Shown: positions 1 to 46,784 of the stretch, piece after piece
Position numbering within the stretch: the stretch's first letter is position 1
Layout of the letters: the number at the start of each line of letters is the position of its first letter
Source: a virus
IMG/VR virus record: IMGVR_UViG_3300036845_000517
Span: 1 to 46,784 of that record
Direction: 5' to 3' (one strand)
DNA length: 46,784 nt
Notes under the pieces: generated by a model
The model's input: the letters and a program-made list of their open reading frames with translations, nothing else
Told to the model about the DNA's origin: nothing
The model's database searches: none
Made by a program: the position numbers and the translations under genes

Positions 1-3000
1 CATAGGCGTTCTGGGCGCCGGCATAAGCCTGTTGCTGGGCCGCTGTCGGCTGCGCCTGGACGAGCGCGGGCTTGCCCATCTTCGAGGTCATGCCCTCGGG
101 ATGGTACTGGTTGATGTGCTGGATCAGTTCGACGCCGTATATCTTGTTTTTGCTGAGATAGGTCTCGCCGATCGCTTCGTTGATATACTTGATCTTCTCC
201 GCCTTCGTCTTGAACGGGCTCTTGGCGATGTCCTTCATCTTCATCTGGATATTCGATGACGGAGCGCCCTGCGGCAGCGGCGGGATGGCCATCGCCGGGG
301 CAGGCGCGGCCACGGGCGGTGCCACGGGCGGAGGCGGCGGAGGGGCCGCTACCGGAGGCGGCGGAGGCGTGGGTGCCGCGACAGGCGGCGCGGCCGCAGC
401 GGCCTTGGCCCCCGGCGCCTTGGGGACCGCTTTGCCCAACGCTCCGGGCGCCATCCCGTGATGCTCGGCGAGATGCCCCAGCAGCTTGTTCGCATAGGCG
501 GCATAGTCCTTATCCGCATACCCCGCCGCGATGCCCTTGAGCACGCCGGCCACGGCATGGGGATCGTGCGCCTCGCCGATGGCCTTCTCGTATTCCGCCT
601 TGATCTTGAGGCCGACTTTCTCGGCGTATTTGGGCGGCAGCGGGACCGCCTTGTGCGCCTTGGGTGGCTCGGCCTTTGCCTCCTCGGGCTCGGGTTCCTC
701 GGCCTCGCCGCCGCCTCCACCTCCGCCCTCGCCGCCCGACGTGAACTGCCCGCTATCGTTGCGCGGATGCTTGTGCTCCTCCCATGCCTCGCCGATCATC
801 GCGTCGAGGGCGATCGACGCGAACGCCCGTTCGATCGCGGCCGCATCCGGGTCCTCGTCGGCCCCCACGAGCACCGGCGCCGCGTCCTTGCCCGACGCCA
901 GCCCGGCACGCTGCGCGATGTCGTCACGCCGGTTGATCAGCCGCTGCGCCAGCGCCTTGCGCATCGACGTGTTGCCCGGCCCGTGGCGCTGCGCGAGGCC
1001 GTGGATGACGTGATCGGGGATGCGGGTGACTTTATGCGCGCTGCTCTGTAGCTGCGCGGGCGTCATCTCGCCGAACAGTTCGTGCGCCTGCTTGTTCGAC
1101 GACACGCCGGGGACGGGATGCCGCATGGTCTCCCATTCGTGCGCCTGATCGCCGAACAGGTTGCCCTTGGGGTCGCCCTGCGCGCGGTAGAGCATCGAGC
1201 CGCCCGTATCGAGCGTGTGCATCTTGCCGTCGATCCGCGCCTGATTGTCGTGCGTCAGGCCGGGCGCGTCCCAGTTGGCCAGCCACGCATGGGTGGCGAA
1301 ATTCTCCTGCGCCGCGCGCCGGTCGTGCACGTTGCCCACGTCGATGGGGGTCTTGCCCTGCCATTCGGAGGCGGTGCCCAGGCTGCCGTCGGGCATCCGG
1401 GCCGTCATGTTGTGCAGCACGGGGGACTGCGCGGCCTCGTAGAGTTTCGAGGCCAGGATTTCGTTGCGTGCGTGCTCCTTGCTCTTGCTCTGTTTGACGT
1501 AATAATCCTTGCCCGTGCCAGCGTCGTGATAGGTGCCGCCGGGATTGCTGCCCTGAGCGCCGCCGGTCTTCTTCATGTTGTCGACGTCGAGCGGCGCCTC
1601 GTTATTGGCGTCGGGGATGACGTGCCGCGCAAGCTGGCGGTCGATCGGCAGATTGAGATGCTGATGCAGATGCTCGGCCGGGGACAGCATGACGCCCTCG
1701 GATTCCCAGCCGTGATCGGAGGGCGTGCCGCCGATCCGCTTGGCATAGTACATCCGCGCCTGAGACGTGCCCCGCGCCACGTCGCCCGCGTAGCCGGTCA
1801 GTTGCACATGCAGGCCGCTCTCCTCGTATGCCTCCTTGATCGCGGTGCTGCGCGGCGTGTCGCCCTTGTCCACCCCGCCCTTGGGGAACGTGGCCTTGGC
1901 CCCGCCAAAGCTGTTCGTCGGCCGGACGATCCATGTACGGCCGTCCGGCTCTTGGACGATGACGCCGGCCGCCTGCTTTTTGCCGCCCTTGAGCGGCGGC
2001 AGCGGCGGCTCGTCGAAATGCGGGCCGGCATCCGCCTCGGCCTTCCAGCCGGCGCTGTCGGCGGGCGGGGTCCACGACTGATACGGCGCCCCCGCCGGCT
2101 GATGTTTGGGCGGGCTGCTCTTGCTGTAGGTGCGCGAGAATTTCCCGCCCTTGCCGCGAACATGCTGGGTCTCGACCCACTCGGCATCGGCCGCGATCCA
2201 CATCGCCGCGTCGCGCGCGCCGGCCGAGGGGAACGGGATGATCTCGCCGTAGCCGCTCTCGTCGCTGTCGCCGCCGATCGCCTTGCCCAGGACGCCCCTG
2301 ACCGGCTTGGCCCCGGTTGCCGGGGCAGCGGTGCCCACCGGGCCGCCCGCGCCGCCTGGGGAAGGCGCCCCGCCCGGTGGCGGGCCGCCTTGCGGCTCCT
2401 CCCCGCCCTCGGCCCCTGGATCGCCCTCGGCCTCTGGGGGCGTCGGCGCCGGCTCGTCGAGGTCCAGGCCCTGATACGGGCTGTCGGCCTCGCCGGACAG
2501 TTTCTGCCTGATCTCGTCGGGGGACAGCACGCCCGCGTTGATATAGACGGCATCGGTGTCGGCCTTGGACTTGGCGGCCTCGGCGAGTTCTTTCTCGTCA
2601 AGCTGCTTGAGCGGCTCCCAGCTATGGCTGATGGCCGGATCGATCTCGCCGAACAGGTCCAGTTGCAGGATGTTGAGGCAGATCGTCAGGTTGACGTCGA
2701 AGAAGTTGGTCTGCGCCGAATGGATGAACTGCGCCCAGGCCTGTAGCTCGCCCTCGCTCGTGCTGTTCAGGCCCGTCGGCGTGATGCCCAGCAAGATGAC
2801 CAGCGGCATGCCGACGACGGCCGCCTGCTGCTCCTGCGCCTGCGCCTGCAGCGCATCGATCGTGCCCAGCGGAACACTGACGTTCTTGAAATCCTCGGTG
2901 GTCTTGTCGACCACCATCAGGTTGGCGTTGTCGCGCATGAAGTTGAACAGCGTCGCGCGGAGCCGCATCTGCTCGCTGCTGCCCGCGTTGAGCGTCGCGC

Positions 3001-3994
3001 CCAGATTGGTCTGCAGCACCATCGTGCTGAAACTATGGACAAGATCGCTGACGCTCTGGCGGGTGCGCAGGAAGTTCGCCACGTAGGGCTGCGCCATCTG
3101 CGTTAGCGACAGGCCGCCGAACGAATAGGCCGGCTTGAACAGGTCGGGCACCTCGCGGCCGACAAACAGAAGCAGGCGCGACTTGTGCACCTCCTTGCCC
3201 ATCACGAACCACGTGGATGGCACATAGTAATCGTGCCGCAGCGGATCGTTGGAGTTGTACAGATTTGGATAGCACCACGTCGGATCGACGACGCGGAATC
3301 CCTTGAGCGATCCGCCTTGCGTGATCACGCGCGGATCGACGGCCAGCGGCACCTTCAGATTGTCGGGCTCCTCCGTCTGCCCGGTGTCGATGTAGAGATG
3401 CGCCCGGCCCATGTAGCCGTCGAGTTCGGCGAGGCGCTTGAACTTGGCCTGTAGCTGATGCTTTTTGACGGCCGCTTCGAGCGCCTTGATTTTCGGAGTC
3501 TTGTCCTCCTCGCCCGTCGCCTGGATTTTGATCCAGCGCCGCGTCATCTCGCGGGCGGTGCCCTCGGCGATGCGGCGGAACTCCGGCCGCTGCGCAAGCT
3601 CGGCCAGGACGGGAAAACCCATCCAGGCGAGATTGTCGGATAGGGCCATGTTGCCGTAGACGGAATACGGATTGTATCCCTGGCTGAACCATTGCGCGTC
3701 GTCGAGCGCCATCGGTGTGACGCCCTCGGGCACGACGCCGGCCATGGGCTGGGCGGGCGCGAACAGGCGCCGCAGCGCCTCGGTCTCGTGCATCCGCGTC
3801 GTGTACAGCGGCACGGGGAGGACAGGCGGCGGCCGCAGCAGGCCCGTCCCCATCCCTGCCAGGGCGTCGGCGGCGATCCACGGCGGCGCGGGCCGATCCG
3901 GCGGTGGGGCTGCCAGATCGTCCCGGCCCCGATGCAGCAGGCCCGCGAAGGCCGTGCCGCCGAGCAGGTTGGCGATGTGGGACAGGATCGACAC
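1..3994 (-). CDS. Giant portal fusion: DUF1073 portal + Nudix + kinase-like domain (3' end outside window)
   Basis: The frame is open from a GTG at 3994 to the window edge, over 1330 residues. Residues about 70-515 look like the DUF1073 portal family (Pfam now calls it Acb1-like N-terminal), with a GYNPYS segment and the stretch AREMTRRWIKIQ. A Pro/Gly linker follows. At about 700-725 lies a Nudix box, GGVDKGD then KEAYEESGL, which fits G-x5-E-x7-REUxEExGU with E to D and R to K changes. Residues about 800-1000 resemble the actin-fragmin/PI-kinase-like domains of phage head proteins: a glycine-rich start, YYVKQ, NEILASKLY, NWDAPGL, THDNQ and LDTGGSMLYRAQG. Then come a typical RNDSGQFTSGG tail, Pro/Ala-rich spacers and a helical end. 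Portals are ring subunits of the DNA entry vertex; the appended domains would sit in or on the virion. The GTG start is uncertain: an AAGGGG lies about 14 bases upstream and the first ATG is near residue 43. Portal identity is firm; the activities are inferred from motifs. Confidence 0.85.
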   Translation of the reverse strand, partial: MSILSHIANLLGGTAFAGLLHRGRDDLAAPPPDRPAPPWIAADALAGMGTGLLRPPPVLPVPLYTTRMHETEALRRLFAPAQPMAGVVPEGVTPMALDDAQWFSQGYNPYSVYGNMALSDNLAWMGFPVLAELAQRPEFRRIAEGTAREMTRRWIKIQATGEEDKTPKIKALEAAVKKHQLQAKFKRLAELDGYMGRAHLYIDTGQTEEPDNLKVPLAVDPRVITQGGSLKGFRVVDPTWCYPNLYNSNDPLRHDYYVPSTWFVMGKEVHKSRLLLFVGREVPDLFKPAYSFGGLSLTQMAQPYVANFLRTRQSVSDLVHSFSTMVLQTNLGATLNAGSSEQMRLRATLFNFMRDNANLMVVDKTTEDFKNVSVPLGTIDALQAQAQEQQAAVVGMPLVILLGITPTGLNSTSEGELQAWAQFIHSAQTNFFDVNLTICLNILQLDLFGEIDPAISHSWEPLKQLDEKELAEAAKSKADTDAVYINAGVLSPDEIRQKLSGEADSPYQGLDLDEPAPTPPEAEGDPGAEGGEEPQGGPPPGGAPSPGGAGGPVGTAAPATGAKPVRGVLGKAIGGDSDESGYGEIIPFPSAGARDAAMWIAADAEWVETQHVRGKGGKFSRTYSKSSPPKHQPAGAPYQSWTPPADSAGWKAEADAGPHFDEPPLPPLKGGKKQAAGVIVQEPDGRTWIVRPTNSFGGAKATFPKGGVDKGDTPRSTAIKEAYEESGLHVQLTGYAGDVARGTSQARMYYAKRIGGTPSDHGWESEGVMLSPAEHLHQHLNLPIDRQLARHVIPDANNEAPLDVDNMKKTGGAQGSNPGGTYHDAGTGKDYYVKQSKSKEHARNEILASKLYEAAQSPVLHNMTARMPDGSLGTASEWQGKTPIDVGNVHDRRAAQENFATHAWLANWDAPGLTHDNQARIDGKMHTLDTGGSMLYRAQGDPKGNLFGDQAHEWETMRHPVPGVSSNKQAHELFGEMTPAQLQSSAHKVTRIPDHVIHGLAQRHGPGNTSMRKALAQRLINRRDDIAQRAGLASGKDAAPVLVGADEDPDAAAIERAFASIALDAMIGEAWEEHKHPRNDSGQFTSGGEGGGGGGGEAEEPEPEEAKAEPPKAHKAVPLPPKYAEKVGLKIKAEYEKAIGEAHDPHAVAGVLKGIAAGYADKDYAAYANKLLGHLAEHHGMAPGALGKAVPKAPGAKAAAAAPPVAAPTPPPPPVAAPPPPPPVAPPVAAPAPAMAIPPLPQGAPSSNIQMKMKDIAKSPFKTKAEKIKYINEAIGETYLSKNKIYGVELIQHINQYHPEGMTSKMGKPALVQAQPTAAQQQAYAGAQNAY

Positions 3995-4012
3995 GGGCGG
4001 CCGGCCGGCCCC

Positions 4013-4291
4013 TTACGTGCCGACTTGGATGTTGACGCCGCCGCCCGCGCCGCCGAGGACGGCCATGAAGCCGTCGCCGCCTGTCGTCAGCGCAAGTTGC
4101 TGACCCGGCATCACGCATGGCGAGGCGCTGGTCGCGAGCACCGCCGCCGTCGCTCCCAGCATCACGAACACGGGCGTGCTGCCCAGATTGGAGACGAGCG
4201 CCGTGGTGCCCGCCGGGATCGCGTAGGAAACGGTCGACCCGGTGCAGCCGACGGACACGCCCCCGGCCGGTGCGAAACCGACGATTGCCAT
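4013..4291 (-). CDS. Small head-region protein of unknown function
   Basis: 92 residues, rich in Gly, Ala, Thr and Val, with no charged core, no membrane segment and no cysteine pair beyond two isolated Cys. The composition suggests a beta-rich fold, as in small head-decoration or neck proteins. It sits between the large terminase and the portal in the leftward late operon, 13 bases from TerL. AGGGAGGA eight bases before the ATG is a strong ribosome-binding site. The stop TAA lies 18 bases before the proposed portal start. I do not recognise the family; a structural role is inferred from position only. Confidence 0.75.
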   Translation of the reverse strand: MAIVGFAPAGGVSVGCTGSTVSYAIPAGTTALVSNLGSTPVFVMLGATAAVLATSASPCVMPGQQLALTTGGDGFMAVLGGAGGGVNIQVGT

Positions 4292-4304
4292 CGTGGCGTC
4301 CTCC

Positions 4305-5732
4305 CTATCTGCGCCCGAGATCGGGCGGGATTCTGATCCCCAGCTTGCGTAGCTCGTCAGGGTCGATGCGCATCGGTTGCTGCTCCGCGATCGTCATGAA
4401 GCTTCGGGAGGTGCTGTCGGCGTCGTCATCGTGCATCCCCTCGGGAAAATTCTCCAGTTCGTCGAACCAGCGCTCGTTCCACGCGCCCCGCATTACCATG
4501 ACGTTGCCGGCTTCGCACTGCGCCGAGAACGGCGAAAAGCGCGTCACCTTATCGCCGCTCTCCGGCGACGATATCACGGTATAGCCGGCGAGCAGCTTCG
4601 TCAGCGCCGCGATCTGCGCCTTGCCCGCTTGTCCGGGGTCCTGCGCCAGCCCCACGATCGTCTCGGCCCCGTCGATCCGCGAATAATTCCAGATGCGCCG
4701 CTCGACCGCCTGGGGCGTGCCCCGGAACCAATCGTGATGCAGCACGATCCAGCGGCCGTCCTGCATCAGCCCGATCTTGGTGCAGCACGTCCAATCCGGG
4801 TCGGCGCCCGGCTCGTCGTCGCTGCCGGCGAGGTCCCAGCCGCGAACCGTCTTGGTGCAGGCCGGCGCGATGTCGACCACCTGTATCCAGGCCCGGCTGA
4901 AATAGCGCCCGGCCGACGGCATGATTTTCCAGTTGCCGGAGAGCAGCCGTTCGCGGTTGACCCGATCGAGCAGCATCAGGTTGGCGCGATAGCCGGGATC
5001 AGCCCGCGTGAGCGCCGGATTGTCGTCCAGCTTGGCGGGGACAAAGGTGAACGACTTAATCTCGTCGGCGGGCTGCCCCGACGCGCGCGCCGCCTCGGCT
5101 CTGGTGTCATAGAAGGAAAAACCGTCATCGGCGCCGCGCACGAGGTAGCGGATGATGCCGCTGCGCTCGGGGATCGCGTAGCCGGTATCCTGATCGATCC
5201 ACCACGCGATCAGCGCGGCCACCCATGACGATGCGTCGGCGTTGCATGTCGCCCTGACGTAGGGCCGCTTGCCGCACATCGTCCGGTTCCGGCTGAGCAT
5301 GTAGAGGAACTGATGCCGCGTAAACGTGGTCAGTTCGTCGAAGCAGATCAACGCGCATTGGCTGCCGTGCCATTCGAGCACGGTGGTCTCGTGTTCGAGA
5401 TGCGCCAGCTTGATTGTCCCGTTGCCCTGCCAGCGCCATTCCAGCGGCTGCGTCACGGGAACGCCGCCCGCGTACGGGAACACCTTCATGCTCTCGCTCC
5501 ACAGCCCGCCCGGCTTACGGATGTCGACTGTGGTGCGGCGGAAAATCACGGCGTCGAAGCCGGGGACCGTCGGCGGGTGACGCAGCGATTCGATCAGTAG
5601 CGCATAGCTTTTCCCGCCCCCGGCCGCCCCGCCCATGATGGCGATATCGGCGTCGCTGGTCAGGAACGTCGTCTGCGGCCCCGGCTGCGGATAGATGTCG
5701 ATGCCGGGACGCGGCTGCGCGGAGGTCGGCAT
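4305..5732 (-). CDS. terL: Terminase large subunit (DNA-packaging ATPase/nuclease)
   Basis: 475 residues, normal for the family. The ATPase half has Walker A at residues 34-42 (GGAAGGGKS), a segment IFRRTTVDI near 63-71, and Walker B with catalytic Glu at 128-133 (LICFDE). The nuclease half has the acidic residues expected of an RNase-H-like fold: RGWDLAGSDDE near 293, LAQDPGQAGK near 365, and GMHDDDADS near 438. It motors DNA into the procapsid through the portal and cuts concatemers at the start and end of packaging. It follows the small terminase in the same leftward operon. No clear ribosome-binding site precedes the ATG. Instead a 12-base palindrome lies just upstream at 5745-5756. Confidence 0.95.
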   Translation of the reverse strand: MPTSAQPRPGIDIYPQPGPQTTFLTSDADIAIMGGAAGGGKSYALLIESLRHPPTVPGFDAVIFRRTTVDIRKPGGLWSESMKVFPYAGGVPVTQPLEWRWQGNGTIKLAHLEHETTVLEWHGSQCALICFDELTTFTRHQFLYMLSRNRTMCGKRPYVRATCNADASSWVAALIAWWIDQDTGYAIPERSGIIRYLVRGADDGFSFYDTRAEAARASGQPADEIKSFTFVPAKLDDNPALTRADPGYRANLMLLDRVNRERLLSGNWKIMPSAGRYFSRAWIQVVDIAPACTKTVRGWDLAGSDDEPGADPDWTCCTKIGLMQDGRWIVLHHDWFRGTPQAVERRIWNYSRIDGAETIVGLAQDPGQAGKAQIAALTKLLAGYTVISSPESGDKVTRFSPFSAQCEAGNVMVMRGAWNERWFDELENFPEGMHDDDADSTSRSFMTIAEQQPMRIDPDELRKLGIRIPPDLGRR

Positions 5733-5744
5733 CGGTCAGCGTCG

Positions 5745-5772
5745 CTGTCTTGACAGGCGGAAAATCACGGCG
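5745..5772. repeat. Palindrome and 17-bp direct repeat between the terminase genes
   Basis: CTGTCTTGACAG at 5745-5756 is a perfect 12-base palindrome 13 bases upstream of the large-terminase start. It abuts GGCGGAAAATCACGGCG (5756-5772), which recurs exactly at 5537-5553 inside the terL coding sequence, where it encodes part of VIFRR. Seen directly. Possible meanings are an operator, a packaging-recognition site, or a scar of a small duplication. Confidence 0.5.
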
Positions 5773-5817
5773 CGGATTCCTGAAGTGCTCCCCGGCGGGC
5801 GCGCACGCGAGAGTACC

Positions 5818-6339
5818 CTAAGCTGCTTCCTCAGTAGAGGCGCTGATCGCGTCGATTTCCGCATCGGCCTCCGTTTCGCCATCGATCACTGGCCCCACAC
5901 CCTCGCCCGGCGGATTGTCGCGGTTGTTCGGCGGGATGTAGACGCGCGGCGCCAGCGACTCCACGCCCCCGCCCGAGGCCGACATCGCGGCCAGCGTGGC
6001 GGCCGCCGCCGCCTCCTCCAAGGACCCTGATCCGGTGCGCTGATTGACGGTCGGGCCGCCCCAATACCGATACCATAGGGCGATGGCGCCGACATTGCCG
6101 GCCTGCGCCAACTGGAACAGCTTGGTCGACACGACGGCCAACGCCCGAGGCTGCCCCGTCGCGATCTCGTTCTTGAACGCCTTCTTGAAGGTGCGCGGAT
6201 CGATCCGAAGCTGATCGCAGATAATGTGGTGCGGCGTCTGGCAGGCGATCAGTACCAGCACGCCCTGGCGGGTCTGCTCGTCGGGCACATAGGGCGGGCG
6301 GCCTCTACGACGGGGGGACGTGGGTATATTGTCGGCCAT
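5818..6339 (-). CDS. terS: Terminase small subunit-like DNA-binding protein
   Basis: 173 residues. The N-terminus has RRRGRPPYVPDEQTRQG, then a helix-turn-helix pattern (HHIICDQLRIDPRTFKKAF, about 37-56) and a helical stretch with ALAVVSTKLFQLAQAGNVGAI. This matches the common phage small-terminase type that recognises the packaging site and delivers it to TerL. The C-terminal 60 residues are Ala/Gly/Glu-rich and probably disordered. It lies directly upstream of terL in the same direction, 85 bases away. A GGAG is placed 11 bases before the ATG. It is the first gene of the leftward late operon. Confidence 0.8.
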   Translation of the reverse strand: MADNIPTSPRRRGRPPYVPDEQTRQGVLVLIACQTPHHIICDQLRIDPRTFKKAFKNEIATGQPRALAVVSTKLFQLAQAGNVGAIALWYRYWGGPTVNQRTGSGSLEEAAAAATLAAMSASGGGVESLAPRVYIPPNNRDNPPGEGVGPVIDGETEADAEIDAISASTEEAA

Positions 6340-6434
6340 GCGCGATCACGCTCCGGCGTCAGAAATCATGAACGGCATAATATCTCGATTGCGACCGCGT
6401 CGAGGGTGGGTTACATGGACATTCATTGCCATAA

Positions 6435-6452
6435 CGAGGAGTGATCCCGATG
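6435..6452 (+). promoter_or_regulatory. Shared leader element (copy 1) before a small gene
   Basis: CGAGGAG, two bases, ATCCCG, then the start codon ATG. The same 18-base arrangement precedes at least six other plus-strand genes (10125, 10627, 13193, 14731, 15444, 37937). Here a 9-codon leader frame, MDIHCHNEE (6415-6444), ends with its TGA inside the element, so translation could be coupled. Confidence 0.6.
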
Positions 6453-6836
6453 TCTGGACGACGGCATGACGCGAACGTCAAGTCTGAAACGAAGCCCGGA
6501 AATCCTGCCCAGAACACGCGGGCTGGAGTCAAGCACGACAAGCCCGGCAAGCAAGCCAAGGCCCCGCACGAGGCGGACATCTACAAGGCCGAGCAGATAG
6601 CGCGCGCGGTGCGCTATAATGTCCATTTCCTGTATAGCCCGCACGATCGTTTTAACGTCGCATGCGCCACTTTGGCGGAGGCGCGCGGCATCGAGATTGC
6701 GATGAACGAGCAGCTTGGGAAGTACGGCCGGCGCGCGATCATCTACGCGATCAATCCCGAGGGTCAGGCGTTTCCGATGGGCGGCGGATATTCGGCGGCG
6801 ACTGCGGGCGAGCCGGCGACGGCATCCTCCGAGTAG
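6450..6836 (+). CDS. Small phage protein with Lys/Asp-rich N-terminus
   Basis: 128 residues. I chose the ATG after the conserved leader over the in-frame ATG three codons earlier. Residues 1-45 are low-complexity and basic (KHDKPGKQAK), probably a disordered nucleic-acid-binding or linker tail. Residues 46-115 look folded, with VHFLYSPHDRFNVACATLAEARGIEIAMNEQLG and a following YGRRAIIYAI. Similar DKPxK/DKQGK runs occur in three other proteins here (the 1092-residue protein, and those at 10642 and 21243), so this may be a shared linker type. The last 73 bases overlap the convergent end of the large minus-strand gene. Family not recognised. Confidence 0.7.
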   Translation: MSGRRHDANVKSETKPGNPAQNTRAGVKHDKPGKQAKAPHEADIYKAEQIARAVRYNVHFLYSPHDRFNVACATLAEARGIEIAMNEQLGKYGRRAIIYAINPEGQAFPMGGGYSAATAGEPATASSE

Positions 6837-9800
6837 GCTTCTATCGCGGCCGGTTCGGCGCCGTCGGGCAGGCCCGGATCGACGGCGGCGGGATCGCCGA
6901 AGTCGCAGGGGCCGCAGGCCTCCGTCGCGGCCCTGGGATCGCCCTTGACGAATACGAGCACGCTCTGGTGGGTCCGGCCGAGTTTTCGGGCCGCGTTGAA
7001 ATGCCGCGCCACACGTACGGGCAGGCTGCCGATGGCGGTGAGCAGGATAGCCTCATTGTAGAGGGCGAGGCCGGCCTCGGCGCAGGCCTGGATGATGTGC
7101 CCCGGCAGATCGCGATAGATGCCGGCGCGGTCGCGGATGTCGCCGATGACGATGGCGGCGAAACGGTCGGGCTTGAGACGGCGGGCGGCGGCGGCGATGA
7201 TGTCGCGGAGCGCGGCCAGGAATGCCGCGTGATCGATGACGGACAGGTCGCGCGGATCGTCGCTGTAGACCTCCAGATCGCCATAGGGCGGACAGGTCCA
7301 GATGAAATCGGCCTGGATATCGGGGTCGAGGATGTTCTCATCGAGATCGCGGGCATCGCCCACATGCCAGACCGGGTCTGGATAGCGGTCCTGGGGAGGG
7401 GCGACGGCGTGCGGGCGCTCTGACCTGGGGACGGGATGCACGTTGGCCTCCGCCTCCCTATGCTCGGCCTCGATAGCGGCGCGCAGATCGTCGCTCGGGA
7501 CGGCGTACGTGTCGCGCCCGGCATCGACGTCGGCCAGGATGCGGGCGTACTGATCAGGCCCGAACAGGGCGGTCAGTTGGCCGGCGATGGCGTCGACGAG
7601 GCGCGGCCCCTGTCCATAGTTTCCGGCGCAGCAGGACGTGGGCAGCCGGGTGCGATGGTGCAGGACGATGTTGCCGTTCTCGGGATGGGCCACGAGCGGA
7701 TACAGCAGGCACGTCACCGGCTTGTCGGCGTCGGCCAGCACGCATCCGGCCGGCCCGAGATTGCCGCATACGGCGCCGTAGGAGCGGCTCGGCCAGTAGG
7801 TGGTGCCCTTGCAGCAGGCGCCGTGACAGCGGGCCGTGATGCCGGCCAGCGTGCAGTCGTGGCGGGCGCTGAGGGTCTTGTGTCCCATGCGCCAGCGTAC
7901 CGCGTGCTCGTCGTGCTCGACCGGCGTGGGGGCTGCCTGGGCGCCGCGATCGGACGCCACGGCGGTGGCGCGGATGCCGACGATCCACAGCAGATCGCCC
8001 GGCCGCAGGAACGGCAGGCATTTGGCTTCGTAGTGCGCATCGAGATCGACATGGCCGAGCGCGGTCTCGGTGGCGGGCGCGTCATAGTCCGACCCGGAAG
8101 AGATCAGCATCAGGCGGTCGCGCCAGTCGGGCGGGGCGTAGCGGTCGAGGCGCGCGGTGGGATCGGCGCCGACGACGACGCCGACGACGGGGACATCGAG
8201 GCGCCCCGCGTCGATCAGGCCCCATAGGACGCCGGCTGCGGACATGCCGGAGCCCACCGGCATGACGATACGGGAGACGCCGTCGGGGACGTTGGCGGCC
8301 TGCCTGCGCGTCTGTGTGACGGCCTCGTCGCATTCCATGCCGAAGGGTATCTCGGCCCATCCACGCTCTGCCGCGTCGGCGCGGGCGCGGGCGACGATGA
8401 CGGAATTGTATCCGGGACGATGCTGGACGATCTCGGCGCCGCGCTCGCGGGCGGCGGTCAGTTCGGGGCCGAGGGCACCGCTGGGGGCATGCGCGCGGAC
8501 GGACAGGCCCAGGGCGCTGCCCACGGCGGCGGTGATGTTGATCTGCGGCGAGGAGCGGCTGCCGGCGGTCACGATGCCTTTCTGGCCTGCTTCGACGGCG
8601 CGCGCGGCCAGGGCGAGGCAGGTGCGGACTTTTCCGCCGCGCGGGGCATCGGGCGGGGCGCCTGGGATGGCGAACAGATCGTCGCGCTTGAGCAGGATGT
8701 CTCCGGCCGACTGGATAGGGGTGAGGCCCTCGGCGGCGGTGACGGGCGCGTCGTGGGCCGTGGGGCGGCGGCCGGCGCGGATGGCCGTCCATTGCTCGCG
8801 GTTGGCCGCGATCTGGGCTGCGGACAGGTCGATGCCGTGATACCGGCGGCCCAGGCGGGCGGCGACGATGCCCCGGACGCTGCCGCCAGCGAAGGGGTCG
8901 AGGACCAGCCCGCCCGGCGGGCAGAACCAGCGGAGCGCCAGTTCGCACAGCACGGGATCGAAGATGCTGGTGCCCGAGCCCAGCGCGTGCGGGGCGGCAT
9001 CCTGCAGCGTGGGCTCGTGGCCCCCCTCCGGGGTCGTGTGCAGCCACACGGAATTCTTCCCCGCGCCACCGGGCACGGGCGCCGCTTTCTTGGTGGCGTG
9101 ATAGCCGCCGTCGTCGGTGCGCCGGAGCCACGCGCTATTGCGGCCGTCCGGGTGCCCCGGCAGCGGCGGCCCGGCGGCGGCGCCCCTCGATGCCATCAGC
9201 CCGTTCAGCTTGTCCTGGCTGGCGATGGCTGCGGCGTCGATGCGGGCTTTGTTGTCGGCCCTTGGATTGACGATTGTCTCGCCGTGCGCCTGCAGGAGAG
9301 CGACGGCCTCGGCCTTGCTGAGTTCTCTGCCGACCTCGGCTTCGAGCGCACGCTTGCGCGCATAGAAGTCAATGGTGCCCGTCGTCTCGGGATGCAGCAT
9401 CTGCAGGTTATCCGAGCCGCGCCCCAACTCGCTGCGGATGCCGAGCGCCAGCCACGCGCGCTTGCGCGCCTGCCACCATCCCTCGCGCGCGTTCAGCACG
9501 GAGAACGGCGGGACGCCGAAGCGATCGGACAGGTTGCCCAGGACGATGGCGCGCGGCGCGGGCGGAGGCGCCAGCATGGTCGCGAGGTCTTCGGGCGTGA
9601 ATCCGGTCAGGCCGAAATCGAAGCCGTCGGTCTGCAGTTGGGTCAGTTCGAGCGACAGTAGCTCGATGTTCCACGACGAGCCCACTTCGGCGAGACGGTT
9701 GTCGGCGATCACGAGGGCGCGGCGCTGCGTCGGCGTGAGATGGTCGAGCACGATGCACGGCACCTCGACGAGGCCGGCTTTGCCGGCGGCCAGCGCGCGG

Positions 9801-10042
9801 CCGTGCCCGGCGATAATTCCGCCGTGGCCGTCGATCAGGATGGGGCTGGTCCAGCCGAATTCGCGGATGGAGGCGGCGATCTGCTCGATCTGATGTTCGC
9901 TGTGCTCGCGCGGGTTCCTGTCGTATGCGGTCAGCGAGTCCACGGTGCGATAGACGATGGTCAGGCCGGCGCGGCCGGCGGCGTCGGCGATCGGCTCGCC
10001 TTGCTTGTCTTGCTTGCCTTGCTTGTCATGCGACCTCGGCAT
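6764..10042 (-). CDS. Composite DNA-modification protein: ParB-like + split methyltransferase with inserted PLP-enzyme and Cys-rich domains
   Basis: 1092 residues. Residues 28-120 are a ParB/sulfiredoxin-like domain (YDRNPREH, IIAGHGRALAA, ADNRLAE). Residues 160-400 match the first half of a phage DNA methyltransferase family: FSVLNAREGWWQ, RKRAWLALGI, RWFCPPGGLVLDPFAGGS (SAM motif I near 380), YHGIDLS. The second half appears only after residue 890: DFIWTCPPYGDLE (catalytic CPPY near 914), DRFAAIVIGDIRD, LGRTHQSVLVFVKGDP. Between them sit a PLP-dependent domain of the ACC-deaminase/cysteine-desulfhydrase type (about 431-697; candidate lysine in GGKVR near 469; glycine loop GSGMSAAG) and a Cys-rich segment (about 720-800; CHGACCKG, CGNLGPAGC, TCLLYP, SCCAG). 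Methylation or a more elaborate base modification is inferred. The gene seems to have its own divergent promoter region at 10043-10139. Confidence 0.85.
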   Translation of the reverse strand: MPRSHDKQGKQDKQGEPIADAAGRAGLTIVYRTVDSLTAYDRNPREHSEHQIEQIAASIREFGWTSPILIDGHGGIIAGHGRALAAGKAGLVEVPCIVLDHLTPTQRRALVIADNRLAEVGSSWNIELLSLELTQLQTDGFDFGLTGFTPEDLATMLAPPPAPRAIVLGNLSDRFGVPPFSVLNAREGWWQARKRAWLALGIRSELGRGSDNLQMLHPETTGTIDFYARKRALEAEVGRELSKAEAVALLQAHGETIVNPRADNKARIDAAAIASQDKLNGLMASRGAAAGPPLPGHPDGRNSAWLRRTDDGGYHATKKAAPVPGGAGKNSVWLHTTPEGGHEPTLQDAAPHALGSGTSIFDPVLCELALRWFCPPGGLVLDPFAGGSVRGIVAARLGRRYHGIDLSAAQIAANREQWTAIRAGRRPTAHDAPVTAAEGLTPIQSAGDILLKRDDLFAIPGAPPDAPRGGKVRTCLALAARAVEAGQKGIVTAGSRSSPQINITAAVGSALGLSVRAHAPSGALGPELTAARERGAEIVQHRPGYNSVIVARARADAAERGWAEIPFGMECDEAVTQTRRQAANVPDGVSRIVMPVGSGMSAAGVLWGLIDAGRLDVPVVGVVVGADPTARLDRYAPPDWRDRLMLISSGSDYDAPATETALGHVDLDAHYEAKCLPFLRPGDLLWIVGIRATAVASDRGAQAAPTPVEHDEHAVRWRMGHKTLSARHDCTLAGITARCHGACCKGTTYWPSRSYGAVCGNLGPAGCVLADADKPVTCLLYPLVAHPENGNIVLHHRTRLPTSCCAGNYGQGPRLVDAIAGQLTALFGPDQYARILADVDAGRDTYAVPSDDLRAAIEAEHREAEANVHPVPRSERPHAVAPPQDRYPDPVWHVGDARDLDENILDPDIQADFIWTCPPYGDLEVYSDDPRDLSVIDHAAFLAALRDIIAAAARRLKPDRFAAIVIGDIRDRAGIYRDLPGHIIQACAEAGLALYNEAILLTAIGSLPVRVARHFNAARKLGRTHQSVLVFVKGDPRAATEACGPCDFGDPAAVDPGLPDGAEPAAIEAYSEDAVAGSPAVAAEYPPPIGNA

Positions 10043-10103
10043 TCTGCCCCCGTATTATTGGCGCTCGGTATCGGCGCGGAACAATAGCATAGTCCCGCGT
10101 TGC

Positions 10104-10142
10104 GGACGCAATCACGCGCCGCCACGAGGAGCGATCCCGATG
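10104..10142 (+). promoter_or_regulatory. Extended shared leader (copy 2)
   Basis: GGACGCAATCA, then GCGCC, then the CGAGGAG/ATCCCG element ending in the start codon. The same extended arrangement recurs at 10606-10644, about 500 bases downstream, so the copies probably arose by duplication or are both bound by the same factor. Confidence 0.6.
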
Positions 10143-10526
10143 CCTGTCACCACCAATGTCGCGTTTCTACATCTCGCCGCCAAGCATCTTGTTTCGGCCG
10201 AACTCAGTCTCAACGGCTATGACGCGACGGTATGCGACACCATTCCCCGCGACGTCGTCGCGATCAACGGGCACGGCGACGCCGTGACTATCAAGGTGCT
10301 CGCGGCTCGTACCGACGATCCCGGCAAGATCGGCTACATCCGCCGGGAGAAGTTTGACTATCTCGCGATCGTCCTGATCGACGAGAAAGGCGGCCGCGTC
10401 GTCTTCTTCGTCTCGCGCGCCGTCGCCGATGATGCCTTCGGTAACGCCGCCACCCGATTGATGCTCGTGCGCGACGTCCCGCTCGCATTCGCCGCCAATA
10501 AGGGCCGTATTGTCCTCGCCGGCTGA
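10140..10526 (+). CDS. Small protein, possible PD-(D/E)XK nuclease-like fold
   Basis: 128 residues, starting at the ATG in the conserved leader; an upstream in-frame extension to 9957 would run through the divergent promoter region. The order of elements (FLHLAAKHLVSAELSLNGYDATV, DVVAING, AVTIKV, KFDYLAIVLID, VFFVSRAVADDAFG) resembles small phage or intron-associated PD-(D/E)XK proteins, in which a helix precedes an Asp and a xIQVK strand. Here the strand reads VTIKV, so the acidic or Gln residue before the Lys is replaced by Thr and catalysis is doubtful. It is followed by a gene with the same extended leader. Confidence 0.7.
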   Translation: MPVTTNVAFLHLAAKHLVSAELSLNGYDATVCDTIPRDVVAINGHGDAVTIKVLAARTDDPGKIGYIRREKFDYLAIVLIDEKGGRVVFFVSRAVADDAFGNAATRLMLVRDVPLAFAANKGRIVLAG

Positions 10527-10605
10527 TCGGAACGCGACCCGCGCATTCGCGGAATGCGGAACGAACACTCGCCTGTCCGCCGTGCCGGCGCTATCTAACA
10601 ACCAC

Positions 10606-10644
10606 GGACGCAATCAAGCGCCCCCCCGAGGAGAAATCCCGATG
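10606..10644 (+). promoter_or_regulatory. Extended shared leader (copy 3)
   Basis: GGACGCAATCA at 10606-10616, a C-rich spacer, and CGAGGAG-AA-ATCCCG-ATG. It matches copy 2 over nearly 40 positions although the genes that follow are unrelated. Confidence 0.6.
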
Positions 10645-11607
10645 TCTAATATTACTGTCCCGCCCCCCGCGCTCGCCGCCCTGATCCCGCTGCGCTGGGC
10701 GTCCCGCGACGCCGGCCGGATGGCGCTCAAGCGCAAATACAAGATCACGGCGGCCGTGCTCGGCTGCCAGATCGTCGATCACCTGCACGGCGCGCGGCTC
10801 CATCCGATCACAGACGACGCCGCCGCGATATTTGCCGCCTATGAGGCGAGTTTCCAGCCCGGCTATCACGAGGCCGCGCCGCTCGATCCGGCGCTACAGG
10901 CCGAGGGCGAGTTTACGGCGGAGCAGCTTGCGGAGGCGGCCGAGGGCGCCGCGATTCTTGAGGCCCTAGGGCCGCCGCCCGCGCCCGCCGAGAAGGTTTT
11001 GTACCGCACGGAAACGTGGCCCTACGCAACGGCCACCGCGCCGGAGCCGGCGACGCAGCCGGACATCCCGGAGGCGCCGCAGCCGGCCGAGCAGGGCCCG
11101 GAGACGCCACAGCAAGAGGAAGAGGAGATGCCCAAACAAACCAAGCCGCTATCCGCCGCGACGATCGCGGCGAGTGCCAACACGTCGATCCGCTTCGCCA
11201 TCGACGCGCCCGGCGCATACGACATCGCCCGGATGATCGCCAAAAAGCTCGGCATCCCCGTCGTGCTCGACCGTGACGGGGCCGATTTGCTCCGCGTCGA
11301 TCCGGCCAACGGCACGGCGGCCAAGCAAGACAAGCCGGCCAAGGACGCCAAGCCGGCGGGGGCGCCGCGCACGGGCGGCCGGCTCACGCAACCTGGGACA
11401 AAGGACCAGATCGCGATCGATCTGGCGCTGCGCCCCGAGGGCTGCACGACGCCGCAGTTGATCGAGGGAACCGGCTGGAAGAACCCGGCCGCGATTCAGG
11501 ATTACCGGCGCATCGCCGAGCGCTGGGGCTACACGCTGGATATCGACAAGAGCGGCAAGCTTGCCGTCTATCGCCTGACGAAACATCAGGACGCGGCCGC
11601 CGCCTGA
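10642..11607 (+). CDS. Winged-helix-containing protein, possible internal second start
   Basis: 321 residues. The N-terminal part (1-100) has a basic patch RMALKRKYKITAAVLGCQIV. Residues 105-165 are Pro/Glu-rich and end in a run of acidic residues. The C-terminal region (about 255-318) has GTKDQIAIDLALRPEGCTTPQLIE, WKNPAAIQDYRRIAERWGYTL and LAVYRLTK, the layout of a winged helix that would bind DNA. An in-frame ATG at 11128 has GAGGA seven bases upstream and would give a separate 159-residue C-terminal protein. A strong terminator follows at 11634. Function unknown; a regulator is likely. Confidence 0.7.
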   Translation: MSNITVPPPALAALIPLRWASRDAGRMALKRKYKITAAVLGCQIVDHLHGARLHPITDDAAAIFAAYEASFQPGYHEAAPLDPALQAEGEFTAEQLAEAAEGAAILEALGPPPAPAEKVLYRTETWPYATATAPEPATQPDIPEAPQPAEQGPETPQQEEEEMPKQTKPLSAATIAASANTSIRFAIDAPGAYDIARMIAKKLGIPVVLDRDGADLLRVDPANGTAAKQDKPAKDAKPAGAPRTGGRLTQPGTKDQIAIDLALRPEGCTTPQLIEGTGWKNPAAIQDYRRIAERWGYTLDIDKSGKLAVYRLTKHQDAAAA

Positions 11608-11633
11608 TCGGCACGGCAATCCGAGACCAAACA

Positions 11634-11659
11634 GGGGAGCCTCGCGGCTCCCCTTTTTT
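11634..11659 (+). terminator. Rho-independent terminator
   Basis: GGGGAGCC, loop TCGC, GGCTCCCC, then six T residues. It closes the transcript that carries the 10140 and 10642 genes. Confidence 0.92.
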
Positions 11660-11672
11660 ATTCCGCGACGAA

Positions 11673-11703
11673 GCTACGATCCTGTGACGCGCTGCGATCC
11701 TGT
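11673..11703. repeat. Two direct repeats, operator candidate
   Basis: GCTACGATCCTGT (11673-11685) and GCTGCGATCCTGT (11691-11703) lie 18 bases apart, between a terminator and an AT-rich promoter-like stretch (TATAAT at 11750) before the DUF932 gene. Spacing near two helical turns suits a regulator bound side by side. Confidence 0.45.
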
Positions 11704-11749
11704 CATGATTTTTCTCGCCGTCACACGCTATTATTCCGGTCGCTTTTTT

Positions 11750-11810
11750 TATAATTGTCACCCATAACAATCCCGCCCCGGCTGTCGGGGCTGCACACCA
11801 CTCACAAGGG
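11750..11810 (+). promoter_or_regulatory. Promoter/leader of the DUF932 gene
   Basis: TATAAT at 11750-11755 lies in a T-rich stretch. The leader GCACACCA (11793) then ACAAGGG (11804-11810) precedes the ATG at 11820. GCACACCA plus AAGGG is shared with the leaders at 32231 and 35243, and in part with 25637. A short CCCGCCCCGG/CTGTCGGGG inverted repeat lies between. Confidence 0.5.
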
Positions 11811-11819
11811 ACCAATCAT

Positions 11820-12692
11820 ATGCCTTTCGACGGATACGGCGATCTCGCCGACAAATACGGCTTTATCCCCGCCAATCATTCCGCCCCGCAATTCTTCCCC
11901 GTCAAGGCGCGGCGCATGTTTGACGAAACCGGGAACGAGTTGCCCGGCTATTTTCGGATCGTCCGCGAGGACACGGGCGATACGCTGCATGTGGCAACCG
12001 AGAGCTACAAGCTGATTACCAACGAGGAGGCATTTGGCGCTTTTGAATCGGCGCTGGAGTCATCGTCGCTCGACCTGACCGACATGCGGATCGGGACGGA
12101 CTACGCCAACAAGGGCGCGCGCGTGTTTCGGAACTACATCCTCCCCGCGCACCGCGTCGAGGTAAAGCCGGGCGTCGAGGTTGCCCTCTCTCTCGTCATG
12201 CAGAACTCGTATGACGGCAGCATGCGGTTTCGCGGACAGGTTGGCGGCTATACCTTTGTCTGCGCCAACACGAGCGTATCCGGGCGCGACCTCGCGAGCT
12301 TCGGCATCCGTCATGCCGGTACCGTGGACGTCCCCACGGCCATCAAGGGGCTCACGTCAGCGGCCGAGCAGCACCTTGAGACCGTCAAGCGCTGGCGCGC
12401 ATGGCCGAAGATCGCCATCACGGATCAGACGGCCATGGACACCCTCAAGCTGCTCCCGCAATCGACGGAGACGCTGACGGACCATCTTGTGCACGCATGG
12501 CTGCGGGCGCGTGACGACGGCGGGCCGCAGTCGGGCGCCAATCTCTGGACGCTGGGCGCCGTGCTCACGGCCTGGGGATCGCACGCCGAGACGGGCGGCG
12601 CGGGCGGCAAGGGGCAGACCCGCTTCGATCGCCAGAAGCGCGTCGCGGCCCTGCTAGAGGGCAAGGCCTGGGCCGAGCTAGAGGCGGCCTGA
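11820..12692 (+). CDS. DUF932 family phage/plasmid protein
   Basis: 290 residues. Recognisable DUF932 features are FDETGNELPGYFRIVREDTGD, LHVATESYKLITNEEAF, a central ARVFRNYILPAHRV, SYDGSMRFRGQVGGYTFVCANTSV and a C-terminal helical half ending in QKRVAALLEGKAW. The family is widespread in phages and plasmids, and its biochemical role is not established. Length is typical. It is a single-gene transcript: its own promoter region upstream, and a hairpin at 12700 directly downstream. The nearest neighbour is a convergent repressor-like gene. Confidence 0.88.
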   Translation: MPFDGYGDLADKYGFIPANHSAPQFFPVKARRMFDETGNELPGYFRIVREDTGDTLHVATESYKLITNEEAFGAFESALESSSLDLTDMRIGTDYANKGARVFRNYILPAHRVEVKPGVEVALSLVMQNSYDGSMRFRGQVGGYTFVCANTSVSGRDLASFGIRHAGTVDVPTAIKGLTSAAEQHLETVKRWRAWPKIAITDQTAMDTLKLLPQSTETLTDHLVHAWLRARDDGGPQSGANLWTLGAVLTAWGSHAETGGAGGKGQTRFDRQKRVAALLEGKAWAELEAA

Positions 12693-12699
12693 TCTGATC

Positions 12700-12727
12700 G
12701 GGGGCGGCAGCAATGTCGCCCCCTTTT
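12700..12727. terminator. Terminator between convergent genes
   Basis: GGGGGCG (12700-12706) pairs with CGCCCCC (12717-12723) and is followed by TTTT on the plus strand. It ends the DUF932 transcript and may also act on the opposing gene at 12733. Confidence 0.75.
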
Positions 12728-12732
12728 CGTGG

Positions 12733-13044
12733 TCAGCCGATCCTGTCGAGGATGTCCATGCCCTGATCGTAATCCGCCGTATCCTGCGGCTTGACGCGGA
12801 CAGGCGCGGGGGCCGGGCGCGGCAGCTTGCGGCGGTCGTTGCTGGTGGCGGCGGCATAGGCGCGCAGCCACGCGGCCAGGGCGTCATCGATCGGCTCGCC
12901 GCCGCGCGCCATCCGCCGGATGCGCGAATAGTTGCGCCCCGTTCGCAGCGCCAGCCATTCCTGGGAGCGGTCGAATTTTGCCAGGATCGACCGCATCTCG
13001 TCGGGCGTCATCTGCGCGTCGCTGTCGTGCTCGTCGTGATCCAT
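12733..13044 (-). CDS. HTH protein, repressor candidate
   Basis: 103 residues. After an acidic N-terminus, residues 12-65 read as an XRE-like helix-turn-helix: MTPDEMRSILAKFDRSQEW, LALRTGRNYSRIRRMARG, then DDALAAWLRAYAAA. The remaining 35 residues are basic and Pro-rich. The gene is divergent from the DUF6011 operon. Its minus-10 box (TATAAT, 13056-13051) sits so close to the ATG at 13044 that the mRNA should start at or next to the start codon. Leaderless mRNA is known for lambda cI made from PRM. Regulation of the divergent promoter at 13128 is inferred. Confidence 0.75.
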   Translation of the reverse strand: MDHDEHDSDAQMTPDEMRSILAKFDRSQEWLALRTGRNYSRIRRMARGGEPIDDALAAWLRAYAAATSNDRRKLPRPAPAPVRVKPQDTADYDQGMDILDRIG

Positions 13045-13050
13045 GCCGGC

Positions 13051-13060
13051 ATTATAGCGC
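13051..13060 (-). promoter_or_regulatory. Minus-10 region of the HTH gene (leaderless)
   Basis: GCGCTATAAT on the minus strand, six bases from the ATG. The same ten bases or close variants occur before genes at 25692, 35270 and 37953 and, as GCGCTATGGT, before the gene at 23050. Confidence 0.6.
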
Positions 13061-13127
13061 CGTCCGATCGGCGCGCGCGAGCATAGCCGGAATGCTTTGT
13101 TCTGTTCCGCTTCCGTGCGAGTTTTTG

Positions 13128-13156
13128 TTGACGAAGCGAAGCATCGAGCCTAATTA
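13128..13156 (+). promoter_or_regulatory. Sigma-70-like promoter
   Basis: TTGACG (13128-13133), a 17-base spacer and TAATTA (13151-13156) precede the DUF6011 gene. The minus-10 lies in the palindrome CTAATTAG, a possible operator. The conserved leader at 13193 follows. Confidence 0.6.
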
Positions 13157-13207
13157 GTTGTCATCGCCGCTGGCAAGCCCGCCGGCCGCACCCGAGGAGA
13201 AATCCCG

Positions 13208-13846
13208 ATGATTACCGCGCTGACCGCCAATCTCGCCAACCTCTCCGCCAACGACCGCAGCTTCGCCGAGTCGCTGCTCGCGCAATATGCCGCCAAGGGC
13301 AGCCTCAGCGAAAAGCAGAGCGCCTGGGTAAAAATCCTCGCCGAGCGCGCCACGGGCGCGCAGGCCGCCGCCCCCGCCGCCGTCGCCATCGGCAGCGTCA
13401 AAGGCATCGTCGACCTGATCGGCCGGGCCGCGTCGCGGCTCAAGTATCCCGCCATCCTGATCGCGACGGCGGGAGCGGATACGCTCCGCATCCAGATCGC
13501 GGGCGAGGCCAGCAAGTACCACGGCGATATCATGGTAACGGCGGACGCCAAGGGCTCTGACGGCCGCCGCCCCTGGATCGGCCGCATCACCAAGGCCGGC
13601 GAGTTTATCCCCAGCAAGGCGTTGTCGCCCGCCGTCGTCAAGATCGTGAGCGAGGCGCTCGCGGACTTCGCCGCCGAGCCCGCCCGCGTCGCGGCCTATT
13701 ACGGCAAGCTGACGGGGAAATGTTGTTTTTGCAGGCTTACCCTCACGGATGAACGGAGCACGAGCGTCGGGTACGGCGAGATTTGCTCAACCAATTGGAA
13801 TTTGCCGTACCCGTCCAAGGCGAGCCTCCAATGCGTCGCCGCGTGA
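13208..13846 (+). CDS. DUF6011-type phage protein with Cys-containing C-terminus
   Basis: 212 residues. The start is set by the shared leader. The N-terminal 60 residues form helices (SANDRSFAESLLAQYAAKG, SEKQSAWVKILAERA). The middle is a beta-rich domain. Residues 170-200 (GKCCFCRLTLTD, STSVGYGEICSTNW) match the CxxC...C motif of DUF6011 proteins, common in phages and probably metal-binding. The last residues, SLQCVAA, resemble the end of the next gene (ALACVAA). That next gene, a homing endonuclease, starts inside this one. The end of this protein may therefore have been rebuilt by the endonuclease insertion. Confidence 0.8.
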   Translation: MITALTANLANLSANDRSFAESLLAQYAAKGSLSEKQSAWVKILAERATGAQAAAPAAVAIGSVKGIVDLIGRAASRLKYPAILIATAGADTLRIQIAGEASKYHGDIMVTADAKGSDGRRPWIGRITKAGEFIPSKALSPAVVKIVSEALADFAAEPARVAAYYGKLTGKCCFCRLTLTDERSTSVGYGEICSTNWNLPYPSKASLQCVAA

Positions 13847-14691
13847 CGATATACGCGCTCGTCGATCCCCGCATACCGGACGCCATCCGGTATGTCGGGC
13901 AGACGACCGATCCCAACGGACGGCTGCGCGATCACTGCAAGCTGTCCAAGCGGGATCGCCCGACGTATCGCGGGCACTGGATCGCATCGCTGCTCGCCGA
14001 CGACATCAAGCCACACCTGCGGGTTCTTCTGCGCGTGCGGCCTGAGCATAAGGATGCGGCCGAGCGGGACATGATCCGCAGGATGCGGGCAGCCGGTTGC
14101 CCTCTCGTGAACGGATCTCTGGGCGGGGACGGGGGCGCCCTGAATCCCGAAATCCAGGCCCGCGTTAACGCCAAGCAGCGCGAACGCATCGCCAGCGGCC
14201 TATGGAAGCCGGTTCATGTCCCGGCCGATCAGCGGATCGCCGTGAACGCCAAGATCGCGGCATCCAAGATCGGCGATCGGAATCCCATGCGTCGCCCCGA
14301 TGTCGCCGCCAAGAACTCCGAGACGCACCGGGCGAAGGCCGCCGCGCGCGGATATGTGCCGATCGTCAGGCTCAAACGCGGCACGCCAGAGCATAGCGCG
14401 ATGGTGTCATCAATGATGAAGAACCGCAGTCCGGAATGGCGTGACAATATATCGTCGGCGCTCAAGGGCGTTCCTAAATCTAAGGAGCATGCCTCCAAGA
14501 TCGCTCATTGCTACGCTTTGAGAAACGGACTGCTTTTAGACGGGCAACCGACATCAGCAATCGCCGCCTCGCGTGCCCTTCGGATCGCGCCCAAGACGAT
14601 GCGCGACCATGCCAAGCGTCATGGCCTGACGATGCAGGCCACGATCGATCACTACGCTGCCAAGTCGGCCCTGGCCTGCGTCGCCGCCTGA
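13831..14691 (+). CDS. GIY-YIG homing endonuclease
   Basis: 286 residues. The N-terminal domain (about 1-95) begins VTIYALVDP, continues IRYVGQTTDP, RLRDHC, and ends with a Glu/Asn-containing stretch (AERDMIRRM, CPLVNGSLGG). This is the GIY-YIG nuclease pattern with IYALVDP and IRYVGQT as the two strands. Downstream are NUMOD3-like DNA-contact repeats (DRNPMRRPDVAAKNSETHRA; EWRDNISSALKGVPKSKEHA) and a final helix-turn-helix-like segment. It overlaps the DUF6011 gene by 16 bases in another frame. Homing endonucleases cut alleles lacking the insertion and spread by repair. The ATG at 13831 starts right at the nuclease domain; 13783 is a possible longer start. Confidence 0.9.
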   Translation: MRRRVTIYALVDPRIPDAIRYVGQTTDPNGRLRDHCKLSKRDRPTYRGHWIASLLADDIKPHLRVLLRVRPEHKDAAERDMIRRMRAAGCPLVNGSLGGDGGALNPEIQARVNAKQRERIASGLWKPVHVPADQRIAVNAKIAASKIGDRNPMRRPDVAAKNSETHRAKAAARGYVPIVRLKRGTPEHSAMVSSMMKNRSPEWRDNISSALKGVPKSKEHASKIAHCYALRNGLLLDGQPTSAIAASRALRIAPKTMRDHAKRHGLTMQATIDHYAAKSALACVAA

Positions 14692-14704
14692 TCCCCATCA
14701 CAGC

Positions 14705-14727
14705 GGCCGGGGCGACATGCCCCGGCC
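14705..14727 (+). other. Perfect 9-bp hairpin before a ribosome-binding leader
   Basis: GGCCGGGGC, loop GACAT, GCCCCGGCC. There is no T run. It lies directly upstream of the shared leader at 14731, so it is more likely an attenuator, RNA processing site or insulation hairpin than a simple terminator. Confidence 0.6.
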
Positions 14728-14745
14728 CCCCGAGGAGCAATCCCG

Positions 14746-15027
14746 ATGAGCCTGCGCGATACCATCACTCCCGACACCATCTCCGCGATCCTGGCGAAGG
14801 CGAACCCGCAATATCGCTACGCCCACGAGGTTTCGGTCGAGAATTACCCGCATATCGCGGCCTGCACGCTGGGCCGCGTCTTCGCCGATCGCCTTGGCGA
14901 TCTGTGCGTCTATACGGGCATCGGCCGCGACCGGAAATTCCCAGTGCAGTTTACTCGCCTGCACGATTGCGCGCCAAAGAAGGGCGACCAGAGCTACTTC
15001 GCCCGCATCAGCAATAGCAAATACTGA
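14746..15027 (+). CDS. Small phage protein, unknown
   Basis: 93 residues, start fixed by the conserved leader. Residues 20-65 contain NPQYRYAHEVSVENYPHIAACTLGRVFADRLGDLCVYTGIGRD; the rest is polar with KKGDQSYFARISN. No membrane segment or metal motif. It lies in a series of short genes with the same leader, and I do not recognise a family. Confidence 0.7.
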   Translation: MSLRDTITPDTISAILAKANPQYRYAHEVSVENYPHIAACTLGRVFADRLGDLCVYTGIGRDRKFPVQFTRLHDCAPKKGDQSYFARISNSKY

Positions 15028-15063
15028 GCCTCCCCATCCGCCTCCCTACCAAGGAGAATCCCC

Positions 15064-15411
15064 ATGATTGACGATACCGTGCCGCAATCGCGCGCGACTC
15101 TGACCGCCGACGAAAAACTGCTCTATGCGGTTGTCACGGTCGGCTACTTCGCCAAGCTGAACCTCGACGGGCAGGTCGACAACACGATGACCTACAAGCC
15201 GTTCCTCGACGCCATCGGCGTGACACGTCCGCAAGATCCCTGGAGCGGGAAGTACCGCTTCTGGGCGGCGGACATCTTGGATCGTGCGCAGAAACTCAAC
15301 GCCCTGATGAAATTCCCGCTGATCCCCCTCCCGGAGCACGGCAGCCCGTTCGGATGGATCGTGACATTGGAAGACGGCAAGCCCGGCCGTGGCTGCTACG
15401 ACCGATCCTAA
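15064..15411 (+). CDS. Small phage protein, unknown
   Basis: 115 residues. AAGGAG with the related spacer AATCCCC precedes the ATG, a variant of the shared leader. The sequence is mixed and well-folded-looking (LTADEKLLYAVVTVGYFAKLNLDGQVDN, GKYRFWAADILDRAQKLNALM). No recognised domain, no signal peptide. It is 36 bases after the 14746 gene and 47 before the next, so probably in one transcript. Confidence 0.65.
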   Translation: MIDDTVPQSRATLTADEKLLYAVVTVGYFAKLNLDGQVDNTMTYKPFLDAIGVTRPQDPWSGKYRFWAADILDRAQKLNALMKFPLIPLPEHGSPFGWIVTLEDGKPGRGCYDRS

Positions 15412-15458
15412 CCATTGCGGCCGGGATCGTCCTGGCCGCGCCACGAGGAGCAATCCCG

Positions 15459-15992
15459 ATGAATACCCTCTCAACATCAATAGCTTCCGTCGCCATCGGC
15501 GCATCTGTGCTCGCGACGATCGCCACGGGTTTCGCGGCCTTCAATCACACGCTGGAACCGGCCCCGCCGCCCCCGCTCTATGCGACGCACTACGCGCCCC
15601 CACAGCAAGCCCCGGCGATACACTACGCCACGCACTATGCGCCGCCTCCCGCGCCCCCACAGGCCGCACCAGCATCTCAACACTCCTCCAAGCCGGGGAT
15701 TGTAGGGCGCATGCAGGACGAGGCTGATGCGCTACCTGCCGGCTCGCCGCAACGCGCGGCGCTCGTCCGCTCCAATAATGCCTATCTCGACTATGTCGCC
15801 TGCGTCATCGCATGGGATGGCACGAAGAGCCTATGGGGCATCATACAACAGTGCGACGCGCAAACATCGTTCATCGCGGCGTGCGCGGAAAACCATAGGT
15901 TTTTCCCTGACTCCAGTTCCCCTGATGACTGCCGAGCAGCAGAAATCAAGCTCGCGGTAGAGCGGTTCATACCTCCGTCGCGGCACTACTGA
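15459..15992 (+). CDS. Secreted or membrane-anchored protein
   Basis: 177 residues from the leader ATG. Residues 7-28 form a hydrophobic helix (SIASVAIGASVLATIATGFAAF), a signal anchor. Residues 32-75 are Pro/Ala-rich with repeated ATHYAPP units. The C-terminal 95 residues carry four cysteines (VACVIAW, QQCDAQ, AACAENH, DDCRAA), suiting disulfides outside the cytoplasm. An envelope role is inferred, for example superinfection exclusion or lysis support. It precedes a tiny membrane gene by three bases. Confidence 0.65.
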   Translation: MNTLSTSIASVAIGASVLATIATGFAAFNHTLEPAPPPPLYATHYAPPQQAPAIHYATHYAPPPAPPQAAPASQHSSKPGIVGRMQDEADALPAGSPQRAALVRSNNAYLDYVACVIAWDGTKSLWGIIQQCDAQTSFIAACAENHRFFPDSSSPDDCRAAEIKLAVERFIPPSRHY

Positions 15993-15995
15993 GCC

Positions 15996-16124
15996 ATGAT
16001 CATCGCCCTGTTTTTCTTCGTCGTCTTCCTGGCGATGCTGCGGCTCGCATGGCCGATCATCTCCTGGCTGATCTTCATCGCCGTGGCGATCCACTTCTTC
16101 GGGAAAGTCTCCGGGCATGGCTGA
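15996..16124 (+). CDS. 42-residue membrane protein
   Basis: Starts MIIALFFFVV and is hydrophobic almost throughout (two short segments split by LRLAWP), with a polar end FGKVSGHG. It begins three bases after the preceding stop and overlaps the next start by eight bases, so it is embedded in the operon. Size and composition fit a small holin-like or envelope-modifying phage peptide. Function not known. Confidence 0.6.
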   Translation: MIIALFFFVVFLAMLRLAWPIISWLIFIAVAIHFFGKVSGHG

Positions 16125-17136
16125 GACCCCGACGCTGCTGGACCGGATGGTATGGGCCGCGCGAGGCCTGCCCGGTTTCGTCGTCCCGACGTCGGCGATG
16201 CGCTTCGTCTTCGACGCCGAGGCGAGCGCGCACTTGGCCCGGATCGACAATGCCATCGGCCACCTGATCGGGGGGATGCTGGATTTCGCGCGGCCGCCGG
16301 CCGGCGATGTCTGGATCGAACTGGACTGGCGCGCTTTCTGCGGCGCGCTGGAACACTCCTCGCCGGTCGATGCCACGACGCCGGCCCAACTGGGTTGGGG
16401 CATCAATCGCGGGCTGGCCTGCACGATGACCTATACGCCGGGGGCGCCGGGCAACGGGCTGGAACCATCGCTGCCGTATCTGCTCGATCGGCCGAATACG
16501 TTCGCGGAGGAGATCAAGATCGCCGAGGCGCTGCATACGAGCCGTGGCCAGTTCGACATGATGTACTGGGGCAGCGCCTTCACGAAGGTCTCGCCGGCCG
16601 AGACCAGCGCCTTACGGGACCGCTACGGGGTAGCGCTAGAGACGATGGTCGCCTGGGGACGTCCGTCGTGGAATGCAGCGGAATTCTATGGCGGGCTGCG
16701 GCATGTCATCGTCGCCCTGCTGGCGCTCTCGCGGCCGGCCAACGTCCGCTATCTCGACGTATCGGCGCGCAAGGGCTTTACCAAGGGCAAGCTGCGGCAA
16801 TTCCTATCGCACAACCGGGTGCGGCTGGAGATCGATCGGCCGCTGGAGATCGTGCGCGTGCCGCCGCCGGACCCGTCATGCCAGGACGGGCTGCACTATC
16901 GGTTGCACGAGGTGCGCTCGCACTGGTGCGAGACCCGCAAGCTGCGCAACACGATGTGCACGCATGAATTCGCTCCCGACGCGAAGCATCCGCGCACGGA
17001 CGATCAGGGCCGCCCGGCGCGCTTCGTGTGCAAAAACTGCGGCACGCTGCGCTGGTGGCGCAAGCCGCATGCACGGGGCGATGCGGGGATCGGCGTCGTG
17101 ACCAAGGAGTATGCCGTCACCACGAGCAAGCAATGA
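16117..17136 (+). CDS. Phage protein with C-terminal Cys motif, unknown
   Basis: 339 residues. The N-terminal 240 residues are helical and rich in Trp and aromatic residues (WIELDWRAF, MMYWGSAF, WGRPSWNAAEF). The end shows LHEVRSHWCETRKLRN, CTHEF, FVCKNCG, LRWWRKPHARGDAGIG, VVTKEYAV. HEVRxHW together with RxHxRGD is a pattern I associate with unassigned phage proteins; the Cys pairs may bind zinc. It starts in the last codons of the 42-residue gene and is closed by a terminator. Confidence 0.75.
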   Translation: MAETPTLLDRMVWAARGLPGFVVPTSAMRFVFDAEASAHLARIDNAIGHLIGGMLDFARPPAGDVWIELDWRAFCGALEHSSPVDATTPAQLGWGINRGLACTMTYTPGAPGNGLEPSLPYLLDRPNTFAEEIKIAEALHTSRGQFDMMYWGSAFTKVSPAETSALRDRYGVALETMVAWGRPSWNAAEFYGGLRHVIVALLALSRPANVRYLDVSARKGFTKGKLRQFLSHNRVRLEIDRPLEIVRVPPPDPSCQDGLHYRLHEVRSHWCETRKLRNTMCTHEFAPDAKHPRTDDQGRPARFVCKNCGTLRWWRKPHARGDAGIGVVTKEYAVTTSKQ

Positions 17137-17140
17137 CAAA

Positions 17141-17160
17141 GGGGGGGCGCGAGCCCCCCC
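17141..17160. terminator. Terminator between convergent genes
   Basis: Seven G, CGCGAG, seven C, then CTTG. It lies five bases after the 16117 gene and faces the convergent PEP-CTERM gene at 17190. The T run is weak but placement is good on both strands. Confidence 0.65.
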
Positions 17161-17189
17161 CTTGCCTTATCGTCGCCGGATGCGGGCGA

Positions 17190-17855
17190 TCAGGCGGCAG
17201 ACGCGCCGCCAGACCGGTTCCTGCGCAAACCCCATCCCAGCAGCGCCGCCACCCCCGATCCGAATAGCAGCAGGCTAGCGGGCTCCGACACCGCCGTTGT
17301 CGGGCTCGCCGCGAAATCGCCGGCCACGGCCGCCGTCATCGAGGCCAGCGTTGCATTGTCGATCGCGACACCCGGCAGCACGTTGGTGAACGACAGATCG
17401 ATCGCCTCCGGGTTGCTCAGGTCGGCCGCCGGAATCACCGAACTGGTGAACACAACACTCTCGCCCGGCGTGGAGGCGTTCAGCGTCAGGCCGCTACCCT
17501 GGCCGAACACCGCGTCGGCGAACGTCCCGGACAAATAGTTCGTCGCTCCGTTCGTGATCGAGAAATTGCCGGAAAAGTTCTGCGTCACGTTGCCGCCGAC
17601 TACGGACGCGCTGTCCGTCGACGTGGCGTTCAGCGCGAAGTCGGCGTTGATCGGCGTGCCCCCGGTGATCAGTTCCGAGATGGTAATCGGCACCGCGCTG
17701 GCGGAGAGCGTCGTGGACGTGCCCGCCCCGTTCGCGGTCGCCGTGACCGTGTTCGTCGTGCCGTCCTGGGCCATGGTCAGGATGACTGCCGCATGGGCGG
17801 GAGAGGCTACCCCGAGCGCCGCGAGTGCGGCGCCCGTTAGCAAGATGTTACGCAT
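17190..17855 (-). CDS. PEP-CTERM secreted protein A
   Basis: 221 residues. Signal peptide at 1-22 (MRNILLTGAALAALGVASPAHA). The mature part is Ser/Thr/Asn/Ala-rich, acidic and beta-like, as usual for PEP-CTERM substrates. The C-terminus has SEPASLLLFGSGVAALLGWG followed by LRRNR: the Pro-containing recognition motif, one transmembrane helix and a basic cluster. Such proteins are exported by Sec, then cut by an exosortase in the inner membrane. No exosortase is encoded here, so the host would supply it. It lies 26 bases after a second such gene. Carriage by a phage is unusual. Confidence 0.88.
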   Translation of the reverse strand: MRNILLTGAALAALGVASPAHAAVILTMAQDGTTNTVTATANGAGTSTTLSASAVPITISELITGGTPINADFALNATSTDSASVVGGNVTQNFSGNFSITNGATNYLSGTFADAVFGQGSGLTLNASTPGESVVFTSSVIPAADLSNPEAIDLSFTNVLPGVAIDNATLASMTAAVAGDFAASPTTAVSEPASLLLFGSGVAALLGWGLRRNRSGGASAA

Positions 17856-17881
17856 GATAATCCCCTTATGCTGTGAGAGAA

Positions 17882-18544
17882 TCAGGCACGGCGGCGCCCG
17901 ACGCCCAGGAGACCGATCAGTCCGATACCGAGCAGGCCCATCGTGGCCGGCTCCGGGACGGCGGTGACGACCGGGGCGAGGCCGCTGACCTCAATATGCT
18001 TGATCTCGTCGAAGCCCGTCAGTGACAGGATGTTGACTTCGTCGAACGCGCCGCCGACCGCCGTGATCGCATATTCCTTGTCGGTGTCGGCGGCCTCGGT
18101 TTCCGTCCCCTTGCCGTCGCTATGCGCGCCGGAGAAGCCTTCCACGGTAAAGCTGTCGGTCGGGCTGGCCGTCGGCGTCAATTGCGTATCGAATACCAGA
18201 TCGGTGAACGTGAAGCCGGGAATGGTGATGTCGATCCCGTTGAACGTGCTCGCCCCATGCGTCGGCGTGATCGTGGCGAACCCGTTGCTCAGGTCGAGGA
18301 AGATTTGCAGCATCCCGCCGTCGCTGCTGAGGTTCAGCAGCGTGGTGGATGTCGGGCTGCCGACGCGGCCGGTGCCGGATGTCACGTCCTTGGCGTCATT
18401 GAGGTAGACCATCAACTCGGTGCCGGCCTCGCAGCCCATGCCCGACGAAGGCCCGCAGAACGTATCGGTGACGCCGGCCCTGGCCGCGCCCCCGGCCAGG
18501 ATCAGTCCGGCCGCGAGTGTCGTGCCGCAGAGTAGATTTCGCAT
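17882..18544 (-). CDS. PEP-CTERM secreted protein B
   Basis: 220 residues from the ATG at 18544; a longer in-frame start would add a Cys/Pro stretch before a perfect signal peptide (MRNLLCGTTLAAGLILAGGAARA). Like protein A it opens MRN-L. A mature DTFCGPSSGMGCEAGTE is followed by a beta-rich domain and the anchor VPEPATMGLLGIGLIGLLGVGRRRA. VPEP is the textbook motif. The mature regions of A and B do not look alike. Upstream lie GCACACCA copies at about 18545-18567 and TATTAA further back. A cell-surface effect on the host is inferred, for example on biofilm matrix or phage adsorption. Confidence 0.9.
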   Translation of the reverse strand: MRNLLCGTTLAAGLILAGGAARAGVTDTFCGPSSGMGCEAGTELMVYLNDAKDVTSGTGRVGSPTSTTLLNLSSDGGMLQIFLDLSNGFATITPTHGASTFNGIDITIPGFTFTDLVFDTQLTPTASPTDSFTVEGFSGAHSDGKGTETEAADTDKEYAITAVGGAFDEVNILSLTGFDEIKHIEVSGLAPVVTAVPEPATMGLLGIGLIGLLGVGRRRA

Positions 18545-18719
18545 GTGGTGTGCATCCCTTGGTGTGCCCCCCGCGCCATGCGGAACAATCCTGCATGGGG
18601 CGGGGACGGGCATCGTAGGGCAAACCGTTGCGGATTAATAGCCAGTAATCCGATGCGTGGGCGTAGCGGGGAGGGCCGGATCGCCCCCCCCCCGTCCGGT
18701 CACTCGTCAGGCTGCGGCA
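18545..18719 (-). promoter_or_regulatory. Intergenic region upstream of the PEP-CTERM genes
   Basis: On the minus strand: a long G run that could form a hairpin with CCCTCCCC after the PDQGLP gene, then ATTACTGGCTATTAAT (minus-10-like), and finally two GCACACCA copies immediately before the start codon. The latter motif marks several other leaders in the window. Confidence 0.45.
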
Positions 18720-19478
18720 TCACTGCTTGGGCTGGGCGGTCGGCGGCAGCCCCTGGTCGGGATGGCCGCCGGGCGCGATCGGATGCGAAGGCGTGAGTGA
18801 CGGGTCGATGGTGGTCCAGCGGTAGCCGACGCCGACAATCCAGATGAAGCAGAGTACGGGGCCCTGGATGGACGGCGGCAGCGGCGGCCAGACCGCGCCG
18901 GGCGGCAGGGCGATGGGCGGCATCGGAAGCGCGCCACCGCCGCCGGGTGCGATCGGGTGCGACGGACGCGGCGGACGACCGGGTAGACCCTGATCGGGAC
19001 CGGGCGGCAAGCCTTGGTCGGGACGTGGCGGCAGGCCCTGATCGGGATGCTCACCGGAAGGCGGCAAGCCCTGATCGGGACGATGTCCGCTATCGACCCC
19101 ATAGCCCGGATCGGTTGGGCGCGTCGGATAGATCGGATGCGACGGGTGGATCGGCACCAGGGGCGGCCAGACCGAGACGGGCGGCTGCGGCCAGATGCCG
19201 GGGGTGACGGGCAGGCCATAGTCGGGATCGACCGGATAGGTGGGCGGCAGCGGGCGATGGGACGGATAGGCCGGGCGGCCGGGCAGTCCATTGTCGATGA
19301 CGGGCGGGAGGGGAACCCCGAAACCGGGATCAACCGGGCGGTCGATGCCAGGGAGGCCCTGGTCGGGATGCTCGATCCCGACGCCGTAATCCGGGTCGAC
19401 CGGAGGATCGACGCCAGGAAGACCCTGGTCGGGATGACCACCGGAGCGGATACGCAGAAAGCCTGAGACGAAGGGCAT
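18720..19478 (-). CDS. Pro/Gly-rich repeat protein (PDQGLP repeats)
   Basis: 252 residues from the ATG at 19478, chosen because AAAGGA lies nine bases upstream. It holds seven PDQGLP motifs, often HPDQGLPG or RPDQGLPP, with VDPDYG, DPGYGV and PSHPIAPGG units between, and a short hydrophobic stretch (VLCFIWIVGVGYRW) near residue 215. Such repeats occur in unassigned phage proteins, perhaps virion-associated or extended linkers. It is mostly intrinsically disordered. It lies between the PEP-CTERM genes and the divergent 19735 operon. Confidence 0.75.
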   Translation of the reverse strand: MPFVSGFLRIRSGGHPDQGLPGVDPPVDPDYGVGIEHPDQGLPGIDRPVDPGFGVPLPPVIDNGLPGRPAYPSHRPLPPTYPVDPDYGLPVTPGIWPQPPVSVWPPLVPIHPSHPIYPTRPTDPGYGVDSGHRPDQGLPPSGEHPDQGLPPRPDQGLPPGPDQGLPGRPPRPSHPIAPGGGGALPMPPIALPPGAVWPPLPPSIQGPVLCFIWIVGVGYRWTTIDPSLTPSHPIAPGGHPDQGLPPTAQPKQ

Positions 19479-19689
19479 CTTCTTGTGTCCTTTATTTGGG
19501 TTGCGGCTTGCGGGGGGAGGGGATGACGTTCGCCGGCACGATGGGCGTTTTCCTCTTAGCGAAACGGCGCTGACGGTGTGGCACGGATCGGGCGCGGCGA
19601 GAAGTGACGCGGCCGTGACGCGGCGCGATTCCGCGCTGCGCGGCGCGATCCGGCTTGCGATTATTGCGCGCATAAATTACCTTTTCTTT

Positions 19690-19734
19690 GCACACCGCGC
19701 TTACTCACTCACAAGCCAGACAAGGGACGATTCC
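19690..19734 (+). promoter_or_regulatory. Leader of the 19735 operon
   Basis: TGCACACC, then ACAAGGGACGATTCC before the ATG at 19735. The AAGGGACGATTC part is almost identical to the leader at 32245. AT-rich ATAAATTACC lies about 20 bases upstream as a possible minus-10. Confidence 0.45.
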
Positions 19735-19953
19735 ATGACTATCCACTCAACCCCCGCCGCGCAGGCGACGCGCGCGCAGGATGCGCTATGCCGCGTGATC
19801 GACGCCGTACTGCTGTTCCATGCCGGACATCCGTGGACGCCGGAGCGTCAGGCACAATGGGAAGAAATGGTCGGCCGGGGCCGCCCCGCATCGACGCGGG
19901 CGCTCTGCGATTTCCTGCGCGAGACCGCGCGCGCCGGGGGCGTCGCCCGATGA
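19735..19953 (+). CDS. Small phage protein, unknown
   Basis: 72 residues, helical (ALCRVIDAVLLFHAGHPW, ALCDFLRETARA), with no recognised domain. The ATG follows AAGGGACGATTCC. Its TGA overlaps the next ATG (ATGA), so it is the first gene of a tightly coupled operon that runs to 21665. Confidence 0.7.
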   Translation: MTIHSTPAAQATRAQDALCRVIDAVLLFHAGHPWTPERQAQWEEMVGRGRPASTRALCDFLRETARAGGVAR

Positions 19954-20489
19954 GCGCGCCCTACGATCCGCACGCGGCTTTCCTCCGCTTCTGCGAACAC
20001 GCCGAGCGGCTGATCATCGAGCACGGCGCCCTGGCGCCGGCATTTTTCATCACCAGCGACGACGACGATGTGCTCGTGCTTGAGAGCAGCGGGGAAACCA
20101 GCCAGCGCGACCGCCATGCGATGGCCATGTACGTCCGCGTCCTGGGCGTGGCACAACGGGCGCGCTCGATCTGTACCGTCTTCGAATGCTGGATGACGGA
20201 GCACGCGATCGACACGCCGGTCGCCTCGCTGCCCAATCCGGCTGACAATCCGGCGCGCGTCGAGGTCGTCCTGACCCAATGCGAGTACCGCCGCAACGAT
20301 GGCGGGATCGGAACGCTCGTCTCGATGCGCCCTATCGAGCGCGACGCGGCGGGCGCCGTCACCGGCCTGTCCGCCGATATCGCCCCCACAAAGCCAAGCG
20401 GCCGGATGACGGGGCTGCTCTCGCCGCAGATTCCCAGCGAGGCCGATGTCGCGAGGGCCAGGAAGCTGATCGTGTCGAAGCCCAACTGA
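19950..20489 (+). CDS. Phage protein, unknown
   Basis: 179 residues. It begins in the ATGA overlap. The N-terminal half is acidic with SDDDDVLVLESSGE; later LTQCEYRRNDGGIGTLVSMRPIERD suggests a beta-rich core. No catalytic motif is obvious. The end (EADVARARKLIVSKPN) is helical. Middle-operon position only. Confidence 0.7.
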   Translation: MSAPYDPHAAFLRFCEHAERLIIEHGALAPAFFITSDDDDVLVLESSGETSQRDRHAMAMYVRVLGVAQRARSICTVFECWMTEHAIDTPVASLPNPADNPARVEVVLTQCEYRRNDGGIGTLVSMRPIERDAAGAVTGLSADIAPTKPSGRMTGLLSPQIPSEADVARARKLIVSKPN

Positions 20490-20496
20490 CGCGCGA

Positions 20497-20736
20497 GTGA
20501 CGCAAAGGCTGAACCGGGAACAAGACATCAACGAGGCGATGGCGACCGCAAGCCGGTGCCGGCTACTGGCCAGCCAGTTGGCGCAATGCCGGATGTTTCC
20601 GGCCTATGTGGCATGGCTGCTGACCAACGCGCGTGCGGCCGAGCGATGGGCAAGTCGCAGTGCCCACACCTGCCGCCGCGTCTCCGCGCCCGGCGCGCAC
20701 GAGCCTATTGCACGCTTCCGCATGCACAACGAGTAA
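20497..20736 (+). CDS. Small basic protein, unknown
   Basis: 79 residues from a GTG at 20497, seven bases after the previous stop; an ATG at 20539 would give 65. Arg/Ala-rich helices (CRLLASQLAQCRMFPAYVAWLLTNARAAERWA) suggest a compact helical, perhaps nucleic-acid-binding, protein. No family recognised. Confidence 0.5.
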   Translation: MTQRLNREQDINEAMATASRCRLLASQLAQCRMFPAYVAWLLTNARAAERWASRSAHTCRRVSAPGAHEPIARFRMHNE

Positions 20737-20791
20737 CAACAGAGGGGGTGCACATGGGGGCGCGTCAACCGGCATAGCGCGGGATGACCCC

Positions 20792-20998
20792 GTGATCGGC
20801 ATCATCCGGTGGCCGCTACGCTGGTGGCACGCGCGACAGCGCCGGATCGACGTCGACATCCTCTGGCCGGCGATGCGCAGGGCGGCGCCGACGCTGCCCG
20901 ACGCGCACGCGGCTTTCCTGATGCACACGCGCCTCGATCGCGCCTGGGACGATCTGTCCGAGGACGAGATCACCGCTATCGTCTTGGAGTTAAAATGA
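20792..20998 (+). CDS. Small Trp/Arg-rich phage protein
   Basis: 68 residues from a GTG at 20792; no ATG is available near the start, so the start is uncertain. The sequence runs IIRWPLRWWHARQRRIDVDILWP, then DAHAAFLMHTRLDRAWDDLSEDE. I associate this with small phage proteins of unknown role: a basic N-terminus followed by an amphipathic acidic helix pair. The stop overlaps the next gene's start. Confidence 0.65.
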   Translation: MIGIIRWPLRWWHARQRRIDVDILWPAMRRAAPTLPDAHAAFLMHTRLDRAWDDLSEDEITAIVLELK

Positions 20999-21249
20999 TG
21001 CAGCGAGCCGAGCAAACCGTAAAAGCCAAGCCGCCGCCGATGATCCACATCGTCAAGGTGCAGCGGCCGTTGGTGGGCACCGGATACCTGATCTATCCCG
21101 AGGGCCGGCCCAAGAACCTGATGACGTACCAGGACGTGGACAAGCGGGTCAGGGCGGCCATGGGCGACGATCTGAAATCGTATCACCTGGCCGTTTGGAA
21201 AAACGGCCGGTGGGATATCGGCGAGCGCGTGGCCGACCAGCCATGGTGA
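20995..21249 (+). CDS. Small phage protein, unknown
   Basis: 84 residues beginning MMQRAEQ in a stop/start overlap. The core reads MIHIVKVQRPLVGTGYLIYPEGRPKNLM, then a helix, then SYHLAVWKNGRWDIGERV. The beta-strand pattern with WKNGRWDIG suggests a small barrel. Overlaps the following gene by seven bases. Confidence 0.65.
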   Translation: MMQRAEQTVKAKPPPMIHIVKVQRPLVGTGYLIYPEGRPKNLMTYQDVDKRVRAAMGDDLKSYHLAVWKNGRWDIGERVADQPW

Positions 21250-21665
21250 GACATCACACCCTCAAGCTGCGCACGCGGGACCACGCGATCCTGCTGCTCC
21301 TGGCCGAGCAGCGGCCGCCGGTGGCCATCGGCGATATCGCCCGCATCTTCTATGCGTTCTGGCCGCCCCCCGATAACTGGCAGTCCAGCATCCACGGCGC
21401 GATGCGGACGCTGATCGTGAAAATGGTATGGCTCTGCCCGGCCGCCCGGCTGGCACGGGTCAGCCGGATGGGGCGCGGCTCGCCCGCGCTCTATGCCGCC
21501 GCCAATAAGCAGGCGCTGGCGGAATTCTGCCGCACATTCGCCTTCCTGCCGGATCGGCACCTCGGCGGCCTCGACGCCAGCGCATTGATCGCGGCCGCCC
21601 CGCCGCCCGAGCCGACGCACGACAAGCACGACAAGCCCGACAAGGGCCGGAGGAGAGCCGCCTAG
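21243..21665 (+). CDS. Winged-helix-like DNA-binding protein
   Basis: 140 residues. Residues 8-95 (LRTRDHAILLLLAEQRPPVAIGDIARIFYAFWP, WQSSIHGAMRTLIVKMVWLCP, VSRMGRGSPALYAAA) look like a winged helix with a wing ending in a Gly-rich turn. The tail is low-complexity (THDKHDKPDKGRRRAA), similar to runs in three other proteins of the window. It is the last gene of the operon and overlaps the convergent methyltransferase by four bases. Confidence 0.65.
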   Translation: MVRHHTLKLRTRDHAILLLLAEQRPPVAIGDIARIFYAFWPPPDNWQSSIHGAMRTLIVKMVWLCPAARLARVSRMGRGSPALYAAANKQALAEFCRTFAFLPDRHLGGLDASALIAAAPPPEPTHDKHDKPDKGRRRAA

Positions 21666-22819
21666 TCCGCCACGTCGGCGAATAACGGCAAGTCACCGAC
21701 GATCCGCGCGCGTGCCATCGTGCGGTAGTCGGCGGACAGGTCGATCAGCACCGCATCGCGGCCCATGCGATCGGCGGCGAGACCGGTAGTGGCCACCCCG
21801 GCGAACGGGTCCAGCACGACGCAGGGGACGGGCGCGCGGTGCGGACACGCGCAGTCCCGCGCCCAGCCGATGGTCTCGATGCGCTTTTCCAGCCGCACCG
21901 GGAATCCGGCCGTTGCATGCCGGCGCTCAATCGAGCGCGGCCCGTTCGTCGTCCTGTTGCCGGGATTGGCGTATTTTTTGGCCACGAGACGATGCCAGGG
22001 CTGGCCGCAGACGGGGCAGCGGCCGATCAGCGATGTCGCGGCCGCGATGCAGCGCCGCGCCAGTTCCGGCGGCATGGTGGCGAAGTGGGCACCCGGATAG
22101 CTGCGCGTGGGGATCGTCCAGACGCTGCGCGCGCTCCGCCGCCCATCATAATCCCAGTATTCCGGCGGCCGGCCGTTGACGCCCTTCAGCTTGCTCCTGA
22201 CGTTGCCGCCCTTGGCCGCGCGCGTCCCGGCCGGGATCACGCCCTCCTCGGCGATGGCCTCGGCGTCATAAAAATACGTGGGTGACTTGGCGAGCAGGAA
22301 TACGAACTCGTGCGCCGTCGTCGGGCGATCCTCGACGCTCTCGGGCATCGGGTTGGGCTTCGACCAGATGATGTCGCGGCGCAATATCCACCCGTCCTCC
22401 TGCAATGCCAACGCCACGCGCGCCGGCATCATGAGAAGGTCTTTCGTTTTGTAGCCAACGGGCGTGCCGATGCGCTCGGGTTGCGAGCGATTGGCCCAGG
22501 ATGCCGGAACCCTCGCGCCCTCCGTGGTGGTGCTCTGTCGCGGCGCCCGCGTCCCGGTCGCGTAGGAATCGCCCAGGTTGACCCACATGGTGCCGTCGTC
22601 GCGGAGCACGCGGCGGACATGGCGGAACACGTCGACGATGTTCGCGATGTATTCCGGGATCGACGATTCGAGCCCGATCTCGAACGCCTTGTCGGGATGG
22701 CCGTCCGGGAGGTACGAGCGCAGCCCGTAGTAGGGCGGCGATGTCACGACGCACTGCACGCTGGCGGCGTCCAGGTCGGGCAGCACCGCCCGGCAGTCCC
22801 CTTTGAGCAGCCGGATCAC
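21662..22819 (-). CDS. DNA methyltransferase (N4-cytosine/N6-adenine type, beta order)
   Basis: 385 residues. Motif IV TSPPYYGLR lies at 26-34, and the SAM motif DPFAGVATTGLAA near 336 comes last, so this is the beta-class order. Between them are RRDIIWSKPNPMPESV, TTAHEFVFLLAKSPTYFYD and a target-recognition region. A Cys-rich insertion (CPVCGQPWH near 268; DCACPH near 325) may bind zinc. TSPPY is typical of N4-cytosine enzymes but also seen in N6-adenine ones. It would protect phage DNA from host restriction or mark it. No cognate restriction gene is visible. It is one of three methyltransferase-like proteins here. Confidence 0.92.
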   Translation of the reverse strand: MIRLLKGDCRAVLPDLDAASVQCVVTSPPYYGLRSYLPDGHPDKAFEIGLESSIPEYIANIVDVFRHVRRVLRDDGTMWVNLGDSYATGTRAPRQSTTTEGARVPASWANRSQPERIGTPVGYKTKDLLMMPARVALALQEDGWILRRDIIWSKPNPMPESVEDRPTTAHEFVFLLAKSPTYFYDAEAIAEEGVIPAGTRAAKGGNVRSKLKGVNGRPPEYWDYDGRRSARSVWTIPTRSYPGAHFATMPPELARRCIAAATSLIGRCPVCGQPWHRLVAKKYANPGNRTTNGPRSIERRHATAGFPVRLEKRIETIGWARDCACPHRAPVPCVVLDPFAGVATTGLAADRMGRDAVLIDLSADYRTMARARIVGDLPLFADVAD

Positions 22820-22849
22820 GGACGCCCCCAGGGCGCCCTGTGGCGCCCC

Positions 22850-23050
22850 CTACAGGCCGGCGCGCACCGCCGCGTCCTTGGCCTCCAGCAGCTTGCGCAG
22901 GGCCACGCTGCGCTCGGCGTTGCGGGGGAGGTTGTCCACCAGCCATGCGGCCAGATCGCCGAACGGCCGGGAGATCGCCTTAAGCTCGTCAGGCAGATGA
23001 TCGTACTCGAAAAACCGCAGGATCGGATCTGGGAACAGATCGTCGGACAT
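22850..23050 (-). CDS. Acb2/Tad1 hairpin-domain-like small protein, anti-CBASS candidate
   Basis: 66 residues: FFEYDHLPDELKAISRPFGDLA, then LVDNLPRNAERSVALRKLLEAKDAAVRAGL. This resembles the small phage family assigned to the Acb2/Tad1 hairpin domain, whose characterised members form helical oligomers that sequester cyclic nucleotide signals of CBASS or Thoeris. The LPRNxERxxALRKLLEAKDAAVR end is the recognisable part. I infer this from memory of the family pattern, and many members are untested. GAGGAG precedes the ATG. A hairpin and a promoter lie directly upstream. Confidence 0.7.
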   Translation of the reverse strand: MSDDLFPDPILRFFEYDHLPDELKAISRPFGDLAAWLVDNLPRNAERSVALRKLLEAKDAAVRAGL

Positions 23051-23068
23051 GGCGGCTCCTCGGAGGTT

Positions 23069-23106
23069 GGGGGCGGGGTCACAACGCCCGCCCCCTGCAC
23101 ACCATA
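23069..23106 (-). promoter_or_regulatory. Promoter with 5'-UTR hairpin for the Acb2-like gene
   Basis: On the minus strand, GCGCTATGGT (minus-10 region, 23110-23101) is followed by a 9-bp hairpin GGGGGCGGG / CCCGCCCCC (23095-23069) and then the GAGGAG site. The hairpin lies between transcription start and ribosome-binding site. A related CAACGCCCGCCC sequence occurs near 27583. Confidence 0.5.
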
Positions 23107-23229
23107 GCGCCACTGGAATCGGCGACATGGCCAGACCCCGCACGGGGGGATGCAAACCCGCGCGGGCAGCGCGGACGATACCGGACCACGGGGACGCTGG
23201 GCAAGCTGGTCGAGCGGGCGCGGGACGCG

Positions 23230-23257
23230 AAAAGGGCGGCGCCGCAGAACGCCGCCC
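23230..23257 (-). terminator. Terminator of the replication genes
   Basis: On the minus strand, GGGCGGCG (23257-23250), an 8-base loop, CGCCGCCC (23241-23234), then TTTT. It follows the 23333 gene and separates it from the Acb2-like gene's own promoter. Confidence 0.8.
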
Positions 23258-23332
23258 CCGCTCGCGCCACCCGCCGGGGGAAGTCGCTCGCCCCGGCGGA
23301 CAGGCCGACCATATCCGCATCCGCGCGGCGCG

Positions 23333-24319
23333 TCACTCATCGGGCAGCCAAGGGCGATCGACTGACTTCTGCATGGCCCGCGTGGCGGTGACGAGAGGAT
23401 CGGCATCGCGCAATGCCGCAAGCTGCTCCGGGGTCAGCGCGCCCAGCTTGCGGCCGTGCTGCGCCTCCCAGGCCGCCACACGCTCGGCGGCCGCAGCCGC
23501 GATGGGATCAAGCCGGGCAAGCTCGGCCTGTTGCTCGGCGACCGTGCGGGGACGCTCCGCCGGAGCCATCGACGCCGGGATCAACGGGAGAAGATGCGGC
23601 GCGTATTTTTTCGTGCGCGTCCGCAGCATCGACAGCAGGCTGTCCGCGAGCGGGCCGGCCGGCACCGTCGCCAATAATTCCAGCGAGTGCCGCATGTCCG
23701 CCTCGGTAAGCTGCTCGCCCTCCGTCTTGAGCGCAGCGACGTAATCATGGTCGGCCGGGACGTCCCAGCCGCGCCTGACCGCGATCATGGCGAGTTCATT
23801 GTCATTATTGATCAGCCACTGGAAGACGTTCGGATTGTACCGGCGCTGGATGTCCAGCGCGACGGTCAGCCGCCGATCGAACCCGAAGCCGTGCGTCGGT
23901 GGTGCGCGCAGCGGATCGATCTTACCGTCTTTCATCTCGTCCGTGCGCGGAAAGCCCACGGCCCGGCGCTCTCGAAAAACCTTAATTTGCATCCGATCGT
24001 CCGCCGTCAGGGTGTCATCGCCGGGATCTGGCTCGGCGCCCACGGATGGCAGCGCCAGGAGGGTTTTCGGCCGCTCGCGCTGCCACGCCTGCAACCGCGC
24101 CCAGATGTCGGCATAGGTCATGAACTTGATCCGGCGCGCGCAAAATTCGAGGCTCTCGGCCGTGAACAGGTCGATCGGCACCTTGGCGATCAGCATGTCG
24201 GCGATCAGATCGATTTTCGCCGCCATATCCGTGATCTCAAGATTTTTCTGCGTCAGCGACGATAGCTGCATCAGCCACTCGCGGACATGCTTGCGCGGAT
24301 CAAGCGGATCAATCGGCAT
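23333..24319 (-). CDS. Replication-associated phage protein, helicase-loader candidate
   Basis: 328 residues from the ATG at 24319, which overlaps the end of the upstream initiator-like gene by 11 bases. The N-terminal 100 residues (VREWLMQLSSLTQKNLEITDMAAKI, FTAESLEFCARRIKFMTYADIWARLQAWQRER) match a layout common in phage proteins encoded directly after a replication initiator: an all-helical domain ending in a 'try this batch' helix with Trp. The middle is charged, and the C-terminus is a long Ala/Glu helix (TVAEQQAELARLDPIAAAAAERVAAWEAQ). No ATPase motif. Role inferred from position. Confidence 0.65.
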   Translation of the reverse strand: MPIDPLDPRKHVREWLMQLSSLTQKNLEITDMAAKIDLIADMLIAKVPIDLFTAESLEFCARRIKFMTYADIWARLQAWQRERPKTLLALPSVGAEPDPGDDTLTADDRMQIKVFRERRAVGFPRTDEMKDGKIDPLRAPPTHGFGFDRRLTVALDIQRRYNPNVFQWLINNDNELAMIAVRRGWDVPADHDYVAALKTEGEQLTEADMRHSLELLATVPAGPLADSLLSMLRTRTKKYAPHLLPLIPASMAPAERPRTVAEQQAELARLDPIAAAAAERVAAWEAQHGRKLGALTPEQLAALRDADPLVTATRAMQKSVDRPWLPDE

Positions 24320-25175
24320 TGCCTGCGGCCCCTGAATTGAATGCTGAATAATCAGTGACAAGCCCGTCGCGGAATTGTTGGCGTCTATCCGGGGCGAGCA
24401 GGCCCGCATTGTAGGACAGCGCGACGGCGGGATCTTTGAATTTTAGCGCCGGATCGACGCGACATCGGATCGCGTTGACGATCCACGGGACCGGGTCAAG
24501 TGGGCGTTCCTCCTCGCACGCCCGCATTGACGCAAGCACGGCGCCCGCATCGTGATTGGCATGATCCTTGAGGAATTTGGCGATCAGCGACCCCGCTGCC
24601 CGAGGCGGATGCCCCGTGAGCCTGCGTAGGATCAACTTACCCTCGTCAAAACAAAGCTTGCGGATATCGACGAGCGGCGACGGCGGCTCGGCCGCTGTCA
24701 CTGAGCGTAGCTCAGTGGCTACTTGCTTACTTGGAGACTCTTGAAGGAAGGACTCTTGTCCAGAATCTGGACATCGATTGTCCATAAAGATGGACAACTG
24801 GGCGGGCTGTAAATCAGCCGGATTGTCCTGTTGTGCTGAAAGCTGGACATCTTGCTGTTGTGCGGAAACATGGACAACTGGGATTTCCGCCATTTTCTCC
24901 CCTTCATAGATGCTCCCGTCCGGGTCAAGGATGGTGTAGCGGCTGGTATCGCCGAAGCGGCGCTTGACCGCGATCAGCCCGAGCTTGACTAATTCGGCGA
25001 TGCCGTCGGCGATCGTCTGACGGCTTTTGAGGCCCAGGTCGTTGCTGATATCTTTGCCGCTTGGCCATGTGACGCGCGCGCCGTTCGCTCGGCCGACGAA
25101 ATAGACATAGAGGCGGTTGGCGGTCTGCGATAATCCGGGCGTCGTCAGCGCCGCCATCATGGCCCGGCCGGACAT
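24309..25175 (-). CDS. Winged-helix replication initiator-like protein
   Basis: 288 residues. The N-terminus (1-80) is a winged helix: TANRLYVYFVGRAN, WPSGKDISNDLGLKSRQTIADGIAELVKLGLIAVKRR, SRYTILDPDG. A Gln/Asp/Ser-rich linker follows (about 95-160). The C-terminal domain (about 175-288) has DEGKLILRRLTGHPPRAAGSLIAKFLKD, then VPWIVNAIRCRV. This architecture fits phage O-like or DnaD-like initiators that bind an origin, often located next to or within the gene. GGAGGA precedes the ATG. A gene-free, DnaA-box-containing region lies immediately upstream. Confidence 0.7.
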   Translation of the reverse strand: MSGRAMMAALTTPGLSQTANRLYVYFVGRANGARVTWPSGKDISNDLGLKSRQTIADGIAELVKLGLIAVKRRFGDTSRYTILDPDGSIYEGEKMAEIPVVHVSAQQQDVQLSAQQDNPADLQPAQLSIFMDNRCPDSGQESFLQESPSKQVATELRSVTAAEPPSPLVDIRKLCFDEGKLILRRLTGHPPRAAGSLIAKFLKDHANHDAGAVLASMRACEEERPLDPVPWIVNAIRCRVDPALKFKDPAVALSYNAGLLAPDRRQQFRDGLVTDYSAFNSGAAGNAD

Positions 25176-25442
25176 CAGCGCGTCCTCCGCACTGCCTCCT
25201 GACGCTTGCGGATGCGGAACCCGTTAAAAATCGCACACGCCTGATGAATTTTTGGGGAAAACTCTTGCCGGATCGATGAACGATGCTTATGAATTGTCAT
25301 GGCGATGGCCCTTCCTGGGGTTATTGTCACGGCGATTTCCTACGCTTTGGATGTCGGCGGCGTCCTTTCTCGGGACGGTTGATACGCCCCTGCAAGGGCG
25401 TCGGATTGTTGTCAGCGATGTCGGCGTTATGGTTCCTTTCGG

Positions 25443-25473
25443 ACGGCGGGCAGAGTGCAAAACTGCCCGCCGT
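25443..25473. other. 11-bp perfect hairpin
   Basis: ACGGCGGGCAG (25443-25453), loop of nine bases, CTGCCCGCCGT (25463-25473), followed by TGCTATTTTAA. It could be a terminator, a primase or single-strand initiation site, or part of the origin. Confidence 0.65.
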
Positions 25474-25576
25474 TGCTATTTTAAGGCCATGTCAACGCCC
25501 CCCGAAAACGATGATCGGCCCCCCGGCCGCGCCCGCAAAGGATGCCCCCCGGCCCCCCCTACCCGCAAGCGTTGAG

Positions 25577-25585
25577 TTATCCACA
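25577..25585 (+). promoter_or_regulatory. Perfect DnaA box
   Basis: TTATCCACA is the consensus high-affinity DnaA-binding site. It lies at the right edge of the gene-free region, 17 bases before the minus-35 box of the next promoter, so DnaA could also influence that promoter. Confidence 0.65.
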
Positions 25586-25601
25586 GGCGATTTACACTCC
25601 T

Positions 25602-25660
25602 TTGTTGCAGCCCCGACCGGGCGCTATAACTGTCCGGCACACCACACTGTCGGGGACCGG
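25602..25660 (+). promoter_or_regulatory. Promoter and leader of the 25692 operon
   Basis: TTGTTG (25602-25607), 17 bases, TATAAC (25625-25630) within GCGCTATAAC. Six bases later GCACACCACAC (25637) would mark the transcription start. The same spacing between the minus-10 and GCACACCACAC is found at 35231-35243. Confidence 0.65.
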
Positions 25661-25665
25661 TTCAC

Positions 25666-25695
25666 ATGGAATACCTGCGCGGAGCCGGGGCGTGA
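25666..25695 (+). CDS. Nine-residue leader peptide frame
   Basis: ATG at 25666 opens the frame MEYLRGAGA, whose TGA overlaps the GTG start of the next gene (GTGA). It sits exactly where the first ribosome would load after the leader element. It may serve only to couple translation. Confidence 0.4.
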   Translation: MEYLRGAGA

Positions 25696-25982
25696 CCGGC
25701 GGGTTCCCGGCCGAGGACATGACCGGCCGCAGGTTCGGCATGCTGACCGTCGTCGGCCGCGTCGTCGTCAAGGGCAGGACCCGATGGCGCTGCATCTGCA
25801 CCTGCGGCGGCGAGCGCATCACGAGCAAGAACGCGCTCACGCACAGCCACCATCCGTCATGCGGCTGCCTGGGCGAGGCGCACCGCAAGGCCGCCGTGGC
25901 GCGCGGCTATAGCGGCATCAGTCAGGGCCACCAGGGCAGCGTTCCGCCCGGCATGCTGATGCCGGATTTCGACGATGAGTAA
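25692..25982 (+). CDS. Cys-rich zinc-binding phage protein
   Basis: 96 residues from GTG at 25692. The core GRRFGMLTVVGRVV, TRWRCICTCGGERI, SCGCLGEAHRKAA matches a common small phage family in which Cys residues (CxCxCG...CGC) probably bind zinc; it is often found near homing-endonuclease-like AP2 domains, but no such domain is present here. The tail is Gly/Pro-rich and acidic. It overlaps the next gene's start by eight bases. Role unknown; nucleic-acid binding likely. Confidence 0.7.
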   Translation: MTGGFPAEDMTGRRFGMLTVVGRVVVKGRTRWRCICTCGGERITSKNALTHSHHPSCGCLGEAHRKAAVARGYSGISQGHQGSVPPGMLMPDFDDE

Positions 25983-26817
25983 GGCCCAGGCCATCCCGCG
26001 CTCGATCGCCCGCTCGATGACCGGGATCGAATGGACCGACTTTACCGGCAATCCATGGATCGGATGCACCGAGGTGCCGGCCAGCAGCGGCGGCCGCTCC
26101 GGCTGCACGATCTGCTACGCCAAGACATTTGCGGGCCGACGTCTCGGCATCCCGTGGGGACCGGGCTCGCCGCGCCAGCGCTGCGCCGGCTTCGCCAACC
26201 GCATGCACCGGCTCGACCGGCTGGCCGCGCGCACCGGTTTTCCGTTCTCCGTCTTCTCCCTCAGTCTTGGCGACTGGCTCGATCCCGAGATCGCGCCGTC
26301 CTGGCGCGCGGAGATGATCGACGTCGTCGAGGCCTGCCCGCACCTGACATGGCTCCTGCTGACGCACCGCGCCCATCTCGCGCGGCGCCTGCTGCCCGGC
26401 GCATGGTGCGCCCGGCCTCCGGCCAATGTCTGGGCCGGGGTCACGGTCGACCATCCCGCGCACGCCCATCGCTGGCGCCCGCACGCCGAGTTCTGGGGGC
26501 ACACCGGCCGCGCCTGGGTCTCCGCCGAGCCGCTCGCCGCCTCCCTGGGGGGTGTAGAGTTTCCCGGCGCGATTTGCGTCATCATCGGCGGCGCCAGCGG
26601 CACTGGTGACCCGTCCTGGGAATTCGACCCGGCCTGGGCGCGCGAGGCGCTCGACCGCTACGGCGAGGAGCGCGTGTTCTTCAAACAGTTCGGCGATTTC
26701 CGCGACGGCCGGCGGGTCGGCAAGAAAGCCGCCGGGCGCGATCTCGACGGCCGGCTCCTCGACCGCACGCCCTGGCCGCGCCACCGGGAATTGTTGCGCG
26801 AGGCCGCCGCGTCATGA
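25975..26817 (+). CDS. DUF5131 (phage Gp37/Gp68-like) protein
   Basis: 280 residues. Hallmarks: TGIEWTDFTGNPWIGCTEV, SGCTICYAKTFAGR, WLLLTHRAHLARRLLP, NVWAGVTVD, WVSAEPL, ICVIIGGASG, VFFKQFG, and RDLDGRLLDRTPWP. The N-terminal Cys set (GCT...GC..CYA) recalls a radical-SAM-like cluster site, and the fold is thought to be TIM-barrel-like. The family is frequent in phages with no settled function. It is the second gene of the operon and overlaps both neighbours. Confidence 0.9.
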   Translation: MSKAQAIPRSIARSMTGIEWTDFTGNPWIGCTEVPASSGGRSGCTICYAKTFAGRRLGIPWGPGSPRQRCAGFANRMHRLDRLAARTGFPFSVFSLSLGDWLDPEIAPSWRAEMIDVVEACPHLTWLLLTHRAHLARRLLPGAWCARPPANVWAGVTVDHPAHAHRWRPHAEFWGHTGRAWVSAEPLAASLGGVEFPGAICVIIGGASGTGDPSWEFDPAWAREALDRYGEERVFFKQFGDFRDGRRVGKKAAGRDLDGRLLDRTPWPRHRELLREAAAS

Positions 26818-27083
26818 CACGGGCCGCCGGCAGCGGATGGATGCTGGTCGTCGTCCTCGGGCTCATCATCCTCGGCGTTTTCGTGGCCATCGGGATCAGC
26901 CGCGATCACGCGGTCGCGCAGCGCGCCGAGCGCGCCCGCTGGGTGGCGCAACACTGCGCCGAGGCGGGCTTTACCCCACCGCAATGCGCACTCCTGTTCG
27001 CGCTGGACGAGCGCGCCCAGACCGCCAAGGAAAACGACGAGGCTTATCAGTTGATCATCGACAGCGCGGCGACAGCACACTGA
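26814..27083 (+). CDS. Small single-pass membrane protein
   Basis: 89 residues. Residues 9-28 form one transmembrane helix (WMLVVVLGLIILGVFVAIGI). The rest is a charged, helical outside or cytoplasmic domain with two Cys (AQHCAEAGFTPPQCALLFAL). Starts in an ATGA overlap, ends with a TGATG overlap. No family recognised. Confidence 0.7.
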   Translation: MTRAAGSGWMLVVVLGLIILGVFVAIGISRDHAVAQRAERARWVAQHCAEAGFTPPQCALLFALDERAQTAKENDEAYQLIIDSAATAH

Positions 27084-27325
27084 TGCGCGCCGCGACCAGG
27101 GCCGATGCATGGCAGGCCGGATATGTTGCAGCCGTCAGGGATGCCGTTGCGGCGATCCGGCTGGCGACCGGCCCCGGCCTGCACCGCGAATTCCTGCTCG
27201 ACACGCTGATGGCCGCCACCATCGGCGCCGGCCAGAGCCCGCCTATGGCATCTCAACCCCGGAAGCGGCGGCGAAAAACCGCGCCTGCGCCGCCAGATCA
27301 AGACCGTATTTTTGCTCGAACGTGA
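27083..27325 (+). CDS. Small helical protein with basic tail
   Basis: 80 residues: an Ala-rich helical N-terminus (ADAWQAGYVAAVRDAVAAIRLA) and a basic tail (QPRKRRRKTAPAPP), the latter likely nucleic-acid binding. The last 83 bases overlap the convergent HNH gene. Its status as a gene rests on operon position and strand coupling. Confidence 0.55.
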   Translation: MRAATRADAWQAGYVAAVRDAVAAIRLATGPGLHREFLLDTLMAATIGAGQSPPMASQPRKRRRKTAPAPPDQDRIFART

Positions 27326-27539
27326 GCCGGCCCGAATTGTGGAGTTCCCCGTGGTGGCGCTGGCACAACGGCACGGCATCGAAATCGCTGGGCTTTAATC
27401 CCGTCCCGCTATTCGCCGCCGTCCTGACGTGGTGGGCCTGGGCGGTGGAATAGCAGCCCGCGACGAGGCACCGCTGCTGCCTGATCCAGGCGAGATGGGA
27501 AGCGGAACGAGATCGATCGCGCTGCATGCTAAAAATCAC
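27243..27539 (-). CDS. DUF968/HNH-like nuclease
   Basis: 98 residues. CLVAGC (24-29), AHHVRTAANSGTG, DAVPLCQRHHGELHNSGR, FEQKYGLDL fit the phage RAP/DUF968 family: a ββα-metal (HNH-like) fold with a zinc knuckle and catalytic His. Relatives act on recombination intermediates or as HNH nucleases. It runs against the surrounding operon, with a TACAAT-containing upstream region at 27540-27600, so it is likely expressed separately. Confidence 0.82.
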   Translation of the reverse strand: MIFSMQRDRSRSASHLAWIRQQRCLVAGCYSTAQAHHVRTAANSGTGLKPSDFDAVPLCQRHHGELHNSGRLTFEQKYGLDLAAQARFFAAASGVEMP

Positions 27540-27706
27540 TTATTGCCCGCGCAAAAATACCGTGCATTGTAGCGGCGGGACGGGGGGCGCTTGCAACGCC
27601 CGCCCGCCCCTGACCACCCACCGCGTGGGAGCGCGATTGATGGCTATCCCTACGATATACCTCGGTTGGCGCTCCGCGCATTCACCTCGCGCACAGGAGC
27701 GTTATC
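27540..27706. other. Divergent intergenic region
   Basis: Contains GGGCG/CGCCC hairpin halves near 27585-27600, a CAACGCCCGCCC sequence also seen near 23085, TACAAT for the leftward HNH gene and GATATACC for the rightward operon. ACAGGAG precedes the 27707 start. No gene seen. Confidence 0.4.
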
Positions 27707-28588
27707 ATGCCCGCACCACGTAAGCCGTCGGTCCCCAAGAAAAAGGGCTCCGACGGCCCGCTGATCGACATCATACCGATGGAGACCGGCAAGTTGCAGT
27801 GCTTCGTGCTTGGCACGATGCCGCTGATCTTCAACGCCGTTTCGCTCAAGGCGCAGCAAGAACTCCTGTTCCCGTCGCCGCCGAAAAACGCCAACGAGCG
27901 CAAGACCACGCTCAAACACGAGCCGATGAGCGAATACCGCGCAAGCGTCTATCGCTTCCGCCAGCCCGACGCGCCGACACGTCTCTACATTCCTGCGACA
28001 GCGTTCAAATCCGCCATCGGCACCGCCGCGCTGCGCACCCCAGGCTCAACCAAGACCGAGATCGGCCAACTATGCTGGGTCACCGGCACAAGCCCCGATT
28101 TCGGCGCGGATAAAATTCCGGTCTGGGGCGTGCCCCAGATGCTGATGTCGGTCGTGCGCAACAGCGATCAGGCACGCACGCCCGACATCCGCACGCGGGC
28201 GATCCTGCCGCATTGGTGTTGCTCGTTCATGATCACCCACGTCATGCCGGGGCTGACGGCCAAGGTTCTGATCAATCTGCTCAGCGCCGCCGGGTTGATC
28301 GCTGGCATAGGTGATTTTCGTCAGGAAAAAGGAAAAGGCTCGTACGGGCAATTCGACCAAGTATTGCAGGCCGATCCGACGGCGGCACAGATCATCAAGG
28401 TCGGGGGCACCGCCGCGCAGGATGCGGCCCTGGACGAGCCAGCGTATTACGACATCGAAACCGAGACGCTGTATAACTGGTTCCTCGAAGAACTGGTCAA
28501 ACGCGGCCCGGACGCGCCGAAGAAGCTGCCGCCGGAACTGATCCCGGAGGACGCTCCCAACGAATACGAAATCGATGGAGTCCGCTGA
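27707..28588 (+). CDS. Conserved phage protein, unknown (recombination-region type)
   Basis: 293 residues. Features: TMPLIFNAVSLKAQQEL, EYRASVYRFR, RLYIPATAFKSAIGTAAL, VWGVPQMLMSVVRN, RTRAILPHW, INLLSAAGLIAGIGDFRQEKGKGSYGQF. I have seen this layout as an unassigned phage family next to a short partner gene, as here. The IGDFR...GxxGxF ending is reminiscent of RAMP-type folds, but that is only a resemblance. It is translationally coupled to the next gene (TGATG). Confidence 0.75.
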   Translation: MPAPRKPSVPKKKGSDGPLIDIIPMETGKLQCFVLGTMPLIFNAVSLKAQQELLFPSPPKNANERKTTLKHEPMSEYRASVYRFRQPDAPTRLYIPATAFKSAIGTAALRTPGSTKTEIGQLCWVTGTSPDFGADKIPVWGVPQMLMSVVRNSDQARTPDIRTRAILPHWCCSFMITHVMPGLTAKVLINLLSAAGLIAGIGDFRQEKGKGSYGQFDQVLQADPTAAQIIKVGGTAAQDAALDEPAYYDIETETLYNWFLEELVKRGPDAPKKLPPELIPEDAPNEYEIDGVR

Positions 28589-29115
28589 TGGCATCGACGA
28601 CTGATCTGCAAATACTCGACGAGATCGCCAACAGCAATGCGGGCGTTCTCACCCCGGATGCCGTCGTCGCGGCGGCGAAGGACAACCAGCATCCGTGGCA
28701 TGATCGTTTTGATTGGGACGATCATTCGGCTGCGGACAAATGGCGGGTCAGTCAGGCCAGGGCGCTGATCGCCATGATCAGCGTCACCCGCATGACCGAA
28801 ACCCGAGTTCTTACTTGTGTCGGTTATGTCCGGGATCAGGACGCGGCCCCCAGCGAGCAAGGCTACGTCGCGGTTGCCCGCCTGATGGATGACAAGCAGC
28901 GGGCGCGAGCGGCGTTGCTTGCCGAGGCCGAGCGCGTCGGCTCCATGGTCCGTCGCATGATGTCGATGGCGGCAATGCTGGATTACGATCATCTCGTCGC
29001 GCCGATGGTCAGATCGCTCGATGACTTTGTTCTCGCCGTGGCTGCGGAACAGGCGGGTCCGCCGCCGCCGCCGCCGCGCGGCCGATCGCCCGGTCGGCCC
29101 TCGGCGCGTCACTGA
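28588..29115 (+). CDS. Conserved partner of the 27707 protein, unknown
   Basis: 175 residues. LTPDAVVAAAKDNQHPWHDRFDWDDHSAADKWRVSQARALI is the family signature; the C-terminal half is an Ala/Met-rich helical bundle and ends in a Pro-run and basic tail. It overlaps its partner by one base, so the two are probably made together. The first header of the repeat array begins directly after its stop codon. Confidence 0.72.
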   Translation: MASTTDLQILDEIANSNAGVLTPDAVVAAAKDNQHPWHDRFDWDDHSAADKWRVSQARALIAMISVTRMTETRVLTCVGYVRDQDAAPSEQGYVAVARLMDDKQRARAALLAEAERVGSMVRRMMSMAAMLDYDHLVAPMVRSLDDFVLAVAAEQAGPPPPPPRGRSPGRPSARH

Positions 29116-29120
29116 TGCTT

Positions 29121-29172
29121 CGGACCGCGCCGGGACACCGGGGGTGGAAAACGCGGGGGATGTCGTGGACAG
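29121..29172 (+). repeat. Array header 1
   Basis: CGGACCGCGCCGGGACACCG, then ACGCGGGGGATGTCG. It begins five bases after the stop of the 28588 gene. Confidence 0.75.
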
Positions 29173-29637
29173 ATGCGGCCGACGAGGGCTGGCGCGTCAC
29201 GGCGCGGCTGGGCCAGGCATGGCATGGAGAGGCCAGTTCTGGCCTGTCGAGGCGGGACACGGCAGGCGGGACAAATCGAGGCCGACGCGATCAGGCGAGG
29301 CATGGCATGGCTTGTCCAGGCCTGGACTGTCGAGGCGGGGGAGGGCAGGCGAGTCGAGACAACGCCGACGCGGACAGGTTCGTCCGGGCAACGCGCGTCC
29401 TGTTCGGGCGCGGCGTGTTCCGGCTGGGCATGGCGTGGCCGACGAGGCGCGGTCGGGCACGGCTTGGCAGGGTCGGGCGGGGCCGACGCGGCTGGACGTG
29501 GCACGGCTTGGTTCGACGCGACACGGCTTGGCCGACGTGGTTCGGGGAGACCCGGCGTGGCAACGCTTGTCATGGCCGACGAGGCGGGGCGGGGCGTGTC
29601 TGGTTGCGGCAAGACAAGGCCCGTCATCGCTGATTTA

Positions 29638-29690
29638 CGGACCGCGCCGGGACACCGGAGCACGCGGGGGATGTCGCGGAGAGGATGGCC
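29638..29690 (+). repeat. Array header 2
   Basis: Preceded by CTGATTTA; shares CGGACCGCGCCGGGACACCG with header 1 exactly, then ACGCGGGGGATGTCGCGGAG, leading into GGCCGAC. Confidence 0.75.
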
Positions 29691-29988
29691 GACATGGCGG
29701 AGCACGGCCGGTTGCGGCCCGGCTCGGACGGGTCCGGCGTGGCGCGGCATGGCGCGTCCTGGCGAGGCCGACTAGGCGAGTCTGGGCCGGGCGCACGAGG
29801 CGAGGCCCGGCGCGGCTTGGCGCGGCCGATGCGGTCCGTCAGGGTCCGGCATCGCTCGGTGGGCGCGGCCTCTTCCGGTTCGGCTGGGCCGGACTAGACC
29901 GGGCAAGGCAGCGCCAGTCGAGGCCGACGTGGCGCGGTGCGACCGGGCTCGGCGGGGCGGGGCTGGGCTTCGCCGACGTGGCTGGTAT

Positions 29989-30043
29989 CGGAGCGCGCCG
30001 GGACACCGGGCACAACGCGCGGGATGTCGCGGAGAGGATTGGC
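29989..30043 (+). repeat. Array header 3
   Basis: CGGAGCGCGCCGGGACACCG, then ACGCGCGGGATGTCGCGGAG, leading into TTGGCCGAC. It differs from header 2 at few positions. Confidence 0.75.
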
Positions 30044-30429
30044 CGACGCGGATCGGCTGGTATGTCAAGGCGCGGCGGGGCATGGCACCGATCGGCCAGT
30101 CTGGGCAGTGCGCGGCGGGGCTGGGCTGGGCCGGGCACGGCCGACATGTCATGGCGGGGCGACGCCGGTCCCGGCCTGGGGCGGACGGTCTGGCTCGGTG
30201 CGGCCGGGCGAGTTCTGGCGAGGCCGACTTGGCTGGGCGGGTCCAGTCTCGGTCTGGCCGGGCGGGTCGGGGGCTGGCATGGCACGGCGCGGCTGGGCCG
30301 ACAGGGCTCGGCCCGGACGGCCGTGGATGTCCCGGCAGGCCTAGGCATGGCCGGTTGTGGCCGACACGGCGTGTCAGGGTGCGGCTTGTCCCGTAGGGCA
30401 TCCCTCGTTCTGGCACGGCTCGGCTGATA

Positions 30430-30484
30430 CGGAGCGCGCCCCGACAGGGGGCCAACGCGCGGGATGTCGCGGAAGACACGGCCG
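30430..30484 (+). repeat. Array header 4
   Basis: CGGAGCGCGCCCCGACAGGG, then ACGCGCGGGATGTCGCGGAA, leading into ACGGCCGAC. The most diverged copy in its first half; the second half is conserved. Confidence 0.7.
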
Positions 30485-30850
30485 ACAGGGCGGGACTAGA
30501 CCCGGCGCGGCCAGCCTAGGCCGGGCAACGCGAGGCCGACGAGGCACGTCACGGCGCGGCGCGTCATGGCTTGGCCTGGACTGTTAAGGCCGACATGGTC
30601 CGGCCGGCCTAGGCTTGGCGAGTCACGGCTTGGAGCGGCCCGGCGTGGTGCGGCATGGCTCGGCGAGGCCGACGGGACTAGGCACGGCTGGTCCAGGCAC
30701 GTCCTGGCCGGGCGGGGCAAGGTCTGGCGGGGCCGACGCGGACAGGCCCGGTGATGCACGTCCTGGCGCGTCAGGGCTCGGCAGGGCGCGGCAGGGTGCG
30801 TTATGGCCGACACGATGCAGGCGGGCGGGGAGCGATCCCCGTCCGTTGCT

Positions 30851-31357
30851 TTATCCTGCGAGCGATAATTGATTCGGATAGATGCCGGTTCGCACGGCGC
30901 GATACCAAAACCAGACGACGGCCGCATCGCCGGAATTATGGCTCGCCGGCCGGAGCCCTTGTCGTCGGCACCAGAGCATTACCGCTTTTTTCATCGCATC
31001 GGAGCTTCCGGCGCGGTTGAGGCCAATCACGGCGGCGCGCGCGATGTCGGCCGATACTTCCGTGACGGGCAGCGATTCCCGATAGGCGACCGCCAACGCG
31101 ATCGCCCGCAATCCGAGTTGTTGGCGCGCGGACGCTTCGTTGTTCATCGCGAACACTGACAGCGGCGACTCCATCACGATGTATTCCGGCTCATGCGCGT
31201 TAAGCAGGAGAATGATCTCGTTCTCCAGGGCAGCAAGGCGCGCGCCCTCGCCACCCTCGAACGGCAGATAGATGTCGCCCATCACCGGCCGGTCGCCCCG
31301 GATGTCGCCGCAAGCCCACCCGGTTTGGCGGCTTAGATCGAATGTGAGCGCGATCAC
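30851..31357 (-). CDS. RuvC-like Holliday junction resolvase
   Basis: 168 residues from a GTG that overlaps the upstream stop (GTGA). RNase-H-like signature: IALTFDLSRQTGWACGD (Asp 7), YIVMESPLSVF (Glu near 60), SADIARAAVIG and HNSGDAAVVWFWY (final Asp). These are the acidic residues of the RuvC/phage resolvase family, which cuts four-way junctions formed in recombination or clears branches before packaging. The gene is translationally coupled to the RMF-like gene and ends beside the repeat array. Confidence 0.85.
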   Translation of the reverse strand: MIALTFDLSRQTGWACGDIRGDRPVMGDIYLPFEGGEGARLAALENEIILLLNAHEPEYIVMESPLSVFAMNNEASARQQLGLRAIALAVAYRESLPVTEVSADIARAAVIGLNRAGSSDAMKKAVMLWCRRQGLRPASHNSGDAAVVWFWYRAVRTGIYPNQLSLAG

Positions 31358-32118
31358 TCGGCGGCTTGCCCACCCTCGACGGTCTGACCGCGCAGCACGC
31401 GCGGCTTCTTGTCCCGCGCGCCCGCCGGCCGTCCGCGCTTCTTCTCGGCCGGCGCCTTGATCGCCCCCGCCCGCGTCGTCGATCGCGGCGGCATCGGCAC
31501 CACCGTCCCGGCGGACGGAACCGGCGCATCGAAGTTGAGCCGGCCCACCACGCCGCGCTCCTTCGCCGTGGGCGGCTTCTCCTTGCTGTCCGTCTTGGCC
31601 GCCCGCGCGGGCTTGCTCCTGCTGGCGTCCGCCACCTTGGACTCCGGCCCGGCCTCGGCCTCGCGCATGCGGAATCCGTCCTGGCGATACCGTTCCCACG
31701 CCGCGTACATATCGCTGCCAGACGGATGCGGATTGCCGTCGGCCGACGCACCCTGTCGGCCCGACTTGTAGCCGGCGTCCTCGGCCGCGAACAGATGGTC
31801 GGCATAGCGCGCGCGCTCGCTGACACGCACGTCGAGAGTGTTTAGTTTTTCGAGCAGGATTTCGCCGCTGTCCGGGTAGCGCACCGCCTCGATGCGCACG
31901 CGGTCGATGAACCGCTGCCGACGCTCCTCCGGCGGCAGTTGCCCAAGCTGATGCGCCTCGATCAGCGCGTCGGTGGGCAGCCCGGATTTCTTGAGCCGCT
32001 TGATCAGGAGCCGGTGACGGCTGACCGCCTCATCCTTGTCCCGGATGCTGCGGGCGATCTCGTGCTGGGCCGAAATCAGGGCTTCGGGCGGCACGTTGTT
32101 CAGCGCGATGTCGGCCAC
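31354..32118 (-). CDS. Basic protein with RMF-like motif and AT-hook
   Basis: 254 residues. An N-terminal helical region (1-85) is followed by AGYKSGRQGASADGNPHPSG and AAWERYRQDGFR, the G...NPxxxG...AW..G pattern of ribosome-modulation-factor-like domains often found in phage proteins. The C-terminal 90 residues are basic and disordered and contain KKRGRPAGARDKKPR, an AT-hook-type GRP core. DNA or RNA binding is inferred. Divergent from the 32260 operon. Confidence 0.7.
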   Translation of the reverse strand: MADIALNNVPPEALISAQHEIARSIRDKDEAVSRHRLLIKRLKKSGLPTDALIEAHQLGQLPPEERRQRFIDRVRIEAVRYPDSGEILLEKLNTLDVRVSERARYADHLFAAEDAGYKSGRQGASADGNPHPSGSDMYAAWERYRQDGFRMREAEAGPESKVADASRSKPARAAKTDSKEKPPTAKERGVVGRLNFDAPVPSAGTVVPMPPRSTTRAGAIKAPAEKKRGRPAGARDKKPRVLRGQTVEGGQAAE

Positions 32119-32259
32119 CGGGGCGGCTCCCTAAAAAATGGAAGCCGTATCTAATCACGGGTTTCGCGCCGGGCAATGCGCGTATTTTAGCGGCTTGCCG
32201 AATATCGCCGCCGCGCGCAACAAATGTGATGCACACCACACGCATAAGGGACGATTCAC
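32119..32259. promoter_or_regulatory. Divergent promoter region
   Basis: Rightward: GCACACCACACGCATAAGGG (32231-32250) then GATTCAC and the ATG at 32260, the same leader type as at 35243. Leftward: GATACGGCTTCC and A-rich TTTTTTAGGGAG before the 32118 start. Contains TATTTTAG as a possible minus-10. Confidence 0.5.
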
Positions 32260-33522
32260 ATGGCAAAACGCAGCACATCGGCGCCCACCGCCGTCGTCGA
32301 TACGCCGGAGCCCGGCATCTGGAAAATGCGGCTGTCCAAGGACGGCTGGCCGGACGTGCCCGTGCGGATCGAGCATGCGCCCGGCATCGGCTGGCGTGCC
32401 ACCATCGACGGCGTGGCCGGCGAGATCGATCCCGATCCGCTGCGCGCCCCCGGCGTGCTGCGCATCTGGCACGGCCGCAAGACGCCGATCGGCGAGGCGG
32501 AATATCGCTTCCTGACCGAGACGCTGAAGGACTGGGCCGAGAAGTTCTATCCCGATCATCCGTTGCTCCATCCCGAGCAGCCGTACAGGGCGGGCGGTCT
32601 GCGGCCGATCCCGCTGTTCGCCGCGCCCAAGGCCGCAGCCCCTCCAGGCCCCGAGCCGCTGCCCGAGAACCGGCCCTCGGCGCCCAAGCCGCTCGATGCC
32701 AAACAGGTCGTGCAGTGGCTTAATTACGAATACGACCCGCTGACCAAAGCCATCCACGCCGATGTCGAACAATTATCCAAGGACGGGTTCGGCCCCGACG
32801 GCAAGCCCCTGGTGATCGACGACGAGGCGACGCTCGCCCGCGTCGGCGCCAACATCCAGATCGCCCGCGCCCATCTCAAACAGGCCGAGGATGCGCGCGT
32901 CCTGGCGAAGAAGCCGTACCTTGAGGGCGGCAAGACCGTCGATACGTGGTTCGGCCGCGCCAAGGACGCGCTGTTCGCCGCGATCAATCCCGTGCAGGCC
33001 GCGATGAACGATTGGGCCGCCCGCGAGGATGCCCGCAAGCGCCGCGAGGCCGCCCTTGAGGCAGCGCGGGCGCAGGAGGAGGCGGATCGGGCCGCGCGGG
33101 CAGCGGCGGCGGCCCTGGCCCGCGAGGAGGCCCAGAAAAAGGCCATGGATGAGGCCTACGGCGAGGGCGTCATCGCGCTGCCGCTGGCGCCGGCCACCAC
33201 CGCGCTGCTCGATGAGGCCACCGATGCCGCGCAGGCCGCCCAGGCCGCCGAGGCGCTGGCGGTGGGCAGCAGTGCCGACCTGACCCGGACCCACACCGCG
33301 TACGGCGGCGTCATGTCCGGCCAGGAGACTTTTGATTTCGAGGTCGTCGATATCGCCAAAATCCCGCTGTCCTACCTGATGGTCAACGAGACGCTCCTGC
33401 GCGCCGACATCCGCGCGTTCGCGCGCGGCAACACCGAACTCGCCCGGAAAATGGCCGAGGAGCATCGCAGCCTGATTCCCGGCGTAAAAATCACCCGCAC
33501 GGTAGGGATGCGCAACCGATGA
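32260..33522 (+). CDS. Coiled-coil phage protein, unknown
   Basis: 420 residues. N-terminal 100 residues are beta-like (WKMRLSKDGWPDVPVRI). Residues about 170-315 are a long helical, charged region (ARKRREAALEAARAQEEADRAARAAAAALAREEAQKKAMDEA), a clear coiled coil. The end (FEVVDIAKIPLSYLMVNE, LRADIRAF, SLIPGVKITRTVGMRNR) matches a recurrent C-terminal motif of phage proteins encoded near recombination genes. Possibly a scaffold or recombination accessory protein. Four-base overlap with the next gene. Confidence 0.72.
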   Translation: MAKRSTSAPTAVVDTPEPGIWKMRLSKDGWPDVPVRIEHAPGIGWRATIDGVAGEIDPDPLRAPGVLRIWHGRKTPIGEAEYRFLTETLKDWAEKFYPDHPLLHPEQPYRAGGLRPIPLFAAPKAAAPPGPEPLPENRPSAPKPLDAKQVVQWLNYEYDPLTKAIHADVEQLSKDGFGPDGKPLVIDDEATLARVGANIQIARAHLKQAEDARVLAKKPYLEGGKTVDTWFGRAKDALFAAINPVQAAMNDWAAREDARKRREAALEAARAQEEADRAARAAAAALAREEAQKKAMDEAYGEGVIALPLAPATTALLDEATDAAQAAQAAEALAVGSSADLTRTHTAYGGVMSGQETFDFEVVDIAKIPLSYLMVNETLLRADIRAFARGNTELARKMAEEHRSLIPGVKITRTVGMRNR

Positions 33523-33860
33523 TCAGCGCGGCCCAGGCGGCCGTCGTCAAAGGGCTGCTCGCCCGTGGCGACAAGCAAAGCGACATCGGCGCGTATTTCG
33601 GCGAGAACATCGGACGGGTGGCCGAGATCAATACCGGGCAGAGGCACGCGGAGGTCGTCGCCGCGCCGGCCGAGGCGCTGCCGCTGGCCATCGAGATCGT
33701 CCCCTATGGGTTCATCATGACCGAGGCCCGCAACGCCATCCGTATCGCGATGATCGGCCTGCAATCGGCGCTGGCGCGGATCGACGGTATCGAGCAGCGT
33801 CTACAGCAGGCGGCCGACGACGAGCGCGCCGCCAAGCACCGCAGGAAAGGCAAGCGATGA
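33519..33860 (+). CDS. Small helix-turn-helix protein
   Basis: 113 residues. ISAAQAAVVKGLLARGDKQSDIGAYFGENIGRVAEINTG (1-40) is a resolvase-type helix-turn-helix as found in many small phage proteins. The remainder is helical and ends in a basic tail (AAKHRRKGKR). DNA-binding regulator likely. Overlaps both neighbours by four bases. Confidence 0.75.
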   Translation: MISAAQAAVVKGLLARGDKQSDIGAYFGENIGRVAEINTGQRHAEVVAAPAEALPLAIEIVPYGFIMTEARNAIRIAMIGLQSALARIDGIEQRLQQAADDERAAKHRRKGKR

Positions 33861-34048
33861 GCACCGTCAATCTCGGCGATCTGCTCGCCAACTCCAATGA
33901 GATTCGCATCATGGCGAAGCTGCGATGGACCGAGGCAAAGATGCGTGGGGACGTCGACGGCGAGCGGCATTGGACGGAAGTATGGCTTCGCGCGTGCATC
34001 GCCATCGGCGGACTATCCCGCCTGCTCCCATCGAGAGGCAAACAATGA
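33857..34048 (+). CDS. Small phage protein, unknown
   Basis: 63 residues, helical (NEIRIMAKLRWTEAKMRGDVDGERHWTEVWLRACIAIGG), basic C-terminus. Four-base overlaps on both sides in the operon. No recognised family. Confidence 0.68.
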   Translation: MSTVNLGDLLANSNEIRIMAKLRWTEAKMRGDVDGERHWTEVWLRACIAIGGLSRLLPSRGKQ

Positions 34049-35199
34049 TCGACATCCCGTTCCACCCACTGTCCAACCTGTTCCCGATGATGGCTGGCCC
34101 GGAGTTTGATGCCTTTGTTGAGGACGTCCGCCGTCATGGTATCCAGACGCCCGTGACGCTGTATCAAGGGCATATCCTCGACGGAAAGGTCAGATATAGA
34201 GCCGCCGAACTAGCCGGTGTCAGGCTGCCCACGACGATCTACACGGGCAGCAATCCGGCGGCGTTTGTGATCTCGCAGAACTTCCACCGTCGGCACCTCA
34301 ACGAATCGCAACGGGCGATGATCGCCGCCCGCGTCGCCACGATGGGACGCGGGCGGCCGAGCGATAATCCGCACCACTGCGGAATTAGCGCGGGTCAGGC
34401 GGCTGTATCCCTGTACGTCGGCACGCGGTCGATCGAGAATGCCAGGGAGGTACTGAAAAACGGTGTGCCGGAAATCATCGCGCGCATCGACGCGGGGACG
34501 CTGCCGGTTTCGATAGCGGCTGGCGTCTCGCGGCTGCCGCCCGACATCCAGACGCGCATGTCTCAGGAACGCGAGGCCGTGCTCAAGGGCGCTGCCAAGG
34601 CGCATAGCCGGGCGACGCGCGAGGAGGATTTGGCCGACAGGATCGAGACCGAGACGGCGCGGCTTGGCGTGCAGCGATACGGCGTCATCTATATCGATCC
34701 GCCGTGGGAGTTCGAGGTCAGGAACGAGGCGACGGGCAGCGATCGGGCGGCATCCAATCACTATCCGACGATGCCCGACGACGAAATTATGGAGCTAGAA
34801 ATACCGTCCGCCGAGAATTGCATGATGTTCTGTTGGGTGACGATCCCGAAGCTGCCGTCGGGCATCCTGTTCTTGGGTCATCACGAGTTCGTCTATAAAT
34901 CCGCCTACTGCTGGCACAAGCCCGGACACGGCATGGGCAAGTGGTACATGGCCGACGCAATCGAGCTTCTCCTGATCGGCATGAAGGGATCGGTCCCGGC
35001 CCCCGCGCCGGGCGATCAGCCGCCCCAACTCAGGACGATCCCGCGCGGCCTGCACAGCGCCAAGCCGGAGGTATTCGCCCAGGCGATCGAGACGATGTTC
35101 CCCAACGTGCCGAAGCTTGAGATGTTTCATCGCGGCAACGGGAGAGCCGGGTGGGACACCTGGGGAGCCGAGGCCGAGACGCCCGTGAGCAACCGCTAA
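34045..35199 (+). CDS. ParB-like / MT-A70 adenine methyltransferase fusion
   Basis: 384 residues. The N-terminal ParB-like domain (1-100) has GIQTPVTLYQGHILDGKVRYRAA and NFHRRHLNESQRAMIAAR. A helical bridge follows (about 100-200). Residues 205-384 form an MT-A70-type methyltransferase: YGVIYIDPPWEFEV (DPPW near 217), MMFCWVTIPKLPSGILFL, WHKPGHGMG, and the C-terminal FPNVPKLEMFHRGNGRAGWDTWG. Such enzymes methylate adenine N6. It would mark phage DNA; ParB-like fusions may provide DNA contact. It is the last gene of the 32260 operon. It carries a different methyltransferase class from the two others in the window. Confidence 0.92.
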   Translation: MIDIPFHPLSNLFPMMAGPEFDAFVEDVRRHGIQTPVTLYQGHILDGKVRYRAAELAGVRLPTTIYTGSNPAAFVISQNFHRRHLNESQRAMIAARVATMGRGRPSDNPHHCGISAGQAAVSLYVGTRSIENAREVLKNGVPEIIARIDAGTLPVSIAAGVSRLPPDIQTRMSQEREAVLKGAAKAHSRATREEDLADRIETETARLGVQRYGVIYIDPPWEFEVRNEATGSDRAASNHYPTMPDDEIMELEIPSAENCMMFCWVTIPKLPSGILFLGHHEFVYKSAYCWHKPGHGMGKWYMADAIELLLIGMKGSVPAPAPGDQPPQLRTIPRGLHSAKPEVFAQAIETMFPNVPKLEMFHRGNGRAGWDTWGAEAETPVSNR

Positions 35200-35226
35200 A
35201 ATAGCGCGCGCGCAGCGTATCAATCG

Positions 35227-35262
35227 GCGCTATAATTGACGGGCACACCACACGCACAAGGG
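35227..35262 (+). promoter_or_regulatory. Promoter and leader of the RecT operon
   Basis: GCGCTATAAT (35227-35236), six bases, GCACACCACACGCACAAGGG (35243-35262), then GTG at 35270. Same spacing as at 25621-25637. No good minus-35 is visible, so an activator or extended minus-10 use is possible. Confidence 0.62.
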
Positions 35263-35269
35263 AATCACC

Positions 35270-37225
35270 GTGAGCGACAAACCGAAGACCCCGCCGCCGT
35301 CGGCGCCCGCGCTGCCGTCCGAGAATTTCCGTCCGATCTCGCAATGCCGCACGTTGGAGCAGCTATTCTCGTCCTCCGACTTCCGCGAGCGCATCGTCGC
35401 GTCCGTCCCCAGGCACATGACCGCCGATCGGATGTTGTCCGTGGCACTGCGCGCCCATAGCCGCGATCCGCTACTGTCGCAGGCGACGCCGCAGAGTTTT
35501 GCCGGCGCCTGCCTGACGGCCACCAACATCGGCCTAGAGCCGAACAGCGCGCTCAACGAGGCCTACCTGATCCCGTTCAAGCGGACGATCCGCGAGCGCG
35601 GCAAGGAGGACCGCGTCATCGTCGAGATTCAGGTCATTTTCGGATATTCCGGGCTGCTCAAATTGGTCGACAATACCGGCCGCGTGCTGACCCATTCGGC
35701 CAACGTCGTCTACTCCGACAGCGATATTTTTGACTGGGAAGAGGGCACGAATACCTTCCTCCGGTTCAAGCGTGGCGGCCGGCGGCCGCGCACCGATCAG
35801 GACAAGGCGACCTACGCCTATTTCCACGCAACGATCGTGGGCGGCGGACAGAGCATCGAGGTTTGGCCGTACGGCGAGGTTATGAAAATCCGCAACGGCA
35901 GCCAAGCTTTCAGGCGGGCTGTCGCCGCCCGCGACGAGGCAGCGGCCGCCGGCCGACGCGAGCCGCTTGCCTACAGGGCCGCTCCCTGGGTGGCGTTCGA
36001 GGAGCCGATGGCCAGAAAAACCATGATCCGCGCCGGGACAAAGTATCTGCCGAAATCCGCCGAACTCGCCACCGCAATCCACCTCGATGAACTGACGGAC
36101 AAACGCAGCATCGATTATTCGCGCGTCATCGACATGGCGGGCAACCCGGACGAGCCGAATTATTCGCAGTCGGCCATCATCCTGGGCGATCAGTCCGAGG
36201 ACGAGGAATGGGCACCGCGCGAGGACGACAGGCAGCCCCAGCAGGCCGATGCGCCGCGCGGGGACGCGCCACAAGGCGATCAGCGCACGCCCGCGACAGG
36301 CCGCGCCGGGCATGTCGATACCCGCCCCACCGTCGTGCCGATCCGCACGGCGCAGCCGGCCGAGCCCAGGACGGCGACGCCGCCCGCGTCCCCAAGCTCG
36401 CCCAGCTTTGAGCATTATTTGATCGACGATACCGGCGACTACGATGCCGACGCCGCGCCCTACGTCGATCCCGTCGTGTTCGCCAACGCCTTCGTCGAGA
36501 TGTTTCGCCGCGCCGCCGATCGCACGACGCTGTGCGAGAACAACGAACAGGCTCTGGAAGAGGCGCGTGGGTTTCCCATCGCCGATCAGATCCTGTCCGT
36601 CATCGACGCGGCGACCGAAGTGCCGTTGACACACGCCCCGATTCCCGTGCTGCACAAGCGTGACGGCCGGCCCGACTGGGTCGGCTTCACGGCCACGTTC
36701 CGCAGCGCGGTCAGCGGCAGCAGGGGCGAGCTATCGGACTGGCTCGATATGCAGCGCCCGGCGCTGGAGCAGGCCCCGCCCGCCCAGCGCCTGCTACTGA
36801 TCAAAGCCGTCCGGGAGCGGGCGGCGCAGCTACGCCAGCCGATACCGGGATGGATCACCGAACTCGCGACGGCGAGGCCGCCGCCCCAGGCCGTCCGGGG
36901 CCCGGCCGCGCCCGCGCAGGATGCCCCCCAGGCCAGCCCACAGGACGCGCCACAAGGCGCGGCCGCCCAGCCCGCAGCAGATGCCCCGCCCGCCAAGGGC
37001 GCCCCCCTGACGGACGCCCAGACCGTCGCCGCGATCATCCGCAATCTCGACATGCTGAGCACGCTGGCCGAGTTCGCCGAGTACGCGACGAGCACGGCGG
37101 TCAAGACGCAGATGCTCCGGCTCAAGCGCGAGGCCCCGGCCGAATTCGAGCGCGCCGACAATGCCTTCGCCCATCGCCGGACCCAGATCGCGGGACCGCC
37201 GCCGCGTGACGGGGAGCAAGGCTGA
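35270..37225 (+). CDS. recT: RecT-family single-strand annealing protein with long C-terminal extension
   Basis: 651 residues, about twice the usual 270-330. The RecT core (about 25-275) has RMLSVALRAHSRDPLLSQATPQSFAGACLTATNIGLEPNSALNEAYLIPF, VIFGYSGLLKLVDNTG, VEVWPYGEVMKIR-like and APWVAFEEPMARKTMIRAGTKYLPKS. After Gln/Asp/Pro-rich linkers lies an extra domain (about 385-545: DPVVFANAFVEMFRRAADRTTL, WVGFTATFRSAVSGSRGEL), then another Pro/Ala/Gln linker and a final helical segment with DAQTVAAIIRNLDMLSTLAEF. RecT anneals complementary single strands in phage recombination and replication. The GTG start follows the shared leader. A DnaQ-like gene overlaps the stop. Confidence 0.88.
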   Translation: MSDKPKTPPPSAPALPSENFRPISQCRTLEQLFSSSDFRERIVASVPRHMTADRMLSVALRAHSRDPLLSQATPQSFAGACLTATNIGLEPNSALNEAYLIPFKRTIRERGKEDRVIVEIQVIFGYSGLLKLVDNTGRVLTHSANVVYSDSDIFDWEEGTNTFLRFKRGGRRPRTDQDKATYAYFHATIVGGGQSIEVWPYGEVMKIRNGSQAFRRAVAARDEAAAAGRREPLAYRAAPWVAFEEPMARKTMIRAGTKYLPKSAELATAIHLDELTDKRSIDYSRVIDMAGNPDEPNYSQSAIILGDQSEDEEWAPREDDRQPQQADAPRGDAPQGDQRTPATGRAGHVDTRPTVVPIRTAQPAEPRTATPPASPSSPSFEHYLIDDTGDYDADAAPYVDPVVFANAFVEMFRRAADRTTLCENNEQALEEARGFPIADQILSVIDAATEVPLTHAPIPVLHKRDGRPDWVGFTATFRSAVSGSRGELSDWLDMQRPALEQAPPAQRLLLIKAVRERAAQLRQPIPGWITELATARPPPQAVRGPAAPAQDAPQASPQDAPQGAAAQPAADAPPAKGAPLTDAQTVAAIIRNLDMLSTLAEFAEYATSTAVKTQMLRLKREAPAEFERADNAFAHRRTQIAGPPPRDGEQG

Positions 37226-37827
37226 TGCGGACCCTGTACGTCGATACGGCCACCAATCGCCCCTGGGATTGGGGCAAGGGCGCCCAGCCGGGCGATCAGC
37301 CGCATCTGCTCCGCCTCGCCGCCTGCTTCGATGACGGGGCGCCCGAGATGGCCGATCGCGGCATGATGTTCTGCACGCTCGTGACGCTGCCGGCGGGCGA
37401 GCGGATCACCGCCGCTGCGGCGATGCAGCACGGCATCATCGAGACCGAGTACGGCGAGCACGTCCCGATCAGCGCGGCCGACGCCATGGCCCGGTTCATC
37501 GGCCTATGCGTGCGCGCCGACGTTCTCGTGGCCCATAGCGCCGCCTATCATCGCCGGGTGCTGCAGCGCACCGCCGAACGCTGCGGGCTGCCGTTCTCGA
37601 TGCCGGATACCTATTGCACGATGACCAACGCCACCAGCGTCGTGCAGGCCGGGAACCTGCAGGGCAACGGGCGCTGGAAATGGCCGACGATCGGCGAGGC
37701 GTATCAGCATTTCGCGGGCGATCCGCTCGTGCGCCCGGTCGATCCCGTGCGCGCCGGGCTGCAACAGTTACACGCCGTCAGGACGATCTATCTCGGCCTG
37801 CACGCCGCGCCCGTTCCTTCCGTATAG
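37225..37827 (+). CDS. DnaQ/DEDD exonuclease-like protein, probably inactive
   Basis: 200 residues. The layout resembles phage exonucleases that follow recT: YVDTATNRP (normally DxE), VLVAHSAAYHRRVL (normally AHNAxFD), TYCTMTNATSVVQ, GRWKWPTIGEAYQHFAG (a good match to KWPSLxEAH), then PVDPVRAGLQQLHAVRTIY (normally HDAxxDVxA). Of the four acidic catalytic residues and the His, only the first Asp looks kept. It would thus be a non-catalytic partner, perhaps of RecT. It overlaps the recT stop by one base. Confidence 0.75.
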   Translation: MRTLYVDTATNRPWDWGKGAQPGDQPHLLRLAACFDDGAPEMADRGMMFCTLVTLPAGERITAAAAMQHGIIETEYGEHVPISAADAMARFIGLCVRADVLVAHSAAYHRRVLQRTAERCGLPFSMPDTYCTMTNATSVVQAGNLQGNGRWKWPTIGEAYQHFAGDPLVRPVDPVRAGLQQLHAVRTIYLGLHAAPVPSV

Positions 37828-37891
37828 GAGACATTCGCGTTCCGGGAACAACGACCCCGCATAGCTAAAATTGCCCGCTGCGCCGCGATCC

Positions 37892-37955
37892 GCGCTATAC
37901 CGTCTGTGTTGATCAGCGCCACTCCCGGCGCGCACACGAGGAGCAATCCCGAATG
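37892..37955 (+). promoter_or_regulatory. Promoter and shared leader (copy 7)
   Basis: TTGCCC (37871-37876), 19 bases, TATACC within GCGCTATACC (37892-37901), then CGAGGAG-CA-ATCCCG (37937-37951) and an ATG one base later than in other copies. This site carries both recurring elements. Confidence 0.55.
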
Positions 37956-38171
37956 TCTACCTATCACGTCATTACACGGGGCAACGGCCCTACCAACTTC
38001 GTCCATTACTATCTGCGCGGCACGATCTGGACGAGCGAGATCGAGCGCGCCAACACGTATGCGACGATCGAGGCGGCCCAGGCGGCAATCGCGAAGTCCA
38101 AGCAATTCAATCCGCGTGCGGCCAAGTCAGCGCGGATCGTCGAGATCGCGAATGAGGGGATGGGCGCATGA
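37953..38171 (+). CDS. Small phage protein, unknown
   Basis: 72 residues: YHVITRGNGPTNFVHYYLRGTIWTSE, then a helix EAAQAAIAKSKQF and ARIVEIANEG. Reads as a small alpha/beta fold. First gene of the coupled chain to 41008; four-base overlap with the next. Confidence 0.7.
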   Translation: MSTYHVITRGNGPTNFVHYYLRGTIWTSEIERANTYATIEAAQAAIAKSKQFNPRAAKSARIVEIANEGMGA

Positions 38172-38437
38172 CACCTTACGAACAATTCGTTGCTCGCCAC
38201 GGCGGCGGACCCGCTTTCCGCGAGCCGGGCGTTTCCCGCCCCTCCTACGAAACCACCGCCTGCTTCTCGACGTGCGCCGAGGGCATCCGCCTCCAGCGTG
38301 TCCGCGACGAGGCGTTCCGCGCCTATCATCGCGCCATCGCCTGCGAGCGCGCCGAGCTTCTGGCCCGCTACGAGATCGCGGTCATTCATTACGATGCCGC
38401 CCGCCGCGCGTGGCTCCGCTGGGGGGCTCGCGCATGA
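38168..38437 (+). CDS. Small helical phage protein, unknown
   Basis: 89 residues, Arg/Ala/Glu-rich helices (RDEAFRAYHRAIACERAELLARYEIAVIHYDAARRAWLRW). Two cysteines in CFSTCAEG. Four-base overlaps with both neighbours. No family recognised. Confidence 0.68.
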   Translation: MTPYEQFVARHGGGPAFREPGVSRPSYETTACFSTCAEGIRLQRVRDEAFRAYHRAIACERAELLARYEIAVIHYDAARRAWLRWGARA

Positions 38438-38628
38438 CCCGCCCCGAGGCTCTGGCCGCAATGGAGACTTCGACGCGAGTCGAGGCGGGCACGCCCGGCA
38501 AGGACGATTACGATATCGGTATCGTGCATTCCGTTGGGGATGGTTGGGCACTTGTCGGATGGGAGAGCGGGCAAAGAGAGCGTTGTCTGCTCCGCGATCT
38601 GCGTCCTTACCAAGGGAAGGGCGCATGA
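38434..38628 (+). CDS. Small phage protein, unknown
   Basis: 64 residues. The C-terminal half, DYDIGIVHSVGDGWALVGWESGQRERCLLRDLRPY, has the strand-turn pattern of a small barrel (SH3/KOW-like). Coupled by four-base overlaps. Confidence 0.62.
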   Translation: MTRPEALAAMETSTRVEAGTPGKDDYDIGIVHSVGDGWALVGWESGQRERCLLRDLRPYQGKGA

Positions 38629-39185
38629 CGGATCGCGCCTGCGGCGGCTGCTCGCTGTGCTGCAAGCTGCTGCCGGTGGCCAGCCTGGGCAAGCCGGACA
38701 ATACGCGCTGTCGGTATCAGCGCCATTCCGTCGGCTGCACTGTCCACGCCCACCTCGCCACGGTGGCGCCGGATTGTCTCGTGTGGAACTGCCGATGGCT
38801 GGGCGACCCCGCGACCGCCGGTCTTTCCCGCCCGGATCGCTCTCACCTTGTGATCGACATCATGCCGGATTTCATCACAGTCCGTCCCGATGACGGTTCG
38901 CCGCCGACCGACGTGCCGGTGATCCAAGTCTGGTGCGATCCGGCATTCCCTGACGCGCATCGCGAGCCCGGATTCCGCGCCTATCTCGACCGCGAGGCGC
39001 GGGTCAACGGGATGGCCGCGATCATCCGGTTTTCCGCGCGCGAGGCCCTTGTCTTGGTGGCGCCCTCGCTGGCGAGCGACGGGCAATGGCACGAGATGAC
39101 ATCCGGGCTGGTCGTCGTGCCGAACTCAATCGAGCGGATGGAAAAATCATGGGGAGCCGGCATGACGATCAACCTCGCGCCATGA
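38625..39185 (+). CDS. YkgJ-like cysteine-cluster protein
   Basis: 186 residues. CGGCSLCCKLLPV near residue 6, RCRYQRHSVGC, and WNCRWL supply the Cys set of the YkgJ-type cluster family, thought to bind iron or zinc. The remainder is alpha/beta with VIQVWCDPAFPDAHREPGFRAYLD. A Cys-rich insertion of the same general type sits inside the 1092-residue protein at 6764. Phages often carry such a gene; substrate unknown. Confidence 0.8.
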   Translation: MTDRACGGCSLCCKLLPVASLGKPDNTRCRYQRHSVGCTVHAHLATVAPDCLVWNCRWLGDPATAGLSRPDRSHLVIDIMPDFITVRPDDGSPPTDVPVIQVWCDPAFPDAHREPGFRAYLDREARVNGMAAIIRFSAREALVLVAPSLASDGQWHEMTSGLVVVPNSIERMEKSWGAGMTINLAP

Positions 39186-39223
39186 CGCCGCAGCCGCGTC
39201 CGCGCGAGAGGGAGCCGGGCTGA
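39182..39223 (+). CDS. 13-residue coupled frame
   Basis: ATG overlaps the preceding stop (ATGA) and its own TGA overlaps the next ATG. MTPQPRPREREPG is unlikely to fold; it may only carry ribosomes between genes. Confidence 0.3.
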   Translation: MTPQPRPREREPG

Positions 39224-39489
39224 TGGGGATGCATGCCGCCTCCTTGCGGGCAATGGGCAGACGGCCCGCAAGAGGACATCCGACGACGCCGCAACGCGGC
39301 GAGCGTCGCTATGACTGCGCCGGCATGCTGACTCTCCTGGCGGCGGCGGACGGCTATGTGATGGTCCGCCGGCCGCGCCGCAAACCGTTCGTGCTGGACC
39401 TGAAGGATTGGCGGATGCTGCGCGAGAGCACGGTGGCGGCCGACGATCGCACCGCCCCGCGCGCCATGTTCTACGGAGTCCTGCCATGA
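39223..39489 (+). CDS. Small basic phage protein, unknown
   Basis: 88 residues; Arg-rich N-terminus (RAMGRRPARGH) and a compact end (GYVMVRRPRRKPFVLDLKDWRMLRE). GAGAGGGAG lies before the ATG. ATGA overlap with the next frame. Confidence 0.58.
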   Translation: MGMHAASLRAMGRRPARGHPTTPQRGERRYDCAGMLTLLAAADGYVMVRRPRRKPFVLDLKDWRMLRESTVAADDRTAPRAMFYGVLP

Positions 39490-39533
39490 ACAAAATCCGC
39501 CTCGGCGACGCCACGATCGAGTGCGGCGCATGA
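39486..39533 (+). CDS. 15-residue coupled frame
   Basis: MNKIRLGDATIECGA, with ATGA overlaps at both ends. It is too short to annotate by function but fits the coupled series. Confidence 0.35.
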   Translation: MNKIRLGDATIECGA

Positions 39534-39583
39534 ACGGCGCGATCCGGCAGCCGCCCCAATCCGACGATAAGGAGCGCCCGTGA
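39530..39583 (+). CDS. 17-residue coupled frame
   Basis: MNGAIRQPPQSDDKERP; begins in an ATGA overlap and ends in a GTGA overlap with the next gene. A GGAG inside it serves as ribosome-binding site for that gene. Confidence 0.35.
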   Translation: MNGAIRQPPQSDDKERP

Positions 39584-39861
39584 GCGACGATATTTTCACC
39601 GTGACCTGGGTGGATGGCGGCCTGGAACCGCAATGCCGCCCGAACCCGAATTTCCCGCAGGGGATCGATGTGTTCGCCACGCGCGGGTCGACCCGGAACT
39701 GCCGGGTCAGTCTGCCGTATCCCGCGCGCCGGATCGGCCATTATGAGATCGCGTGCCGGCGCTGCGGCACGCGCGTTCTGATCACCACCGCCGGACGTGC
39801 CGACGATCCGCGATCCGTGACGGTGCCGTGCAAGACCGGACGCCCAGGAGTAAACGCATGA
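39580..39861 (+). CDS. Zinc-ribbon-like phage protein
   Basis: 93 residues from a GTG. The end reads HYEIACRRCGTRVLITTAGRADDPRSVTVPCK; CRxCG and a later Cys suggest a zinc ribbon. VTWVDGGLEPQCRPNP opens a beta-rich domain. This pattern is frequent in unassigned small phage proteins. Four-base overlap with the next gene. Confidence 0.75.
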   Translation: MSDDIFTVTWVDGGLEPQCRPNPNFPQGIDVFATRGSTRNCRVSLPYPARRIGHYEIACRRCGTRVLITTAGRADDPRSVTVPCKTGRPGVNA

Positions 39862-40004
39862 TCTTGTACGGCATCGATCCGCAGATCGCCTTCGCCCTGG
39901 CCAATCCGGTCTTTGACCCGATGACGGAGATCGTGGCCGGGCATTTCTGGCTGGTCGCCGACGATATGTCCGCCGGACTGACGGTGAATCTCGGCCTCGA
40001 ATGA
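39858..40004 (+). CDS. 48-residue protein, unknown
   Basis: MILYGIDPQIAFALANPVFD, then a short alpha/beta stretch with AGHFWLVADD. AGGAG lies 10 bases upstream. Its stop touches the next start (ATGAATG). Confidence 0.55.
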   Translation: MILYGIDPQIAFALANPVFDPMTEIVAGHFWLVADDMSAGLTVNLGLE

Positions 40005-40283
40005 ATGGTCTACGCCGGGGGCCGTCCGCTATGGCAATTGTCTCTCGCCATCCGGCGGCACGGCAGCCCGGTCCCGGTGCTCCGTTGGAGCCCGACGATG
40101 CATCGAAACATAGAACACGTGCGCGACCGCGTCCTGCGCGGCGCGGGAACGGAGGAAGCCGTGATCGAAACGACTGATGCGCCGCTGGTGGCGTCGCGGC
40201 AATGGAGAAAGCCGTTGCGCCTCGACGAGATCAACCGGCTGGCGCCAACGCGAGAGGTCCGGCTGCGGCCGGGGAGGGCCTGA
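40005..40283 (+). CDS. Small basic protein, unknown
   Basis: 92 residues, Arg-rich throughout (WQLSLAIRRHGSPVPVLRW; EVRLRPGRA). No family recognised. It starts one base after the previous stop. Confidence 0.52.
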   Translation: MVYAGGRPLWQLSLAIRRHGSPVPVLRWSPTMHRNIEHVRDRVLRGAGTEEAVIETTDAPLVASRQWRKPLRLDEINRLAPTREVRLRPGRA

Positions 40284-40284
40284 C

Positions 40285-40545
40285 ATGGACATAACGGCAC
40301 CGGGATACTGGATGAACGAAAGCCCTGGCGTGCTGCGCCCTGCGATCACCGCCTATCTCCACGGCGGCGAAATGACGCTGCTGCACATCGCCGCCATGCG
40401 CGCGTATCTGCGGCAATGGATGGCCGGCCCGTTGCAGGGCCCGGAGATCGCCGCGCTGCGCGACGGGATCGACAGGCTGCAGAACCGCGCGGCCATCGAG
40501 GCGTGGCTCGACCGCGCGCTGGAGGCCGGGATCGACCCGCTGTGA
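40285..40545 (+). CDS. Conserved small phage protein (MRAYLRQW type)
   Basis: 86 residues: YWMNESPGVLRPAITAYLHGGEMTLLHIAAMRAYLRQW, then IAALRDGIDRL and AIEAWLDRALEAGIDPL. This pattern recurs in phages as an unassigned small helical protein, so I am confident it is a gene. Preceded by GGAGGG. Four-base GTGA overlap with the next. Confidence 0.78.
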   Translation: MDITAPGYWMNESPGVLRPAITAYLHGGEMTLLHIAAMRAYLRQWMAGPLQGPEIAALRDGIDRLQNRAAIEAWLDRALEAGIDPL

Positions 40546-40718
40546 CCGAAGATGAGGAAGCGATCGAAGCATTTCGTAAGCTGTTGGAGGTCGCGCTGAT
40601 GGAGGCGCTGTGCGGCAAGCCGGTGAGCGACGAGGCGATCGCGCGCAGCGAGGAGATCGTGCGGTCGCGCGTGACGATCCTCGATGAACTCCTTCCTGAT
40701 CCCGACGGAGACATGTGA
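40542..40718 (+). CDS. Small acidic protein, unknown
   Basis: 58 residues from GTG, helical and acidic (EAFRKLLEVALMEALCGKP, AIARSEEIVRSRV). Coupled to the previous gene. Function unknown. Confidence 0.58.
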   Translation: MTEDEEAIEAFRKLLEVALMEALCGKPVSDEAIARSEEIVRSRVTILDELLPDPDGDM

Positions 40719-41008
40719 TGGATGACAAGCCGGATGCCGGGCTGCCCACGCTGACGGTGATCGGGCCGGACGGGCACAGTATGACGCTCGAACCGGTCGC
40801 GGTGCCGGACAGCGACATGCCCGACGTTCAGCGCGACGACAGGTTGCGCGAAGCCAAGGAGAAGGTGGTCGATGCCGCGTGCCACCTGAGCGACCTCGCC
40901 GCCGAGTTCGACGGCGATCTGACCTTCTGCGCCGAATGCATCGACGCCCTATGGAACGCGGTGGACGCGCTACAGCGCGTGCGGAGTCAAGCCGACTCCA
41001 CGACGTGA
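40718..41008 (+). CDS. Small acidic protein, unknown
   Basis: 96 residues. ATG at 40718 (a GTG at 40715 is also possible) overlaps the previous stop. N-terminus TLTVIGPDGHSMTLEPV is beta-like; the rest is helical and acidic, with CAEC near residue 75. Last gene of the rightward chain; its end overlaps the convergent lysis candidate by 22 bases. Confidence 0.58.
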   Translation: MDDKPDAGLPTLTVIGPDGHSMTLEPVAVPDSDMPDVQRDDRLREAKEKVVDAACHLSDLAAEFDGDLTFCAECIDALWNAVDALQRVRSQADSTT

Positions 41009-41358
41009 TAGCGGTCGCCGTCGTCCACCCATTGGCCCTGGCCGTCCTTGAACCGGATGGTGCGCTCGCCGACCGGCTTGCCGATCCACTGATCGATGAC
41101 CCTGATGCCGCTCTCGTCCTGCGACAGATAGACGGCGATATGGCTACGGCCGGAGGTGTCGTTCTCGTAGCGGCCGGTCTCGGGGTGGAAGGTGCCGATC
41201 ACGGTTCCGCGTGGAATACCGGCGCCACGCACCTTTGCGCCCCGGCGCAGCGTCGAGGAGTGGGGGACGGCGGCGACGACCTGAACGTGACGCATGCAAT
41301 GGCCGTTATCCACCACCGTGCCGGCATGATGATGCGGATCGGGCGCGATAAATGACAT
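40987..41358 (-). CDS. BPSL0067-like protein, NlpC/P60-type amidase (endolysin) candidate
   Basis: 123 residues. NGHCMRHVQVVAAVPHSSTLRRGAKV (catalytic-Cys region near residue 21), GIPRGTVIGTFHPETGRYEN, SHIAVYLSQDESGIRVIDQW (His region near 85), ERTIRF and DRYHVVES match the BPSL0067 family, whose Cys-His layout resembles NlpC/P60 or CHAP peptidoglycan hydrolases. It is near the holin candidate and the fibres on the same strand, as expected for a lysis gene. AAGGA precedes the ATG. Enzyme activity is inferred from family resemblance. Confidence 0.75.
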   Translation of the reverse strand: MSFIAPDPHHHAGTVVDNGHCMRHVQVVAAVPHSSTLRRGAKVRGAGIPRGTVIGTFHPETGRYENDTSGRSHIAVYLSQDESGIRVIDQWIGKPVGERTIRFKDGQGQWVDDGDRYHVVESA

Positions 41359-41388
41359 CGTTCGTGTCCTTGGTTAGGAGGTGGTGCG

Positions 41389-41679
41389 ATGGTGGTTGTC
41401 GGTAATTCCAATGCCGGCGACGGCGTGAGGATCGCCTATGGCGGGATATTGGTCTTCGCATCGCTGAGCGACGTGCGCGACGCCGAGACGGCGCTGCTCG
41501 GATACAATGATGTGGTGCGCAAGCGCATTCTTCTTTCGGTCAAGAGATTGTTAAAAGCGAGATTGCCTCGGGTGATGGACGGCTCGGCATCGCTGAACGA
41601 CTCATCGGAGTTTGCCGATCAAGTGGTGACATGGTTCGCGGGCAGGGTGATCGATGGACGTGCCAGCATCGACGCATGA
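41389..41679 (+). CDS. Small protein between lysis genes, unknown
   Basis: 96 residues. TAGGAGGTGGTGCG before the ATG is one of the strongest ribosome-binding sites here. VRIAYGGILVFASLSDVRDAETALLGY and RKRILLSVKRLLKARLP show a mixed fold with a basic helix. It runs against both neighbours on the minus strand. Confidence 0.65.
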   Translation: MVVVGNSNAGDGVRIAYGGILVFASLSDVRDAETALLGYNDVVRKRILLSVKRLLKARLPRVMDGSASLNDSSEFADQVVTWFAGRVIDGRASIDA

Positions 41680-41683
41680 TCAC

Positions 41684-41911
41684 CTACCTCGGCAGACCGA
41701 CCCGCGCGCAGACCAGCAGATCGAATATGATGTAGATCACGAAGATCGCGACGACAGCCCAGATGATCACGTTGACGATCTGCATCAGCGACGGGCTGAA
41801 CGGCGCGACCACCATCGGCAGCAGGATGCGCAGGATCGCGATGATAGCGCAGACGATGACCAGCGCGATCAATGCCTGTTCGAGGAATCCAATGCTGAAG
41901 CATCCGAACAT
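41684..41911 (-). CDS. Holin candidate
   Basis: 75 residues, two or three transmembrane segments: FLEQALIALVIVCAIIAIL, ILLPMVVA and IVNVIIWAVVAIFVIYIIFDLLVCA, with a short N-terminus and a tiny Arg-containing end. AAGGAG precedes the ATG. Position beside the fibre genes and the BPSL0067-like gene fits a holin that permits endolysin release. Pinholin or another membrane function cannot be excluded. Confidence 0.72.
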   Translation of the reverse strand: MFGCFSIGFLEQALIALVIVCAIIAILRILLPMVVAPFSPSLMQIVNVIIWAVVAIFVIYIIFDLLVCARVGLPR

Positions 41912-41922
41912 GCTGATCTCCT

Positions 41923-44541
41923 TCAAGAGCCGGCGGAAGCTTCCAGCGCCGCGACGCGCGCGTGCAACGTCTTGATCGCATTGACGAGCGCATAGTTCAG
42001 CGCGTTGGTGTTCATCGTCCGCAGATCGTCCACGTGCGCGCCGTCGATGTAGGCCGCGATCGTGTCGACCATCTCCGGCATGACGCCCTCGGTGTCCTGG
42101 GCGACGAGACCGATGAACTCGATGCCGTCGGCCGCCGCCTGGGCGTGAGGCGACACGCCAGACAGGCCCTGGGCCTGCTCGGGCGGTTGGGTGGTCCAGT
42201 TGCCGCGCAGGCTGTAGCGGACGGGATTGAGCGCCAGGATGGCCTCTAGGCCCTGATCGTAGGAGCCCTGGACGGTCTTGATGCGCGCGTCCGACGCAGT
42301 GCCCCACGGGCCGCCGCCGGGCTGATAACTCAGCCCGCTGATGGTCAGATCGCCGGGCTGATTGAGCGCCGCCGTCTGGCGCGATACGCTGATGGACGCC
42401 CCGAGGAAACTCCCGTTGTCGGCGTAGCGGTACAGCGTCATGTCGGACCCGGCATTGCCCGTGCTCTCGGCGCCGACCGCGAAGGAGAGATTCCACCGGT
42501 TGAGGCCATTGATGAGGGCATAGATCGCGGTGGGCTGGCCGCCGGGATTGTTGAGCGTGAGCGTCGGGGAGGCCGAGGCGATGGTGAGGTTGCCTTGAAG
42601 ATTGCCGCCGGTGATCGGGAGGTAATTCCCAGCCGTGCCCTGCATCTGTCGCAGCGTGACCGCGTCAAGCTGGCCGACAGCGTCGCCGCCGAGCGTGACC
42701 ACGCCGTCGAACAGGACCGCGCCGGTGCGCGCGATCGTCATCGGGGTGCCGAGATAGTTTCCGGCGTTGTCGAACGATTGGAATCGCATCGCATTGCCGG
42801 TGTTGCCAGTGCCCTCGGCGATGCCGTCCGTGCCGAACGTCCACCGGGCTTGGCTGAGATCGAAGGTGGGGAATCCGATGGAAACCGGATTGGCGGGCTG
42901 CGCGGCCAGAGAGAGGAGAATCCCGCCGGAGCCGTGGGTGATCCTGAGATCGCTCTCGGTGATGGTGTTGTGACCCTGATTGCCGGCGATCGTGAGCGCG
43001 CCGTTGATCGTCAGGTCGTAATAATATCCGGCGGTATCGTAGGCGAGGAGCGTCGAGCCCGCCTCCTGCAGGGGTTGGGCGCCCATATTGGCCGAGGGAT
43101 AGGCCAGGATGCGGCCGCTGCCGCCATAGGCGTAGCCCGAGGGCGTGCCGCGCGAGACCGCGATGCCGGTGGCCTGGATGACGAGATTCTGGCCCGACGC
43201 GCAGCCGGACAAGTTCGAGCCGTCGAAGACGAGCCCATAGACGCCCGAGCCGCCCACGGTCTGGGTGCCTGCGGCAATGAAGTCGTTGTTGTCGGCGTAG
43301 CCGAACACGATGCCGGCGCCGGCCGGGGTATAGACGATGCCGCCGGTGCGGACGCCCTGATTGCCGGAGACATTGCCCACGGCAAGCTGCGGCCAGCTTG
43401 TCGCTCCCTGGGGATAGTAGCCGGTCGGAATGAGGTCCGGGGTCAGCCCGTGGTAGTGCACGCCGATGGGCGCGAACGCCACCGTCCGGGCCGCCGTGGC
43501 ATCGGCGACGGAGACCGGCGTGGTGAACGTGAGCGCGGCCGCCGCGACCCCGCCCGGCGCGATGACATAGGGGTTGGACCCGACCTGAACGCGCATGCCG
43601 GCGACAAAGCCCGCAGCCGTGCCGGAGGCGACCGCGACCGTGGCCGCCGGAGCGGACAGGGTAGTCGAGACGGTGGTCGTGACGCCGTAGCGGTTGATCG
43701 AGCAGTCGAGGGCCTCGATGAAGTTGTTTTGGCTATCGTTGATCTCGGGCGTCTGCGCCGATGTCGGGGCGGGTGCCAGCCAGACCGTGGTGAACAGGAC
43801 GCCGGTGTGATTGGCCTCGAGTACGAGGACGTTGAATCTGCTCTCGCGCACGCTCTGGATGACGAGCCCGAACGCCGCCGTGCCCTGGCAATCGAGGATG
43901 AGCGTGGTGTTCTGGTTCCATGTCGGCACGCCGGACGGCGGCGACGTCTGGGTCGGGCCGATGATCATCATCGTACCGCCGACCGGGCCGATCCATTTCA
44001 GCTTGGTGGCGCCGTTGGCGATCGGCTGGGTGACCAGAAACGACGGCCCGATGCCATCGGAAATGAAGTGGACGTTGGAGGTATCGTTGACGATGGTTCG
44101 GCTGAGCAGGCCGACCTTGCCGGACGGAAACACCACCTTGCCGCCGCCGGCCGCCTCGGCTGCGGCCTGGGCCGCCAGGATCGCCTGGGTGTCGTCGTGC
44201 ACGTCGTCGAAGAACGCGCCGTAGGTCATGACGTAGAAGTCGCCGAACTGCCCAGCGGTGGCGTTGTCGACGTACTGCCGGGTTGCGGCATCGAGGCCGG
44301 AGACGGGGTCGGCCGCGAGCGTGACCGTCCCGCCGAACGTGGCGGTGCCCCTGACGGTGAGCGTATCGGGGCTGCATGGGCCGCCGTTGATCGCCGGGGT
44401 GGCGAAAATGCCGCCCGAGGATTGCAGGTTGGTAGCAAAGCCGCCGACGGCATCGATCTTCTCGGTGAATGACTGGTTCCACTCCGTCGGGGACGGGATC
44501 TGACCCTGGTACCATCCGGGATTCGAATTGGTCTCTGACAT
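41923..44541 (-). CDS. Tail fibre/spike with pectate-lyase-like region and S74 chaperone
   Basis: 872 residues. N-terminus GWYQGQIPSPTEWNQSFTEKIDAVGGF is typical of fibre attachment regions. At about 105-150, YVMTYGAFFDDVHDDTQAILAAQAAAEAAGGGKVVFPSG matches the start of parallel beta-helix (pectate-lyase-like) spikes. Gly/Thr/Asn-rich repeats fill the shaft. The C-terminus (about 745-872) is a peptidase S74 intramolecular chaperone: SDARIK, NPVRYSL, IEFIGLVAQD, MNTNALNYALVNAIKTL, ending in a coiled coil. The chaperone assembles the trimer, then is clipped off at the Ser-Lys site. Role: host-surface binding or degradation. Confidence 0.9.
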   Translation of the reverse strand: MSETNSNPGWYQGQIPSPTEWNQSFTEKIDAVGGFATNLQSSGGIFATPAINGGPCSPDTLTVRGTATFGGTVTLAADPVSGLDAATRQYVDNATAGQFGDFYVMTYGAFFDDVHDDTQAILAAQAAAEAAGGGKVVFPSGKVGLLSRTIVNDTSNVHFISDGIGPSFLVTQPIANGATKLKWIGPVGGTMMIIGPTQTSPPSGVPTWNQNTTLILDCQGTAAFGLVIQSVRESRFNVLVLEANHTGVLFTTVWLAPAPTSAQTPEINDSQNNFIEALDCSINRYGVTTTVSTTLSAPAATVAVASGTAAGFVAGMRVQVGSNPYVIAPGGVAAAALTFTTPVSVADATAARTVAFAPIGVHYHGLTPDLIPTGYYPQGATSWPQLAVGNVSGNQGVRTGGIVYTPAGAGIVFGYADNNDFIAAGTQTVGGSGVYGLVFDGSNLSGCASGQNLVIQATGIAVSRGTPSGYAYGGSGRILAYPSANMGAQPLQEAGSTLLAYDTAGYYYDLTINGALTIAGNQGHNTITESDLRITHGSGGILLSLAAQPANPVSIGFPTFDLSQARWTFGTDGIAEGTGNTGNAMRFQSFDNAGNYLGTPMTIARTGAVLFDGVVTLGGDAVGQLDAVTLRQMQGTAGNYLPITGGNLQGNLTIASASPTLTLNNPGGQPTAIYALINGLNRWNLSFAVGAESTGNAGSDMTLYRYADNGSFLGASISVSRQTAALNQPGDLTISGLSYQPGGGPWGTASDARIKTVQGSYDQGLEAILALNPVRYSLRGNWTTQPPEQAQGLSGVSPHAQAAADGIEFIGLVAQDTEGVMPEMVDTIAAYIDGAHVDDLRTMNTNALNYALVNAIKTLHARVAALEASAGS

Positions 44542-44550
44542 GGCGGCCTC

Positions 44551-44727
44551 CTACGGCTGCGCCACCGTCTGCGGCGTGATCGGGGCCGGCAGTCCGTTCT
44601 CGTTGGCGATGATCTCGAGCACCCGGACGATCTTGAGAAACTGCGGCATCTCCGCGCCCTTGAGATCGGCGCGGGACAGGAACGCCAGCGTGATGCGGGC
44701 GATCTCGGGAGTGACAAGCTGGTCCAT
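44551..44727 (-). CDS. Small fibre-associated protein, unknown
   Basis: 58 residues from the ATG at 44727 (AAGGAG eight bases before); a longer frame starts at 44742. VTPEIARITLAFLSRADLKGAEMPQFLKIVRVLE resembles small proteins often found among phage tail-fibre genes. It sits between the two fibres, 9 bases from one and 11 from the other. Confidence 0.68.
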   Translation of the reverse strand: MDQLVTPEIARITLAFLSRADLKGAEMPQFLKIVRVLEIIANENGLPAPITPQTVAQP

Positions 44728-44738
44728 GGTGGTCTCCT

Positions 44739-46691
44739 TCATCTGTGGGATTCTAGCACCGCCAGCCGCGCGCTCATCTGTTCCAGTTCCACGGCGACAT
44801 CGCGGAACGCATTGATCATCGCATAGAGCAGCGGTTGCTCATTGACACTTAGCTGGCCGTCGAGGCGCAGCTTGGTCGGCGCCTCGTCTCGCGTCGGATC
44901 GGGTGGCGGCTCCGGCGTGGCGTGGACACACTCGGGGATGTGCTTTTGCGCGTCCTGCGCAATGACGCCCCAGCGCGTCGTGCCGTCGTCCGTCGTGCCG
45001 CCGAGTCCGTTGTGCTCGTAGCTGACCGGTTCGAGCTTGATGAGGTCCGCGAGCCCGCGCCGGAAGGGCGCCACCGCGCGTTTGGTGCGCGCGTCGGAGA
45101 CGTTCGCGGCGCTGACGTTGCCGGGCACGTAGAGGTTGCCGACGGCGTCGATCTGAAACATGCCCGCGCCGCCGCCATTGAAGAAGACGAACGCGCCGCT
45201 GGAATTGGACCAGAGGATTTTCCATCCGTCGCTGCGGAATTGCCAATATTTGTTGGCGGTGTCGGCCGTGAGAAAGCAGTCTCCGACCGCGTTTGCCCCG
45301 ATATAGACGGCGGCACCAACGGAGGTATTGCCGCCCGTATTAAGGCCGCCATTGATGGTCGCGCTGCCATTGATCTGCATGCTGCCGGTCGAATACAGCC
45401 AATTGCCCTGGACGGTGCCGCTCGCGTAGAGCCCGGCGCGGGCGGTGGCGTTGCCGCCGTTGTCGATGGTGAAATTGACCGTGCCGTTCTCGACGAACCT
45501 CCACGCTCCGTCGGAACCGCGCTGGAGATAGTAGTTCGCGGCGACCTGAAACAAGCCGCCGGATGCATAGACAGCCTGACACCAGACATTGCCGCCCACC
45601 GACACGTCTCCGCCCGCCGACAGGGCTCCGTCCGCCCTGACGGTGCCCGTCGAGTGCAGATAGGCCCCCGCCACGTTGCCGTTCGCATGGAAATTGCCGC
45701 CGTCGTCTAAGTTCGCAACGACCGCGTTATAGGCGTTATTGACGAATTCCATTCCCCATGGCGAGGCCGCGTTCGCCCGCAGATACATGCTGACGCCGTT
45801 GCCGTTTTGCTCCAGCCTGATATTGCCGCCGTTGTTGACCCAGAGCGCGCTGACGCTGCCCGATGTGGTCTGGAAGGTCGGACAGCCCGCGTTGCCGGCC
45901 GGGTCGATGGAGAAGGTGGTCGTGCCGTTCTCGACAAACCGCCAGACCCCGTCGCCGGAGTAGCGTTGCAGATAATAAGCGCCTGCATTGGTGGCGTAAA
46001 ACGTGCCGTTATTGCTCTTCAGATCGGTATCCGCTGCCACCTCGCCCGTCGAGTGCAGCCACGCCGTCGTGACGCTGCCGCTGACGATCGCGTTGCTGTC
46101 GATCTGCAACGCCCCGGTCGAATGCAGGAAGGTGCCCGTGACGCTCCCCTCTGCGGTCACGGCGCCGCCCGGAGTGATCGAGAAGGTGGTCGTGCCGTTC
46201 TCGACGAACCGCCACCATCCGTCCGACGTGGAGCGCTGGAGGTAATAGCCGCTGCCCGAGGTGTTGGCGTAGAACGTGCCGCTGTCGGAGAGCACGCCGC
46301 CCGTTGAATGGAGATAGGCCGCCGTCGCGGTGGCTGGAACGCTGATGCTGCCGGAGAAATTCGCGACGGCGGCGGTGAGGTCGAGAAACTCGGCACCTCC
46401 GACAAGGCCGATCTGCGCGTTGCCCGGTGGCGCTCCCTGAAAATAGGTCTGCTTGGCGCCGAGCACGGCGGTGCCGTAGCCGCTGGCCGCATCGATGTTG
46501 AGATTGCCCGAAAGGGTCCCGCCGATCAGCGGCAAGACCTGTCCCCATGTGGCCTGATGACGGCCGTAATAATTGGCGTCGGACGGCGCGTCCGTTCCCG
46601 CGCCACCGATCGATGCCCATTTGGTGCCGTCCCAGCGCCAGCCGTTTCCGAAGACGTCGCCGACGGCGGGAGAGCCCGGGAAGTCGAGCAT
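44739..46691 (-). CDS. Second tail fibre with repeat modules and S74 chaperone
   Basis: 650 residues. N-terminus FPGSPAVGDVFGNGWRWDGTKW is a common fibre cap. The shaft has three modules YYLQR..DG.WRFVENGT..FSI and repeated LHSTG and NGTFYA units. The C-terminus (about 530-650) is an S74 chaperone (SDARTKR, EPVSYEHNG, WGVIAQDAQKHIPE, QPLLYAMINAFRDVAVELEQM, coiled-coil tail). It shares the chaperone type but not the body with the 41923 fibre, so the two probably bind different host structures. Confidence 0.88.
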   Translation of the reverse strand: MLDFPGSPAVGDVFGNGWRWDGTKWASIGGAGTDAPSDANYYGRHQATWGQVLPLIGGTLSGNLNIDAASGYGTAVLGAKQTYFQGAPPGNAQIGLVGGAEFLDLTAAVANFSGSISVPATATAAYLHSTGGVLSDSGTFYANTSGSGYYLQRSTSDGWWRFVENGTTTFSITPGGAVTAEGSVTGTFLHSTGALQIDSNAIVSGSVTTAWLHSTGEVAADTDLKSNNGTFYATNAGAYYLQRYSGDGVWRFVENGTTTFSIDPAGNAGCPTFQTTSGSVSALWVNNGGNIRLEQNGNGVSMYLRANAASPWGMEFVNNAYNAVVANLDDGGNFHANGNVAGAYLHSTGTVRADGALSAGGDVSVGGNVWCQAVYASGGLFQVAANYYLQRGSDGAWRFVENGTVNFTIDNGGNATARAGLYASGTVQGNWLYSTGSMQINGSATINGGLNTGGNTSVGAAVYIGANAVGDCFLTADTANKYWQFRSDGWKILWSNSSGAFVFFNGGGAGMFQIDAVGNLYVPGNVSAANVSDARTKRAVAPFRRGLADLIKLEPVSYEHNGLGGTTDDGTTRWGVIAQDAQKHIPECVHATPEPPPDPTRDEAPTKLRLDGQLSVNEQPLLYAMINAFRDVAVELEQMSARLAVLESHR

Positions 46692-46692
46692 G

Positions 46693-46746
46693 TCAGCGCT
46701 CCGTCCTGTCGTGGCGATATAGCACGGCCTGTGCGGTGGCGGTCAT
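46693..46746 (-). CDS. 17-residue coupled frame
   Basis: MTATAQAVLYRHDRTER. It starts in an ATGA overlap with the upstream fibre stop, and its TGA is one base from the next ATG. Probably a coupling frame. Confidence 0.35.
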   Translation of the reverse strand: MTATAQAVLYRHDRTER

Positions 46747-46784
46747 CGTGCCTCCACCGCCGCGAGGCGCGCGGCGAGTTGCTG
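46743..46784 (-). CDS. 3' end of a third fibre-like gene (5' part outside window)
   Basis: Only the last 13 residues are visible: QQLAARLAAVEAR. This is the same coiled-coil ending as the other two S74 proteins (ARVAALEA, ARLAVLES), so a third fibre with a S74 chaperone very likely lies to the right. Confidence 0.65.
   Translation of the reverse strand, partial: QQLAARLAAVEAR

Follow-up and report, generated by a model that had tools for sequence, protein, structure and literature searches.

Introduction

The closest described relative of the locus analyzed here is the VIPR (Viral Interference Programmable Repeat) system, reported in a 2026 preprint (PMC13142463). According to the main text of that source, the system is composed of a phage-encoded ancestral RAMP protein (Vipr), an accessory protein (Vap) and vrRNAs of 9-16 YNNGG repeats, in which GGY and NN motifs alternate. 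Vipr is described there as a minimal RAMP with an RRM core and a glycine-rich loop. Its thumb domain prevents pairing at the GGY positions, and the NN dinucleotides pair with the target DNA at a one-base skip, which falls mostly on codon wobble positions. The resulting RNP represses competing phages. A minimal locus contains vipr and vap, with the guides in the flanking noncoding DNA, and each vrRNA repeat tract is followed by a structured invariable 3' tail, which is pseudoknotted in the SUSP1 clade. The systems are mostly phage-encoded and have been divided into seven types (I-VII). vrRNAs aimed at other VIPR systems have been reported, and staggered arrays with overlapping vrRNAs are mentioned in the main text without detail (PMC13142463).

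The window analyzed here is a stretch of 46,784 nucleotides from an IMG/VR virus record with terminase, tail-fibre and RecT-like genes, which accords with VIPR being mostly phage-encoded. Its locus fitted the minimal VIPR plan, with vipr at 27707-28588, vap at 28588-29115 and a repeat array at 29116-30845, and it combined a RAMP protein bearing a glycine-rich loop with GGY/NN-type repeats in which GGC was dominant. It was concluded with high confidence that 29116-30845 was an array of multiple vrRNA guides belonging to a VIPR system. The best explanation of its role was that it serves the RAMP protein encoded by the upstream rightward operon.

Organization of the locus

The features of the locus were assigned as follows.

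27707-28588, plus strand: vipr, RAMP (Cas7/Csm3-like) protein of 293 aa, assigned by AlphaFold2, Foldseek, VIA, a PDB profile match and hhalign
28588-29115, plus strand: vap, accessory protein of 175 aa (candidate Vap), phrog_15946 (function unknown), overlapping the vipr stop codon
29125-29164, plus strand: structured element 1, GACA-loop hairpin within an outer stem, pseudoknotted to UGUC
29178-29636, plus strand: guide run 1 (Viterbi parse), one-base slips (GGC/C/GAC) between units, most NN common to the first two
29642-29675, plus strand: structured element 2
29688-29987, plus strand: guide run 2 (Viterbi parse)
29993-30028, plus strand: structured element 3, outer C-G pair swapped to G-C
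30042-30428, plus strand: guide run 3 (Viterbi parse)
30434-30468, plus strand: structured element 4, inner stem CCCC/GGGG in place of CCGG/CCGG, GACA loop retained
30481-30819, plus strand: guide run 4 (Viterbi parse)
30820-30847, plus strand: terminal hairpin, terminator-like, 3' end of the array

A preliminary description of the window, made from its letters only, had pointed to a pentamer array in this stretch, and the periodicity proved to be real. The base identity at lag 5 was 0.448, when dinucleotide shuffles gave 0.320 ± 0.010 (z = 12.3), and further peaks were present at lags 10 and 15. In every other 1-kb segment the lag-5 identity was at most 0.32, confining the pentamer order to 29116-30845. 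About 22 phase-breaking GCCGAC copies had been noted; exactly 22 were counted, when the shuffles gave a mean of 1.5 and a maximum of 6, and GGC was found 173 times compared to 107 in shuffles. The reported G bias of the plus strand was also reproduced (G 44.6%, C 29.7%), the GC skew of +0.20 lying beyond the range of −0.13 to +0.14 recorded in the rest of the window. TA-words, said to be absent, were in fact present in 14 copies, at about half the density of the remaining window.

The Viterbi parse of the array yielded ~337 G[GTA]C-type triplets. The linkers between them comprised two bases in 298 cases and one base in 34, and /C/GAC made up 21 of the one-base class. Therefore, GCCGAC, which reads as ...GGC-C-GAC-NN-GGC... 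with a 1-nt linker where nearly all others are of 2 nt, was recognized as a one-base phase slip, and this slip accounted for a second autocorrelation series at lags 19, 24 and 29. The proposed stepping in GGCNN held for the five-base step, but the spaced triplet, although dominated by GGC, was often GTC, GAC or GGT. In total, ~20 guide units were arranged in the single 1.7-kb array, and the units between slips contained 8-16 NN dinucleotides, several of them being unusually short or long.

The order, which had been described as three-level, retained its pentamers and slips and gained a fourth level, as a ~40-nt structured element, present four times, split the array into four guide runs, each copy standing at the head of one. 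In each element, an outer stem enclosed a hairpin whose GACA loop could pair with a UGUC located farther downstream. Standard pairs were found in 52 of the 52 cells and both-side changes in three pairs, a covariation drawn from four copies only, in which the identical loop pairs neither support nor oppose the pseudoknot. This covarying structure argued for an RNA rather than a DNA array. An entry motif, TG(G)TC-RCGG, was located just 5' of the first slip in many arrays of the clade and occurred four times in the window, each time after a structured element. The sole structure at the 3' side of the array was the terminator-like hairpin, and similar hairpins followed the arrays of the homologous loci L122 and L123. 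A search of Rfam returned nothing above the gathering score and two weak sub-threshold matches, both outside the array. At the DNA level, the array resembled no phage record.

Among the neighboring genes, two were located side by side on the minus strand (30851-31357 and 31354-32118), one encoding a RuvC-like resolvase and the other a product that weakly matched the ribosome modulation factor (RMF). A DUF5131/phrog_2045 gene of unknown function was located ~1 kb upstream of vipr (25975-26817, plus strand). Farther away, a 1092-aa protein in which families of ParB-like partition nucleases and DNA methyltransferases are joined was encoded at 6764-10042 on the minus strand.

Vipr and Vap proteins

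The product of 27707-28588 matched phrog_4652 alone (function unknown), and no family was found for it in Pfam, NCBIfam or PADLOC. The protein was aligned with 43 IMG/VR relatives, and in the resulting alignment of 44 sequences the glycine-rich loop GxGDFRQEKGKG was invariant. The AlphaFold2 model built on this alignment reached a pLDDT of 86.4 and a pTM of 0.80. All top matches of the model in the PDB were Csm3 or type VII Cas7 (Foldseek, E ~1e-5, probability 1.00), and CRISPR Cas7-family subunits were matched by VIA with a Z of 9.7 and an rmsd of 4.0 over 156 residues. In the whole-model comparison, residues 24-222 were aligned with Csm3, a thumb-bearing protein. On the evidence of the predicted structure, Vipr has the RAMP fold.

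The protein shares with the Cas7/Csm3 RAMP subunits of class 1 CRISPR systems the fold, the crRNA-binding architecture and periodic unpaired guide positions. In contrast to those systems, the window contained a single RAMP and no significant Cas7 sequence match, CRISPR repeats or spacers, and its guides are proposed to pair by dinucleotides every five RNA bases.

When the Vipr family profile was run against all PDB sequences, a single match was obtained, 36pp_D, named 'SUSP1 Vipr protein' (E 1.8e-4). The hhalign comparison with SUSP1 Vipr gave a probability of 95.8 and an E of 6.8e-9 over a span that included the glycine-rich loop region, where GIGDFRQEKGKG of the window protein was aligned with GVGDWRPRFG of SUSP1. 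Gene 42 of Gordonia phage Pipp was matched by both proteins. Judged by these sequence comparisons, the window Vipr is a homolog of SUSP1 Vipr.

The product of 28588-29115 was regarded as a candidate Vap. Its homologs were encoded in 83 of the 87 vipr loci. The AlphaFold2 model had a pLDDT of 89.4 and no significant match among PDB folds; since the best Foldseek E was 1.2 and the VIA match (Z 6.9) covered one helical hairpin, no claim on the fold of Vap was made. A winged-helix DNA-binding role, suggested by the helix-strand order of the model, is only a guess. No family was found in Pfam, NCBIfam or PADLOC, and a search of IMG/VR by vap peptide patterns gave no confirmed relative, because these patterns were too divergent.

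The locus was further compared with that of SUSP1 (Escherichia phage, KT454805; PDB 36pp), as far as the latter is presented in the main text of the preprint (PMC13142463). In both, a phage-encoded vipr/vap locus lies beside a noncoding region of pentamer repeats, the RAMP carries a glycine-rich loop (GxGDxR), GGY/NN repeats have a variable NN, for which the composition in the window suggests the same 1-nt-skip coding logic, and a pseudoknotted element is tied to the guides. The window Vipr is larger (293 versus 195 aa) with an extended loop, FRQEKGKG, and the window Vap showed no sequence relation to SUSP1 Vap1. Whereas SUSP1 has four separate ~100-nt vrRNAs, the window guides follow each other within one array, are bounded by one-base slips, and have GGC, next to GTC/GAC variants, in place of GGT. 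The structured elements of the window precede the guide runs, while the published vrRNAs carry a 3' tail.

Homologous loci

A search of IMG/VR by the Vipr protein alone yielded 80 loci. An array, defined as a strict GG[CT]NN pattern on the same strand within [−2.5, +4] kb of vipr, stood beside Vipr in 55 of them, and an array elsewhere was found in one locus only. In the reverse search, by the pentamer pattern alone, at least 120 loci were recovered, and 65 of the 120 listed encoded a Vipr relative. Among the named genomes bearing the locus were those of Bradyrhizobium, Microvirga, Aureimonas, a Binatia, an uncultured Rhizobiales and a Nannocystis MAG, with Microvirga zambiensis WSM3693, Bradyrhizobium pachyrhizi PAC 48 and Aureimonas ureilytica as cultured hosts. 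Vipr homologs annotated as hypothetical were also encountered on Paracoccus and Sulfitobacter plasmids (NZ_CP040759.1:2728-3540 and NZ_CP136687.1:15464-16189).

The combination of vipr, vap and a slip-punctuated GGC/NN array on one strand was shared by the window and the loci L122-L201 and L204-L210. The search of related phages for arrays with resets, suggested in the preliminary description, showed that the one-base slip was conserved throughout the clade, its letters being specific to lineages. The slip was G/GTC in most relatives, A/GGC in L156, L157 and L167-L169, T/GGC in L201, A/GAC in L200, C/GTC or A/GTC in L128-L129, and C/GAC in the window. By this comparison, GCCGAC is one lineage's form of a clade-wide slip and no separate motif. 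Between slips, the clade units most often contained 9 NN (104 of 519) and next 10 NN (78 of 519), when the published range is 9-16. Unlike the window with its fourfold leader elements, most homologous loci held one array without them.

Several loci deviated in layout. In L122 and L123 the pentamer array was located between vipr and vap, not 3' of vap. The arrays of L125 and L172 exceeded that of the window, with ~508 and ~558 triplets after vipr and dozens of potential guides. In L019 the pentamer pattern was matched by both strands over one stretch (1098-1187), and the array seems to be palindromic.

Proposed guide code and candidate targets

The composition of 5561 NN dinucleotides from the clade was compared with that of codons in six registers. 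Codon positions 1-2 in sense gave the best agreement (r = 0.78), beating any other codon register by at least 330 log-likelihood units, and the fit was improved by allowing ~20% antisense. For the 298 NN of the window itself, the correlation with codon positions 1-2 was 0.79. Such a composition is as predicted from the published 1-nt-skip (wobble) code.

All arrays were then compared with 2.4 Mb of loci. At skip 1, 24 exact matches over 8 NN were obtained, versus 8-10 for shuffled guides; no excess was observed at skips 2 and 3, and skip 0 gave 14 versus 7-11. The excess at skip 1 was owed largely to two guides, those of L162 and L210. In L162, the first of the units that follow vipr (10737) spelled EETRELWA and matched, in frame, the 3' end of vipr in ten other records, and the vipr of L162 itself differed from this guide in two NN (SETQELWA). 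Likewise, the corresponding unit of L210 (Microvirga, 10773) spelled EVKRRAA* and matched in frame the 3' end of vipr in L205 and L183. The vipr of L210 encoded the same residues with AGA CGC for CGC AGA, a synonymous recoding that mismatched two NN. In a search restricted to vipr genes, these two guides were the only ones with exact matches over 8 consecutive NN, and no exact match was obtained with frame-shifted, antisense, other-skip or shuffled controls. In a wider scan with mismatches, the excess over controls at skip 1 was only slight. In the relatives, convincing guide-target pairs were limited to two. We infer from these two cases that the owner may escape its own guide by recoding of vipr; alternatively, the mismatches to the own vipr could have arisen by drift from an autoregulatory guide.

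The guides of the window were searched in the same manner. Matches to the window itself were not above shuffles, hence there was no obvious self-targeting, and a 12-NN scan of ~3.4 Mb of related loci was not above shuffles either. In IMG/VR, a pattern common to units 1 and 3 gave 15 matches, none extending past the seed, another guide gave no match, and yet another gave 5 matches ending at or near the seed end. For two window guides, 385 genomes belonging to a single class as well as smaller family samples yielded no target. The units at 29181 and 29284 had most NN in common and, if decoded, would spell related peptides (..II[DE][HQ]LL[DE]G..), which suggests that they are directed at two versions of one target gene.

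Discussion

It was considered whether the slips bound guides at all. In a VIPR array made of long or overlapping ('staggered') vrRNAs, they could serve only as changes of register, and one transcript or guide would then correspond to each of the four blocks. Overlapping vrRNAs in staggered arrays do appear in the main text of the preprint (PMC13142463), and the irregular length of several window units would suit them. However, the unit length had a clear mode at 9-10 NN, and the L210 match began right after a slip triplet and ended one NN before the next slip. This reading was judged rather unlikely, and the slips were taken as guide boundaries.

The earlier suggestions for the stretch were a structured RNA, a multi-site protein-binding array and a recombination or replication substrate, of which the first was retained. 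A double-stranded DNA array read by protein, namely a partition site, a replication origin or a recombination substrate of the adjacent RuvC-like protein, was found very improbable. It would agree with repeated sites adjoining the RuvC-like gene, with the strong strand asymmetry and with a ParB-like domain protein being encoded elsewhere in the window. Nevertheless, in the relatives the array tracked vipr and vap and invariably shared their strand. Codon-position composition of the NN and gene matches at the 1-nt skip in two relatives would be unexpected for protein-binding sites, and the covariation of the elements is a sign of RNA. Of the neighbors pointed out previously, it was the rightward operon that mattered, as it encodes the RAMP protein for the array, and the RuvC-like gene on the opposite strand has no part.

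The preliminary description had seen no plausible gene here, and the same conclusion was reached. The stretch might by chance be a repeat protein gene with a five-residue period, such as the 468-aa ORF at 29021-30427: 422 codons were open in one array frame, and the conceptual protein repeated every five residues. The frames are open because TA is scarce in a GGCNN sequence, and the ORF had no PHROGs family match. Every plus frame was cut to less than 80% of the array length in 32 of the 50 arrays of relatives, and the conserved feature was a one-base slip, which is no multiple of three, leaving a protein gene extremely improbable. Another RNA-guided system, e.g., a CRISPR or TIGR-Tas array, has practically no chance of being correct, as the RAMP fold common to Vipr and Cas7 was opposed by a protein profile that matched Vipr and not Cas7 by sequence, by a pentamer repeat unit with 2-nt variable linkers, and by the lack of fixed long repeats between unique spacers and of cas genes seen beside the array. 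A CRISPR array was rejected by inspection and tandem-repeat search, which showed pentamer order, not repeat-spacer order.

We return to the multi-guide vrRNA array, for which the following mechanism was proposed. The array would be transcribed rightward, either together with vipr and vap or from a promoter of its own. As in the published mechanism, Vipr monomers would line up on the RNA, one on each GGY-type triplet, leaving the NN free. One guide would correspond to the NN run between one-base slips (GGC/C/GAC), typically of 9-10 and here of 8-16 NN, whose dinucleotides would pair with positions 1 and 2 of consecutive codons in the target gene and leave out the wobble base. The RNP of this phage would bind the DNA of its competitors and repress it. 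The four pseudoknotted elements heading the guide runs are probably loading or processing handles, and processing may take place at the slips.

A broader scheme for the clade is offered tentatively, as a possibility that we do not favor strongly. Its format might depart from published vrRNAs with a tail in being one long multi-guide transcript segmented by the slip, the lineage-specific slip letters (C/GAC, G/GTC, A/GGC, T/GGC) co-evolving with Vipr as a mark of self-recognition, with the first guide directed against a rival vipr and the owner's vipr recoded to escape.

The preliminary description knew of no phage element of such order, a view superseded by the VIPR systems with GGY/NN vrRNAs reported in 2026 (PMC13142463). 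The window would be a further member of these systems, with an array grammar that is not detailed in the main text of that preprint (PMC13142463). The NN dinucleotides, which appear to copy the first two codon bases, lend the wobble-skipping code sequence-level support that is independent of the published experiments. The slips may provide a rule for dividing multi-guide arrays, and two cases were found in which phages apparently target each other's vipr and spare their own. Judged by at least 120 contigs with one strict pattern, VIPR arrays would be common in uncultured, largely alphaproteobacterial phages, and a seemingly inexplicable repeat would become a readable list of targets.
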